Below, piece by piece: positions 1 through 53,224 of a stretch of DNA of 53,224 nucleotides. Origin of the DNA: Halodesulfovibrio spirochaetisodalis. Its GTDB lineage: Bacteria; Desulfobacterota; Desulfovibrionia; Desulfovibrionales; Desulfovibrionaceae. Position 1 is the first letter of the stretch. Each line of letters starts with the position of its first letter. The notes under the pieces are model-generated. The model made no database searches, had not been told where the DNA came from, and was given only the letters and a program-made list of their open reading frames with translations. A program made the position numbers and the translations under genes. The DNA lies in the NCBI RefSeq assembly GCF_001672295.1, contig NZ_JXMS01000026.1:43914-97137 (forward strand), written 5' to 3'.

Positions 1-57
1 TCTGTAGAAAGGTTTCACCCAGCCGTCGGAGGCCACCTATCATCCTCGTAATACAGC
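1..57 (+). ncRNA. possible 3' end of 6S RNA (weak)
   Basis: The first bases up to about position 57 are GC-rich, unlike the AT-rich spacer after them. The stretch GGTTTCACCCAGCC followed by GTCGGAGGCCACC loosely resembles the conserved 3' arm of bacterial 6S RNA (E. coli GGGTTACAGCC...GCGGCGGCATC). The partner 5' arm would lie outside the window, so pairing cannot be tested. An alternative is the last 16 codons of an upstream gene in frame 1, with a stop at 49-51. Confidence 0.2.
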
Positions 58-126
58 AAATATCAAACATGCAGCCATGTAACCATGCTACACTCTTCTG
101 CAATCATACGTACGCAGGAGAAAGAC

Positions 127-1317
127 ATGCGCAAAAAAATTACTGACAACATCTCATGGGTCGGAAAAATAGACTGGGAAATCCGCACAGCACACGGAAA
201 AGAATATTCCACGCATAAGGGTACTTCATACAACGCCTATCTTATCGAAGATGAAAAAACCGCTCTTATTGATACTGTATGGGAACCATATGCTGATGAG
301 TTTGTAACCAACCTCAGACGTGAGATTGATTTAGAGCAGATCGACTACATCATCTGTAATCACGCAGAACCGGATCATAGCGGCGCACTACCAGCCTTAA
401 TGAAATATATACCGGACACACCGATTTACTGCACAAAACAGGCAACACTGTCGCTTTCAGGACACTACCATCAGGACTGGGACTTCCGCACAGTAACCAG
501 CGGAGACACACTGAGCCTGGGCGAAAACACCCTCACATTCTTTCCGGTTCCCATGGTACATTGGCCAGACTCCATGATGACCCACCTTTCCGGCCAGAAC
601 GTCCTGTTTTCCAATGACGCATTCGGGCAGCACTACGCACATGAACTGCTTTTCAATGATCTGGCTGACCAATGCACGCTCTACGAAGAAGCAATCAAGT
701 ACTACGCTAATATTCTCACACCGTTTTCCCCAGTTATTACAAACCGCATTCAAGAATTTCTTGCAACAGACCTTCCGGTAAATCTTATTGCCACCAGTCA
801 CGGTATCTTGTGGCGTGACAATCCTGAACAAATTATTGAGCAATATTTGCGGTGGTCTGATGCGTATCAGGAAGACCAGATAACAATTATTTATGACACA
901 ATGTACAACTCAACCAAGGTAATGGCGGAAACAATTGCAGCAGGCATCTTACAGCATAGCCCGGCAACACACGTAAAACTCTTTCATGCAGCAAAAGCAG
1001 ATAAAAATGACATCATTACTGAAGTTTTCCGCTCAAAAGCTGTACTTCTTGGTTCTCCAACGTTCAATAAAGGCCCGCTGGCAAGCCTTGCCGCCATACT
1101 TGAAGAATTTAGGGGACTAAAATTCACAGGCAAAAAAGCCAGTGCGTTCACTTCCTACGGATGGAGCGGCGAAGCAGCAAAGCTTATGCTTTCAGAGTTG
1201 ATTGATGCCGGTTTTGAGACCGTCGATGAAGGATTCCGCATTAATTGGCGAATGAATGCAGACCAGCGGCACGATGCACTGCAATTTGGAGTGGAGTTCG
1301 CTTCTTTAGTCTTTTAA
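127..1317 (+). CDS. flavodiiron protein (rubredoxin:oxygen oxidoreductase type)
   Basis: A cytoplasmic di-iron flavoprotein of 396 residues that reduces O2 to water (or NO to N2O), with electrons supplied through rubredoxin in Desulfovibrio. The N-terminal metallo-beta-lactamase-like domain has the full ligand set: H79-x-E81-x-D83-H84, H145, D164 and H225, almost identical in position to D. gigas ROO. A flavodoxin domain for FMN begins near residue 252 (YDTMYNSTKVMAETI). There is no fused rubredoxin or reductase, so it is the minimal class A form. The start at 127 is preferred over an in-frame ATG at 85, because AGGAG at 116-120 lies six bases before it. It is followed by a haem lipoprotein on the same strand, 128 bp away. 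Confidence 0.93.
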   Translation: MRKKITDNISWVGKIDWEIRTAHGKEYSTHKGTSYNAYLIEDEKTALIDTVWEPYADEFVTNLRREIDLEQIDYIICNHAEPDHSGALPALMKYIPDTPIYCTKQATLSLSGHYHQDWDFRTVTSGDTLSLGENTLTFFPVPMVHWPDSMMTHLSGQNVLFSNDAFGQHYAHELLFNDLADQCTLYEEAIKYYANILTPFSPVITNRIQEFLATDLPVNLIATSHGILWRDNPEQIIEQYLRWSDAYQEDQITIIYDTMYNSTKVMAETIAAGILQHSPATHVKLFHAAKADKNDIITEVFRSKAVLLGSPTFNKGPLASLAAILEEFRGLKFTGKKASAFTSYGWSGEAAKLMLSELIDAGFETVDEGFRINWRMNADQRHDALQFGVEFASLVF

Positions 1318-1445
1318 TTTTACAAAAAAATAGAAAAATATGATTTATAAGACATATAAACCTAAAATCAACAAGTAATAAGACCCATTACACTTGCCTT
1401 AGGATATACAACATTTAGTCTTATTGACATTGCCGGAGGAAGATT

Positions 1446-1934
1446 ATGAAACGATTTCTGACTGTTGTTTGCATTAGTACAATAATTTTTCTTTTTACAG
1501 CTTGCTCTTTATTTCGACCTGTTAACCAAAAAACACCTCCAGCAACAAGTGCAGCAGAACTTTGGCAATTCATTAAACTAAAAGACAATTACTCTAAGTG
1601 GGATCAATTTGATGACGCCGAAGGATTACTGCAAGCTGCCCCGCCTCACGGCCCATTGGTGAAAATTTATGCAAATGACATCGCGACCGGCTCTACCTAC
1701 ACAGGCAGAAAAGGCTCCATAGTCATCATGGAAAACTACGAAAATGATGGAAAAACACTCCTTACCATAAACCTCATGCAAAAACGCCCCGGCTATGCTC
1801 CGTCCGCCGGAGACTGGTTCTGGGCAACGTATGAGCCGAGTGGAAAAGTTCTGGAAGAAGGTAAAATCAAAAGCTGTGTTGAGTGTCACGTCAGCATGGC
1901 ATTTGATGATTACACGTTCATCCATAAGTGGTGA
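1446..1934 (+). CDS. cytochrome P460-family monohaem lipoprotein
   Basis: A small exported lipoprotein of 162 residues. A signal peptide with a lipobox (FTAC, Cys20) predicts attachment to a membrane facing the periplasm. The rest looks like the cytochrome P460 family fold, ending in a single c-type haem motif, CVECH at 144-148, about 15 residues from the C-terminus. P460-family proteins include hydroxylamine/NO-oxidising enzymes and cytochrome c'-beta NO binders; the substrate here cannot be told from sequence. GGAGGA at 1435-1440 is a strong ribosome binding site. Its position just after an O2/NO-reducing flavodiiron gene suggests a shared link to nitrosative or oxidative stress, but each gene may have its own promoter. 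A bidirectional terminator follows. Confidence 0.8.
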   Translation: MKRFLTVVCISTIIFLFTACSLFRPVNQKTPPATSAAELWQFIKLKDNYSKWDQFDDAEGLLQAAPPHGPLVKIYANDIATGSTYTGRKGSIVIMENYENDGKTLLTINLMQKRPGYAPSAGDWFWATYEPSGKVLEEGKIKSCVECHVSMAFDDYTFIHKW

Positions 1935-2042
1935 TTACGCAACTCGTGTAATAGTTCTCCAGCTTTCCACTCCTGCTGCTCCAAGCCCCCAACCGGAGCA
2001 GGCAAACTCCCTCGTTTGCTGCGGCGCTGGCCCACAGTAAAC

Positions 2043-2085
2043 AAAAAGGCAGAAACGTAGCCGCATCACTACGTTTCTGCCTTTT
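2043..2085. terminator. bidirectional intrinsic terminator
   Basis: Perfect 13-bp arms GGCAGAAACGTAG (2048-2060) and CTACGTTTCTGCC (2069-2081) are flanked by five A on the left and four T on the right. The element sits between the convergent P460 gene and aspS and can end transcripts from both sides. Confidence 0.88.
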
Positions 2086-2109
2086 AGCATTCTATAGCGC
2101 TGAAAAAAC

Positions 2110-3939
2110 TTATTCAGCAGATTCTGTTTTAATTTCGCGCAGACGCAGGCTCAAATCACGAAGCTGGTTATTAGAAACAGCAGATGGTGCGTTTGTGAGC
2201 AGGCAAGTCGCCTTCTGAGTTTTAGGGAAGGCAATAACGTCGCGGATAGAAGCAGAGTTAGTCAGGATCATAACAAGGCGATCAAGACCGAATGCGATAC
2301 CACCGTGAGGAGGTGCGCCGTATTCAAATGCTTCCATGAGGAAGCCGAACTGTTCTTCTGCTTCTTCTTTGGAGAAACCAAGTGCAGAGAACATTTCTTC
2401 CTGACGCTCACGGTTATGCATACGGATAGAACCACCACCAACTTCGCTACCGTTCAGTACGAGGTCGTACGCACGTGCTTTAGCATTTGCAGGATCTGTT
2501 ACCATCACGTTCTCTTCACCATCCTGAGCAGCGGTGAACGGGTGGTGACACGCTACGTAGCGTTTTTCGTCTGCATCGTACTCGAAGAGAGGGAAGTCAG
2601 TTACCCACAGGAAGTTGTAGGTATTCTCAGGAATAAGATCAAAACGTTTAGCAACTTCGATACGCAGGTAACCGAGCGCGTTGTTAACAATCTCTGCAGG
2701 GCCAGCCTGGAAGAATACGATATCGCCAACTTCGAGACCAAGCTCTTCTGTAAGGCCTTTACGCTCTTCATCAGAGAGGAATTTCGCAATAGGAGACTGC
2801 CATTCATCTTCTTTGATCTTGATCCATGCAAGACCCTGAGCACCGTAAATTTTTACGAACTCAGTGTACTGATCGATCTCTTTACGGGAAAGCACAGCGC
2901 CACCCGGTACACGCATAGCTTTAACAAGCTCTGCGGTGGAGAAAAGACGGAAGCCTGAGTCTTTTACAACATGACTTACGTTTTTAAGACGCAGATCAAA
3001 ACGGGTATCCGGCTTATCAAGACCGTACTCTTCAATTGCCTGATCGTATGTCATACGCGGGAAGGTGCTTGGAACCTCAACGTCGAGACAATCTTTAAAC
3101 ACGCGCCCTACGAGGCCTTCCGCCATTGTCTGAACCTGCTTTTCGTCCGCAAAGCTCATTTCGATATCAACCTGAGTAAATTCAGGCTGACGGTCAGCAC
3201 GAAGGTCTTCGTCACGGAAACAACGAACGATCTGGTAGTAACGATCCATACCGGCAGCCATAAGGAGCTGCTTAAAAATCTGTGGAGACTGTGGCAGAGC
3301 GTAGAATTCGCCCTGATTCACACGGCTCGGCACGAGGAAGTCACGTGCGCCTTCCGGTGTAGACTTGGTAAGACACGGAGTTTCCACTTCGAGGAAATCC
3401 AGCTCATCAAGGTAACGGCGGATAGACTGTGCAGCGCGGTTACGGATGATGAAGTTATTTGCAAGCTTAGGACGACGAAGATCAAGGTAACGGTATTCGA
3501 GACGCAGGTTCTCAGATGCTTCCACACGATCTTCAATCTGGAACGGAGTGGTTTTCGCAGTGTTAAGCAGCTTCCACTCTGTTACGTACACTTCAACTTC
3601 ACCAGTCACCATGCCGGTGTTTGTCATCCCCTCAGGGCGATGACGCACTTCACCTTTAACAGCAACAACATATTCAGTACGCAGGATATGTGCGAGTTTG
3701 TGTGCTTCTTTGTTCACGTCAGGGCTGAATACTACCTGAGTAAGGCCTCTGCGGTCACGAAGGTCGATAAAAATCAGGCCACCATGATCGCGACGGAACT
3801 GCACCCAACCCATCAGGCATACTTCTGAGCCGATATTATTGGCATTCAGCTCGCAGCAATTATGGGTGCGAACCCACCCGTTAAGAGGCTCGATGTACTG
3901 CTGATGGTCCTGCTGAATATCCAGATTTTGATCGCTCAT
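2110..3939 (-). CDS. aspS: aspartyl-tRNA synthetase, bacterial type
   Basis: Charges tRNA-Asp (and possibly tRNA-Asn) with aspartate in the cytoplasm; class IIb synthetase, 609 residues, the usual size for the bacterial type with the GAD insertion. Visible parts are the N-terminal OB anticodon-binding domain (near [17 protein letters not shown]), the flipping-loop and catalytic segment [16 protein letters not shown], motif 2 ([19 protein letters not shown]) and motif 3 ([14 protein letters not shown]). In the anticodon domain the residue after RRD is His, as in the non-discriminating P. aeruginosa enzyme, rather than Leu as in E. coli; this hints at relaxed tRNA-Asp/Asn specificity. It lies downstream of hisS on the same strand, separated by a hairpin. 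Confidence 0.97.
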
Positions 3940-4020
3940 TCTCGTTTCCTTTAAAAAATGTAGTAAAGACAGCTAGGCTGTCCAACGGTTAGGGGTTCTA
4001 CACGATTGGTGTTATCAGAG

Positions 4021-4055
4021 TGCGGAAAATACGGCCGGATCAAACGTTCCGGCCG
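4021..4055 (-). terminator. hairpin between hisS and aspS
   Basis: Arms CGGCCGGA (4032-4039) and TCCGGCCG (4048-4055) form a GC-rich hairpin. In the minus direction it is followed by TATTTT. It is a modest terminator or attenuator behind hisS, so aspS may have its own promoter or receive partial read-through. Confidence 0.55.
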
Positions 4056-4078
4056 GGTAAAATCTGCTTCTGACTATA

Positions 4079-5317
4079 TTAAATATGCTCAATAAGTTCA
4101 GACTGGGAAACTGTGGTTTGCTCACCGGTTTCCATATCTTTGACTACAACAGTTTTCGCTGCAAGTTCGTCTCCGCCAAGGATAAGAGCTTTACGAGCGC
4201 CCTTTTTACCGGCTTGACGCATCTGCGCCTTCATGGATTTGGAGGCAAAACTTACATCACCGGTCTTTCCGGCAAGACGCAATGTCTGTGCAAGCATCAG
4301 GCCATCTTCAAGGCCATTTTCGTCAAGCACTGCAATGTAGAAATCAGGCTGCACAACTTCGCGCTCTCCGAGCATAAGCGCAAGACGCTCCATGCCGCAG
4401 GCAAAGCCGATACCCGGAACATCTGCACCGCCGAGCTGCTTAATCAGCCCGTCGTAGCGTCCGCCACCCGCTACGGAACTCTGCGAACCGATAGCGTTGG
4501 AAACAACCTCAAAGGTTGTGCGGTTGTAGTAGTCAAGGCCGCGTACAAGACGGTCATTCTGTATAAACGGAACATCTGCGGTACGCAGTGTTGAAAGCAC
4601 CTTATCATGGTGAGTACGGCAAGTCTCACAAGTGTGTTCGATGATTGTCGGAGCACTTTCAGTCAATGCTTTACAACCAGGAACCTTACAGTCCAGTACG
4701 CGAAGCGGATTGGTATCCATACGGCGACGGCAGTCTTCGCAAAGCTCTTCTTTATTCAGATTAGCAAGAAAGCTGCGCAATGCTTCATTGTACTGCGGAC
4801 GGCACTCACGACAACCAAGAGAGTTAACCTCAAGCACAAGCTCCTTAAGACCAATTTTGGTAAGGAACGTCATAAGCATAAGGATAACTTCTGCGTCTGC
4901 ATGCGGCTCATCAGGGCCAAGGCACTCACAGTTGATTTGATGGAACTGGCGCATACGTCCTTTTTGCGGACGCTCGTACCGGAACATAGGGCCGAAGGTG
5001 AAAAGCTTGGAAATCTGCTCTGATGCGTTCACATTGCCTTCAATGTATGCACGCATAACACCTGCGGTTGCTTCCGGACGCATAGTAAGAGAACGACCTT
5101 TACGGTCATCAAAAGTGTACATTTCTTTCTGTACAACGTCTGTTTCATCGCCAATAGAGCGTTTAAAAAGCTCTGTACGCTCAAGAATAGGCGTACGCAG
5201 TTCTTTGTACCCAAAACTGCCAAAAACTTCGCGTGCAACAGTTTCCATAAAGGTAAAGGTGTCGCTCTCCGGAGAGAACATATCCGCAAAACCTTTAATT
5301 CTTTTTACTTTACTCAT
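4079..5317 (-). CDS. hisS: histidyl-tRNA synthetase
   Basis: Class IIa synthetase that charges tRNA-His, 412 residues. Motif 2 (FRYERPQKGRMRQFHQINCE), the histidine-specific loop (VRGLDYYNRTTFEV), the glycine-rich AGGGRYDGL and motif 3 (GIGFACGMERLALML) are all present. The last ~90 residues form the anticodon-binding domain. The start at 5317 gives the usual N-terminus (MSKVKRIKGFADMFSP) with AGGA upstream; the reading frame is open 33 codons further but that extension is not typical of the family. It precedes aspS on the same strand, a pairing common in bacteria. Confidence 0.97.
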   Translation of the reverse strand: MSKVKRIKGFADMFSPESDTFTFMETVAREVFGSFGYKELRTPILERTELFKRSIGDETDVVQKEMYTFDDRKGRSLTMRPEATAGVMRAYIEGNVNASEQISKLFTFGPMFRYERPQKGRMRQFHQINCECLGPDEPHADAEVILMLMTFLTKIGLKELVLEVNSLGCRECRPQYNEALRSFLANLNKEELCEDCRRRMDTNPLRVLDCKVPGCKALTESAPTIIEHTCETCRTHHDKVLSTLRTADVPFIQNDRLVRGLDYYNRTTFEVVSNAIGSQSSVAGGGRYDGLIKQLGGADVPGIGFACGMERLALMLGEREVVQPDFYIAVLDENGLEDGLMLAQTLRLAGKTGDVSFASKSMKAQMRQAGKKGARKALILGGDELAAKTVVVKDMETGEQTTVSQSELIEHI

Positions 5318-5396
5318 GCCGGTTCCTAAAAATTGTATTTTTTTCAATGTGCTGCACACCCTGCATTGCAGCAAATCAGAGATGCCGTTTGCACAT

Positions 5397-5436
5397 AAAA
5401 AAAGCTGTGTCGGCAAAATTGTGCCGAAACAGCTTT
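5397..5436 (-). terminator. intrinsic terminator of the methyltransferase gene
   Basis: In the minus direction the arms AAAGCTGT-TTCGGCAC and TGCCGACACAGCTTT pair and are followed by a run of seven T. It lies just downstream of the methyltransferase stop and upstream of hisS. Confidence 0.8.
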
Positions 5437-5453
5437 GAGTAGTCTAAAGTCGC

Positions 5454-6245
5454 TTACTTGTCAAAAGCAGAAGAAGAGTTTCTGGCAGCAATATTAGTGC
5501 GACAAGCATTCATAATTGCAGGTTTTGCACCACATTTTTTAACCATCAGAGGAATTGTCATTCCTGCCTCATTGTTATCTATGCAGATGCCGGAAAGTGC
5601 GCCCACACCGTATGGAACCACACTCGAATTAAGCCAGTTATACACAGGCGCATCCTTCCATGTGCTCACAGGACCAAGCAATACAGAACGGCGCGTTAGC
5701 ACACCAGAGGCAGCCTGATTGCGCACCATACGGTCAAGCGTGAGAGGACTGAGCCAGTTCCTGTGCTTACCGTACACCTCGACAGACCAGTTGCGGAACA
5801 AGTAGTATAGCGACCACTTTGAATACGCAGTCACAATAACGCCACCGGAAGCAACCCGTAGCGACTCTGCAATAACTGCTTCAGGATCGTCTACAAATTC
5901 GAGAACAGAGCCAACGCCAACGTAGTCAAACTGATTATCATCAAACGGCAGGTGTTCTGCTCTTCCTAAAAAAAACTCTGCACGACATCCAAGTAAGTCT
6001 CTGGCTGCTTCAAGCATAAGAGGAGAGCAGTCCAGCCCTGTAACATCAAAGCCGGCATGATAAAACATCTCGGTGACAAGCCCTGTTGCACAGCCAACCT
6101 CAAGAAACCGTCTGCCGCGTCTAGGCCAGCCGGAAATCAAGTCAGCCACGAGCTTCATCTTTGAGCGCAACGCAAGCACGCCTGCCGGAGACTCTGCCCA
6201 TCGACGGTATTCATTCACAAGTTTTTCATCAGCCCAAATTGTCAT
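5454..6245 (-). CDS. class I SAM-dependent methyltransferase
   Basis: A 263-residue soluble protein with a Rossmann-type SAM-binding domain. Motif I is FLEVGCATGLVTEMF near residues 46-60, followed by the acidic end of beta-2 (VTGLDCSPLMLEAARDL), LPFDDNQFDYVGVGSVLEFV as motif II/III, and a C-terminal cap. The pattern is that of the Methyltransf_11 group acting on small molecules, quinones or lipids; the substrate is not evident. AAGGTGA stands before the ATG. It is a single gene ended by its own terminator, divergent from the region in front of the thioesterase. Confidence 0.85.
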   Translation of the reverse strand: MTIWADEKLVNEYRRWAESPAGVLALRSKMKLVADLISGWPRRGRRFLEVGCATGLVTEMFYHAGFDVTGLDCSPLMLEAARDLLGCRAEFFLGRAEHLPFDDNQFDYVGVGSVLEFVDDPEAVIAESLRVASGGVIVTAYSKWSLYYLFRNWSVEVYGKHRNWLSPLTLDRMVRNQAASGVLTRRSVLLGPVSTWKDAPVYNWLNSSVVPYGVGALSGICIDNNEAGMTIPLMVKKCGAKPAIMNACRTNIAARNSSSAFDK

Positions 6246-6645
6246 GTCAGATCACCTTGTTGCAAAAAAGTATGCATCTCAGGATATACCAAGCAAAAAC
6301 AACCTCTGCTCAATCAGCTCAAAAATAGTACTCGAACTCTCCCTCCGCAAGCAACCACAAACTGGTACTCAAACCAGTCGCCACCTATATACCAACCAAC
6401 CGCCATCTTTCTGTAAAAAAACGGCACAGGAAGAAGGATATCTTTGTAACACTAACCCTATCGTCTGCATTGCAAAGAAAAGGTATACTGCCGTAAAGAA
6501 GGCATGCAGCCTCTACAGATTCTCTTGCATATTTCATTTTCCAACATTATGACTCTACTTAGAAATAAAGCAATATTAGGTAGATGTATTGCCGCAACAC
6601 GTAATGAAAGATATAGAACCCAGTTATTCTGGGCAGGGAGACTCT
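6246..6645. other. gene-free divergent spacer
   Basis: About 400 bp between the divergent methyltransferase and thioesterase genes, expected to hold both promoters. I see only a short inverted repeat (ACTGGT/ACCAGT, 6361-6378) and no convincing coding frame or RNA. In-frame ATGs for the thioesterase at 6589 and 6604 lack a good ribosome binding site. Confidence 0.5.
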
Positions 6646-7176
6646 ATGGAAGGTCGGAGCGTAACCAGCAGCGAAACACTCATGACTCACCGAGCGTTAC
6701 CGGGCGATACAAATGCAGCTGGTAATGTACACGGTGGTGTAATTTTAAAGCATATCGATCTCGCAGGAGCAGTTTGCGCCATGCGTCATGCAAGAGGATG
6801 CACAGTAGTAACTGCCTCTATAGACCGCATGGAATTTAAGGCACCTGTACACGTGGGAGAGCTTATGGTTTTAAAATCCTGCGTCAACTTTGTGGGATCA
6901 AAATCCATGGAAGTAGGGGTTCGGGTAGAATCTGAAAACCTGCTTACAGGAAACATCCGCCACGTTGCATCTGCGTACTTAACGTTTGTGGCAATGGATA
7001 CTGATAAAAAGCCGACAACCATCCCACCTCTTGTAATTGAGACTCAAACTCAGGAACGAAGATTGCAAGAAGCTGCGCTGCGACGAGCTGCAAGGAAGGC
7101 TGAACGAAAACGGGAAAAAATGACCCAGGATCAAATGGAGCAAAGCCCTATCTACAGCCCGGAAGAGGTATTTTAG
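6646..7176 (+). CDS. acyl-CoA thioesterase, hotdog fold (YciA/BFIT type)
   Basis: A cytoplasmic 176-residue protein that hydrolyses acyl-CoA to free acid and CoA. The hotdog core is visible: MTHRALPGDTNAAGNVHGG is the family's N-terminal motif (LPGDTNxxGxxxGG), followed by the long helix (VILKHIDLAGAVCAMRH) and the strand VVTASIDRMEFKAPVHVGE. The last ~40 residues are a charged Arg/Lys/Glu-rich helix (RRLQEAALRRAARKAERKRE), probably a coiled-coil tail that most relatives lack. The start at 6646 is chosen because AGGGAG (6635-6640) precedes it; two earlier in-frame ATGs lack this. It stands alone. Confidence 0.88.
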   Translation: MEGRSVTSSETLMTHRALPGDTNAAGNVHGGVILKHIDLAGAVCAMRHARGCTVVTASIDRMEFKAPVHVGELMVLKSCVNFVGSKSMEVGVRVESENLLTGNIRHVASAYLTFVAMDTDKKPTTIPPLVIETQTQERRLQEAALRRAARKAERKREKMTQDQMEQSPIYSPEEVF

Positions 7177-7178
7177 CG

Positions 7179-7215
7179 GTGTTTTTTGCTTCTTCCACTA
7201 AGGCAAAAAAGCACC
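7179..7215 (+). repeat. inverted repeat after the thioesterase gene
   Basis: GGTGTTTTTTGC (7179-7189) and GCAAAAAAGCACC (7203-7215) are nearly perfect arms immediately after the stop codon. The hairpin lacks a T-run on its 3' side, but the T-rich arm could still act as a weak terminator or protect the 3' end. Confidence 0.5.
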
Positions 7216-7371
7216 CTGCAGTAAAAGACAAATAACTGACACTCCCATAAAGGGTTGATGCCTGCTTACCGCACTAGTCGCAAACTGTTAAACAGCCCCG
7301 ACATCACAACAGGGATTATTCCTGCCGAGCAGGGATACTCTGTTACTCTTTTTGAACAAAGAAATGATATG

Positions 7372-7794
7372 AACAAGGCAAAATCGCCGCCTTGTTTAGG
7401 GGGCATGGGTTTATATAAGCTACGCTATGTTGTGCATCTGCACCCGGACAAGTAGCCCCCCCTACCATGTAGAGCAACTAGATGCACAATAAGTAGAATC
7501 CCCCTTCTACTGCTTATTACCCATTGCCCCCATTTATATCTTATCGACATAGATTAGTGTTTCTTTACAATCCTACGCCATTCCGCCCTATTACAACATG
7601 TATTTTCTGTTAATCATCCGTAGTTATAGGCAGTTTTGTTTTATAAAAAGCGCACCGGACTTCACCACAAAGACACCAAATCTTAATTCCGAATAAAACA
7701 GTATAATTACCTGTCCAGAAACATTACAATAACAGTTGCACCAGACTGCAAAACTAAAAAAACGGATAAAGAGTATAACCCCTCATCCGTTTTT
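7372..7794 (+). ncRNA. candidate structured RNA with C-rich loops
   Basis: No supported gene lies between 7177 and 7849. On the plus strand a series of hairpins can be read: AACAAGGC/GCCTTGTT (7372-7396), GTGCA/TGCAC (7432-7443), GTAG-CCCCCC-CTAC (7451-7464) and AGTAGAA-TCCCCC-TTCTACT (7492-7511, extendable by AATA/TATT). The region ends at a good terminator (7757-7794). Loops of five or six C resemble those that regulatory RNAs use to bind G-rich ribosome binding sites. No promoter is clear and the ends are guesses. A 66-codon frame at 7255-7455 is not supported. Confidence 0.35.
7757..7794. terminator. bidirectional terminator facing perR
   Basis: AAAAACGGAT (7757-7766) pairs with ATCCGTTTTT (7785-7794), with an inner GAG/CTC pair. 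It terminates perR transcripts on the minus strand and any plus-strand RNA from the preceding spacer. Confidence 0.8.
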
Positions 7795-7849
7795 CCAGTT
7801 CATGGCAAAGGGCAGATGACAAATTCACCCACCCCGCGGAAAATGTGCA

Positions 7850-8239
7850 TTAATTGTGTGTCTGGCAAGCGTCACATACGCCTTCAAACTCAATATATGC
7901 AGCATGAATAGTAAAGCCGGGAGCCTCAGCACCCCGGGCGGAAGCGATGTATTCAGCGTTCATCACGTCGCCCACCTTACCGCAAATGCTACAACGAACA
8001 TGAGCATGAGGATTCGTATTACCGTCAAACCGTTTCTGTGATCCTGCATGTTCGAGTTTAAGAATATCTCCACTCTCTGCAAGCACATCAAGGTTACGGT
8101 ACACTGTGCCCAGACTAATGCGCGGCAACCGCTGTCTGACCATGTCGTACACTTCATCTGCTGTTGGATGTGTAGTGACCTTACACAGCTCTTCAAGGAT
8201 AACCTTGCGCTGCTTGGTCATACGTGTCTGTACAGCCAT
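7850..8239 (-). CDS. Fur-family regulator, PerR-like
   Basis: A 129-residue metal-dependent repressor. The N-terminal winged helix (residues 8-70; SLGTVYRNLDVLAESG is the recognition region) precedes the metal-sensing dimerisation domain. Structural zinc ligands are C83-x2-C86 and C122-x2-C125. Asp72 in RFDGNTNPHAH occupies the position that is Asp in PerR and Glu in Fur, with His78 and His80 as further ligands, so peroxide sensing is more likely than iron sensing. It has a clear promoter (8270-8298) with an inverted repeat inside the spacer, suggesting autoregulation. It is a single gene behind the moaC terminator. Confidence 0.88.
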   Translation of the reverse strand: MAVQTRMTKQRKVILEELCKVTTHPTADEVYDMVRQRLPRISLGTVYRNLDVLAESGDILKLEHAGSQKRFDGNTNPHAHVRCSICGKVGDVMNAEYIASARGAEAPGFTIHAAYIEFEGVCDACQTHN

Positions 8240-8269
8240 ACGTGCACCCCCTGTTATTAGTAATAGTTT

Positions 8270-8298
8270 TTAGTATCGACTTATCGATATGTTGTCAA
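8270..8298 (-). promoter_or_regulatory. sigma-70 promoter of perR with internal operator-like palindrome
   Basis: On the minus strand TTGACA (8293-8298) and TACTAA (8270-8275) are separated by exactly 17 bp. The spacer overlaps ATCGA-N4-TCGAT (8275-8288), a 14-bp inverted repeat where a repressor would block polymerase. The perR ATG is 31 bases below the -10. Confidence 0.75.
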
Positions 8299-8335
8299 CA
8301 CCCAAAAATTTTATTTCAACTGACTAAAATGCAAA

Positions 8336-8370
8336 AGAAAAAGCCCTCACATTATGTAAGGGCTTTTTCT
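8336..8370 (-). terminator. terminator of the DUF4340-rpoZ-dnaJ-moaC run
   Basis: Twelve-base arms AGAAAAAGCCCT (8336-8347) and AGGGCTTTTTCT (8359-8370) flank an 11-base loop. The T-rich arm on either strand makes it work in both directions. It lies directly after moaC. Confidence 0.87.
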
Positions 8371-8392
8371 CTTTGTCCTGTGTCCAGTACAA

Positions 8393-8875
8393 CTATTCGG
8401 ACTGAAACACGCCACTCTTGCCGCCTGCCTTATATACAAGCCTGCAATCGCGGATGATAATATCTTTCTGCACAGCTTTGCACATATCGTAGATTGTCAT
8501 GGCTGCTGTCTGCGCTGCCATTAACGCCTCCATCTCCACTCCCGTCTGGGATGTGGTTCTGGCTTCAGCTTCAATCTCAATAGCATTCTGTGCTTCATCT
8601 ATTGAAAAACGTACGTCAACGTAACTCAAAAAGAGCGGATGGCACAAGGGAATAAGTTCCCATGTCCGCTTAGCAGCCTGAATACCGGCTACTTTGGCGG
8701 TTGTCAGAACATCACCCTTAGGCAAAGCCTGACGAAGAAGCAGATCAAGGGTATTAGAAGAGACTTCAACCACAGTCCGTACAATTGCGGTTCGGCGAGT
8801 GTCGTCTTTATCGCCGACATCCACCATAGTTATGGAACCATCCGTATCCATGTGGGAAAAACTCTTCTCATCCAT
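8393..8875 (-). CDS. moaC: cyclic pyranopterin monophosphate synthase MoaC
   Basis: Second step of molybdenum cofactor synthesis: converts the MoaA product 3',8-cH2GTP to cyclic pyranopterin monophosphate. At 160 residues it is full length. Family hallmarks are MVDVGDKDDTRRTA near the start, KGDVLTTAKVAGIQAAKRT, LIPLCHPLFLSYVDV and GVEMEALMAAQTAAMTIYDM with the catalytic-site residues. Its ATG overlaps the dnaJ stop by one base (TAATG), so translation is coupled to dnaJ. Mo/W enzymes such as formate dehydrogenases are abundant in this group, which explains the need. The other moa genes are not in the window. Confidence 0.96.
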   Translation of the reverse strand: MDEKSFSHMDTDGSITMVDVGDKDDTRRTAIVRTVVEVSSNTLDLLLRQALPKGDVLTTAKVAGIQAAKRTWELIPLCHPLFLSYVDVRFSIDEAQNAIEIEAEARTTSQTGVEMEALMAAQTAAMTIYDMCKAVQKDIIIRDCRLVYKAGGKSGVFQSE

Positions 8876-9996
8876 TAATCAACCCCCATTGCTTTTCCGG
8901 CCTTTTTGAACATCTTCTTTACTTTGGAAAGTGGCTTCTCTTCTTCAAGAGCGGCAAATTCCTGCAGCAATTCTTCCTGACGTTTTGAGAGCTTAGTAGG
9001 AGTCTTAACGATGATCTCAACCATCAGATCACCCTGCTGTGCACCGTACCCAAGGTTTGGCAACCCATACCCTTTCATACGGAAGACTTCACCACTCTGG
9101 GTTCCTTTTGGAATATCCATAGTGATAAGCTCATCAAGAGTCGGAACTTCAATTTTGTCACCAAGCGCAGCTTGAACAAAAGAAATTTCTTTAGTCAGAA
9201 TCAGGTGATGCCCCTGACGACTGAATGTTTTATCTTCCTCAACGGTAAGAACAACATACAAGTCACCCGGAGGGCCACCGTGAATGCCCGGCTCACCTTC
9301 TGCACGCAGACGCAGACGGTTACCAGTATCAACACCGGCAGGAACTTTAACCTGCAGCTCCTTGGTTTCCTTTACAATGCCGACACCGCGACATTTAGGA
9401 CAAGGGTTCGGAATAATCTGACCGGAACCGCTACACACCGGACAAGGGCGGGAAATAGAGAAAGGCCCCTGACTCTGGCGCACCTGTCCAGTACCGTGAC
9501 AGTGATTACATGTTTCAGGCGAAGTACCCGGAGCAGCTCCGGAACCGTCACATTCATCACAGACAACGTTCTTAGGAATTTTCAGGGTAACTTCATCACC
9601 ATGCGCAGCCTGACGGAAAGAAACTGTCAGATTGTAACGCAGGTCTGCACCGGCCTGAGCACGGGGACCACGAGAGCCGCCGCCCATATTAAAGCCGAAG
9701 AAATCACCAAAAATATCTCCGAATGAACCGAAGATATCTTCTGCACTGTTAAACCCGCCAAAACCGTTGCCGTCGACACCGGCATGGCCAAACTGATCGT
9801 AACGGCTACGCTTTTCCGCATCATGCAGAACTTCATACGCCTCAGAGGCTTCTTTGAATTTCTGTTCAGCTTCCGGATTATCCGGATTTCTATCCGGATG
9901 GAACTCCATAGCTTTTTTGCGGTAAGCCCGTTTAATTTCGTCTGCAGAGGCAGATCGGGAAACCCCGAGTACCTCGTAATAATCTCTCTGGCTCAT
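8875..9996 (-). CDS. dnaJ: chaperone DnaJ
   Basis: Type I Hsp40 co-chaperone that stimulates DnaK ATPase and delivers unfolded protein; 373 residues. J domain at 1-70 with the HPD triad ([12 protein letters not shown]), a Gly/Phe-rich linker (about 75-115), and four zinc repeats [24 protein letters not shown] and CPKCRGVG, then the C-terminal substrate-binding domains. It follows rpoZ by five bases; no convincing Shine-Dalgarno lies close to its ATG, so coupling to rpoZ translation is likely. No heat-shock CIRCE element is visible here, and dnaK is not adjacent. Confidence 0.97.
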
Positions 9997-10001
9997 AGGA
10001 A

Positions 10002-10226
10002 CTATTCAGCGTCATCCTGTTCGTAACCGATTTTCATATCAACACCGTCAGCAAGCACCTTGCCGGCAGCAATCTCACGAAGCGCAGTTACTACTTCTTT
10101 GTTTTTGCTATCGACGAGGGGCTCGTAACCTTCACGGAACTGCTGAACACGTTTAATTGCCATCTGCACGAGAAGGAAACGGTTGTCTACACGTTCCTGA
10201 CAGTCTTCTACTGTAATACGGGCCAT
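10002..10226 (-). CDS. rpoZ: RNA polymerase omega subunit
   Basis: Small (74 residues) subunit that assists beta' folding and RNA polymerase assembly. The conserved N-terminal MARITVEDC...[15 protein letters not shown] matches the omega family, as does the [15 protein letters not shown] helix. A strong AAGGAG ribosome site precedes the ATG. It sits between a DUF4340 gene (51 bp upstream) and dnaJ (5 bp downstream). Confidence 0.93.
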
Positions 10227-10277
10227 TGAGGACTCCTTATGTATGAATGCGGCTTAGCCGTTTTTTCAACAAAAATG

Positions 10278-11591
10278 TTACTGATTAAAAGGAAGACGTG
10301 CCCGCAGATCATGCAATAAACTGCTTGATACGGGGTACCACACGCTTTCCCTTTGCAACCTAACCCAGCAAACCCCTTCCGGAAGCTTCGGGTCGGTATA
10401 GAAATACAATTCTACAAGTGGAACACCATCCGCAGCATAGATGTTCCAACTCAGCGACAACAGAGCACTCTCTGGCCTGTTACGCACCGGCAACCTGCGA
10501 TACTGCATCTGTCCAAGTCGCCATATAAATAAATCCATTCCGGTAAGCTCCTGATTGGTAAGGTTGTCCACCCACCCTTCAGCAGTTTTCCTGATGGTAA
10601 TATTCTGTACTTGTTTTCCGTCAATGCGTGTCAGCTTCTGCTCAACGGCCTCACTGACATTCACGGTAAAAATCGGTTTTTCCTGCAAAGCAAATGCAGT
10701 CACTTTCAACTGCTTGACCAGTTGAGGCGAAAGCTCAACCGGGTCAGGCTGACGACTATCCTTTGCCTTGTATGGCCCTTTAGCTCCATCACGTTTAAAC
10801 ACAACAAGTGATGTAGGTTCGGAAACACCATCCTGCCAGACAGAGATTGCAAAATCAGCAACAGCACCAACGAGGACTGCGGCAGTTTCGCAGGACGCTC
10901 CACCATTTACGAGCGTATGAATAAAAAGATCAGCTGAATTCTGGTTTACGGCGTGTTTCATTAACGCTTCAGGATAGGAGAAAACAAAACCATCATCAGT
11001 GCGCTCAATTTCCCATGTCCCTGTCTCGTCACCCTGCATACGAATTTTTGTAATCCGGTCAGAAGGAATAGCAAGCAGTCTGGAATCAATAAAATTTGCT
11101 ACCGGCTGGGCAAGCATGTACACATATTCCAAAGGAACCATACACACCTGTCCGTTGCCTTTTCTACCATAATAGGCATCACGGCTTTTTGAAAGGGCAC
11201 CTACACCTAAATGCCACAGGTCTGTTCCAGACAACGTAATTCGTATCTTAGGATTGTCCAGACCGTGTTCAAGTATCTTGTGCGGCGCAACATCACCACA
11301 ATTCTGTGGCGGAGTTTCACGCATTTTGGTGAGGAGATTGTCCAGAACATCCTGCCGTGCAAGACATTTTTTTCCGTTAAACAAAACAAACCAGCGTCCT
11401 TTTTCCCGTATAAAAGAAAAATGGCCGCTGTTATTTATCAGATCAATCTTCTCTACAACCTCGGACGATTGTGTAAACCAAGAAGCATTGCTCACGCGCG
11501 TCGTACTTGTGCGCTGATATTTTTGAACTCCTGCTACAACTCCGGCAGAAAGGAGGAGCAGAGCAATTGCTACTAGTACTGTTCTTTTCAT
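10278..11591 (-). CDS. DUF4340-domain membrane-anchored protein
   Basis: A 437-residue protein with one N-terminal membrane anchor (VLVAIALLLLSAGVVAGV), the rest predicted outside the cytoplasm. The body has the beta-rich repeats of DUF4340 (WFVLFNGKKCLARQDVLDNLL; DRITKIRMQGDETGTWEIER). In many bacteria DUF4340 proteins are encoded beside GldF/GldG-like ABC transporter genes, but here the next gene is rpoZ. A TTG two codons upstream (11597) is also possible; no strong ribosome site is visible for either. The function is unknown. It may head the rpoZ-dnaJ-moaC transcript. Confidence 0.7.
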   Translation of the reverse strand: MKRTVLVAIALLLLSAGVVAGVQKYQRTSTTRVSNASWFTQSSEVVEKIDLINNSGHFSFIREKGRWFVLFNGKKCLARQDVLDNLLTKMRETPPQNCGDVAPHKILEHGLDNPKIRITLSGTDLWHLGVGALSKSRDAYYGRKGNGQVCMVPLEYVYMLAQPVANFIDSRLLAIPSDRITKIRMQGDETGTWEIERTDDGFVFSYPEALMKHAVNQNSADLFIHTLVNGGASCETAAVLVGAVADFAISVWQDGVSEPTSLVVFKRDGAKGPYKAKDSRQPDPVELSPQLVKQLKVTAFALQEKPIFTVNVSEAVEQKLTRIDGKQVQNITIRKTAEGWVDNLTNQELTGMDLFIWRLGQMQYRRLPVRNRPESALLSLSWNIYAADGVPLVELYFYTDPKLPEGVCWVRLQRESVWYPVSSSLLHDLRARLPFNQ

Positions 11592-12014
11592 AAACAACCG
11601 TTCGACGGTATAATTTAATGATAACGCCTGGCGCGTCCGCCATCATCACCAAAATAAGCCTGTCTGCACGTGCAGGAACTCCCTGCTGAACTCAGCAATA
11701 AAAAAAATGCAGACTATCCGGCAAGCTTTGCAGTATACTTCCCGCAATAATGTCTGTCAAGAATAGCAACAATATTTCAATCTTCCTCAATAGCTACCCG
11801 TCATCTAATACGCTTTTGCAATTTGCAGTCACGCAACAGCTTCAAATCTGCAAAAACGTACTTGCGCGACAATGCCCGCACTGCTAATGCCAGTGACACC
11901 CCGGAACACTTCGCACACCTTAGTTGCGCCTGTTCAGAGGTAAAACTGACAAAAACGCTGCCCGCACAGCACGGCACCATGCACAACATGCCGAAGGCAG
12001 CGTCAGGAGCATAC
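11592..12014. other. divergent spacer before ttcA
   Basis: About 420 bp between the DUF4340 gene and ttcA. It contains the perfect palindrome CTGCACGTGCAG (11664-11675) and a small hairpin TGCTGA/TCAGCA beside an A-run, possible operator or 5'-end structures. The ttcA frame is open from 11823, but that extension lacks a ribosome site and family similarity. Confidence 0.5.
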
Positions 12015-12767
12015 ATGGCTAAAGAAAAATTAAGCTACGCACAGAAGCAATGTATCGGCAGCGCAGGCAAACTGATGCAGCAAACCGAGATGATCCACCC
12101 GGGCGCACGCATCGGCATTGCCATGTCCGGCGGCATGGACAGTTGGGTTCTCATGAAAACCCTTCTCCACCGCCAGAAAATCGTCCCGTTCACATTCGAG
12201 ATGATGGCACTGCACATCAATCCCGGCTTTGACAACACATGCCATGCACCTCTGGCTCCGTGGCTGATCAAACACGGAATTCCGTATCATATTGAAACGA
12301 CAACCGACGGGCCTGATGCACATTCAGACGTTAATAAAAACAACTCACCCTGTTTTTACTGTGCAATGAAGCGCCGGACGAGGCTTTTCGAACTCTGCAA
12401 ACAGTACGGACTGACCCATCTTGCATTCGGACACAATGCAGATGATCTTGTCGGAACCTTCCTCATGAACCTATATGAAGGAGGCAGTGTTCGTGGAATG
12501 TCAATTAAAGAAGATTTCTTTAATGGCGATCTAACTATTATACGTCCACTGCTCATGGTCAAAAAAGACATCATCAGAAAATGCGTAAAGCAATGGGAAC
12601 TCCCATTGTGGGACAATCCGTGCCCTTCAGCGTTTGATTCCCGCAGAAAAGACGTCATGGACGACTTTTGGGAGCTGGCCGGCAAGTATAAAAACTTGAA
12701 GCAAAACGTTTTTAACGGCCTGAGCAGATGGCAACTTGGCTTGACACTTGACTCTAAAGCGAAGTAA
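12015..12767 (+). CDS. ttcA: tRNA 2-thiocytidine synthetase TtcA-like ATPase
   Basis: PP-loop ATPase of 250 residues that activates C32 of certain tRNAs by adenylation and inserts sulfur with a [4Fe-4S] cluster. The ATP motif is SGGMDS (38-43). Cluster ligands match TtcA: C113-x2-C116 (SPCFYCAMKRR) and C203 (NPCPS). LAFGHNADD is the second nucleotide-binding element. It lacks the C-terminal domains of TilS. The start at 12015 has AGGAG five bases upstream; the 64-codon upstream extension is not family-like. It is the first of three thio-nucleoside genes in the window. Confidence 0.85.
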   Translation: MAKEKLSYAQKQCIGSAGKLMQQTEMIHPGARIGIAMSGGMDSWVLMKTLLHRQKIVPFTFEMMALHINPGFDNTCHAPLAPWLIKHGIPYHIETTTDGPDAHSDVNKNNSPCFYCAMKRRTRLFELCKQYGLTHLAFGHNADDLVGTFLMNLYEGGSVRGMSIKEDFFNGDLTIIRPLLMVKKDIIRKCVKQWELPLWDNPCPSAFDSRRKDVMDDFWELAGKYKNLKQNVFNGLSRWQLGLTLDSKAK

Positions 12768-12817
12768 CTTCGAAAATTATTTTTTTCACCCTAACTTTCA
12801 GAGCACACACAGATACT

Positions 12818-13723
12818 ATGCTGTTAAATCGCTACCACGTTGTTGTCTTCAAGGACAATCAGGGACACTGCAAGAAAGTAAGTCTGCGCGGCTGGTTTTT
12901 TGCGTGTATACTGGTTCTTATTCTAGCACTATCCGCTGGTAATATTTACCTGTGGAAGTACTACCATCAGTCCCAAACCCTTGCGCAAAACCTCGCTGAC
13001 TCTGAAAAAACAATTTTTGAACAGAACAGTCAAATCCTGAGCATGGTAGACAAACTGCGCATTGTTCAAAAAGATCTGCAACGCGTGCAGCAGTTCGACA
13101 CAAAACTGCGCATCATGATCAACCTTGATAAAGATCAGGGTGACACAGCCTCTGCAGTAGGTGGAGCCAAAACAAAAGATTTTACTGACAACTACCTGCC
13201 GATTCACAGGCAGGAACTCCTCGCCCGAAAAATTCACAGCTTCATTAAAGACCTCAACACAGAGGTCAGACTGGAAGAAGTGAACCAGCAGGAACTGATT
13301 CAGACATTCCGCAAAAACCAGCGCCTGCTTGCCGCAACGCCATCTATCTGGCCTACTGAAGGCTGGGTGGCGTCACCGTTCGGCCCGCGTCGATCACCAT
13401 TTACAGGTCGTAAAGACTTCCACAAAGGTATCGACATCGCCAACCGCATCGGCACTCCTGTGTATGCCACTGCCAATGGACGTGTTTCCTTTACAGGCAC
13501 TGGTGGCGGATACGGCGTCAACCTGATGATCAACCACGGCGCTGGCGTTATCACACGATACGCCCACCTGAACCGCTACGTAGTCAAGAAAGGTCAGAAG
13601 GTAAAACGCGGAGAATTGATCGCATACATGGGTAACACAGGACGCTCCACAGGGCCTCATCTTCACTATGAAGTTAAGCTAAACGGCGTCGCACTTAACC
13701 CTAAGAAATTTATTCTGAACTAA
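12818..13723 (+). CDS. M23 (LytM-type) peptidoglycan endopeptidase, membrane-anchored
   Basis: A 301-residue cell-wall hydrolase or activator anchored in the inner membrane. One transmembrane helix (residues ~24-42) is followed by a coiled coil (about 50-100) and a C-terminal M23 domain (from ~180). Zinc ligands are intact: H202-x3-D206 (HKGIDIA), H250 and H281-x-H283 (HLHYE), so it should be active rather than an EnvC/NlpD-like activator. Such proteins cut peptide cross-links during growth or division. The reading starts 50 bp after ttcA; no strong Shine-Dalgarno is visible. A terminator follows. Confidence 0.88.
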   Translation: MLLNRYHVVVFKDNQGHCKKVSLRGWFFACILVLILALSAGNIYLWKYYHQSQTLAQNLADSEKTIFEQNSQILSMVDKLRIVQKDLQRVQQFDTKLRIMINLDKDQGDTASAVGGAKTKDFTDNYLPIHRQELLARKIHSFIKDLNTEVRLEEVNQQELIQTFRKNQRLLAATPSIWPTEGWVASPFGPRRSPFTGRKDFHKGIDIANRIGTPVYATANGRVSFTGTGGGYGVNLMINHGAGVITRYAHLNRYVVKKGQKVKRGELIAYMGNTGRSTGPHLHYEVKLNGVALNPKKFILN

Positions 13724-13731
13724 GCATCATC

Positions 13732-13770
13732 AGGGGAAGCAGAAGTATCTGTTTCCCCTTTATTTTTTTT
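13732..13770 (+). terminator. intrinsic terminator after the M23 gene
   Basis: AGGGGAA (13732-13738) pairs with TTCCCCT (13753-13759), followed by a T-rich tail including eight T in a row. Confidence 0.8.
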
Positions 13771-13810
13771 CTAATCACCTTCCCAGATCGTTCAGAGTAC
13801 GTTTCATTTT

Positions 13811-14965
13811 ATGAAATGCACTATCCTGATCGCATCGCAAAATATCCTCGGAAATACAGGCTCTTCCAGAATTATTCTGGCAAATATCAAGTACCTGACT
13901 AACGCAGGGCACACCGTATGGACTATCAGTGAAAAATGCGACAAAGAGCTGGTGGTCGAAGCTGGCGCAAAAGCCATACTTGTCCCTAAAATCAAGCTGA
14001 GCAAGTATTCCAGACGCCTTATCTTTTCCAAGTTTGTAGACCTGACTGCAGCAGTAATAAAGCCGGACATTGTATGGGGTCAGGGAGAAAACCTGAACTC
14101 GGACATCATCAGCATGCATAACTGCGTCCATCTTGCCTCAGAACGCCTTGACGGAATTGATGCTAAACAGGGTAGTGTACACCGGCTTCATAACGCATTT
14201 CTTTCAGCACATAATTTCAAATTCATTATTGCCAACTCCCACCTGATGAAAAACGACCTCATCACGAGGTACGACATTTCTCCCGATAAAATAGTCGTCA
14301 TCTATCCTGGCTACTCTCCTGAGCAATTTTCCCTCGATCACAGGGAAGAAGATAGAATCGCCCTGCGAAAACAACTCAACATTGCTGAAGACAAGAAAGT
14401 CATTGGCTTGATTACGTCAGGTGACTTCAAAAAACGCGGCATTAACACGCTCTTCAAAGCCATCTCGCTTGTCCCGCAAGAAAGCAGAGACAAAATCGCC
14501 ATAGTTATCGTGGGAAAAGAAAAGAATAAAAGAAAATACGTACAAGAAGCAGAAAAACTAGGGCTTGCAGAACAAACGCACATCCTGCCAGCCACCCCCG
14601 AAGTCCACAAACTCTACCACGGGCTTGACCTTATGATACACGCAGGCCCCCTTGAAGAGTTCGGTCTCATCATCCTTGAAGCAGTTGTTTGCGGCACACC
14701 AGTTCTTGCCAGCAAGGGGGTGGGCGCAATGGAACTTGCAGACCCAGAGAACACCGAATTTGTTATTCCAGATAAACCAAACCCGCGATTTTTTGCAGAC
14801 GAAATCGAGCGATTCACCAAGAACCCGCAATACGGTTCACATTGGCTTGAAATCAACAGAAAGCGGTTCGTGGAATGCACTGATCGCAAACACTTTGAAG
14901 AAACCATACAATTTCTCAAAGAAAAGGTATTTGCCCCCGAAGGCGCTTCAACCTGTCTACGGTAA
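13811..14965 (+). CDS. glycosyltransferase family 4
   Basis: A 384-residue GT-B fold transferase that moves a sugar from an NDP donor to a lipid or glycan acceptor. The N-terminal domain has the acceptor-side Rossmann start (TILIASQNILGNTGSSRI). The C-terminal donor-binding domain shows KKRGINTLFKA and the EX7E motif in GPLEEFGLIILEA, then CGTPVLASKGVGAMEL. No membrane segment is seen. It resembles lipopolysaccharide-type enzymes (waaG-like), but the substrate cannot be assigned. It stands alone, between a terminator and the convergent holB. Confidence 0.85.
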   Translation: MKCTILIASQNILGNTGSSRIILANIKYLTNAGHTVWTISEKCDKELVVEAGAKAILVPKIKLSKYSRRLIFSKFVDLTAAVIKPDIVWGQGENLNSDIISMHNCVHLASERLDGIDAKQGSVHRLHNAFLSAHNFKFIIANSHLMKNDLITRYDISPDKIVVIYPGYSPEQFSLDHREEDRIALRKQLNIAEDKKVIGLITSGDFKKRGINTLFKAISLVPQESRDKIAIVIVGKEKNKRKYVQEAEKLGLAEQTHILPATPEVHKLYHGLDLMIHAGPLEEFGLIILEAVVCGTPVLASKGVGAMELADPENTEFVIPDKPNPRFFADEIERFTKNPQYGSHWLEINRKRFVECTDRKHFEETIQFLKEKVFAPEGASTCLR

Positions 14966-15027
14966 CCATTGAATACCTATAAAGGGATCTTGCCCGTCGA
15001 AAAGCATATCAGGCAGAGCGCTAGCAA

Positions 15028-15987
15028 TTAACGGATAGCACGCCCGCTTGTTTTAGAAGCGAATTTTGCCAACAGGTAGAGCTTTGTTCCGAGCCAATCA
15101 ATGACTAGCGGCGCAGCAACAAGCGCATTCAGCGAATCCTGACATTCACTCAGCACCTCATCGAGCTTGCGCTGGCGTCCCATATCAAGCTGGGCAAATA
15201 ACCTTGCCAGCTCACCGGCTTTCCTGCCTGTAATGGCATTTGTCAATTCATGCTGACAATGCACAACAAGCTGCATGGCAAGCGTCGCATCCAATGCCCC
15301 GCGCGTACCAGTTTTGGCAAGCAGACCAGTGCCTTCAACCATGAACGTTGCAAGCAAGTCTGCCCATTCACGCACTTCGTCAGAAAGCGGGGAGTCGGAC
15401 TCACCTATAGGCCATGCAAGCGTTACCACCCAACTGCGCGACACGAGCGTCGGCAACAGACGTTCCCGCTGAGGCGCAAGAAGCAAAAAGCTTGTATTTG
15501 GACGGGGCTCTTCAAGAGATTTCAGCAACGCATTTGCTGAGGCAATACTCAAAGACTGTGCTTCAAAAAGCACAACAACACGCTTCTTTTCTGAACGCGG
15601 AGGTTCTCCAAGCACTGAACGCAACTCACGAATCCATTCAATTTTAATGGTTCCGGTATTATTAGGCTCACCATCGTAGCCGATGGAACCTGCACGTCCG
15701 TCAAAGAAAAAGAGATCGCGGGATGATTTGTTAATCATCTGCCTGCAGGAACTGCAATCCATGCAGGGGGCAGGAGAATTAAGGCAGTTTATTCGTGCAG
15801 CCCAGTAAAGAGCCACAGCTTCCCGTTCTTCGGTGGTTCCACCTTCGAACAAAACAACTTGTGGCGGGTCTTCTGCGAGCTGCTCAATAAAGCCCCGCAC
15901 TCTGGCATGACGAGCATCCAGAGACGGGGCTATAATATCATGAGGCTCCAGAGCGGACTGGGTTGATTGGTCTTTTGACGTACCCAA
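15028..15987 (-). CDS. holB: DNA polymerase III delta' subunit
   Basis: Clamp-loader subunit, 319 residues. The N-terminal AAA+ domain has a degenerate P-loop (LFEGGTTEERE, no GKT), as usual for delta', which does not hydrolyse ATP. It also has a zinc module (C-x5-C-x2-C-x2-C in CLNSPAPCMDCSSC), the Walker B-like stretch KKRVVVLFEAQSL and the sensor ANALLKSLEEP. The SRC motif is altered to SRS (LVSRSWVV). The start is TTG at 15987, supported by GGAGGT six bases upstream and by the lack of a better ATG. It lies 18 bp behind purA, presumably in one transcript. Confidence 0.87.
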   Translation of the reverse strand: MGTSKDQSTQSALEPHDIIAPSLDARHARVRGFIEQLAEDPPQVVLFEGGTTEEREAVALYWAARINCLNSPAPCMDCSSCRQMINKSSRDLFFFDGRAGSIGYDGEPNNTGTIKIEWIRELRSVLGEPPRSEKKRVVVLFEAQSLSIASANALLKSLEEPRPNTSFLLLAPQRERLLPTLVSRSWVVTLAWPIGESDSPLSDEVREWADLLATFMVEGTGLLAKTGTRGALDATLAMQLVVHCQHELTNAITGRKAGELARLFAQLDMGRQRKLDEVLSECQDSLNALVAAPLVIDWLGTKLYLLAKFASKTSGRAIR

Positions 15988-16005
15988 ACCGTTACCTCCG
16001 GTAGT

Positions 16006-17361
<1,356 letters not shown>

Positions 17362-17497
17362 TTAATACACTCTCTACACAGCCGTCAATTGATTCGAAAA
17401 GAAATTTTCAGTAGCGGGGTATTAGATACCTGTTATAGTGCATTGGAACAAAAATAATCAAAAGATGCTCACCAGCACTTTTTTCGGAGACCTCATA

Positions 17498-19105
17498 ATG
17501 AGACGTTTTTTCACCTCGCGGGAAGCTGTTTTCCTGCTTGTACTCATCGTCGCTCAAGTGGCACTGATGCTGGGCACAGATATTATTGCCTACCTGCATC
17601 GCCTGCCTCCAGTGCGCGTCGTTGTGCCCAACGTCTCCCAGTTTTCATCTCTTGTATCCCCGTATGGACTTGGCGTTGACGGCGAACTGTTAAGCGCCTT
17701 TGCCAAAGAAAAAGGCTACACCATATCTATCCTGCGGGTAAAAACCACTGAAGAAGCATGGGATCTGGTTGCCCATGACGAAGCAGATCTGCTTGTAGGA
17801 TTCGGCGGTCATGTTCCCAAAGAATACGCCTCCCAAATCACAGCGGGGCCAGCATATGACGACTATCAGTCGATTACTATCAGGGATACAAAACAAGCCG
17901 ACAACAAAGAGCTGCAAGCACTGTGCACCAGTCTGCTTGCAGCAATGCCGGAAGGCGTAGATGAAGAGATTTATAGTGAAAACGACACGTTCATCTCTTC
18001 TGTTGTCGATGCGCTCCCGCAGGCAATTTCGCCACGGGAAGACAGTGAACCTTCGAGTCACACGCCGTACGCAAAAGAAAAACTGGGCGATGAAGCCATA
18101 CATAAAGATACAACTGATTCTGTTGCGAAAACAGTTGCCACCAATACTTCTTCAGCGGAGGAAGCACTTGAAAATGTGGACTGTGTCGACTTTGACCGGT
18201 TCCATATGTACCACCTGATGTCATTTGATGATGACAAAAACGGTACTGCACAAATTGATGTGCGCAACTTTACTCTGCTTCAACCGTTCTTTCTGGATGT
18301 AGTACCGCGTGCACAAACTACACACAAAGAGTACTACCGCTGGTTCTGGCGTAATAAGTTCTTTGCCGGAGCGGGGCTGCAAAAAGATCTTGAAGAGTTT
18401 TGGAAAAGCGCAGAAGCCAACGGCACTGTGACAGCGCTCAAAGAAAAGCATTACGGCTTTTTTCCCGCTGACCTGAACTACTACGTTATCGGAAAATTGA
18501 AAAAAGCACTGCGTAAAAAGCTGCCAAAATATGTAAAAACAATGGAAAAAGCGAGCAAGAAGACAAAGATTGATCCTCTTCTCCTTGCAGCAGTGATCTT
18601 TCAGGAATCCCACTTCAATAACAACGCACGTAGCAGAACCGGAGTGCGCGGATTAATGCAGATTACCCAGAACACCGCAAAAGAACTCGGTATCAACCGC
18701 CTTGACCCTCACCAGTCTATTACTGGCGGGGCAAGATACCTGCGTAAGTTATGGGACAGATTCGAAGAGTATGATCTGGCAGAGTGGGACAGATGGTTCT
18801 TTACACTTGCCGCCTACAATCAGGGATTCGGGCATATTACCGACGCCATCAAATTGTCGCAGAAGCGCGGCGGCACAGGTAAAACCTGGATGGAACTTAA
18901 AGAGGTTCTGCCGCTTCTGGCCTGGAAGCGACATTACTCTCAGACCAGATACGGCTACTGTCGCGGCTATGAAGCCGTAACCTATGTAGAAAACATTCGG
19001 TATTACTACTATCTTATCAACGGATTAGTCGCCCTTTCTCGGCCGGAAGGGGAGAACCTTGGCAAGCTTAGGAGCAGCATCGGAACCATCACGTCCGGCG
19101 TTTGA
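17498..19105 (+). CDS. MltF-like membrane-bound lytic transglycosylase
   Basis: A 535-residue murein hydrolase with a solute-binding-protein-like sensory domain and a transglycosylase domain. One N-terminal anchor (AVFLLVLIVAQVALML) is followed by the SBP_bac_3-like part (about 38-330) and the SLT domain (about 350-520) with catalytic Glu370 in VIFQESHFN, GLMQIT and AAYNQGF. Unlike MltF, the sensory domain is interrupted (about 150-235) by an acidic, Ser/Thr-rich low-complexity insert. The start at 17498 is backed by CGGAGA; an earlier ATG at 17438 is weaker. Its 3' end overlaps the next gene tail to tail by 81 bp. Confidence 0.87.
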   Translation: MRRFFTSREAVFLLVLIVAQVALMLGTDIIAYLHRLPPVRVVVPNVSQFSSLVSPYGLGVDGELLSAFAKEKGYTISILRVKTTEEAWDLVAHDEADLLVGFGGHVPKEYASQITAGPAYDDYQSITIRDTKQADNKELQALCTSLLAAMPEGVDEEIYSENDTFISSVVDALPQAISPREDSEPSSHTPYAKEKLGDEAIHKDTTDSVAKTVATNTSSAEEALENVDCVDFDRFHMYHLMSFDDDKNGTAQIDVRNFTLLQPFFLDVVPRAQTTHKEYYRWFWRNKFFAGAGLQKDLEEFWKSAEANGTVTALKEKHYGFFPADLNYYVIGKLKKALRKKLPKYVKTMEKASKKTKIDPLLLAAVIFQESHFNNNARSRTGVRGLMQITQNTAKELGINRLDPHQSITGGARYLRKLWDRFEEYDLAEWDRWFFTLAAYNQGFGHITDAIKLSQKRGGTGKTWMELKEVLPLLAWKRHYSQTRYGYCRGYEAVTYVENIRYYYYLINGLVALSRPEGENLGKLRSSIGTITSGV

Positions 19106-19384
19106 TGCAAGCTGTTCTTTTGAGTCTTTTTCAACAAGATCAAAAGCGGCCTGCGGTGGAAGACTGTGCATATTTCCCTGTTCAGACTCAGCCCAATGAT
19201 GGTTGAACAGCTGGTTTTTCCAGCGCACAGCCTGAATCAGGGAAAAGATGAGCGCAGCTTCCTCCCATTCGCGGGTTGGTGCAAAATCTTCTGTCTTCTG
19301 AGCATACTTTTCCCATAAGTCCATGAGAGATGCTTCATCATATCCGTTAAGCTGTGCAGCTAATTTTCGAAGGGCGCGTTCCAT
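19025..19384 (-). CDS. conserved-looking small hypothetical protein
   Basis: A 119-residue soluble protein of unknown family. It starts MERALRKLAAQLNGYDEASLMD, is helical and charged in the middle (residues ~20-65: WEKYAQKTEDF, EWEEAALIFSLIQAV) and ends in a disordered basic tail (VLPFRPRKGD). The frame is open to 19591, but the only upstream codons are unlike a protein start; AAGGAG lies 12 bases before the ATG used, a loose spacing. The last 81 bp overlap the transglycosylase gene on the opposite strand. No function can be given. Confidence 0.55.
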   Translation of the reverse strand: MERALRKLAAQLNGYDEASLMDLWEKYAQKTEDFAPTREWEEAALIFSLIQAVRWKNQLFNHHWAESEQGNMHSLPPQAAFDLVEKDSKEQLASNAGRDGSDAAPKLAKVLPFRPRKGD

Positions 19385-19607
19385 AGCAACAATGTGCTCC
19401 TTTCTGCATGTAAAAATTGGTACTACTGAATCACTACTGCAATCTGCCATTGCCTTCAAATGAAAATTGCCCCCCGTGCTACTGTATGATACTTTCTTGC
19501 GCCTCTGGGGGTGTTGTTGCCAGATTCTGGCAACGGAAGTCGGCACTGCACCACATGTTTGTGTTTTATTCGGGCTACTAACATAAGACAAGCGGAGTCA
19601 AAACCTC

Positions 19608-20882
19608 ATGAGCGACTTGAAGAATATGTACAAAACTATTCTCGGTGATCCTTTTCCATCCGAGATGAAAGTTCAACTGGGCGATCAAGAGCTTGTGTAT
19701 CGCAAGCGCACGTGGGAAATTGACGGAGAAGAAAAGGGACTTCGCTATGGCGAAAACCCTGACCAGCCAGCAGCTGTGTATGAGCTGGCAGAAGGTTCCC
19801 TTACTCTGGGTGGCGTAGAGTTTCGTGGACCGGGCAAAGGACTTGTTTCTGCATTGACTGAAGAAAATATGATTCAGGCAGGCAAGCACCCCGGCAAGAC
19901 CAACCTGACAGATGTTGATAATGCTATTAATATTTTGCAGTACCTTACTGCAAAACCGGCAGCCCTCATCTTAAAACACAATAACCCTTGCGGCGCTGCG
20001 TGGTCCGAAAAGGGTGTTGCTGACGCGCTTGAAAAAGCCTTCTGGAGCGACCGTATTGCTGCCTTTGGCGGCGCTGTGGTTGTAAACCGGCCTATGGATC
20101 TAGCGTGTGCAAAAGTCATCAACAGCGCATATTTTGAGGTGGTTGCAGCACCTGCGTTTGAAGAAGGTGTTATTGATGAACTGAAAAAACGCAAAAACCT
20201 CCGTATTCTCGAAATTCCGGGAATGGCACACCTTGAAGAACTGGTTAACGTTCCTATGCTCGACTTCAAGAGCCTTATCGACGGCGGCATTGTCATGCAG
20301 CAGTCATTCCGTAACCGCATTCTCACCGCAGACGATTTTATCCCTGCCACGGCAGAAAAAGACGGTGTGGAAGTGGCAGCGCGTAAGCCGACTGCACAAG
20401 AAGCGGACGACCTCCTCTTTGCATGGGCTGTAGAAGCCGGTGTTACCTCCAACTCTATCATCTTCGCCCGTAACGGGGCCACCGTTTCTATCGGCACCGG
20501 CGAACAGGACAGAGTCGGTTGCGTAGAACTGACCATCCACAAAGCATACACCAAATTTGCAGACATGCTTGCGTTTAAAGAACAAGGCATGTCATTGTAC
20601 GAACTTAAGCTTAAAGCGCTTAAGGACAAGGATGCACAGGCAATTCTGGACGACATTGAAGCCCGCACCCGCGCTGAAAAAGGTGGACTCATGGGAACCG
20701 CAATGGTTTCTGACGGGTTCTTCCCGTTCCGCGACGGTGTTGATGCAGCACTTGCACACGGTGTAAGTGCCATTGCTCAACCGGGTGGCTCTATTCGTGA
20801 CCACGAAGTTATCGAAGCGGTGAACGAAGCCTCACCACAGGTAGCTATGGTCTTTACTGCCCAGCGCTCCTTTAAGCATTAA
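19608..20882 (+). CDS. stand-alone AICAR transformylase (PurH C-terminal domain)
   Basis: A 424-residue enzyme for the ninth step of purine synthesis: formyl transfer from 10-formyl-THF to AICAR. It matches only the transformylase half of bifunctional PurH. Visible motifs are LRYGENPDQ, the catalytic KHNNPCG, IAAFGGAVVVNRP, the IHKAYTKFAD segment and the C-terminal GGSIRDHEVIEA...FTAQRSFKH. The N-terminal IMP cyclohydrolase (MGS-like) domain is absent, and the start fits the domain edge, so it is not a truncation. Cyclohydrolase must be encoded elsewhere. GCGGAG precedes the ATG. A strong hairpin follows. Confidence 0.9.
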   Translation: MSDLKNMYKTILGDPFPSEMKVQLGDQELVYRKRTWEIDGEEKGLRYGENPDQPAAVYELAEGSLTLGGVEFRGPGKGLVSALTEENMIQAGKHPGKTNLTDVDNAINILQYLTAKPAALILKHNNPCGAAWSEKGVADALEKAFWSDRIAAFGGAVVVNRPMDLACAKVINSAYFEVVAAPAFEEGVIDELKKRKNLRILEIPGMAHLEELVNVPMLDFKSLIDGGIVMQQSFRNRILTADDFIPATAEKDGVEVAARKPTAQEADDLLFAWAVEAGVTSNSIIFARNGATVSIGTGEQDRVGCVELTIHKAYTKFADMLAFKEQGMSLYELKLKALKDKDAQAILDDIEARTRAEKGGLMGTAMVSDGFFPFRDGVDAALAHGVSAIAQPGGSIRDHEVIEAVNEASPQVAMVFTAQRSFKH

Positions 20883-20889
20883 TTGAAAA

Positions 20890-20927
20890 AGCTTCCCGCA
20901 GGTGCAGTTACCTGCGGGAAGCTATTC
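20890..20927 (+). terminator. 14-bp perfect hairpin after the AICAR transformylase gene
   Basis: AGCTTCCCGCAGGT (20890-20903) and ACCTGCGGGAAGCT (20910-20923) are exact complements around a six-base loop. The plus-strand tail ATTCCGTTT is poor in T, so termination may be partial; on the minus strand the tail is better. Confidence 0.7.
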
Positions 20928-21046
20928 CGTTTCTGCTCAAATTTTTTCGCTTCCAAGGAAGCTTTCTGAACAATGTACGGTGAGACACACACCGCATCCA
21001 CAAGAATGAATACCGGAAAATCCGGTTACCAAATAAAGCAGGTTAT

Positions 21047-23125
21047 ATGAGTGCTTCTTCTCTGGTCCGCTATCCCGGGCCGGGCTGCGTTGTAGAATTT
21101 ATGCACGGTAACAAGGCTCAGCAAGGCTGGGTGCTTGACGAACAAGGTGGAAAACTGCGGCTTCTTACCATCAATAAACGGGAGATGAAGCTCGCTTCAT
21201 CACGTGTTCTGCCTTGGGCTGGTCCATCGTACAGCGGCGAACGTTCCCGTCAGGAAATCGGTACGCTGCTGGAAGAACATCGTGCAAAGCGTGATGCCAT
21301 GAGCGCAGAAATCGATGCACTTGAGTTATGGGATTTTGCACAGGGTGAAGTCGACAAGGAATCCATCCAGTGGTTTGCAGAACTGCTGTGGGAAGACCCT
21401 ACGATTGACCAGCTGGCTGCACTTGGAAGTGCCATGCTGGCTTGCAAAACTCATTTCAAATTCCAGCCACCGGAATTTGAAATCTACCCTGCTGAAAAAG
21501 TAGAAAAACGACAGGAAGAAGAGCGCAAACGACAGGAACGTGAAGCGCTGGTCACGCAAGGTGTAGGATTTTTCCGCAATCTCTGGGAAAAACATTCCAA
21601 AGGACGCACCCTTGGTAAAGCGCCTGACGAAGGAGTTGCTGAACAGCTCAAAACTATTATCCTGAACCGTATGAGCGATCCGGACAGCCACGAAATTGAG
21701 CAGGTCTGGAAACAACTTGCCAAGGGACTTCCAGAAGATCCGCATATGGCACTGCATCTTGCCCGCGCTTGGGATCTGGTGCCAGCTCATCATAACTTCT
21801 GGCTGGATCGTGCCGACTACGATTGCTCTAACAACTGGGCAGACGAATTTACTTCAGAAGTTAACGATATCAAAGAAAAGTGTCTTTCCGTTCAACAGAA
21901 ACCGGAAGAACGCACATATATTTCCATAGACTCAGCTACTACTAAAGACATCGACGACGCGTTCAACATCGAACCGCGCGGTGACGGTGGCTACCGCCTT
22001 CGGATTTCCCTTGCTTGCCCTGCAGTAGCTTGGCCGTTCGGCAGTCCGTTCGACAAACATGTTCTGCGCCGCGCCACAAGCGTGTATCTGCCGGAAGGTG
22101 ATTGCCACATGATGCCGACAGCGCTTGGCACTGACTTCTTCAGTCTGCATGCAAACGAAGCACGTCCGTCACTGATTCTTGATATGGAATGCAGCAGCAC
22201 AGGCGAACTTGAGCGTTGTACCCCGACTACAGTCTGGGTTAATCTGGCTGCAAATCTGACATATATCGACTCAGAAGCAGTAATTAACGGCGGTGGAGAA
22301 AGTACACCAGCAGGAGCCTTTGCAGAGCAAATTAAACTTGCTGCTGAACTCAGCGATAAGCTACAGGAGCAGCGGATAGCCAACGGTGCTGTTATTATCG
22401 AACGGAACGATCCAAAGGTAAAACTCTCCGGTGAAGGGGAGCAGACCAAAGTTGAAATTCTTCCTGCCGACGATACACCGAAAGCAATGAAGCTGGTCAG
22501 CGAGATGATGATTCTCGCAAACTCCGGCGTTGCGTTATGGGCAAAAGAGCATGGGGTAACCCTGCTGCACAGAACGCAGGATGTTGCAGTTCCTAAAGAA
22601 TATGTAGGCATCTGGAGTGCTCCGCACGATATCGCCCGTGTTGTAAAAGCACTCTCATCTGCTATTCTGGAAACAGCACCCAAACCGCACAGAGGTATCG
22701 GTGTAGATGCATACAGCCCGATCACTTCGCCGCTCAGACGGTACCCTGACCTTGTCAACGTAGCACAAGTAATACACTATATTGCTACAGGGGAAGCACG
22801 CTGGAGTGCAGAAGAAATTACCAACATGCTTCCTTTGCTGAATGCTCGTCTTGACTCTGTCGGACAGATTCAGCGCTTCCGCCCGCGTTACTGGAAACTG
22901 CTGTACTTCAAGCAGCAGGGTGACAAAGTATGGCGTGAAGCAATTGTCACAGAAGAAAACGATGCATTTGTCACGGTATCTTTACCGAACGAGCAAATTT
23001 TCGTACGTGGCAGACGTAAGTCATTTGGCGATAAGGTGAATCCGGGGCAATATTTTATGGTTCGCATCGGTAAGGTTCACCCTTTGAATAACGAAATCCA
23101 GATTCTGGATGCAATGGAAAGTTAA
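21047..23125 (+). CDS. RNase II/R-family exoribonuclease
   Basis: A 692-residue 3'-5' exoribonuclease. The RNB catalytic domain spans about 285-600, with the four metal-binding aspartates D295, D301, D303 and D304 in SIDSATTKDIDDAF and the conserved SPLRRYPDLVN near the end. A C-terminal S1-like domain follows. The N-terminal ~280 residues differ from E. coli RNase II: an SH3-like start (CVVEFMHGNKAQQGWVLDE) and a highly charged helix (KVEKRQEEERKRQERE). It lies between the AICAR transformylase and plsY, in the same direction. Confidence 0.88.
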   Translation: MSASSLVRYPGPGCVVEFMHGNKAQQGWVLDEQGGKLRLLTINKREMKLASSRVLPWAGPSYSGERSRQEIGTLLEEHRAKRDAMSAEIDALELWDFAQGEVDKESIQWFAELLWEDPTIDQLAALGSAMLACKTHFKFQPPEFEIYPAEKVEKRQEEERKRQEREALVTQGVGFFRNLWEKHSKGRTLGKAPDEGVAEQLKTIILNRMSDPDSHEIEQVWKQLAKGLPEDPHMALHLARAWDLVPAHHNFWLDRADYDCSNNWADEFTSEVNDIKEKCLSVQQKPEERTYISIDSATTKDIDDAFNIEPRGDGGYRLRISLACPAVAWPFGSPFDKHVLRRATSVYLPEGDCHMMPTALGTDFFSLHANEARPSLILDMECSSTGELERCTPTTVWVNLAANLTYIDSEAVINGGGESTPAGAFAEQIKLAAELSDKLQEQRIANGAVIIERNDPKVKLSGEGEQTKVEILPADDTPKAMKLVSEMMILANSGVALWAKEHGVTLLHRTQDVAVPKEYVGIWSAPHDIARVVKALSSAILETAPKPHRGIGVDAYSPITSPLRRYPDLVNVAQVIHYIATGEARWSAEEITNMLPLLNARLDSVGQIQRFRPRYWKLLYFKQQGDKVWREAIVTEENDAFVTVSLPNEQIFVRGRRKSFGDKVNPGQYFMVRIGKVHPLNNEIQILDAMES

Positions 23126-23197
23126 CTGACTGTTCTTCAATTATCCGCAATCACTGCGTAGAGAACAGATTATTGAATTATCGCAAGGAGAGTGAAC

Positions 23198-23803
23198 ATG
23201 CTGGCAAAACTTCTCTGGCTTGGTATCGCGTATGTTATGGGTTCCATCCCGTTCGGCCTGCTTATCGCTAAAGCTGCATGCGGCATTGATCCGCGTCTTG
23301 ACGGCAGTAAAAACGTTGGCGCCACCAACGTAGCCCGTCTTTGCGGCTTTAAGTTCGGTGTAGCAACACTGGCATGTGACCTTCTTAAGGGTGCAGTTCC
23401 AGTAGCCATCGCGTTTACTATCAGCCACAACTGGCTCTTTTTAAGTCTTGTTGCTTTCGCAGCCCTCATCGGACATGTCCGTTCCTGCTTCCTTGATTTT
23501 AAAGGCGGCAAGGCTGTTGCAACAACCGTGGGTGTATTTATCCCGTTGGCATTCTACCCTATTCTTTTCAGCTGTCTCGCCAGCGCATTTGTCATCTGGC
23601 GTTCCGGCTACGTGTCTATGGGGTCACTGACTCTCGTAGTCACCCTTCCTGTATTCCTGTTCCTGTCCGGCCACTGGTCTTTTATCCCTCTGGCAATCGC
23701 AGTGCTCGCACTCGTATTCTGGACTCATAGAGAAAACATCGGCCGCCTCGCCCGTGGTGAAGAAAAATCGTGGCTCAAAAAGAAGCACGAGGAACAAGCA
23801 TAA
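23198..23803 (+). CDS. plsY: glycerol-3-phosphate acyltransferase PlsY
   Basis: Integral membrane enzyme of 201 residues that transfers an acyl group from acyl-phosphate to glycerol-3-phosphate, the first step of phospholipid synthesis. The three PlsY motifs are present: [11 protein letters not shown] near residues 15-25, [12 protein letters not shown], and [18 protein letters not shown]. Five or so membrane segments can be drawn. The start at 23198 has AAGGAG seven bases upstream; a GTG six bases earlier is less likely. Its stop overlaps the thrC ATG by one base (TAATG). Confidence 0.96.
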
Positions 23804-25254
23804 TGAACAACGCATCAGTATTCCCTGAATATCGGGGAACAATGGAATATTTCTGTCTCGGTTGTGGAAAACGCTTCGGTATCGAAGAACTTCTGTACAC
23901 CTGCCCTGAATGCGGCGGCGTATTCCTGCTCGACAACCTCGACTTTGAAAAGCTGTCTCAACGCAGCGGTGAAGAGTGGCGTGAACTGTTCGACACCCGT
24001 GCTGCTTCCAAAAACACAGCTCTTCGCGGCATCTTCCGCTTTTACGAGTTAATGGCACCTGTTCTGGAAGAAGATGATATTGTGTACCTTGGTGAAGGTA
24101 ACACCCCGATTGTTGAAGCAAATGATCATCTTGCTACAAAAACCGGCATCCGCTTTGCCTTTAAAAACGACGGCCAGAACCCGAGCGCGTCGTTTAAAGA
24201 TCGCGGCATGGCTTGTGCTTTTGCATACCTCAAAGCCCTTGTTCGTAAAAACGGCTGGGACGAAGTTCTTACCGTCTGCGCATCCACTGGTGACACCTCA
24301 GCAGCAGCGGCTCTGTATGCATCCCACATCGGCTCTCCGCTCAAATCCGTAGTACTTCTGCCGCACGGTAAAGTTACTCCGCAGCAGCTTTCACAGCCTC
24401 TGGGTTCCGGAGCAACCGTACTGGAGATTCCGGGTGTATTTGACGACTGCATGAAGGTTGTAGAAAACCTTGCTGAAAACTACCGTGTTGCCCTGCTCAA
24501 CTCCAAAAACAGCTGGCGCATTCTCGGTCAGGAATCCTACGCATTCGAAGTTGCACAATGGTGTGACTGGGATCTCAAAGGCAAATGTGTCTTTGTACCA
24601 GTAGGTAACGCAGGTAACATTACTGCTGTTATGAGTGGCTTCCTCAAGCTGCACCGCCTCGGCATCATAAGCGATCTTCCTCGCGTATTCGGTGTGCAGT
24701 CTCACCATGCTGACCCTGTTTACCAGTATTACAGCGTAGAAGACCCTGCAAAACGTGAATACAAGCCGGTAGCAGTAACACCGTCCGTTGCACAGGCTGC
24801 AATGATCGGTAACCCTGTGTCCTTCCCGCGTGTAAAGCACTTTGCAGAGCAGTTTGAAGCAATCGGCGGCAAAGGCTCTTTTCAGGTACTGCAAGTCACC
24901 GAACAGATGATCATGGACTCCATGATTGAAGCAAACATGAACGGTCACATTGCATGTACACAGGGCGGCGAATGTTACGCAGGCCTCAAGCGTGCAAAAG
25001 AACTCGGCCTCATTGCTGAAGATGAATTTGCAATTCTTGATGCTACAGCACATGCACTCAAATTCTCCGGCTTCCAGGACATGTACTTCAGCAACAGTTT
25101 CCCTGCTGAGTTCGGCGTTACGCCGGACACCTCACTCGCCAATGCACCGCAGCTGGTCATTGAAGAGTCTGCAAAAGCAGAGCTGGCACCTGAAGCATTC
25201 ACTGAAACTGCTGCAAAGACCATTGCCGGCAAACTGGGACTCCAGAGCAAATAG
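23803..25254 (+). CDS. thrC: threonine synthase with N-terminal zinc ribbon
   Basis: PLP enzyme that converts O-phosphohomoserine to threonine; 483 residues. It starts with a zinc-ribbon-like module (C18-x2-C21...C34-x2-C37). The fold-II PLP domain carries the Schiff-base lysine K132 in NPSASFKDRGM, the phosphate loop TGDTSAAAAL and the second glycine loop VPVGNAGNI. The ATG at 23803 overlaps the plsY stop, so translation is coupled. A good terminator 95 bp downstream ends the plsY-thrC unit. Confidence 0.95.
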   Translation: MNNASVFPEYRGTMEYFCLGCGKRFGIEELLYTCPECGGVFLLDNLDFEKLSQRSGEEWRELFDTRAASKNTALRGIFRFYELMAPVLEEDDIVYLGEGNTPIVEANDHLATKTGIRFAFKNDGQNPSASFKDRGMACAFAYLKALVRKNGWDEVLTVCASTGDTSAAAALYASHIGSPLKSVVLLPHGKVTPQQLSQPLGSGATVLEIPGVFDDCMKVVENLAENYRVALLNSKNSWRILGQESYAFEVAQWCDWDLKGKCVFVPVGNAGNITAVMSGFLKLHRLGIISDLPRVFGVQSHHADPVYQYYSVEDPAKREYKPVAVTPSVAQAAMIGNPVSFPRVKHFAEQFEAIGGKGSFQVLQVTEQMIMDSMIEANMNGHIACTQGGECYAGLKRAKELGLIAEDEFAILDATAHALKFSGFQDMYFSNSFPAEFGVTPDTSLANAPQLVIEESAKAELAPEAFTETAAKTIAGKLGLQSK

Positions 25255-25348
25255 CGAAACACGTTTCGCACTCTCTAGCCCCTGCTATCCGCAAGCTATG
25301 GGTAGAAGTCCCACAACCTTGCCGGATACTCAGTATATCGTACAAAAC

Positions 25349-25384
25349 AAGGCTGTCCTTTCGTATAAGGACAGCCTTTTCTTA
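25349..25384 (+). terminator. intrinsic terminator of plsY-thrC
   Basis: AAGGCTGTCCTT (25349-25360) pairs with AAGGACAGCCTT (25367-25378) around a six-base loop, followed by TTCTTATT. Confidence 0.87.
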
Positions 25385-25512
25385 TTGTGAACCTAAAAAA
25401 TGCAGCAAGCAAAACCGGAACTGCTGAAATCTTCACTCCCCTTATTGAAAAGCTATTTTTTTTGCATTACCGTTAATAACAAATTTGTAATCACACTCGG
25501 GAGCCGCATAGC

Positions 25513-28365
25513 ATGGAGGATTTTCAGCACGTGAAAAACACTTCGCCACACACTTCAATCACATATCCTTCTCTGCTTATGTGGCACTGGTACTTTCTTG
25601 CGTGGCTTGCCGGCTTGTGGGGTGCGCGTTACTTCATCCCGTCACTCGTTCTGCTTGGCTCCATTGTGTTCTTCTACGCCCTCACAAGGCACATTGCACG
25701 GCAGCTTCCTGAAAAAAACCTGTCGCTCTCGCAAGGCTCAGTCCGGCTCGGGCTCCTTTGCGTCCTCTTTTTCATTGGAATCCAAGTCGGCTCCGCTGCT
25801 ATCCCCGCACGCCCCTATGATATCCGTACGCCAGACTCCCTGCCTTCTGTTGTGCTGGGAAAAAAGCCCGTGCAGGTCACTGGCCGCATCCGTGAAGTCA
25901 TTACCTCGCCGGACAGGCGCATTAAATTCATCCTGACCGACGCAACGTACAGCGTAAATGAAAGTACACACCCAGTTACCGGAGATATCGTCTGGACATG
26001 GGCAAACCGGAAAGACGCATGGAACAAGCAACAGGCTGCTGAAACGCCTAAGACAGGGCAAAGAGAGACAAAAAAAGGCACACTGGACGAAGGTAGCAGA
26101 ATACAACGACTGCGTCCGATGGTAGGCGAAACAGTTTCTCTGAAAGCAAAGCTGCTTCCCATAGTCGGATTTCGCAATAAAAGCCTCTGGAACAGTCAGG
26201 AATACTGGCAGAACAAAGGCGTTTTCTGGCGTATGTGGACTTGGGGAGATAAGGCTATCCCTGTCCGTTCCGGTGATATCTCGCTGCTCACAGAGTGGCG
26301 TGAAACAATGCGCTTTACTGTCTCAAACCAGCTTGAAGAGCTTATCCATACAGATCTTGGAAAGAAGTTGGCTTCCACATTAGGAGTCACGCCATTCAGG
26401 GACGCAGTGCGGTTTATCCCAGCGCTTGTTTTCGGTGACAGATACGATATTCCGAGCAGACGGTACTCCCAGCTTTCCAGAGCATCACTCTCCCACTCCT
26501 TTGCGCTTTCAGGAATGCATCTGGCGATTGTTGCACTCAGTGTTTCCCTTCTGCTTTCCATCTGTATACGGCGGGCAAGTATCTATGAACTCATAAGCCG
26601 CCCAAAGCTGTTGGCACTTGCTATTCTTCCGGCTGCGGCTCTCTATGTATGGATTGGCGGCGGATCACCGTCTCTGGTGCGGGCATTCATAATGCTCTGC
26701 TGCTGGTGCACCCTGTTACTGTTCAACAGGCCACAAGTCTTTATGGATGGTCTTTTCTGGGCACTTGCCATCATGACTATTGCTGACCCGCTCATCATTT
26801 TTGATTTACGCCTTCAGCTTTCCGCACTGGCTATTGTTGCCATTATCATCGCTATGCCTTTGGTTGCGTCTGCCAAAGCGTATCTTTTGCCCGAAAAGAA
26901 GACACGCCTCCAACGGCTCAAACGAGCTGCTTTCGATATTTTCCTGCTGTCCATCGCTATTCAGCTTGTGCTCTATCCGGTCACTATCTGGAATTTTAAT
27001 GAGCTTTCCTTATGGAACATCCTGAATATCGTCTGGCTGCCGTTGCTCGGCATGATCATTATGCCGTTAATGCTTTCAGGTCTTATCGTTGCATGCGCAA
27101 GCCTTGCCTTCCCTGCGCTGACACCGATTGCGGAAACTATTTTTGCTACTGCTGCTGCGCCCATTGCGACGCTGTTTGCTTTCCTTGATGATATGGATAA
27201 TGCAGGATTTCTGGCTCCCATAATCATGCAACGTCCCGACTGGCTGGGCATTGTTGCATGGTACGGCACAATCCTTTCTGCACTTGTATGGTGGCAGATT
27301 GAAGGACGATACGCCGTGCCCGAAATGTTTACCTCCCTGTACGAAGGTGCGCCGACATGGGAAAGCAAATTGTTTACGGCTGCGGGATTACCGCTAGTTG
27401 GCGATGACATTGAAAATCAGCCAAGCACACAACGTCCTTCCGACAACACACGTCAGGATACGCCTGCAACACACCAGAACAGGCTGATATCAACACCTGT
27501 TCCGCAATCACGACTTGCTCACTGGATGGCACGACTTGCACTTACCGGCTTTATACTGCTGGCCTTTGTACCGGAGATTCAACAGGCATATTCACCTGAA
27601 ACACGCACGAAGCTGAACATTCTTGATGTAGGGCAAGGGCAGGCTTTACTGCTCACGTTTCCAAACGGAAAACGCATGCTTGTTGACGGTGGCGGCTTTT
27701 CTTCCCGCTCGTTTGATATAGGACGCGCCATAATTGTTCCATCTATAACCCGACAGCACGACGATAGCCTGCAATGGATTCTTTCCACACATCCGGACAC
27801 GGATCACATTCGAGGCTTATTCCACCCACTCGCGTACGCAGACGTGCAAGGATACTATGCTACAGCAGCTATTCCTCATGGATGGAATAAAAAGCAGCTG
27901 GCAAATTCACTCAAAAAATCAGGAATCAAAAAAACAGTCCTTGCTGCAGGAGATACCCTGACGATTTCAGAAAATTTGGAACTGGAGGTTCTGCATCCTT
28001 CTCAAAACTCATTTCTAGAAGGAAACAATAGATCGCTGGTACTCCGGCTGGTGGAGCACACCGGCAATGCACGTAAGGGACTTGTGCTTCTTACCGGAGA
28101 TATCGAACTGAAAGGTATAGAAGAATTGCTACGATCAAACGTCGATCTCAGTGCAGAAGTGCTCATTCTCCCGCACCACGGTTCAGCAAGCAGTTATTCA
28201 CCGGAATTGTATAATGCTGTTTCTCCAAAGCTGGCTATCGCCTCTTGTGGATTCATGAACAAATACAATTTTCCATCTACATTGGTCATGGGCGAACTGC
28301 ATAGAAGGGGTATCCAAACTCTTACAACAGCAAAACATGGTGAAGTAGAACTCTTGTTAGAGTAA
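25513..28365 (+). CDS. comEC: ComEC/Rec2-family DNA uptake channel
   Basis: Inner-membrane protein of 950 residues that carries transforming single-stranded DNA into the cytoplasm. The N-terminal DUF4131 region with hydrophobic helices (about 15-75) precedes the Competence core with many membrane segments (about 330-640; FALSGMHLAI, GGGSPSLVRAFIM). The C-terminal metallo-beta-lactamase-like domain (about 695-950) has LDVGQGQALLL, HPDTDH and LPHHGSA. GGGAG lies nine bases before the ATG at 25513; a GTG at 25531 preceded by GGAGG is an alternative start. It is intact and long, so natural competence is possible. It lies alone behind the thrC terminator. Confidence 0.9.
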   Translation: MEDFQHVKNTSPHTSITYPSLLMWHWYFLAWLAGLWGARYFIPSLVLLGSIVFFYALTRHIARQLPEKNLSLSQGSVRLGLLCVLFFIGIQVGSAAIPARPYDIRTPDSLPSVVLGKKPVQVTGRIREVITSPDRRIKFILTDATYSVNESTHPVTGDIVWTWANRKDAWNKQQAAETPKTGQRETKKGTLDEGSRIQRLRPMVGETVSLKAKLLPIVGFRNKSLWNSQEYWQNKGVFWRMWTWGDKAIPVRSGDISLLTEWRETMRFTVSNQLEELIHTDLGKKLASTLGVTPFRDAVRFIPALVFGDRYDIPSRRYSQLSRASLSHSFALSGMHLAIVALSVSLLLSICIRRASIYELISRPKLLALAILPAAALYVWIGGGSPSLVRAFIMLCCWCTLLLFNRPQVFMDGLFWALAIMTIADPLIIFDLRLQLSALAIVAIIIAMPLVASAKAYLLPEKKTRLQRLKRAAFDIFLLSIAIQLVLYPVTIWNFNELSLWNILNIVWLPLLGMIIMPLMLSGLIVACASLAFPALTPIAETIFATAAAPIATLFAFLDDMDNAGFLAPIIMQRPDWLGIVAWYGTILSALVWWQIEGRYAVPEMFTSLYEGAPTWESKLFTAAGLPLVGDDIENQPSTQRPSDNTRQDTPATHQNRLISTPVPQSRLAHWMARLALTGFILLAFVPEIQQAYSPETRTKLNILDVGQGQALLLTFPNGKRMLVDGGGFSSRSFDIGRAIIVPSITRQHDDSLQWILSTHPDTDHIRGLFHPLAYADVQGYYATAAIPHGWNKKQLANSLKKSGIKKTVLAAGDTLTISENLELEVLHPSQNSFLEGNNRSLVLRLVEHTGNARKGLVLLTGDIELKGIEELLRSNVDLSAEVLILPHHGSASSYSPELYNAVSPKLAIASCGFMNKYNFPSTLVMGELHRRGIQTLTTAKHGEVELLLE

Positions 28366-28426
28366 GCTACGATATTAGAAAGGGCTTGTTCTGTAATATG
28401 AAGATGTTAGATTCGAATTATTTTCA

Positions 28427-28444
28427 TTATTTTTCGAAAAATAA
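28427..28444. repeat. 18-bp perfect AT-rich palindrome
   Basis: TTATTTTTCGAAAAATAA lies 62 bp after comEC. It has no loop, so a protein-binding site or a weak terminator element are both possible. Confidence 0.6.
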
Positions 28445-28489
28445 CATGGTTAAGGCTTGTGGAATATATGATGTGTGGTAGAAAAAAAG

Positions 28490-28735
28490 AAAGCATCCTG
28501 ATGGGTTGGTGAGGAACAGGACTACCCCTCCGTGACTACAACCTGTCAAATGCTTCAGGAGATTGCTTCGGTCTATCCGGACATGCGGCGGCCCCATTCC
28601 GCTTAAAAAACAGGGCCGCTACACACATTATCCTGATGCTGAAGAGTGACCAGCTCTAGCAGCAAAGTCCTTGAAGGATGACCCCCTTCAAGAGACAATA
28701 TCTCAAAAAGGGCACGCATGAGCGTGTCCTTTTTA
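28490..28735 (+). ncRNA. candidate structured RNA between comEC and the receiver gene
   Basis: A GC-richer stretch without a supported gene, in the 390-bp spacer. Complementary arms can be seen: GGTTG/CAACC (28504-28543) enclosing GAGG/CCTC (28511-28530), GCGGCCC/GGGCCGC (28588-28619) and CTTGAAGG/CCTTCAAG (28670-28692, loop AUGACCC). A clear terminator ends it (28705-28734). The next gene is on the opposite strand, so this is not a leader; it would be a free RNA or a comEC 3'UTR. I do not recognise the family, and no promoter is clear. Confidence 0.4.
28705..28734. terminator. bidirectional terminator
   Basis: AAAAAGGGCACGC (28705-28717) pairs with GCGTGTCCTTTTT (28722-28734), with one G-U pair and a four-base loop. 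It serves plus-strand transcripts and the minus-strand receiver gene. Confidence 0.85.
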
Positions 28736-28757
28736 GTTCGTGTATAAAAAAATAATG

Positions 28758-29117
28758 CTATTCAAAAAAACTTGCAACCTTAGCTTTCAACTCTGTCAAA
28801 TCCACAGATTTTACCACATAGTGATCTGCCGCTATGGACTTCATATCATGTTGAAAACTGTCGTAAGCTGTACTGAGAATAACCGGTAACGTTGTATTTG
28901 TGCTCCTGATATCCTGTAATAAATCCAAGCCGGTCAGCTTCTGATTCAAACGTATATCCAGTATAACAACGTCAGGATCTTCACGCTTCAGCACATCCAG
29001 AATCGGTTCAGAACCGTCAGAAAGTGCCACAACGTATCCATCCTCTTCAAATGCATCCTTATATAACAACCGGATGTTCTCTTCATCATCAACAATAAGC
29101 ACTTTTTTCTCAGCCAT
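28758..29117 (-). CDS. CheY-like single-domain response regulator
   Basis: A 119-residue receiver domain with no output domain. The acidic pair D10/D11, phospho-acceptor D54 (VVILDIRL), switch residue Thr83 (LSTAYD) and Lys103 (VVKSVD) are all in place. Such proteins act in phosphorelays or by binding a partner. No histidine kinase is nearby; the partner is unknown. GGGAG lies six bases before the ATG. It is transcribed alone toward the terminator it shares with the preceding spacer. Confidence 0.9.
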   Translation of the reverse strand: MAEKKVLIVDDEENIRLLYKDAFEEDGYVVALSDGSEPILDVLKREDPDVVILDIRLNQKLTGLDLLQDIRSTNTTLPVILSTAYDSFQHDMKSIAADHYVVKSVDLTELKAKVASFFE

Positions 29118-29640
29118 CTCATTCTCCCTGACACGAAAAAATGGATAATTCTCTACATGGTAATCTCGCGTAGAGGCTGATTTCGCAATGATTAAAACAT
29201 AGCGCGGCTATCGTCTGTAGATGTTGCGACGTAAATATTCGCATGTGAATAGCACCGCGTATACTTGGCATACACTGCCGCCAATTGCAACGACAATTGT
29301 AACCCCTTCAATAAAAAGTATAAAACTCCAGCATGCCCAAATTACTACCTAAATATATGCACACTCCTTAAAAAAAGATAACAATGCAATTTACATGAAT
29401 ATTTCTGCTTACGAAAATTGAGTTTTCGTGTGCCAATACATCAGCAAGCGCTTACAGTAGCAATTCTTGTCATGCTGTAAAAAATGAGTAAAGTATGCAC
29501 GGACTGTCCTGTGCCTGCGCCATGCCGCTGTATCGATACCGGCAGTAGCCGCAAGACATCCATCGTCTGAAGTAAACTCCTGTCTCGGCTCACAAGAGGC
29601 AGGAGCTGTTCATTAACTCTATTTTTTCCGGATGACCTAC
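29118..29640. other. divergent spacer before the sulfur-carrier gene
   Basis: About 520 bp. It contains an inverted repeat ACGAAAA-TTGAG-TTTTCGT (29411-29429), a possible operator, and a CTCCTG/CAGGAG hairpin (29577-29605) in what would be the leader of the sulfur-carrier gene. No gene is supported. The hairpin could be a regulatory leader, but I do not recognise a riboswitch class. Confidence 0.45.
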
Positions 29641-29871
29641 ATGCAAGAAGAAAAGGTTGTTTACACAAGACCATACGGCGTTACTGTGACGCTTCAGCCG
29701 CAAAACGAAACACGTACTGTTAAAGCTCGCTCTGTTCGCCAACTTTTGAACATGGTGAAAGCAAGCCCGACCACAGTGCTTGTTATCCGCAACAACGAAT
29801 TACTTACATCTGATCGCAAGCTCTCTCATGGCGACGAAATAATCGTGCGCACCGTTGTTTCCAGCGGCTAA
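29641..29871 (+). CDS. ThiS/MoaD/TtuB-like sulfur carrier protein
   Basis: A 76-residue ubiquitin-like protein: strand-turn-strand (VVYTRPYGVTVTLQPQ), helix VRQLLNMVKA, then NNELLTSDRKLSHGDEIIVRTVV, the typical layout of sulfur carriers. These carry a thiocarboxylate on a C-terminal Gly-Gly. Here the end is Val-Val-Ser-Ser-Gly, so the penultimate glycine is missing. It stands 113 bp before a TtuA-type tRNA thiolase on the same strand; in Thermus, TtuB donates sulfur to TtuA. The likely role is sulfur donor for tRNA thiolation. The ATG at 29641 is preferred over one at 29632. Confidence 0.72.
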   Translation: MQEEKVVYTRPYGVTVTLQPQNETRTVKARSVRQLLNMVKASPTTVLVIRNNELLTSDRKLSHGDEIIVRTVVSSG

Positions 29872-29984
29872 CTCTGTATTGCACGCACACGTCTCTGCTG
29901 TGCGGCATTTTCCACTATATCCTGATCATGTCTCCGGCGTCGGCTATCCAAGACGCCGCTTATGACCCAAAAGGAAAACACAGT

Positions 29985-30890
29985 ATGAAATGTAAAGTAT
30001 GTAAAGCAACTGCGGTTGTTTCACTTCCCAGCCATAATACAGGTTTCTGCCCCGACTGTTTTATGTCGTTCTACGAACGCTCTGTAGAACGCAGCATCCG
30101 CCGCCAGAAACTGTTTACGTTTGAAGATAAAATTCTTGTCGCTCTTTCCGGTGGTAAGGATTCTCTCGCCTGCGCTCTTGTACTGAAAAAACTCGGCTAC
30201 AAGGTTCACGGCCTGCACATCGACCTTGCCATCCCCGACAGTTCTGCTGCAGCACGCGGTGTTGTAGAACGCTTCTGCGCCGCACACGATATTCCGCTTA
30301 TCGTAAAAGAAATGGAGCAGGAAGGCCTGCAGATTCCACGCGTTAAAAAAGTGCTTTCCCGTTCTGTCTGCTCAGCATGCGGACGCATCAAGCGATACTT
30401 CTTCAACAAGGTAGCCATGGACGAAGGCTTTACCGCACTTGCCACAGGGCATAACCTTGATGATGAGATTGCACGCCTGTTCTCCAACACATTGCGCTGG
30501 GATATCCCGCACCTGAGCGATCAGGGCCCGCTGCTTGAAGCAGAAAACGGTTTTGCCCGCAAAGTGCGCCCGTTGTTCCGACTCACTGAATTTGAAAACG
30601 CTAACTACGCTTTTCTCAACGGTCTGGAATATCATTACGCACCATGTCCATACTCACCAGGCGCAACATCCACTGCGTACAAAAAGCTCTGGAACCAGCT
30701 GGAAGAAGAGATGCCGGGACGAAAACTTGCGTTCTACACCGCATTCCTTTCACACGGTCGTGAACCGTTCCGTCAATTCGAAAAAGCAGAAGGCACCAAG
30801 CCAGTTCCATGTGAACGCTGCGGCTACCCGACCTCTGCCGGTATCTGTGGCGTATGCCGCACACGCGATGCAGTCGCTGCCGACGAATAG
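29985..30890 (+). CDS. TtuA/NcsA-type tRNA thiolation enzyme
   Basis: A 301-residue PP-loop ATPase of the TtuA/CTU1 group that makes 2-thiouridine-type modifications in tRNA. N-terminal zinc finger C3-x2-C6...C22-x2-C25; P-loop SGGKDS (55-60); cluster ligands C129-x2-C132 and C221, positions almost identical to T. maritima TtuA (C128, C131, C220); GHNLDDE; C-terminal zinc finger C276-x2-C279...C288-x2-C291. In Thermus TtuA makes s2T54; the archaeal/eukaryal relatives make s2U34, so the target position is open. The start at 29985 has AAGGA nine bases upstream. Together with the carrier gene before it, this forms a likely two-gene thiolation module. Confidence 0.9.
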   Translation: MKCKVCKATAVVSLPSHNTGFCPDCFMSFYERSVERSIRRQKLFTFEDKILVALSGGKDSLACALVLKKLGYKVHGLHIDLAIPDSSAAARGVVERFCAAHDIPLIVKEMEQEGLQIPRVKKVLSRSVCSACGRIKRYFFNKVAMDEGFTALATGHNLDDEIARLFSNTLRWDIPHLSDQGPLLEAENGFARKVRPLFRLTEFENANYAFLNGLEYHYAPCPYSPGATSTAYKKLWNQLEEEMPGRKLAFYTAFLSHGREPFRQFEKAEGTKPVPCERCGYPTSAGICGVCRTRDAVAADE

Positions 30891-30908
30891 GTCTCATAGC
30901 ATATCTAA

Positions 30909-30948
30909 AAATAAGGGCTGTTCTGATTTCTCAGAACAGCCCTTATTT
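30909..30948. terminator. bidirectional terminator after ttuA
   Basis: An 18-bp stem, AAATAAGGGCTGTTCTGA (30909-30926) with TCAGAACAGCCCTTATTT (30931-30948), and a four-base loop. It separates the TtuA gene from the convergent acyltransferase gene. Confidence 0.88.
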
Positions 30949-31022
30949 TATTAACAAACCAACATATCCCAGCGTCATTTCAAAAAAGTCAGACGCTCAT
31001 ATATGCCTATAATACCAATCGG

Positions 31023-32825
31023 CTACTGAACAGTCTCCGGCTTTGCAAATGAATCAACGAGCTGAACAGCCTCTGTCTCCCCAAGGTACCTTTTCAATGT
31101 TCTCAGCGGCGTTTCTGCCAGATCGATCATAAGAAATGCATCCAGTGTTCCGAATGCGCTATCTACATGGAACGCTCCTATTTTTCCAGCAAGTCGCAGA
31201 TAGTGCTTAAAGAGAATAGGCATTGTCCTGCCTTCTTCCATGTCTTTCACCAGCCCGTTGAGACCGGTAAAACTCAGGTCTGCGATATTGAATGCTGACG
31301 GAATTCCTTTCGGCAATTTCAATTTAGGTACTTTTTTACCGGCAACCAGTTCTGCCAGCTCTGTATCAATGTGATGTTCTTTAAGATAGTTCACAGCCGT
31401 CACAAGGGTAAACGGATTAAACTCAAGCGGCAGACTGCACGGCCCGAAGAGATAGCGGCTTCCGGGACGACGTAGTATGTATTGGCCGATGCCCTGCCAG
31501 AGAAGCATCAACGGGCTGTAGTCCCTCTGGTATTCCGGATGGACAATAGCGCGTCCCAATTCAACAGCATGCTCAAATCTTGTGAAAAATTCCGGCTTAA
31601 ATTTGAAAAGCGTACTGCAATACATACCTTTCACACCGCTTCTCGGTACAATCTTATCTGTACACCCGAGACGGTATGCGCCGGCAATACATTCTTTTTC
31701 GTCATCCCATAGAATCAGGTGATCGTATTCGTAATCATAGGTATCAAGATCAAGATCCAATCCGGTTCCTTCCCCTACGGGGCGGAAGGTCAATTCACGA
31801 AGCCTGCCAAGGTCATGGAGCATATTAGGAATCTGAAACGCCTGAGCTTCAAATACGGTGAATCCATTTTCTTTCACCAAAATCTGCTCAGAAGGAAGAT
31901 TGTCTATTTCCCTCAGCAAGGAGTCATGCGGCCGCGCCTGCGCAATTTCCATCTGATCTTTTTCTTTCTTAAGCGGAATAAAAAATTTCTTTGCTGAAGG
32001 ACGCTTAGCCAGAGAATAGCTACGTACACGAAGATAGTTCATCACATCATCTTCTGTAGCAAAGGTTTTAAGCATATTGGAAGGGATGATGTTCCCCACG
32101 CTGTACGTAATCTTTTTATTTCGCTTGTTATACAGCTGGGCAGGAAGCAATGCGGTGCGTGCCAGCGGGTGGACAAGCCCCATCATGTTAAAGAACAGAC
32201 TGTTCCGACCGTGGAAGTATAACGGTAGCACATCTGCATTTGTTTTACGGATAATCCGCGCAACGTTTCTGTTCCAGACCGGATCAACAATGCCACCCAT
32301 CTTTGGCTGAAGATGGGAAACTTCACCAGCTGGAAAAACAACAAGACTTCCACCGTCACCCACATGAGTAATGGCATTACGAAGCCCTCGTACGTTGGCA
32401 CGGCGTGCTTCCTGAGATTCAAACGGGTTCACTTCAATCATGCATGGGCGTAATTCGGGCATAATTCCAAGCAAAAAATTCGCTAAAAACTTACATTCAG
32501 GACGCAGCGGCAGAAGCTCTGCCATCAACGCCACTCCTTCAATCCCCCCGAACGGATGGTTAGAAACAATCACAAGCGGATTATCGTGCGGAATATCGCG
32601 CAGCCCCCTGCCAAGCGCTTCCACCTTGATATTCAACAGTTCAAGTCCGTTCTGACAAAATTCAAGCGGCGTTTCTCTGCGGGAAATGCTGTCATACACT
32701 GAAAATAGTCCGTCAACGCGGGTAACGTGCATCAGCGGCTTTTTAATAGGTGCAAGTACCTTTTTAACCTTAGGCGGAATAAAATCCAGATTGATATTAC
32801 TGTGCTCAATACTCCGTCTCATCAT
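31023..32825 (-). CDS. OlsF-like bifunctional acyltransferase (PlsC-like + GNAT-like)
   Basis: A 600-residue fusion. Residues ~60-290 are a lysophospholipid acyltransferase-like domain (IVSNHPFGGIEG, with His90 and Glu96 in the active-site motif; FPAGEVS; ADVLPLYFHGRNS). Residues ~310-560 are an acyl-ACP N-acyltransferase of the OlsB/GNAT type (ELTFRPVGEGTG, YDHLILWDDEKECIAGAYRLG, ELGRAIVHPEYQRDYSPLMLLW). This domain order matches OlsF, which makes ornithine lipids by N- then O-acylation. Amino-lipid synthesis in the inner membrane is therefore the best guess; the amino acid substrate is not proven. GAGAGG precedes the start. It is a single gene. Confidence 0.82.
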   Translation of the reverse strand: MMRRSIEHSNINLDFIPPKVKKVLAPIKKPLMHVTRVDGLFSVYDSISRRETPLEFCQNGLELLNIKVEALGRGLRDIPHDNPLVIVSNHPFGGIEGVALMAELLPLRPECKFLANFLLGIMPELRPCMIEVNPFESQEARRANVRGLRNAITHVGDGGSLVVFPAGEVSHLQPKMGGIVDPVWNRNVARIIRKTNADVLPLYFHGRNSLFFNMMGLVHPLARTALLPAQLYNKRNKKITYSVGNIIPSNMLKTFATEDDVMNYLRVRSYSLAKRPSAKKFFIPLKKEKDQMEIAQARPHDSLLREIDNLPSEQILVKENGFTVFEAQAFQIPNMLHDLGRLRELTFRPVGEGTGLDLDLDTYDYEYDHLILWDDEKECIAGAYRLGCTDKIVPRSGVKGMYCSTLFKFKPEFFTRFEHAVELGRAIVHPEYQRDYSPLMLLWQGIGQYILRRPGSRYLFGPCSLPLEFNPFTLVTAVNYLKEHHIDTELAELVAGKKVPKLKLPKGIPSAFNIADLSFTGLNGLVKDMEEGRTMPILFKHYLRLAGKIGAFHVDSAFGTLDAFLMIDLAETPLRTLKRYLGETEAVQLVDSFAKPETVQ

Positions 32826-33147
32826 GGTCGACCTCTCAAGGCTTAAGTCACTTCATCAACTCACTGTGTCGCGTGCTTCTCTCACTAAATACTATAGTTC
32901 AGACTTCTATCGGAAAATTATTACACGACTGTTCCAATGCTATAGCGTGTTTCCAAAGTTTTTTCGATAATAAAACCATAATTTCGACCAATTACAACTT
33001 TGGGAAATTTTGAGCATTGTGTTTTTTATGTTACACTATTTTATTGAGGGATTCTGAATAAAGAAGGAGGATAGGCGAAAGAAAAACACTGTTTGTACAT
33101 TTTTGTTATTTATAAAAAGAAGAACACCACTCTGAATGTGCATTTTT

Positions 33148-33161
33148 TGACAATATTGTAA
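33148..33161. promoter_or_regulatory. enhancer-binding site 1 of glnN
   Basis: TGACAA-TA-TTGTAA; its core ACAATATTGT is a perfect palindrome. It lies about 105 bp above the -24 element. The same TGACAA-N2-TTGT pattern recurs 41 bp downstream and before glnA. Confidence 0.65.
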
Positions 33162-33186
33162 ATACGACTTATTTCGAGGTTGCTCT

Positions 33187-33204
33187 TATGACAAAATTGT
33201 CATA
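33187..33204. promoter_or_regulatory. enhancer-binding site 2 of glnN
   Basis: TATGACAAAATTGTCATA, arms of eight bases around two A. It lies about 64 bp above the -24 element and 41 bp (close to four helical turns) from site 1, hence on nearly the same face of the helix. Confidence 0.7.
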
Positions 33205-33235
33205 AATAGAAATCAACAGAAGATGACATTTTCCA

Positions 33236-33248
33236 TAACTTGTTGATT
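33236..33248 (-). promoter_or_regulatory. IHF-like site in the glnN control region
   Basis: Read on the minus strand, AATCAACAAGTTA fits the IHF consensus WATCAA-N4-TTR exactly. It is placed between the enhancer sites and the sigma-54 promoter, where IHF bends DNA in classical NtrC/NifA systems. It also overlaps one arm of AAATCAACA/TGTTGATTT (33210-33249). Confidence 0.55.
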
Positions 33249-33257
33249 TTACAACAC

Positions 33258-33273
33258 TGGCATCATCTGTGCT
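33258..33273 (+). promoter_or_regulatory. sigma-54 promoter of glnN
   Basis: TGGCATCATCTGTGCT: GG and GC separated by exactly ten bases, with TGGCA at -24 and TGC at -12. Transcription should begin near 33285, giving a ~75-base leader before glnN. Confidence 0.85.
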
Positions 33274-33359
33274 TTATATTTTTGCAAAACAAAACGCAGA
33301 CGCCAGAAAACGGCGTGTACCATTTATATTGCGCGAATCAGTGTAAAGGAGAGATTTTC

Positions 33360-35540
33360 ATGAGTGGATCGTTAGCAAGACTTAATGCCATTTCGGCAGT
33401 AAACAACGCAACAACAACAAACAAGCCTTTAAACTTCAGCGAAGAAAAGCCAACCGATCTGTTCGGCTGCAACGTGTTCAATGACAAAGTCATGCAAGAA
33501 CACCTCCCGAAGGCTGTGTACAAATCTCTCAAGCGCACAATTGAAAATGGCGAGCAGATGGACCCATCCATTGCAGATGCAGTTGCAGCAGCAATGAAAG
33601 AGTGGGCTCTTTCCAGAGGTGCGACTCACTACACACACGTATTTTACCCTCTGACCGGCCTCACTGCTGAGAAGCATGACAGCTTCCTTGAGCCGGACGG
33701 ACGCGGCGGCGCTATTGCGCAGTTCTCTGGATCTACCCTTATTCAGGGTGAACCGGACGCATCCAGCTTCCCTAACGGTGGACTTCGTACCACTTTTGAA
33801 GCTCGTGGCTACACTGCATGGGACCTTACAAACCCTGCATACCTGCTTGAAAATGACAACGGCATTTTCCTGTGTATCCCGACAGCGTTCGTTTCCTGGA
33901 CCGGTGAAGCACTCGACAAGAAAACTCCGCTCCTTCGTTCCAACCAGGCTGTTCACACTCAGGCCAGCCGCTTGCTCAAGCTGCTCGGTCACGAAAATTT
34001 CGATCGCATCCAGAACTTTGCCGGTGTTGAGCAGGAATACTTCCTTGTTGACCGCAACTTCTACTTCTCCCGTCCGGACCTCTACCTTGCAGGCCGCACA
34101 CTCTTCGGTGCAAAGCCAGCGAAAGGTCAGGAGCAGGATGACCACTACTTCGGTACCATCCCGAAACGTGTTCTCGCCTTCATGATTGAAGCAGAGCGCG
34201 AACTTTACAAACTCGGTGTGCCGGTAAAAACCCGTCACAACGAAGTAGCACCTGGTCAGTACGAAATCGCACCGATGTTTGAAGATTCAAACCTCGCAAA
34301 CGATCACAACCAGATGATCATGAGCGTGCTCAAAAGCGTTGCAAAACGTTACGGTATGGCGTGCCTGATGCACGAAAAACCGTTTGCAGGCATCAACGGT
34401 TCCGGTAAACACCTCAACTACTCCATCGGTAACGGTCAGTTCGGCAGCCTTTTCGATCCGGGCGAAACCCCGCACGAAAACGCACAGTTCCTCCTCTTCT
34501 GTGCTGCTATGATCCGTGCTGTGCACAAACACGGTTCTTTGCTCCGCTCAAGCGTAGCTTGTGCAAGCAACGACCACCGTCTCGGTGCTAACGAAGCTCC
34601 TCCTGCAATCATGTCCATCTTCCTCGGCGACCAGCTCACCGATATCTTTGACCAGATTAAAGAAGGTGCTGAAGTTACCGGTAAAGAAAAAGGCATCCTG
34701 CGTGTCGGCGTTGACACACTGCCTCCGATCCCAATGGATGCAGGTGACCGTAACCGCACAAGTCCATTTGCATTTACCGGCAACCGCTTTGAATTCCGTG
34801 CAGTAGGCTCAAGCCAGTCCATCGCTGGTGCACAGCTTGTTCTGAACACTATTCTTTCTGAGTCTCTCGCATACATCTCTGATCGTCTTGAGAAACTTGT
34901 TGAAGACGAAAGTGTTGAGCTCAACGTAGCGGTTACAAAAATTATTCAGGAAATCATGAAAGAACACGACAACGTTGTGTTCAACGGTGACGGTTACTCT
35001 GAAGAGTGGACAATTGAAGCTGCAAAACGTGGTCTTGCGAACCTTCGCACTACCCCGGAAGCGCTTCCTGCACTCAACAGCCCGTCCAGTGTTGCTGTAT
35101 TTGAAGAATTTGGCGTTCTGTCCAACCGCGAACTCGACAGCCGCGTTTCCATCTTCTTCGAGCAGTACATCAACACACTGCAGACTGAAGTTGAACTTGC
35201 GATCAAGCTTGCCCGTACTTCCATTCTTCCGGCTGCTGTACGTTACCAGACTGAACTGGCACGCAACTGCCTGAACATGAAAGAACTCGGCCTCGGCTGC
35301 ATCACCGGCCCGCTGACCAAGCTGACCGAAAACCTGAATGGCCTTGAGTCCGCTGCGAATGAACTCGAATCCATGCTCGCAAAGTCCCATGCAGGCGAAC
35401 AGGAACATGCACACTCCCTGTGCAATGAGACACTGCCAGTGATGACAGAGCTTCGTGAGTACGCAGACAAACTTGAAGAAATCGTTGCTGACGATCTCTG
35501 GCCTCTGCCTACCTACCAGGAAATGCTGTTCATTAAATAG
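33360..35540 (+). CDS. glnN: glutamine synthetase type III
   Basis: ATP-dependent ligation of ammonia to glutamate; 726 residues, the large GSIII class rather than the ~450-residue GSI. Class features are the N-terminal [70 protein letters not shown] and the long C-terminal extension after the catalytic core. The start at 33360 has AAAGGAGAG. Transcription is predicted from a sigma-54 promoter with two upstream activator sites, so it should respond to nitrogen limitation. A terminator follows, and glnA comes next as a separate unit. Confidence 0.95.
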
Positions 35541-35570
35541 CGCTATCCAGCACCTCCAATTGACAAAGCC

Positions 35571-35605
35571 ACTCCCCTGTTTTGAAAAAGACAGGGGAGT
35601 TTTTT
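35571..35605 (+). terminator. intrinsic terminator of glnN
   Basis: ACTCCCCTGT (35571-35580) and ACAGGGGAGT (35591-35600) with a ten-base loop and six T. It separates glnN from glnA transcripts. Confidence 0.9.
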
Positions 35606-35646
35606 ATGCACTGATAAAATTAAGTATAGAAAAAAATTCCATTGTG

Positions 35647-35660
35647 TGACAATTTTGTAA
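35647..35660. promoter_or_regulatory. enhancer-binding site of glnA
   Basis: TGACAATTTTGTAA matches the glnN sites (TGACAA-N2-TTGT-A/C-A). It lies about 80 bp above the glnA -24 element, a typical activator distance. A looser ACAA-N5-TTGT follows at 35661-35673. Confidence 0.65.
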
Positions 35661-35732
35661 ACAAGGATATTGTTAACTGCTTGCTATTCATTGGGATGCT
35701 GATTAATGATGCGACCGTGAATAACAGGGATG

Positions 35733-35748
35733 TGGCATAAAAAACGCA
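35733..35748 (+). promoter_or_regulatory. sigma-54 promoter of glnA
   Basis: TGGCATAAAAAACGCA: correct GG-N10-GC spacing and TGGCA at -24. The start of transcription should be near 35760, giving a ~98-base leader. Confidence 0.8.
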
Positions 35749-35857
35749 ATCATTTTCAATGTCACGCAGTAAGTCCCGCATAAATTGTAATATTTTCAGG
35801 AACAAGGTAGATATCTGCAGTCCACTTTATGCAGAATTTGCCTTTGGGAGGTATGTT

Positions 35858-37207
35858 GTGACCGAAGAATACACTGTGTTCAACTGCAAGAACGGTGATG
35901 ACGTTATCCGTGCAGTAAAAGAGCACAACATTAGTTTTGTACAGTTTTGGTTTGTTGATATCCTTGGCACCCTTAAAAGCTTTCAGGTAACGCCGAAAGA
36001 GCTTGAAGCAGCGTTCGAAGAAGGCATGGGCTTTGACGGCTCTTCCATTCTCGGATTCACACGCATTGAAGAATCCGACATGGTAGCCTATCCTGACGCA
36101 ACCACATTCCAGATTTGCTCATGGCGTCCGTCCGACCGCCCTGTGGCTCGCATGTTCTGCGACATTAAAAATCCGGACGGCACCCCGTATGAAGGTGATC
36201 CCCGCTATATCCTCCGCAAGCTTATCGAAAAAGCAGCACAAAAGGGATACACCTACTATGTCGGCCCTGAGCTTGAATTTTTTCTCTTCACAGATTCCAA
36301 TAATCCGCAGGCTATCGACTCCGGTGGATACTTTGACGCACCACCGCTCGACATGGGCAACGATGTGCGCCGTGAAATCATTTTTGCGCTGGAAAAAATG
36401 GGCGTGGATGTTGAATACTCCCATCACGAAGTAGCTCCTTCACAGCACGAAATCGATCTCAGATACTCTGAAGCGCTTAGAATGGCAGACATTGCCATGA
36501 CCTATAAGGTGGTAGTGAAAGAGATTGCCCGCAAACACGGCTACTACGCTACCTTTATGCCTAAGCCGCTGTTCGGTGAAAACGGCTCCGGCATGCACGT
36601 ACACCAGTCATTATTTAAGAACGGTAAAAACGCCTTCTTCGATGCTAATGACCCGCACAACCTTTCCAGCGAAGCACGCAGCTACATTGCAGGTCTACTG
36701 AAGCACGCTAAGGAATACACCTGCATCACTAACCAGTGGGTAAACTCCTACAAGCGTCTGTTACCGGGCTATGAGGCTCCGGTGTATGTCGCATGGGCAC
36801 AGTGCAACCGCTCTTCCCTTATCCGTGTACCGATGTACAAACCGGGCAAAGAGCAGGCAACACGCATTGAACTTCGTAGTCCTGACCCTGCAGCTAACCC
36901 GTACCTATGCTTTGCTGCTACCCTTGGTGCCGGCCTTGAAGGTATTGAAAAAGGGTACGAGCTTCCTGCTGCGGTTGAAGAAAATATTTTCGCTATGGAA
37001 ACAGAAGATCTTACCGCAAAGGGTATTGAGTCATTACCTGGTTCTCTCCATGAAGCGGTTGAACACCTCGAACAGTCAGAGCTTATGAAAGGTATTCTCG
37101 GAGATCACATGCACTCCAACTTTGTGAACAACAAACGAATAGAGTGGGACGAATACCGTACCCATGTTTCCGAGTTTGAACTTCGCAAATACTTGCCGAT
37201 TCTCTAG
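35858..37207 (+). CDS. glnA: glutamine synthetase type I
   Basis: Dodecameric-type GSI of 449 residues, ligating ammonia to glutamate. N-terminal beta-grasp with DILGTLKSFQV, then MGFDGSSILGF, GPELEFFLF (metal ligands), HHEVAPSQHEIDLRY, NGSGMHVHQSLF and RIELRSPDPAANPY. The region where GSI-beta enzymes carry the adenylylated Tyr (NLYDLPPEE) reads NIFAMETEDL, so control by adenylylation is unlikely; the class is GSI-alpha-like. The start is GTG at 35858 with GGGAGG six bases before it; earlier in-frame codons lie inside the leader. It has its own sigma-54 promoter and two terminators. Confidence 0.95.
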   Translation: MTEEYTVFNCKNGDDVIRAVKEHNISFVQFWFVDILGTLKSFQVTPKELEAAFEEGMGFDGSSILGFTRIEESDMVAYPDATTFQICSWRPSDRPVARMFCDIKNPDGTPYEGDPRYILRKLIEKAAQKGYTYYVGPELEFFLFTDSNNPQAIDSGGYFDAPPLDMGNDVRREIIFALEKMGVDVEYSHHEVAPSQHEIDLRYSEALRMADIAMTYKVVVKEIARKHGYYATFMPKPLFGENGSGMHVHQSLFKNGKNAFFDANDPHNLSSEARSYIAGLLKHAKEYTCITNQWVNSYKRLLPGYEAPVYVAWAQCNRSSLIRVPMYKPGKEQATRIELRSPDPAANPYLCFAATLGAGLEGIEKGYELPAAVEENIFAMETEDLTAKGIESLPGSLHEAVEHLEQSELMKGILGDHMHSNFVNNKRIEWDEYRTHVSEFELRKYLPIL

Positions 37208-37263
37208 TGCTCAAGACCAAAACTGCCTTTATCTGACAGATCAGGCAGTGCAAAATATACTAA

Positions 37264-37310
37264 AAAAGTCAGATGGTCACATACGATATGTACATGACCA
37301 TCTGACTTTT
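37264..37310 (+). terminator. first terminator of glnA
   Basis: Sixteen-base arms AAAAGTCAGATGGTCA and TGACCATCTGACTTTT around a 15-base loop. Confidence 0.85.
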
Positions 37311-37328
37311 GCATTTGGTATCAATTAT

Positions 37329-37363
37329 AGCCGGACTCACAATGAGTCCGGCTGTATTTTTTC
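37329..37363 (+). terminator. second, tandem terminator of glnA
   Basis: AGCCGGACTCA (37329-37339) pairs with TGAGTCCGGCT (37343-37353) around a three-base loop, followed by GTATTTTTTC. Two strong terminators in a row insulate the convergent His-rich gene. Confidence 0.87.
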
Positions 37364-37413
37364 TCTTTCAATGATCAGCAGATGAATTCTACCCAATTCA
37401 CCCAATCTGTATG

Positions 37414-37731
37414 CTACATGTGTCTGCCGTTATGACCACCATTGTGTCCGCTGTAGTGACCACCGTAATGGCCGCCGTGGCTACCGTGTCCGCCATGCAT
37501 TCCAAAGAAATTACATACAGAATCCCACATTGAAGAAGAGTTGGCTTTGCCCTGTTCTGAAAGCTGGTACATATGATTTCCATTCTGTCCCATCGGGCAT
37601 GCATATCCCTGAGTTTGAGTGTACCCGCTGTTGTTCATGGCCATGTGCCCCATTGGAGCGTTGTTTGCGGCAAATGCCATTGAACCTGTTAACACCATAA
37701 TAACAGCCGCAGCTGCGATAAACTTTTTCAT
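37414..37731 (-). CDS. secreted small His/Gly-rich protein, probable metal binder
   Basis: A 105-residue exported protein. A signal peptide (residues 1-21, cut after SMAFA) is followed by a Met/Asn/Gln-rich stretch with two Cys (45 and 73). The C-terminal tail has eight His in GGH/GSH/SGH spacing (79-104), a typical site for Ni, Zn, Co or Cu. No family is recognised; a periplasmic metal store or scavenger is inferred. The start at 37731 gives a clean signal peptide. An exact-spacing sigma-54 promoter lies 40-56 bp upstream, so the protein is likely switched on by an enhancer-binding regulator, which is unusual for such a protein. Confidence 0.75.
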   Translation of the reverse strand: MKKFIAAAAVIMVLTGSMAFAANNAPMGHMAMNNSGYTQTQGYACPMGQNGNHMYQLSEQGKANSSSMWDSVCNFFGMHGGHGSHGGHYGGHYSGHNGGHNGRHM

Positions 37732-37771
37732 AACTAACCCCTTTAGTTTTTCGTTGATATGCCCCGTATGA

Positions 37772-37787
37772 AGCAACCTGTGTGCCA
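37772..37787 (-). promoter_or_regulatory. sigma-54 promoter of the His-rich protein gene
   Basis: On the minus strand: TGGCACACAGGTTGCT, which fits TGGCAC-N6-TTGC with GG-N10-GC spacing. Transcription should start near 37761, about 30 bases before the ATG. No activator palindrome like those of glnN or glnA is visible upstream; a direct repeat GTCAT (37830-37847) is the only hint. Confidence 0.8.
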
Positions 37788-38065
37788 AACACGATAACAA
37801 GCTGGTACTAAAAAACATTCTTTAAGAGAGTCATGGCGCGCTGTCATCGCTTGTAAAAAAAGCATACAGCAGGCACAAAAATAGCTTCGATATAGTGTGT
37901 AAATTTTATGCAGCCGTCCAATTTCAATACAACACACCAACGGAAGGAATTGCTCAACACACTCCAGCAAACGCCATAGTACACTGAATACATTGGAGTA
38001 CTTGCAGAGCAAAGATGTGAATGCTAGAGCCTTGCCTGACAACACACCTATTATTGGGAGAGACT

Positions 38066-38479
38066 ATGATTGAATATGTCGTAAGTGCATGCCTTGCCGG
38101 CTGCAAATGCAGATATGATGGAGAGGCCACTGCGAGTGAGCAGGTGCAACAGCTGGTACGGGAAGGTCGCGCTTTGCCAGTCTGTCCTGAGCAGCTTGGG
38201 GGCTTTCCTACTCCGAGAATACCTTTTGAATTGCTGAATGGACGTGCTGTCTCTAAAGACGGGCAGGATATTACTGACCAGATGAATCGCGGAGTGGAAG
38301 AGGCATACAAACTTGTTGAGCTGGCAGGATGCACAAAAGCGATTCTACAAGCCCGCTCCCCGTCCTGCGGCAAGGGTGTTATCTATGACGGGTCATTTTC
38401 AGGAACCAAAATCAGCGGCAACGGCCTGTTCGCAGCAAAACTGCTCGAAATGGGGCTGGACGTAACCTCACATGATTAG
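38066..38479 (+). CDS. DUF523 protein, TudS-type thiouracil desulfidase
   Basis: A 137-residue protein of the DUF523 family, in which TudS was shown to remove sulfur from 2-thiouracil with a [4Fe-4S] cluster. Conserved segments are VSACLAGCKCRYDG (C9, C13, C15), LPVCPEQLGGFPTPR (C40) and QARSPSCGKG (C101); C9, C40 and C101 are the likely cluster ligands. The start at 38066 is preceded by GGGAG. It may salvage thiouracil from degraded thio-tRNA, which fits the ttcA and ttuA genes in this window. The enhancer-like palindromes of the next unit start about ten bases after its stop. Confidence 0.85.
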   Translation: MIEYVVSACLAGCKCRYDGEATASEQVQQLVREGRALPVCPEQLGGFPTPRIPFELLNGRAVSKDGQDITDQMNRGVEEAYKLVELAGCTKAILQARSPSCGKGVIYDGSFSGTKISGNGLFAAKLLEMGLDVTSHD

Positions 38480-38488
38480 CTTTGGCTA

Positions 38489-38578
38489 TGTTGTGCACAA
38501 CAGGCTCTCTGCACATGTGCAACTCTTGCACATGCGAACTTGCACATGTGCTTTTCTTTTAGTGCAAACTTTGCACAT
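38489..38578. promoter_or_regulatory. cluster of five palindromic activator sites
   Basis: Five sites in 90 bp: TGTTGTGCACAACA (38489-38502, perfect), TGCACATGTGCA (38510-38521, perfect), TTGCACATGCGAA (38526-38538), TTGCACATGTGCTT (38540-38553) and TGCAAACTTTGCA (38563-38575, perfect around a central C). The shared core is TGCACATG. They lie 65-150 bp above a sigma-54 promoter, the usual place for enhancer-binding activators. Confidence 0.75.
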
Positions 38579-38639
38579 ATTTTTTACCAAAAATTCTGTA
38601 CGTAAAAATAAACACCTGTTTTATTTGATATAAAACTTT

Positions 38640-38655
38640 TGGCACGCTGTATGCT
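38640..38655 (+). promoter_or_regulatory. sigma-54 promoter of the putative sRNA
   Basis: TGGCACGCTGTATGCT is an almost ideal match to TGGCACG-N4-TTGCW, including all seven bases of the -24 element and GG-N10-GC spacing. The expected start is near 38666. No coding gene follows for 600 bp. Confidence 0.85.
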
Positions 38656-38665
38656 TATATACAAT

Positions 38666-38976
38666 CAAACAGCATAGAGAACGCAAGTAACATTGCAACT
38701 ACATAGTTTGCTCCTTTCCGCATTGTGGCAGATGCGTAAAAAAAACTAGTATACACTCCTCGTTGAAAACGTGTCGATTGCTTCAGTCCCCCTTACACAC
38801 CCCTGGGCAGACTGAACAACTGCCTCTAGCAAAGGCATCTGGACTGTACCCCCCACACTGGTGCAGTCAGGGTTACAAAAGAAATGGTATACCTCCTCAC
38901 CATTTCAATCAGGTCCCAACGGGGGTTGAATGTTCAACCCCCGCTTACTGAGCAAGTAACAGTTTTAACTGTTTTT
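38666..38976 (+). ncRNA. putative sigma-54-dependent regulatory small RNA
   Basis: About 310 nt from the predicted start to a U-tract. Hairpins in order: CGCAT/ATGCG (38719-38736); TTCAGTC/GACTGAA (38782-38816) with a loop containing CCCCC and CCCC; TGCCT/AGGCA (38821-38837); GACTGTACC/GGTGCAGTC (38842-38868, loop CCCCACACU); GAAATGGT/ACCATTTC (38881-38906, loop AUACCUCCUC); CGGGGGTTGAA/TTCAACCCCCG (38920-38943); and the terminator. CUCCUUUC (38711-38718) and ACCUCCUC (38891-38898) resemble the 3' end of 16S rRNA and could bind ribosome sites of target mRNAs. The 62-codon frame at 38763-38951 has no ribosome site. No known RNA family is recognised. Confidence 0.65.
38958..38976 (+). terminator. 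terminator T1 of the putative sRNA
   Basis: AACAGT-TTTA-ACTGTT followed by TTTA. The stem is short, but it directly follows the strong CGGGGG/CCCCCG hairpin. Read-through would end at 39079. Confidence 0.65.
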
Positions 38977-39046
38977 ATATATACATAGACGAGCATACTC
39001 ACTCACACTAGCCCACGTTTTTTTCCTCCTTTAGCAAGGCCTCTTC

Positions 39047-39079
39047 TACTCCCCGACCACCATCGGGGAGTACTTTTTT
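39047..39079 (+). terminator. strong intrinsic terminator T2
   Basis: TACTCCCCGA (39047-39056) pairs with TCGGGGAGTA (39063-39072) around a six-base loop, followed by C and six T. It has no gene on its upstream side for 560 bp, which supports a non-coding transcript. Between T1 and T2 lies CCTCCTTTA (39025-39033), another anti-Shine-Dalgarno-like stretch. Just downstream is the palindrome TGCGCATGCGCA (39097-39108), similar to the upstream activator sites. Confidence 0.87.
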
Positions 39080-39267
39080 GTGCTCTGCTCTTCACCTGCG
39101 CATGCGCAACACCTGTCTTTTCGTTTAATCATCCCTTGAAAAAACTGCGCAGACAGCAATTTTACGTAATTTTTCTGTCATGTTGTGTCGCATACACGTC
39201 TTGTCCCCACATATGCCCCCCAGAGTAATCATAGAAGCTATAAAAAACGGCTGTGTACCCTACGGGA

Positions 39268-39840
39268 ATGGAACAGAATCTTTACTATATGATGCACTCG
39301 ACCAGTGACCATAAAACAGAACTCATCAAGGCTCTGTCTTCTTTGAACAAGCAGTATGCAGGAATAGTGCGCCGTAAACCACCGGGGGAAGACCGGTGGT
39401 CTCCAATTATGGTGCTTGAACACATTATCCTTACAGAACGCTCCCTGTTAGGCGGGTTGCCAAACCCTGAAGACATGGAACCGGTGCGACGAACACTGGG
39501 GAATAAAATTTCCTACGGTATTACATCGTACGTTTTTAACCTGCACCTGCTGCTTCCTGTACCGGAACTGGCTCTGTATCCTAAAGGCGAATACGATATT
39601 GATGAGCTCTCCTCCATGTGGGATGAAAACCACAAATGGCTGCGAGCATTCATCACAGAAGCGCCACGCGACTGCCTTGCGGAAAACTATTTTACCCACA
39701 AAATAGCCGGCCCCATGAATATTCAGCAAGCCATGAGCCTGAACCTCGCCCATATTGTTATGCATGAATTCCAGCTTTCACATATTTTTATGGAACTCAA
39801 CGTGCAAACGCCTCTTCTTCCGTATGAGCCATCAACATAA
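39268..39840 (+). CDS. DinB-like four-helix protein
   Basis: A 190-residue protein with the layout of the DinB/YfiT-like four-helix bundle: helix with LIKALSSLNKQYAG, the W-S-x-x-x-V-L-E-H motif (DRWSPIMVLEHIILTE) carrying a metal-ligand His, and the C-terminal NLAHIVMHEFQLSHIFMEL with further His. Members bind a divalent metal and include thiol-dependent transferases; the exact function is unknown. The ATG at 39268 is chosen; GTG at 39253 and ATG at 39289 are alternatives, and none has a good ribosome site. It is convergent with dgkA across a terminator. Confidence 0.75.
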   Translation: MEQNLYYMMHSTSDHKTELIKALSSLNKQYAGIVRRKPPGEDRWSPIMVLEHIILTERSLLGGLPNPEDMEPVRRTLGNKISYGITSYVFNLHLLLPVPELALYPKGEYDIDELSSMWDENHKWLRAFITEAPRDCLAENYFTHKIAGPMNIQQAMSLNLAHIVMHEFQLSHIFMELNVQTPLLPYEPST

Positions 39841-39855
39841 AGACCTAACCGGTAC

Positions 39856-39894
39856 AAAAAAAGCCCTGTTCCACACGGAACAGGGCTTAATTTT
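39856..39894. terminator. bidirectional terminator between dinB-like gene and dgkA
   Basis: AAGCCCTGTTCC (39861-39872) pairs with GGAACAGGGCTT (39877-39888), four-base loop. Seven A on the left give a T-run for the minus-strand dgkA transcript. Confidence 0.88.
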
Positions 39895-39907
39895 GAAAAC
39901 TGCGGCT

Positions 39908-40273
39908 CTATACAAACATTACATACAGCCACGTGAGCAGGTTAGCGACAATGGCAACACCAACAGCGGCAGAACCTGCGTCTTTTGCGCGTTTAATAAA
40001 GTCGTTTTTCTCAGGCATAACTAAATCTGCAATATTTTCAATCGCGGAATTGCATAACTCAAAAGCACAGACTATAAGCCACATGCCGGTCAGCAATAAT
40101 GCGGAAGGAAATCCAAAGAAAAACCAGGCGACAAGCAGTATTACTGGAATAAGAGCAATTTCCTGTTTGAATGCAATTTCAGAACGATACGTAGCAATAA
40201 GTCCTTCAATCGTGTAGCCGGTTGCCTGGAAAAAGTGTGCAACACCTGTTGTAATCGAATCTTTAATCGGCAC
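39908..40273 (-). CDS. dgkA: diacylglycerol kinase DgkA
   Basis: Small inner-membrane kinase of 121 residues that phosphorylates diacylglycerol to phosphatidic acid for lipid recycling. An amphipathic N-terminus with RSEIAFKQEI, then three membrane helices, the active-site stretch ELCNSAIENIADL with the catalytic Glu, and KRAKDAGSAAV are typical. The start is GTG at 40273 with AGGGGG just before it. It is a single gene. Confidence 0.94.
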   Translation of the reverse strand: MPIKDSITTGVAHFFQATGYTIEGLIATYRSEIAFKQEIALIPVILLVAWFFFGFPSALLLTGMWLIVCAFELCNSAIENIADLVMPEKNDFIKRAKDAGSAAVGVAIVANLLTWLYVMFV

Positions 40274-40486
40274 AGTGCCCCCTGTCCGGTATTATATACA
40301 TGTTTTTTTATGCAGCACGGCGAAACTATTATGCTATCATAGTTCGCGCCGTTCTAATATATGCGTAAAAAATTCAGCAGATTTGTGTAATTCTGCCGAA
40401 ATTAATACAATCTTCGGTTCCGTTTTTCAGATTTTACATACTGTTTGTAGCACAAATGTGCAAACAGCTTTCAATAAAGGCAATAT

Positions 40487-40825
40487 ATGGCAAAGGTTCC
40501 ACCAAACAAAGCAATCAGACGATTCTGCCTCGCATGTCAGGGCAGCTCTTCTAAACGTGTAGACGAATGCGAAGACAGCGACTGCCTGTTCTTCAACCAC
40601 CGGCTTGGCACAACACCGGAAAATCCGGAACGCAGCACAGTACAGCAAATTCGCCAGTACTGTCTCATGTGCTCCGACAACAACCGTACAGAAGTACGTG
40701 CCTGCAGCGCTCGCGAGGACTGCCACTTATGGTCATTCCGTTTCGGATGCACTCCGCAGACATGGACACGGGTAAAGCAACGGGTAAACCAGCCCCGCAA
40801 ACTTCTTTTACCCGGCCTTGGATAA
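40487..40825 (+). CDS. protein with duplicated four-Cys (zinc-like) motif
   Basis: A 112-residue basic, soluble protein built from two copies of one unit: C14-x2-C17-x10-C28-x4-C33-x6-RLGTTP and C59-x2-C62-x10-C73-x5-C79-x5-RFGCTP. Each could bind one zinc or an FeS cluster. I recognise the pattern but no named function; it may bind nucleic acid or a protein. AAAGG precedes the ATG. It is a single gene with its own terminator, in normal base composition for the region. Confidence 0.72.
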   Translation: MAKVPPNKAIRRFCLACQGSSSKRVDECEDSDCLFFNHRLGTTPENPERSTVQQIRQYCLMCSDNNRTEVRACSAREDCHLWSFRFGCTPQTWTRVKQRVNQPRKLLLPGLG

Positions 40826-40863
40826 CCATATTTGTTCATACCCCAGACCATACTGAAGTAATA

Positions 40864-40905
40864 AAAAAGTCAGATGCCCACACGTTGTGATGCACCTGAC
40901 TTTTT
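40864..40905. terminator. bidirectional terminator
   Basis: AAAAAGTCAG (40864-40873) pairs with CTGACTTTTT (40896-40905), with a partly paired loop. It separates the four-Cys gene from the convergent ClC gene. Confidence 0.8.
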
Positions 40906-41043
40906 CTTACTTCATCTTTCAAATTTCATGTTGAGTAGTGCAAAGCGAGCATGTCACACCACCTGCTCAACACCTCATCAATTCGGACGGGCTTTTGAAG
41001 CATTGAATAATCGGCAAACAAGAAGTCCTCATTTGTCTCACTA

Positions 41044-42804
41044 TCAGGCAGCTTCATCAAGCTGCATTCCCACCACAGACTGATCATACGCTGCCAGCAC
41101 ATCCTGTTCTCTGAGGGTTCCAATCAGCGTACCATCTGCACGCACCACCGGAAGCTGCGAAATACTGAACTCCGCCATTTTGTGCAGTGCTTCCAGCACC
41201 ACATCATTTTCCTTCACAGTTTCAATGCAGGTTGTGGCAATGTCCTTGGCAATGAGCAAATTGTCCAAATATTCTTCTGCAAGAACACTGCGCAAATCAC
41301 GAAATGAAATAATCCCGCTCAATTCCCCTTTGCTATCCACTAAATGCAGATACGGAGCATTCTTTCTGCGGAATGTTTCAAACACCTGCTGCAAGGATGC
41401 CCCTTCATACAGGGTATCTGCAACAGGGTGCATCAGATCTTTCACCCGATACTTCTTCAAAATATTCTGCTCCATGCCATCTTGCAAATCTACGCCACGG
41501 CGCATGAGCTTTATTGTATAGATAGATCCTGTACTGATAGAGGAGGCAATAAGCGTACTGATTATACACGTAAGCATGAGAGGCAGGATAATGTGATAAT
41601 TACTGGTGAGCTCAAAAATAATCAGTATTGCTGTAATTGGCGCATAGGTAGTCCCCGCCACAAGACCTCCCATAGCGATGAGTGCAAATATCCCGGGAGT
41701 TGGCACCACTGCCGGAAATGCATAATGCACGGCAACACCAAACACCCCGCCTGTCATGGCGCCGATAAACAACGAAGGCGCAAAAATGCCACCACTGCCT
41801 CCACTACTTATGGTGAGCGATGTGGCAAATATTTTTAAAAATACAAGCACCAGCATGGTTCCCCATGCCATTTTATCCATAAGCGAAAGGGTAATGGCAC
41901 CATACCCCACTCCCATAAGCTCAGGGAAATACAGCAACATTCCACCAATACACAGGCCGCCAAGTGACGCCTTGAGCATAGGCGGAATGGCAACACGATC
42001 TGCCAAGTCTTCCATTTTATACAAAACAAACACAAACAGTACTGCAATAAGCGCAGTCACAACTCCCAGAACTGGAAACAACCCTAGTTCCCATATGGAA
42101 CCAAGTTCATACACAGGAGAAATGAACGCTGGAAAATCTCCGAAATAGTAACGGGAAATGGCTGTTGCAGTAACGCTGGAAAGAACCACAGGAGAAAATG
42201 CGGCAAACCCGAAATCACCAAGCAGTATTTCCAAAGCAAACAGAATGCCTGCAATGGGTGCGTTAAATGTTGCGGCTATACCCGCAGCTGCTCCACAGCC
42301 CACCAGTGTTCGCTGATTTGTTCTGTTCACCTTAAGAAGTTGTCCGAATGTTGAACCGATGCTGGAACCTATCTGCACAATAGGGCCTTCCCTCCCCACA
42401 GAGCCACCGGAACCTATACAGATGGCTGATGCTGCTATTTTCACAGCCGCGACTCTTTTACGGATAACCCCGTCGCGTAATGCGACAGCCTCCATCACTT
42501 CAGGTACACCGTGACCTTTGGCTTCAGGGGCTCCTTTGGAAGTAAGCAGACCGACAATGGCTCCACCTACAGCAGGAGGCAGTACAATAGCGTACCACGG
42601 AAGCGTATCACAAAACTCCAGAAAATCGGCTCCGTTTCTATAAAACAGAACCTGTACCGCATCTATGGCGTACCGAAAAAGAACAGAGCCATAGCCAGCG
42701 AGCACACCTACTCCAAGCGCCAGCAACAACATTGGCGTGTGCGCATTTATTCTGGATGAAACACCAAGCCAGGGACGGGAATCGCATACATTTTGTTGCG
42801 GCAT
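41044..42804 (-). CDS. ClC-family chloride/proton antiporter with CBS pair
   Basis: Membrane transporter of 586 residues. Ion-pathway motifs are GSGGSVGREGPIVQIG (131-146) with gating Glu139, GIAATFNAPIAGILFALE and GGIFAPSLFIG. Glu at the gate points to a Cl-/H+ exchanger rather than a channel. A tandem CBS domain (about 455-580: VKDLMHPVADTL, AKDIATTCIETV, LPVVRADGTLIG) probably senses nucleotides. The start at 42804 has a strong GGAGGAG site. Likely roles are acid or osmotic tolerance. It is a single gene. Confidence 0.92.
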   Translation of the reverse strand: MPQQNVCDSRPWLGVSSRINAHTPMLLLALGVGVLAGYGSVLFRYAIDAVQVLFYRNGADFLEFCDTLPWYAIVLPPAVGGAIVGLLTSKGAPEAKGHGVPEVMEAVALRDGVIRKRVAAVKIAASAICIGSGGSVGREGPIVQIGSSIGSTFGQLLKVNRTNQRTLVGCGAAAGIAATFNAPIAGILFALEILLGDFGFAAFSPVVLSSVTATAISRYYFGDFPAFISPVYELGSIWELGLFPVLGVVTALIAVLFVFVLYKMEDLADRVAIPPMLKASLGGLCIGGMLLYFPELMGVGYGAITLSLMDKMAWGTMLVLVFLKIFATSLTISSGGSGGIFAPSLFIGAMTGGVFGVAVHYAFPAVVPTPGIFALIAMGGLVAGTTYAPITAILIIFELTSNYHIILPLMLTCIISTLIASSISTGSIYTIKLMRRGVDLQDGMEQNILKKYRVKDLMHPVADTLYEGASLQQVFETFRRKNAPYLHLVDSKGELSGIISFRDLRSVLAEEYLDNLLIAKDIATTCIETVKENDVVLEALHKMAEFSISQLPVVRADGTLIGTLREQDVLAAYDQSVVGMQLDEAA

Positions 42805-43167
42805 ACATCTCCTCCGGTGCAGTGAACAAAGAGTAGCTCAACTATAACAAAAAGATCATATGGTTTCCATATATTACGAATCTTTTCTTACTCTCGGCCT
42901 CATGCTCCTTGCTCCCCTGCCACAACAAAGACTTGTGCTGTTAGAGCATGGTTCCCCGTAAACACATTTACTCCAATTCCCAAATGCGCTTAATCTTCTT
43001 AACTATCCGAAAATTCAATGAACACTTGTCACCCATCATTTTAACTTGCACTCCCTGAGTTCAATGAGTACAAACTAGCCACAAACACCCAACGTATCTT
43101 GTTGCCGATACAAACATAGCAGCACCTTGCTCTACATCGAAGAGCCTGCTGCTTTTCAGAGGAATAT
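42805..43167. other. divergent spacer, no gene seen
   Basis: About 360 bp between the ClC and PAP2 genes. It has nested inverted repeats (CATGCTC...CACAA-N7-TTGTG...GAGCATG at about 42901-42957), which might be an operator or a leader structure. No gene is visible. Confidence 0.45.
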
Positions 43168-43797
43168 ATGGCGTTTCCAACTCCCGAATGGGATTTAGCC
43201 CTTTTCAAACTTATCAATATGCAATGGCGTAATGATGTCTTTGACTTTCTTATGCCTATCTTTTCTGACCGTATGATGGTCTGGGTTATTGCGATCCCGC
43301 TTTTACTCATCACCGGAATCAAAACAAAAAAATGGCGTCACCTTCTTATCGGGTTAGCCATTATCGGTGCCACTGTCGGTGCAAACGACATCGGTACAAA
43401 CATTATTAAAGATTCAGTAGGCCGCGTTCGCCCTAAAGATGCGATTGCCCAGTCCTACCACTACAGTTACAAAAAAGCGGAGTGGCTCCAGCGACCAGCC
43501 AACTTTATCCAGACAGACGATCACGGCTCTTCATTTATTTCCGGCCACGCATCCAACTCTGCTGCTGCGGTTGTCATGGCAATGCTGCTCTGGCCGAAGC
43601 TTCGCTCATTCTTATGGATACTTCCGCTTCTTATCGGATATTCACGTGTATACCTAGCAAAGCATTACCCGCTGGACGTTCTAGGCGGATGGGCTTTCGG
43701 AATATGCATCAGCCTTATTCTATGGAAAGTTCTGCTGCACCGATTCTACCCCTCATGGGATGAACCGGAAAAACAGATATCAGAACAACAGTCCTGA
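43168..43797 (+). CDS. PAP2-family membrane phosphatase
   Basis: A 209-residue integral membrane phosphatase. The three PAP2 motifs are present: K81-x6-R88-P89 (KDSVGRVRP), SGH (125-127) and S159-R160-x5-H166-x3-D170 (SRVYLAKHYPLD). Several membrane helices surround them. Candidates are undecaprenyl-pyrophosphate, phosphatidate or lipid A phosphate; the sequence does not decide. AGAGGAA precedes the ATG. A bidirectional terminator follows. Confidence 0.88.
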   Translation: MAFPTPEWDLALFKLINMQWRNDVFDFLMPIFSDRMMVWVIAIPLLLITGIKTKKWRHLLIGLAIIGATVGANDIGTNIIKDSVGRVRPKDAIAQSYHYSYKKAEWLQRPANFIQTDDHGSSFISGHASNSAAAVVMAMLLWPKLRSFLWILPLLIGYSRVYLAKHYPLDVLGGWAFGICISLILWKVLLHRFYPSWDEPEKQISEQQS

Positions 43798-43835
43798 AAA
43801 AAAGGGTGGAGTTTGTAACAACTCCACCCTTTTTT
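43797..43835. terminator. bidirectional terminator after the PAP2 gene
   Basis: AGGGTGGAGTT (43803-43813) pairs with AACTCCACCCT (43820-43830), flanked by A and T runs. Confidence 0.88.
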
Positions 43836-43855
43836 ATACACTATGGTACCTACCG

Positions 43856-46012
43856 CTATGCTGTTTTCTCATCACCCAGCATATGAATAAAATCGTCAGC
43901 AGCAACAGGTTTTGAGAACAAAAAGCCCTGCGCTTCTTCACAATTATTCTGTTGTAAAAACATAAGCTGTTCGTCCGTTTCAACGCCTTCTGCCACAACA
44001 TGCAGTTTCATCTGCTTTGCCATGGAAAGAATTGCGGAAACAATGTTGCCGTCGTGCTCATCCCCTGGAATGCCATCAATAAATGATCGATCAATTTTCA
44101 AAATATCAATCGGAAAAATCTTCAGATAGTAGAGGGAAGAATATCCGGTTCCAAAATCATCAATAACAATCTTTACCCCCAATTCCGCCAGCTCACGTAA
44201 AATCTGCGCTGTCTTATCGAGGTTTTTCATCATGATTGTTTCTGTGATTTCAAGCTCCAGCTTCTTAGGATTAATACCGGACTCTTCAATGGCATTGCTT
44301 ACAGTTGTATACAAATCTTCCGTAAACTGTACCGCAGAAATATTCACAGAGATTGTCAGGTCAACATAGCCAGCCTCATGCCATGCATGCATCTGTTTGC
44401 ACGCATCAAGCAATACGTGCTCACCCAGCTCCCGAATCAGCCCTGTTTCCTCTGCAACCGGAATAAACTCCGCAGGGTTGCCGATGGAGCCGTCTGCACG
44501 AATCCAGCGCACTAGTGCTTCTGCACCGAGAATATCCCCGCTTTGCACATCAAAACGCGGCTGGAAGTACGGGATAAACTCTCGGCGTTCCAACCCTTCT
44601 CGAATCAGGCGTTCCAGCTTCAAGCGTTCAGTCACCTGCTCCAGCATGCAACGGTCAAAACGCATCCAGCTGGAGCGTTTATCCTCTTTGGCGCGGTACA
44701 TAGCAATATCACTGCGGGTAAGCAGAGTATTCGCATCATGACCGTCATCAGGGTAGCAGGTAATGCCGATGGTTACAGACAAATGAAACTGATGGGAAGC
44801 TACAGAAAAAGGCTCTTTAAACACGCTGCTTAATCTTTCAGCATGTTTTGCAATAACCCCTTCCTCAGTAACATTCGGAAGCAAAGCCAAAAATTCATCG
44901 CCGCCTACACGGGCAACCTTGCCATTGTTACCAATCATTTTTTTAAGCCGTGCTGCAACAAGCTTAAGTAGCTGATCACCAAGGTCATGCCCAAGACTGT
45001 CGTTAATCCGCTTAAAGTTATCGAGATCAATAAACAGAAGACAAAACTTGGTGTTGCCGGAGTCCTGTGCCAGCAATTCATGGAGAAAGTTAACAATATG
45101 GAAGCGGTTAGGGAGCGAGGTCAACTCATCATGATATGCCTGATGCGCCACAAGCTCTTTTTGTGCTTTTAATTCCGTAATATTGTACAGCACCCCAAGT
45201 GTGCATATCTTCCCGTCATTACCGTTTGTAAAAGCACTGCGATACAGCACGTAATGAGAAGTTGTCCGGTCTTCATTTATGTATGTAATTTCGCAATCAC
45301 CGCTATTGTTGTTCGAAAAAACATCACCGCACAGGACATCTACGCATGTGCGGTTAGAAGAAAGCAATTCCGGAATACTCCGGTCAACAACGTCGCTTTT
45401 ATCAAGCTGAAGCATGTCGCAAAAAGCTTTATTGCAATCTATGCAGACAAAATTCTTATCGCTTATGTAGAGGGGACTCGGGATAGCTTCAACAAGGTTG
45501 TTTACAAAACTGCTATTTGACCGCAATAATTGTTGATAGCGGATTAGTTGATCATTTGTGGTTTTCAGTTCGTCTGAATGCGTCTTAAGGCGGGATTCGA
45601 GCAGAGTGTGGTACTGGTTGCGCTCAAGTAACAGGCTGGCACGTTCCAGACACTTTTTTACCGCATGATCAAGCACACCATGCTCAATAATCGGTTTTGT
45701 AATAAATTCCCACGCGCCTTTTTTCAGTGCCTTAACGGCTTCATCCACGAGATTAACGCCGGAAATGACAATTACAGGCACATACGGGGCTTCTTTTTTT
45801 ACATGTTCGACAACAGCAAGCCCGTCAGTTTCCGGCATAAGCAAATCAACGATCACTATGTCCGGATGGTATTGAGAAAAAAGCTCAATACCCTCTGTAC
45901 CATTACAGGCCTGTGTTACAACAAAACCGCTATCTTCAAAATAAACTGAAATATTACGGCGTAATATTGCGTCATCATCTATAATCAACAGATGCAGTGT
46001 ATCCCCTTGCAT
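43856..46012 (-). CDS. response regulator with PAS, GGDEF and EAL domains
   Basis: A 718-residue cyclic-di-GMP signalling protein. Receiver domain 1-120 (acidic D12-D14, phospho-acceptor D56 in VDLLMPE, K106), coiled coil 125-165, PAS 165-285, GGDEF 285-450 with intact GGDEF (370-374), and EAL 470-715 with intact EAL (498-500), DDFGTGYSSL and VAEGVET. No RxxD inhibition site is seen before GGDEF. Both catalytic motifs are kept, so it may switch between synthesis and breakdown. The start at 46012 is preceded by GAGGG. It is divergent from the phosphate operon. No kinase is adjacent. Confidence 0.92.
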   Translation of the reverse strand: MQGDTLHLLIIDDDAILRRNISVYFEDSGFVVTQACNGTEGIELFSQYHPDIVIVDLLMPETDGLAVVEHVKKEAPYVPVIVISGVNLVDEAVKALKKGAWEFITKPIIEHGVLDHAVKKCLERASLLLERNQYHTLLESRLKTHSDELKTTNDQLIRYQQLLRSNSSFVNNLVEAIPSPLYISDKNFVCIDCNKAFCDMLQLDKSDVVDRSIPELLSSNRTCVDVLCGDVFSNNNSGDCEITYINEDRTTSHYVLYRSAFTNGNDGKICTLGVLYNITELKAQKELVAHQAYHDELTSLPNRFHIVNFLHELLAQDSGNTKFCLLFIDLDNFKRINDSLGHDLGDQLLKLVAARLKKMIGNNGKVARVGGDEFLALLPNVTEEGVIAKHAERLSSVFKEPFSVASHQFHLSVTIGITCYPDDGHDANTLLTRSDIAMYRAKEDKRSSWMRFDRCMLEQVTERLKLERLIREGLERREFIPYFQPRFDVQSGDILGAEALVRWIRADGSIGNPAEFIPVAEETGLIRELGEHVLLDACKQMHAWHEAGYVDLTISVNISAVQFTEDLYTTVSNAIEESGINPKKLELEITETIMMKNLDKTAQILRELAELGVKIVIDDFGTGYSSLYYLKIFPIDILKIDRSFIDGIPGDEHDGNIVSAILSMAKQMKLHVVAEGVETDEQLMFLQQNNCEEAQGFLFSKPVAADDFIHMLGDEKTA

Positions 46013-46146
46013 GCGTTTCAACCCTCTTTCTCTCTCGCTGCGTGTAAACGGATAGAGCAACCTTCGCTGCAAAATACATCAAAATATGTAAAAGAATCGT
46101 AAAAAATATTTTGCGTATATTACATGGAATACTAAATACTGAAAAG

Positions 46147-46165
46147 TAATTGTTACAAACAATTA
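46147..46165. repeat. 19-bp inverted repeat before the phoU-like gene
   Basis: TAATTGTT-ACA-AACAATTA, eight-base arms, ending eight bases before the GGAGGAG ribosome site. It is a possible operator or 5'UTR element for the phosphate-transport pair. It does not match the Pho box. Confidence 0.5.
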
Positions 46166-46181
46166 TTGTACTGGAGGAGAG

Positions 46182-46829
46182 ATGGCTCACAGCGTACTGC
46201 GAAAGCAGATCGGATTAAAAAAACGTATTGATGAGTTTTTAGATCAAGTAAGTGAAGCTTCTTTGCTTTTTAAGCAAGGAGTTAGTTTTTATATTGAAGA
46301 AAAGCATGACCAGTTTGAAGAAAAACTGAAACAGATATCAACTGTTGAACATCACGGCGATGAAATGCGACGTGCCATTGAGCGTCAGCTTTACCTCAAA
46401 ACACTTATCCCTGAATCACGCGGGGACGTTCTGCAACTTTTAGAACAGCTCGATACATTACTTGACTGTTGTAAAGAGGTACTCTGGCAATTCCAGATTG
46501 AACTTCCGGAAGTACCATTTAAATCCCATGACGACATGCAAGAGCTTGTTTCCTATTCAGTAGAGTCAGTAGAAGCAATTGTCCGCTCTGCACGAGCCTT
46601 TTTCCGCAGTTCTGATGTTTCTGACCACCTTCACAAAGTTTCCTACTGGGAAAGTGAGTCTGACAAAGTAACCACCCGTATGCTCATGGATATTTACCGT
46701 CGTGACGATTTGAGCCTCTGCCACAAAAGCCAGCTCAAAGATCTGGTGCGGCAGGTCGCACAAATTGCGGACAGAGCAGAAGACGTAGCGGACAGACTGA
46801 CAATTTACGTGATTAAACGCATGCTTTAG
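46182..46829 (+). CDS. PhoU-like regulator of PiT transporter (DUF47/TIGR00153)
   Basis: A 215-residue all-helical cytoplasmic protein of the PhoU-like DUF47 family. Characteristic segments are STVEHHGDEMRRAIERQL and QIADRAEDVADRLTIYVIKR, with the E/D clusters that bind metals in PhoU proteins. It precedes a PiT permease by ten bases; such pairs are common, and the DUF47 protein modulates the transporter. A strong GGAGGAG site drives translation. Confidence 0.9.
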   Translation: MAHSVLRKQIGLKKRIDEFLDQVSEASLLFKQGVSFYIEEKHDQFEEKLKQISTVEHHGDEMRRAIERQLYLKTLIPESRGDVLQLLEQLDTLLDCCKEVLWQFQIELPEVPFKSHDDMQELVSYSVESVEAIVRSARAFFRSSDVSDHLHKVSYWESESDKVTTRMLMDIYRRDDLSLCHKSQLKDLVRQVAQIADRAEDVADRLTIYVIKRML

Positions 46830-46839
46830 GACGGCCTTT

Positions 46840-48330
46840 ATGTTGCCTGTATTTTTATCCAGCGGCCTTTTTCTTGGCTGGTCACTGGGCGCAAACGATG
46901 CCGCAAACGTATTCGGCGCTGCTGTGGGCTCCCGCATGGTACGGTTCAGAACCGCGGCCATCGTCAGCTCTATCTGCGTTATTGGCGGCGCTATGTACAG
47001 CGGCGCAGGAACAGCTGACACCCTTGGTAAGCTCGGTGAAGTAAACGCTCTTGCCGGTGCCTTCATGGTCGCATTTTCTGCTGCCATTACCGTATACCTG
47101 CTTGTTAAAGCCCGTTGTCTTGTTTCCACGTCACAGGCAATTGTCGGTGCCGTTGTCGGTTGGAACTTATTCAGTGGTGCAGCAACAGACCCTGCTGTTC
47201 TCAGCAAGATTATGCTCACATGGGTTGCCTGCCCTGCTCTTGCCGCTGTGTTTTCCATCTTGCTCTATAAATGTATCGCCACCCTTATCCGTGCTGCGCA
47301 ACTGCATATTTTTACCTTAGACGGTATGACCAGATGGGGGCTTATCTTTGCAGGCGCCTTCGGCTCCTATGCGCTCGGGGCAAACAACATGGCAAACGTC
47401 ATGGGGGTATTTATTCCTGTAGCGCATTTGCAGCCTATTGAAATTTTTCCCGGCTTTATTCTGTCTGCCACTCAACAGCTTTTCTTCCTCGGCGGCGTCG
47501 CAGTTTCCGTCGGTATTTTTACATACTCCCAACGCACAATGATGCTTGTAGGCAGTGGTATTGTTAAGCTTTCACCAGTTGCCTCGTTTGTTGTCGTAAT
47601 GGCAAACTCCCTTGTATTGTTCATCCTGTCCTCACAAGGGCTTTCCAATTTTTCTGTATCACTGGGCTTGCCACCTATTCCGCTGGTTCCTGTATCCAGT
47701 TCACAAGCAACCATCGGCGCAATCGTCGGCATCGGCCTGCTCAAAGGCGGCAGGGGAATCCGCTGGAGATCACTGGCAAACATTGCCTTCGGCTGGATTC
47801 TGACCCCCGTCATGGCTGCCACTATCTGCTTTGTATGTCTCTTCTTTCTCCAGAACGTATTCCAGCAGACAACCTACCAGCCTGTGTCCTACGAACTGAC
47901 TCCAAGCGCATGGGAAAAGCTGACGGAACTTGATGGAATCAATCAAGACACGCTGGAAAAAATTGATGATCTCTGGCTCGAGCGCTTCCCGGATGCATCA
48001 AGCTTCCGCAAAGCACTCGTTACACGACTTGGTGAGAATCCCGATACAATCCGCGAAATCATGACCTATGCAAAGCGCGATTCACTCAGGCTATCACCAC
48101 GGCTGATCGAACGCCTCGACACGCAAAAGCTCACAGAGGCCGAAATAGCAGTGTTGTATGATTTGTCAGGACAGGTGTTTGTCCATAGCTGGCGCCTCAA
48201 AGATGTTCTAGGTGAAATGTCCCCGCTCTGGCGTTATTCTGCAACAGATGCAGAACATAACAAGCAACTTGATGCTAAGTTTACGTATCTCGAGTCCAAG
48301 CTGCATATTCAGGATACTGAGGACTTTTAG
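46840..48330 (+). CDS. PiT-family inorganic phosphate transporter
   Basis: Integral membrane low-affinity phosphate (metal-phosphate/H+) symporter of 496 residues. The duplicated PiT signature is visible as GWSLGANDAANVFG near residue 14-27 and GSYALGANNMANVMG near 177-191; about ten membrane helices end near residue 345. A soluble C-terminal part of ~145 residues follows (YELTPSAWEKLTELDG onward), which simple PiT proteins lack and which I do not recognise. It is translated right after the PhoU-like gene as one operon. Confidence 0.9.
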   Translation: MLPVFLSSGLFLGWSLGANDAANVFGAAVGSRMVRFRTAAIVSSICVIGGAMYSGAGTADTLGKLGEVNALAGAFMVAFSAAITVYLLVKARCLVSTSQAIVGAVVGWNLFSGAATDPAVLSKIMLTWVACPALAAVFSILLYKCIATLIRAAQLHIFTLDGMTRWGLIFAGAFGSYALGANNMANVMGVFIPVAHLQPIEIFPGFILSATQQLFFLGGVAVSVGIFTYSQRTMMLVGSGIVKLSPVASFVVVMANSLVLFILSSQGLSNFSVSLGLPPIPLVPVSSSQATIGAIVGIGLLKGGRGIRWRSLANIAFGWILTPVMAATICFVCLFFLQNVFQQTTYQPVSYELTPSAWEKLTELDGINQDTLEKIDDLWLERFPDASSFRKALVTRLGENPDTIREIMTYAKRDSLRLSPRLIERLDTQKLTEAEIAVLYDLSGQVFVHSWRLKDVLGEMSPLWRYSATDAEHNKQLDAKFTYLESKLHIQDTEDF

Positions 48331-48337
48331 CTTGTTG

Positions 48338-48404
48338 TCTCCGACGGGCAGGCGGGCGTTGCCCCCTGCACCCCCACAAGGGGACACCGTCCCCTTGACC
48401 CCGA
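48338..48404 (+). repeat. GC-rich intergenic element, REP-like
   Basis: Directly after the PiT stop is a very GC-rich stretch, unlike the AT-rich spacers elsewhere: GGGCGTTGCCCCCTGCACCC, then the hairpin AAGGGGAC-ACC-GTCCCCTT (48378-48396) and GACCCCGAG. Similar GC-rich palindromic modules recur after genes in many proteobacteria. Only one copy is in the window, so its repeat nature is inferred. Confidence 0.4.
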
Positions 48405-48470
48405 GTATACGCGACAAGGCTCGTAATTAACGACGCTGGAAACCGCGTAGAAGCTACCTTTCAATAGTAT

Positions 48471-48510
48471 AAAAAAGGGCTGTTCCAGATAATCTGGAAC
48501 AGCCCTTTTC
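48471..48510. terminator. bidirectional terminator between PiT and CoADR genes
   Basis: AAAAGGGCTGTTCCAGA (48473-48489) pairs perfectly with TCTGGAACAGCCCTTTT (48493-48509), three-base loop. Confidence 0.9.
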
Positions 48511-48622
48511 ATTTTCAGAACTATGATGGAGTGACTCTGTTGTCTTCAACAGCAACAAAGGTCGCTCGCATCTAAACGTTAAAGGAACGTCCTGAGAATT
48601 CAGAACACTCCTCAACTCTCGG

Positions 48623-50332
48623 CTAGATGTCAGCACTCAGTTTTTTCTGAGCGCCCATACCACCAGCAGAAGCTTTAATGTTCTCGATACCGAGCTCGCA
48701 AGCAAGAAGCATAGCTTCGTAAGAACGCAAACCAGTGTTGCAGATCATAACAACCTGCTTGTCTTTTGGAATCTCGTTGATGCGCTCGCGAATTTCTTCG
48801 TTAGGAATGTTATGCCAGTGGTCAGGATGTGCTTCACACATATCTTTTGCGCCACCAGCAAGACGGGTATCGATGAAGTAGTAGTCACCGCAATCGCGAT
48901 CTGCCCAACATGTTTCAAAGTCTGCAGGGTCCATGTACTTGTTGTTTCCTGCAAGCACGTTATCAGCAACGTTTGCCACTGCGTTCACGATATCCATAGC
49001 GGAAGAGAACGGTGGAGAGTATACAACTTCGAGGTTGGATACGTCATCGATGGTTGCGTGGGAAGAAATGAGCGGTACTACTGCGTTAATACGTGCTGTA
49101 AGAGCATCACCAAACTCGTTCATGCCCTGCATACCAAGAATACGGCGTGTAGGACGATCAACAACGATCTGGAGAGACATAAGCGCTTTTTCTGGGAAGA
49201 AGTGCGCTCTGTCCATCTGCTCAACGTGAACGGAAATAGCATCAAAACCGTTAGCAAGAGCCTGCTCAAGAGTGAGGCCGGCACCGCTGCAGGACATTTC
49301 AAATAATTTTACGCACCAGCTGCCGATTGCACCAGCCATGGTTGCATTACCACCGGCAAGGTTTGTACCGATGATACGACCCTGACGGTTAGCCATGGAA
49401 CCAAGCGGGTAGAAGCCGCGCTTACCTGTTACGAGGTTAGGAATAGTTACGCAGTCACCACCGGAGTAGATAGCCGGATCAGAAGTCTGGAAACGTTCGT
49501 TAACAATGATAGCACCGCGCGGATCGCATTCAATACCAGCTTCAACAGCAATTTCAGTGTTCGGAGAAACACCGACTGCGAGAATAACGAGGTCTGCTTC
49601 AATCTCACGCTTGTTGGTGATAACTTTGGTAACTTTACCGTTTTCACCTTCAAAACGAACAACAGACTCGTCAAGGTACACATTAACTTCGTTGTTTTCG
49701 AGGTCAGTCTGCGCCATGCGAGCCAGAGATTTAGGCATAAAGCCAGGAAGAACCTGATCCTGAAGCTCAACAACGCTAGTGTTGATGCCCCACATATCTG
49801 CAAATGCAACAGCCATTTCAAGACCGATAAAACCAGCACCAACAACAACTGCGTTGCTTACTTCACCGTTAGCTACAGCGTTTTTGATAACTTCAGCTTC
49901 TTCAAGGTTGGTAGCAGGAGTAATGCCTTTGAGGTCAATACCTTCAAATGGAGGCATATTCGGCTTGGAACCGGTAGCGATTACGAGCTCGTCGTAAGAA
50001 AGAACTTCTTTTTCGCCAGTCAAAACGTTTTCAATGGAAACAGTTTTTGCTTCGCGATCAATAGAAGTTGCGCGGGTATTAATAAGAACGTCTACGTCTT
50101 TGTTTGTTTTAAAGAACGCAGCGTCACGAACAATGTGATACGGGGTGGACTGAAGGTCTACAACGGTGTTTACTTCACCGGAGACAAAGTAAGGAATGCC
50201 GCAACCACCGTAAGAAATACGCGGAGCCTGATCAATCATGGTTACTTTAGCATCAGGGCACAGACGCTTGTAACGACAGGCAGCTTTTGGACCAAGGGCA
50301 ACAGCACCAATAACAATTACGTGCTTAGACAT
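48623..50332 (-). CDS. CoA-disulfide reductase/NADH oxidase with C-terminal rhodanese
   Basis: A 569-residue FAD flavoprotein. FAD domain at the N-terminus (VIVIGAVALGPKAACR), single redox Cys44 in ISYGGCGIPYF, NAD-binding GAGFIGLEMAVAFADM near 160, FAD-binding SGGDCV, and the dimerisation domain. A rhodanese domain (about 465-569) has active Cys531 in ICNTGLRSYEA. This is the architecture of the CoADR-Rhd enzymes studied as NAD(P)H-dependent polysulfide/persulfide reductases, so sulfane-sulfur reduction is likely. GGAGGA precedes the ATG. It is a single gene with a long upstream region containing a large inverted repeat. Confidence 0.92.
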   Translation of the reverse strand: MSKHVIVIGAVALGPKAACRYKRLCPDAKVTMIDQAPRISYGGCGIPYFVSGEVNTVVDLQSTPYHIVRDAAFFKTNKDVDVLINTRATSIDREAKTVSIENVLTGEKEVLSYDELVIATGSKPNMPPFEGIDLKGITPATNLEEAEVIKNAVANGEVSNAVVVGAGFIGLEMAVAFADMWGINTSVVELQDQVLPGFMPKSLARMAQTDLENNEVNVYLDESVVRFEGENGKVTKVITNKREIEADLVILAVGVSPNTEIAVEAGIECDPRGAIIVNERFQTSDPAIYSGGDCVTIPNLVTGKRGFYPLGSMANRQGRIIGTNLAGGNATMAGAIGSWCVKLFEMSCSGAGLTLEQALANGFDAISVHVEQMDRAHFFPEKALMSLQIVVDRPTRRILGMQGMNEFGDALTARINAVVPLISSHATIDDVSNLEVVYSPPFSSAMDIVNAVANVADNVLAGNNKYMDPADFETCWADRDCGDYYFIDTRLAGGAKDMCEAHPDHWHNIPNEEIRERINEIPKDKQVVMICNTGLRSYEAMLLACELGIENIKASAGGMGAQKKLSADI

Positions 50333-50831
50333 AAAACATCCTCCGCAAAAGATGTGTAAGTCGGCGGCAGGCTCGCTCTCACAATGAACTGTCTGTCGCA
50401 CAATTTACTGTAAAATAAAAAGAAACAAACCAGTTAATACGTGTCCGCTGATATCGCGAAACACTAAAAGCAGCAGGTTAGTAAAAAGCTAATTAGTAAC
50501 CGCTGCCGCAATCAACGCTCTGAACCATCCAAAAGAAAGCAAGAGCAGGCCGTTGGTCTGTGCATACTTACATCCACGATAGTCACCGACTATGCAAGTA
50601 CATACTCTCCGGCTATATTGCGTGAGGGTAGGACTAGCATGTTTGGCTATTTTTGCAAGCAGTGATTGCATACTGATTATTCACTACCAACAAAGTAGGA
50701 TATTGATCAATCACATTGGTAACCGGATGCTTACAGGAAGGCCACCTCACAGGTTCCATGCTATATATCACTTATCGGCCGCCTGCATTGATGCACATCA
50801 AGACTCTCCCTGATTGCGTGATTTGCGCAAT
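50333..50831. other. long spacer upstream of the CoADR gene
   Basis: About 500 bp, no gene seen. It holds the inverted repeat at 50472-50505 (separate entry) and a small hairpin ATAGTC-ACC-GACTAT (50579-50593). A TGGATG-N7-TGC arrangement at 50561-50576 (minus) is too weak to call a sigma-54 promoter. Confidence 0.5.
50472..50505. repeat. large imperfect inverted repeat, possible operator
   Basis: CAGCAGGTTAGTAA on the left mirrors TTAGTAACCGCTG on the right, with one mismatch, one extra base and an eight-base spacer. It lies 145-170 bp upstream of the CoADR start codon. Confidence 0.5.
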
Positions 50832-50863
50832 CAAAAAAGGGTGCCTTACTGAAAAGACACCCT
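50832..50863 (-). terminator. terminator of the chemoreceptor gene
   Basis: On the minus strand AGGGTGTCTT and AAGGCACCCT pair (one bulge), followed by six T. A second hairpin (GATTGCG/GCGCAATC) follows immediately. Confidence 0.8.
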
Positions 50864-50888
50864 GAATATTTTTGTAATGAGAGAATCT

Positions 50889-53033
50889 CTAACCTTGCTG
50901 CATTTCGCGAACGATCGCAGCCAAATCTCCAGTCAGCGTAGAGAGTTCTGCCAACGCTTCTGAAGCCTGTTCCATGGATTCATTATTTTCCGTACTAACG
51001 CGGGAAACTTCCTCTGTGCTTCGATGAATTTGTTCAGACGTTGCAGCCTGCTCTTCTGAAGCCGTAGCAATGGCACGAACCTGATCAGCTGTAGATTCTG
51101 CAAACTCAACAATTGCAGCCAAAGATGAACCGGACTGCTGTGCCTGCACTGTGCTGTTTTCAACAACAACAGCTACTCGGTCCATGCTGGTAATATTGTT
51201 GCGTGTACCGGACTGAATAGACGAAATGGCCTGCCCGACTTCACTGGTTGCAGCCATTGTCTTTTCAGCAAGTTTGCGCACTTCGTCCGCAACAACCGCA
51301 AAACCGCGCCCCGCTTCTCCAGCCCGTGCAGCTTCAATGGCAGCATTCAAGGCAAGTAGGTTTGTCTGGTCAGCAATATCTGAAATAACATTCATGATCT
51401 GCCCGATGCCTTCTGCTTGTTCACCAAGCTCATCAAGCCCTGTTTTCATTTCAGCAATTTGGTTGTTTATCTCTGTAATAGACTGAACAACCTCGCTTAC
51501 CACAGTAGCGCCCTCAACAGCACGAGACTTTGAAGCATCTGCATTTGCAGCAGCTTCTGAAGCGTTTTTAGCAACTTCTAGAACGGTTGCGTTCATCTCC
51601 TCAATGGCAGTTGCGGCTTCTGTTGTTCTGTCACGCTGAATCAAAGCACCTTCGCTTGAGTGGGCGACCTGCACAGACAGTTGTTCAGATGCAGAGGACA
51701 CTCGCTCAACAACATCCTGAATACGCGATGCAGCCTGTGCAATACCGCGCTGCATGGCCTGTTCGCCTTCACGTTTGGCCTGTTCGCTCTCCTTCACTGC
51801 CTGTTCAGCAACCCGCGCCTTATCTCTGGCTTCATTAGACTGAGTTTCTGCGTTTCCAAGAGCGGCAACAGCCTGTTCGACCATACTCGAAAAACTTCGA
51901 TGCAGATCCAGCAACTCACCATAAAATTCTTTTTCTTCTGGAATTCCATCAAGCTTCTGGAAAGAACTGTCAGCAACAACGTTTGCGGCTTTAGACATTT
52001 TAATCAGCGGATTAGCAATCTTGGATGCAACAATCCACATCCCAGCAAGTCCCAGTAACATGAAGGCAAGAGCGGTAATAACAAGGTCCACAACCTTGGA
52101 TGTCGCTTTATCTGTAATAAAACTCTTTGGCAGCGTAACCATCACACCCCAAGGTGCTTTTGCCTTACCTACCCATATAGGTTCAAAAATCTGATATTTG
52201 CCGATCTTTTCATTGAACAGTATCTGGACTTTACCTGCTTTTATCTGGTCATTCAGGCCATCAAGCTCAGGATACAACTCAGAAATATTACGCCCTACAT
52301 TCGCAGGCTGGCCGGAAAAAGCCACAACTTCACCGTTATACGCAATTACAGACAGTTCACCGGCACCATCAAAAATTTTCTCTTCATTTGCCTGAACTTG
52401 CAGGAACGTCAGATTGATATCAATACCGGCAATACCGACAAATTTTTCATGAACAAAAATCGGACAAACCAGTGAGGTGATATACTCCGCGATACCGTCA
52501 TGCTCATACCGGTATGGATTAATAATCACTTCCTGCTGAACACTTTTGGGTACTAAATAGTATCCTTCTGTTCCGTAATCAGAAAGTGGCTTTACTTTGT
52601 AGCCACCGGAACCATCACGAGTCCAAAACGGAATGTACTGTCCACTTTCATCATACCCTTCTTCATCAGCGTAGTTATCATCACGTGCATCGAATTTATT
52701 CGGCTCCCAAATCGTGTAGCTACCCAACAATCTTGGATTCGCTGCCAGCACATTTTTAAGCATAGCATCAATAGCAACCCTGTCCAGATACTGCGATTCC
52801 CGCATTCCCCCCAGGGACGTCGCCATGGTACGTGAAATCACCAATGCCTTATCCAGTTCAGTTTGCGTCTTGCTGGCATACCCGAGCGCTATTGCTTCTG
52901 CATTTACCAGCGCATCCTCAATGGAGGAATTCCACATAGTATTCCCCGCCACCCCAATAAGCGCTACCATTACAATCAATAAGGTAATGCCGGAAAACGA
53001 AGTTATCCGAACTTTAATTGAATCCAGTCTCAT
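50889..53033 (-). CDS. methyl-accepting chemotaxis protein with Cache sensor
   Basis: A 714-residue inner-membrane chemoreceptor. First membrane helix ~12-32; periplasmic dCache-type sensor ~35-310, with [19 protein letters not shown] and the hydrophobic [18 protein letters not shown] strand; second helix ~320-345; HAMP; coiled coil; and the signalling domain with the hairpin tip [20 protein letters not shown]. Small organic acids or amino acids are common Cache ligands, but the ligand is unknown. There is no CheR/CheB pentapeptide at the C-terminus (it ends REMQQG). The start at 53033 is preceded by AAAGGGG; a TTG 13 codons earlier is less likely. Confidence 0.93.
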
Positions 53034-53224
53034 AAATAACAGCCCCTTTAGTATACAGTTCAGTATCGACAAGAAGCATGAAAACTATAGTATTGCTTTA
53101 AAATATAATAACTTAGCATTACGATACTGCTGCAAATCTGTTATAATAACGTAAGTAATCACTTATGCAAGAAAAAAAGAATTTAAAAAGTTTGAAAATA
53201 AAACTTTCTACATAAAAAAAGTGC
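53034..53224. other. AT-rich upstream region of the chemoreceptor gene
   Basis: Strongly AT-rich spacer to the end of the window; presumably the chemoreceptor promoter. No confident element is seen. Confidence 0.4.

Follow-up and report, generated by a model that had tools for sequence, protein, structure and literature searches.

Between the DUF523 gene (38066-38479) and the DinB-type gene (39253-39840) of Halodesulfovibrio spirochaetisodalis there is a gap of approximately 770 bases, which raises the question of what is encoded in it. The window, meaning the whole stretch of 53,224 nt that was analysed, had been given a preliminary description in which this gap was suggested to hold a small RNA of several hairpins, driven by sigma-54 and repressing many mRNAs through C-rich loops. 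The gap is here treated as the locus of this candidate, RNA A. Its neighbours and the elements at its 5′ side are as follows:

38066-38479, plus strand: DUF523 / 2-thiouracil desulfurase gene (PF04463, E 2.3e-42), the upstream neighbour and a synteny marker outside the RNA
38491-38577, no strand assigned: enhancer (UAS) cluster of five TTGCACA/TGTGCAA-type palindromes or half-palindromes, conserved in the six-genome alignment
38491-38500: UAS site 1, TTGTGCACAA
38509-38522: UAS site 2, CTGCACATGTGCAA
38526-38538: UAS site 3, TTGCACATGCGAA
38540-38551: UAS site 4, TTGCACATGTGC
38562-38577: UAS site 5, GTGCAAACTTTGCACA
38640-38655, plus strand: sigma-54 core promoter TGGCACGCTGTATGCT, with zero mismatches to TGGCACGNNNNWTGCW, conserved in the six-genome alignment
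38666-39079, plus strand: RNA A, presumed to be a non-coding structured RNA of approximately 413 nt on the basis of its fold, its homologues and the lack of a kept frame
39253-39840, same strand as RNA A: DinB-type gene (PF12867), the downstream neighbour, approximately 170 bases past RNA A

The promoter had been called near-ideal, and TGGCACGCTGTATGCT is indeed the only perfect match to TGGCACGNNNNWTGCW in the window. The core alone is weak evidence, the strict pattern being no great rarity across genomes. With two mismatches allowed there are 16 in the window, against a chance mean of 18.9, which is no excess; perfect cores number 2 in the organism's own genome versus 1 in the reversed control, and 39 versus 11 when the 10 genomes of the genus are pooled. 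The weight is therefore carried by the conservation of the core among the close homologues and by the sites upstream of it. The UAS palindrome searched at three mismatches is not in excess either (6 in the window versus 4.67 by chance). The half-site words TGCACA/TGTGCA occur seven times within the 220 bases 5′ of the promoter, as against a mean of 0.21 and a maximum of 3 in 1045 other windows, supporting the enhancer sites that had been proposed to precede it. From the position of the core, the start of RNA A is predicted at approximately 38666, 12 nt past the GC element.

Downstream of this start the following elements, all on the plus strand, are recognized:

38711-38718, plus strand: CUCCUUUC (= CTCCTTTC), anti-Shine-Dalgarno-like, present in three of the six close homologues
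38719-38736, plus strand: hairpin with the conserved UGUGGCAG loop
38753-38774, plus strand: hairpin 3 with UCCUC, in a bulge in the window and in a UUCCUC loop in GC-rich homologues; its pairing in the window and its register across clades were read by eye, with no predicted consensus
38782-38816, plus strand: hairpin 4 with the CCCCCUUACACACCCC internal loop (helix 2; 90 percent paired, no double-sided pair changes)
38821-38837, plus strand: hairpin 5 (GCCU-CUAGCAA-AGGC; helix 3)
38842-38868, plus strand: hairpin 6 with the CCCCCACACUG loop (100 percent paired, three of eight pairs with double-sided change)
38881-38906, plus strand: hairpin 7 with the UAUACCUCCUCA loop, the main anti-Shine-Dalgarno loop (91.3 percent paired, one of eight pairs with double-sided change)
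38920-38943, plus strand: GC-rich terminator-like hairpin 1, without an immediate U-tract (helix 6; 98.3 percent paired)
38958-38983, plus strand: weak hairpin AACAGU-UUUA-ACUGUU followed by UUUUUAUAUAUA, conserved in the six-genome alignment
39022-39034, plus strand: the 3′ UUUCCUCCUUUAG, anti-Shine-Dalgarno, near-invariant in the six genomes
39047-39079, plus strand: intrinsic terminator 2 (CUCCCCGA..UCGGGGAG, TTTTTT; hairpin at 39047-39072), conserved in the six-genome alignment

The C-rich stretches lie where they had been described, with CCCCCACAC at 38850-38858 in the loop of hairpin 6 (UCCCUAC in the GC-rich homologues), ACCTCCTC at 38891-38898 in that of hairpin 7, and CTCCTTTC 5′ of both. 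The U-tract and the second strong terminator are likewise both present. Conservation reaches into the 3′ part, where a further CCUCCUUU is found, so the RNA most likely extends to 39079, giving approximately 413 nt, and does not end at approximately 38.98 kb; the UUUUUAUAUAUA stretch (38972-38983) may be an early terminator at most. CCUCCU also precedes the last terminator in all four GC-rich homologues.

The plus strand of 38667-39079 has a predicted fold of -121.3 kcal/mol (z -5.3), and none of 100 shuffles is equally stable. On neither strand do the six close homologues retain a common coding frame that has a ribosome site, in keeping with the earlier view of a non-coding stretch behind the promoter. 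No Rfam family matches RNA A at gathering or at E 10; the sequence had been said to resemble no recognized RNA. It could be argued that the opposite strand is the functional one, where the conserved GGAGG words would act as Shine-Dalgarno sequences for leader peptides or small genes. The fold of the minus strand is likewise more stable than that of its shuffles (z -3.9), short open frames lie behind its AAAGGAGG at around 39030 in some genomes, and each of the six close homologues has the beginning of a TTG-started frame (MLSKRG..., with 16-57 aa). However, this frame has no flagged ribosome site and diverges past six residues, the best-shared 8-residue stretches in any frame on either strand are found in just three of the six genomes, and the promoter, the enhancer sites and the U-tract terminator are all plus-oriented. 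A functional minus strand is therefore exceedingly improbable.

When 59 relatives were searched by DNA similarity, the RNA A region was detected in the organism's own genome and, with identities of 77-81 percent, in five further genomes of the genus. The four remaining genomes of the genus hold an RNA with the RNA A layout, identified by enhancer-palindrome search and reading of the loci, for a total of 10 out of 10. Two extra matches were returned, one of 62 bases (G009) that is the promoter of a second RNA, RNA B, discussed below, and one weak match of 40 bases in another genus (G016, E 0.007), where no sigma-54 core was seen; a plasmid search gave no match. The four GC-rich homologues have little stem sequence in common with the window. 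Their loops follow the order UGUGGCAG, UUCCUC, CCCC(C)UUU, UCCCUAC, CCUCCUC, matching UGUGGCAG, UCCUC, CCCCCUU, CCCCCACAC, CCUCCUC in the window. Family-wide, the pattern TTGCACA, 55-75 bases, TGGCACNNNNNNTGC gives 108 matches in 81 of 288 genomes versus 2 in the reversed control, and a recognizable RNA A homologue is present in all eight genomes of genus g43 (Nitratidesulfovibrio). In the homologues, the distance between the predicted start and the last terminator is 405-676 nt.

In both of the loci checked for synteny, one in a GC-rich genome and one in a Nitratidesulfovibrio-type record, the DUF523 gene precedes RNA A, and the gene 3′ of it is unlike the DinB-type gene of the window and convergent. 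This bears on the possibility that RNA A is a long leader or riboswitch of the DinB-type gene, which is on the same strand and close by, and of which a similar gene-start sequence follows RNA A in at least two close relatives (L004 and L006). Such a leader is very improbable, given that an intrinsic terminator closes RNA A, that the next gene differs and is convergent in those two loci, and that Rfam has no match. Conservation across genera, the DUF523 synteny and the differing downstream gene argue, from genome comparison, that RNA A is an old stand-alone RNA gene.

A structured RNA would be expected not to lose its stems in relatives without compensation. Here, the stems have been rewritten with compensatory changes and the C-rich loops kept. 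In the six local helices of the six close homologues, 95.9 percent of cells pair, compared with 33-51 percent when the helices are slid, the tested structure having been predicted from the same sequences and therefore being favoured over the slid versions. Double-sided pair changes in these helices number 4 against a shuffled mean of 1.7, with 11 of 500 shuffles as high. The 'further pair types' measure is no better than shuffling (435 of 500). Two of the six helices are invariant among the close homologues, and the helix of hairpin 5, being invariant, is uninformative. By RNAalifold, double-sided changes are found in 6 of 61 pairs for the six close sequences and in 18 of 78 pairs for the four GC-rich ones. 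The covariance analysis in relatives that had been called for gave a divided answer: the covariation score of the six helices is reached by none of the 500 shuffles, and the covariance model built from the six close homologues fails beyond them, recovering just those six among the 59 genomes and giving best E values of 0.05-1.5 on the GC-rich loci, with hairpin 7 correctly placed in three. As the model missed the GC-rich homologues at significance, the link across clades rests on motif order, promoter layout and synteny.

Individual loops show the same behaviour. The UUGUGGCAGA sequence is identical in 10 homologues of the genus and its stem varies from GCAU/AUGC to CUUU/AAGG types. MAFFT misaligned the stem arms of hairpins 6 and 7 across clades, therefore stems anchored on the loops were used and no joint-alignment counts. 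Hairpin 6 then has 9 distinct stems in 10 genus RNAs (10 of 22 rows) and hairpin 7 has 11 distinct stems in 13 rows (13 of the 21 with the core, from 22 scanned, eight g43 stems of fewer than six pairs being excluded); because these stems are paired by selection, it is their diversity that is evidence and not their 100 percent pairing. The CCTCCTC core of hairpin 7 was found in 21 of the 22 RNAs scanned, and the CCCCCUU-type loop of hairpin 4 is seen again in the GC-rich and g43 homologues. In g43 the contiguous stem of hairpin 7 is 4-5 pairs, often equalled by shuffled flanks (p 0.24-0.67), and the hairpin 6 loop was not found.

The enhancer sites point to an activator. In all 10 genomes of the genus, the best match is an NtrC-type response regulator (receiver, AAA+, HTH_8) encoded beside a kinase, and the same pair is present in 20 out of 20 genomes of other genera, this sample having been chosen for carrying the site pattern. 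The DNA-binding helix of the regulator, GGHRERTADALGISRRTLQYKL, is near-identical across genera in the loci read. At the start of the kinase gene there are 4-7 half-site words in six genus loci, against background means of 0.10-0.37 and a maximum of 2 (six of the seven loci fetched were scored, with the seventh unscored and three genomes not fetched). TGGCAC..TTTTTC precedes the kinase in four of the six loci, its -12 part (TTTTTC) being poor. An Hpt protein (PF01627) follows the pair in two GC-rich genomes. In G081 and G082, from two other genera, a small gene near the kinase-regulator pair lies behind the sites and a sigma-54 core; its product has a signal-like start and scores above cut-off for the Metal_resist domain. 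All matches to the NCBIfam ZraP, ZraS, AtoC, NtrC and ZraR models are under the curated cut-offs, therefore 'Zra-like' is used as a description and not as membership. It is likely that the activator of RNA A is this Zra-like histidine kinase/sigma-54 response regulator pair.

Among published systems, this activator is best matched by the DVU1419 system of Desulfovibrio (Nitratidesulfovibrio) vulgaris Hildenborough, which has an 18-bp motif. According to the two reports, DVU1419 is a sigma-54 regulator, encoded in an operon of three genes, that causes a shift of the region upstream of itself, the legend defining HK and Hpt (PMC3333781), and its targets are DVU0036, DVU1418-DVU1419 and an 'ncRNA upstream of DVU3282', with the annotations envelope stress response and posttranscriptional regulation (PMC4641369). 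The likeness lies in an ncRNA under a self-binding sigma-54 regulator with an envelope stress tag, and Nitratidesulfovibrio carries RNA A, which would then be the counterpart of the ncRNA upstream of DVU3282. Another possible counterpart of the activator is the DVU3381 system (DVU3382-3381, DVU3384), self-regulated and tagged envelope stress, with no ncRNA listed.

What such an RNA might do is suggested by its loops. The words CCTCC, TCCTC, CTCCT and TCCTT occur 9-14 times per RNA (overlaps counted) against shuffle means of 1.9-4.5, an enrichment of 2.4- to 7-fold (p <=0.016 in 12 out of 12), and 0-2 times on the opposite strand; scoring covered 12 of 18 RNAs, the terminator pattern having missed six g43 RNAs. 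Their predicted unpaired probability is 0.46-0.82, versus 0.37-0.49 elsewhere, and their exposure beats shifted masks at <=0.023 in 11 of the 12 RNAs, one of the two g43 RNAs scored not being significant (0.18). The suggestion that the C-rich loops are anti-Shine-Dalgarno-like is thus upheld by both enrichment and predicted exposure. The Hfq family was found in none of the 10 genus genomes and in 5 of 14 control genomes, and the ProQ family was also found in none of the 10, with the controls positive.

On balance, RNA A is probably a trans-acting small RNA under a Zra-like system and sigma-54, acting without Hfq as a multi-loop translational repressor of a set of mRNAs in stress. The conservation, the covarying stems, the predicted loop exposure, the clustering of sites at the RNA and the kinase operon, and the lack of detected Hfq and ProQ are computed results; its transcription, the use of sigma-54, the identity of the activator, the stress signal, the pairing and the targets are inferred. 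The two-component system (of the DVU1418-1419 type, with Hpt in some genomes) would sense envelope or metal stress, and its response regulator would bind the TTGCACA sites and fire the promoter at 38640. The RNA of approximately 413 nt would fold so that its hairpins hold the CCUCCUC, CCCCCAC, UCCUC and CCUCCUUU loops open, each of which could pair with a Shine-Dalgarno sequence. Ribosome binding would therefore be blocked on a set of mRNAs, with loop contact replacing Hfq. Having several conserved, exposed loops that match ribosome-binding sites, in hosts where none of the usual RNA chaperones was detected, RNA A would probably block the translation of many genes, and the repression of many mRNAs is plausible.

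Target prediction at ribosome sites, which had been recommended, was unconvincing, as the pattern GTGAGGAGG, 3-9 bases, ATG has 30 matches in the 10 genomes versus 16 in the reversed control. Weak leads are a TRAP transporter permease (DctM), with a site in five close genomes, and flgE-like and hisF-like genes (identified by eye), with a site in two close genomes each. Just one site is conserved throughout the six close genomes; it is not considered to be a target, because only 11-28 codons follow it and it adjoins an opposite-strand tRNA array in both loci checked.

The lack of convincing targets would suit an RNA that titrates a protein in the manner of CsrB or CrcZ, its repeated C-rich loops soaking up an RNA-binding protein during stress, as would the several similar short loop motifs along a long RNA and the failure to find an Hfq or ProQ helper. 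Against this, the CCUCC loops exactly complement Shine-Dalgarno sequences and are not one uniform motif (CCUCCUC, CCCCCAC, UCCUC), and no bacterial protein titrated through CCUCC is known to us; titration is considered unlikely. Alternatively, the CCUCC loops could imitate the 16S rRNA 3′ end and slow translation in general, without being specific to particular genes, by acting on the ribosome itself or on a factor that recognizes the anti-Shine-Dalgarno. There are several CCUCC-type stretches per RNA, no specific target emerged, and ACCUCCUC and UUCCUCCUUU are taken by us to resemble the 16S tail. The CCUCC core of that tail is stated in published abstracts. However, the flanks of the loops are conserved past CCUCC in the close homologues (CCUCCUCACC, CCCCCACAC), of which a generic mimic would have no need, making this mode of action quite unlikely.

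The arrangement of the locus had been likened to that of the Vibrio Qrr RNAs. In common with these, RNA A has a sigma-54-type promoter, a TTGCA..TGCAA-type palindrome, a response-regulator-type activator and, in some genomes, Hpt. However, there is no Qrr match at gathering in the window, nor any among the 10 Rfam matches up to E 10 over 38480-39250, and the length of RNA A is roughly four times that of Qrr RNAs. The UAS palindrome of RNA A is TTGCACATGTGCAA-like with a four-base spacer, whereas the published LuxO site is TTGCAWWWTGCAA, a TTGCA..TGCAA-type palindrome with a three-base spacer. Because no Hfq or ProQ was found in the 10 genomes, RNA A is not considered to be a Qrr RNA, and kinship with this family is not supported.

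Closer in design are NfeR1 and the alpha-r14 family of the alpha-proteobacteria, described as Hfq-independent, with several hairpins that each bear a conserved anti-Shine-Dalgarno motif on divergent stems; NfeR1 has 123 nt, three identical CCUCCUCCC motifs, and LsrB/NtrC control (PMC10746234). RNA A shares the multiple hairpins, the anti-Shine-Dalgarno loops and the changing stems. It differs in the greater length of its homologues, in its sigma-54-type promoter and in its non-identical loops (CCUCCUC, CCCCCAC or UCCCUAC, UCCUC), so the three identical CCUCCUCCC hairpins that mark alpha-r14 are lacking. RNAIII of Staphylococcus aureus is under agr control and codes for a peptide. It is also a long structured RNA in which C-rich loops pair with ribosome sites and Hfq is unneeded (PMC2837412). 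C-rich loops exposed on stable hairpins are found in the predicted structure of RNA A as well (significant in 11 of 12), in this case outside the Gram-positive bacteria to which the host of RNAIII belongs, and no sequence relation is claimed.

Other sigma-54-linked ncRNAs listed for D. vulgaris are DVU0653, DVU0679 (Dv_sRNA2) and DVU2359 (PMC3333781; PMC4641369). These adjoin activator genes; in contrast, no activator-motif frame was found in the 18 kb around RNA A in one g43 genome (L102). The locus had been put forward as an undescribed system. This holds in so far as literature searches found no sequence, structure or function for the DVU1419-linked ncRNA in the texts accessible, and no description of the anatomy or conservation of RNA A, of RNA B, or of a swap between ZraP-like and RNA outputs; it does not hold for the regulator, as DVU1419, its best published match, was already mapped in those reports, with an ncRNA listed among the targets. 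Sigma-54-linked ncRNAs in these bacteria and anti-Shine-Dalgarno multi-hairpin RNAs are already known. New are the sequence, anatomy and conservation of RNA A, its sibling RNA B, the setting without detected Hfq, and the exchange of a ZraP-like protein for RNA as the output of a single enhancer pattern.

RNA B is a second site-plus-promoter locus in 6 of the 10 genus genomes, including that of the window. It is a stretch of 299-317 nt with its own terminator, 90 percent mean column identity and the motifs CACUCC, CACCUC and UACUCCC; the copy in the window's genome has a fold z of -5.8, and Rfam has no match at gathering. Of 27 loci with the site pattern that were read (L049-L075), 12 lead into a small gene that has a ribosome site and a signal-like start, 11 have no gene, and 4 lead into something else. 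The 11 comprise seven RNA A loci of g43 (one with a spurious frame) and four of genus g20, where a hairpin carries a CCUCCUCC loop in three of the four stretches. It is possible, and suggested here tentatively, that a Zra-type envelope or metal-stress system in a lineage without Hfq or ProQ has large anti-Shine-Dalgarno RNAs as its output in place of the periplasmic chaperone ZraP. One module would then drive ZraP-like genes, RNA A, RNA A with RNA B (in one clade), or, in a third genus, short RNAs with a CCUCCUCC loop, amounting to a protein-to-RNA output switch.

Sulfate reducers are a major group in which RNA-based control is little known. RNA A provides a concrete RNA with a promoter, a likely activator and candidate loops, in a lineage without detected Hfq or ProQ, the two best-known chaperones. 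It would also give a sequence-level handle on an ncRNA that the D. vulgaris regulome papers do no more than list. If the proposed function is correct, it would offer a workable model for Hfq-free repression of multiple targets in a Gram-negative bacterium and a sigma-54 counterpart to the sigma-E envelope-stress small RNAs.

Elsewhere in the H. spirochaetisodalis genome (G000) lies another RNA-like stretch that has no annotation, the second besides RNA A; it is called RNA B.

G000:C45, locus L079:1121-1435, (+) strand: RNA B, approximately 315 nt

Its control region combines a sigma-54 core with enhancer sites like those at RNA A, and homologues are present in five further loci (L080, L081, L082, L083, and L038). 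When two copies were scanned against Rfam at the gathering threshold, no matches were returned. Locus L038 also carries an ordinary tandem glycine riboswitch (RF00504; 5805-5970, (-) strand).

In five of the close genomes (L182, L184, L194, L196, and L180), the sequence at the start of the gene for the TRAP transporter DctM, GTGAGGAGG, is complementary to the hairpin 7 loop of RNA A; the DctM gene may be a target, albeit as a weak lead. Another sequence, GTGAGGAGGGTTATATG, is conserved in all six close genomes (L191 and L181, together with L188, L189, L193, and L199). At the two loci checked, it adjoins a tandem array of tRNA genes on the opposite strand, and the tRNA genes have identical scores.

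Within the window, the following features were recorded.

33240-37207, (+) strand: two glutamine synthetases in succession, the first of type III and the second of the ordinary kind
37417-37731, (-) strand: small protein, signal-like at its start and rich in His/Gly in its tail
37772-37787, (-) strand: promoter-like sigma-54 site TGGCACACAGGTTGCT, with one mismatch

Strong hairpin terminators lie downstream of both glutamine synthetase genes. The small protein has no Pfam match, and TGGCACACAGGTTGCT is approximately 40 bases upstream of its gene; TGGCACGCAGGTTGCT was found again in three genomes of the genus.

Comparisons also show the site pattern in other genera. In one Nitratidesulfovibrio genome (G079), a site-plus-promoter match precedes an ADP-ribosylglycohydrolase gene (L110:6470-7990, (-) strand); the pattern search found no such match in the other seven. 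In genus g5 (L096, L097, and L098), the same sites and core are followed by small proteins with a SHOCT-like end, which scores above the cut-off in L097 only. In genus g20, these enhancer sites and a sigma-54 core again precede stretches without a gene at four loci (L068, L069, L070, and L072), three of which present a CCUCCUCC loop on a hairpin. After RNA A and RNA B, these gene-free stretches might be the third RNA output of one and the same system.
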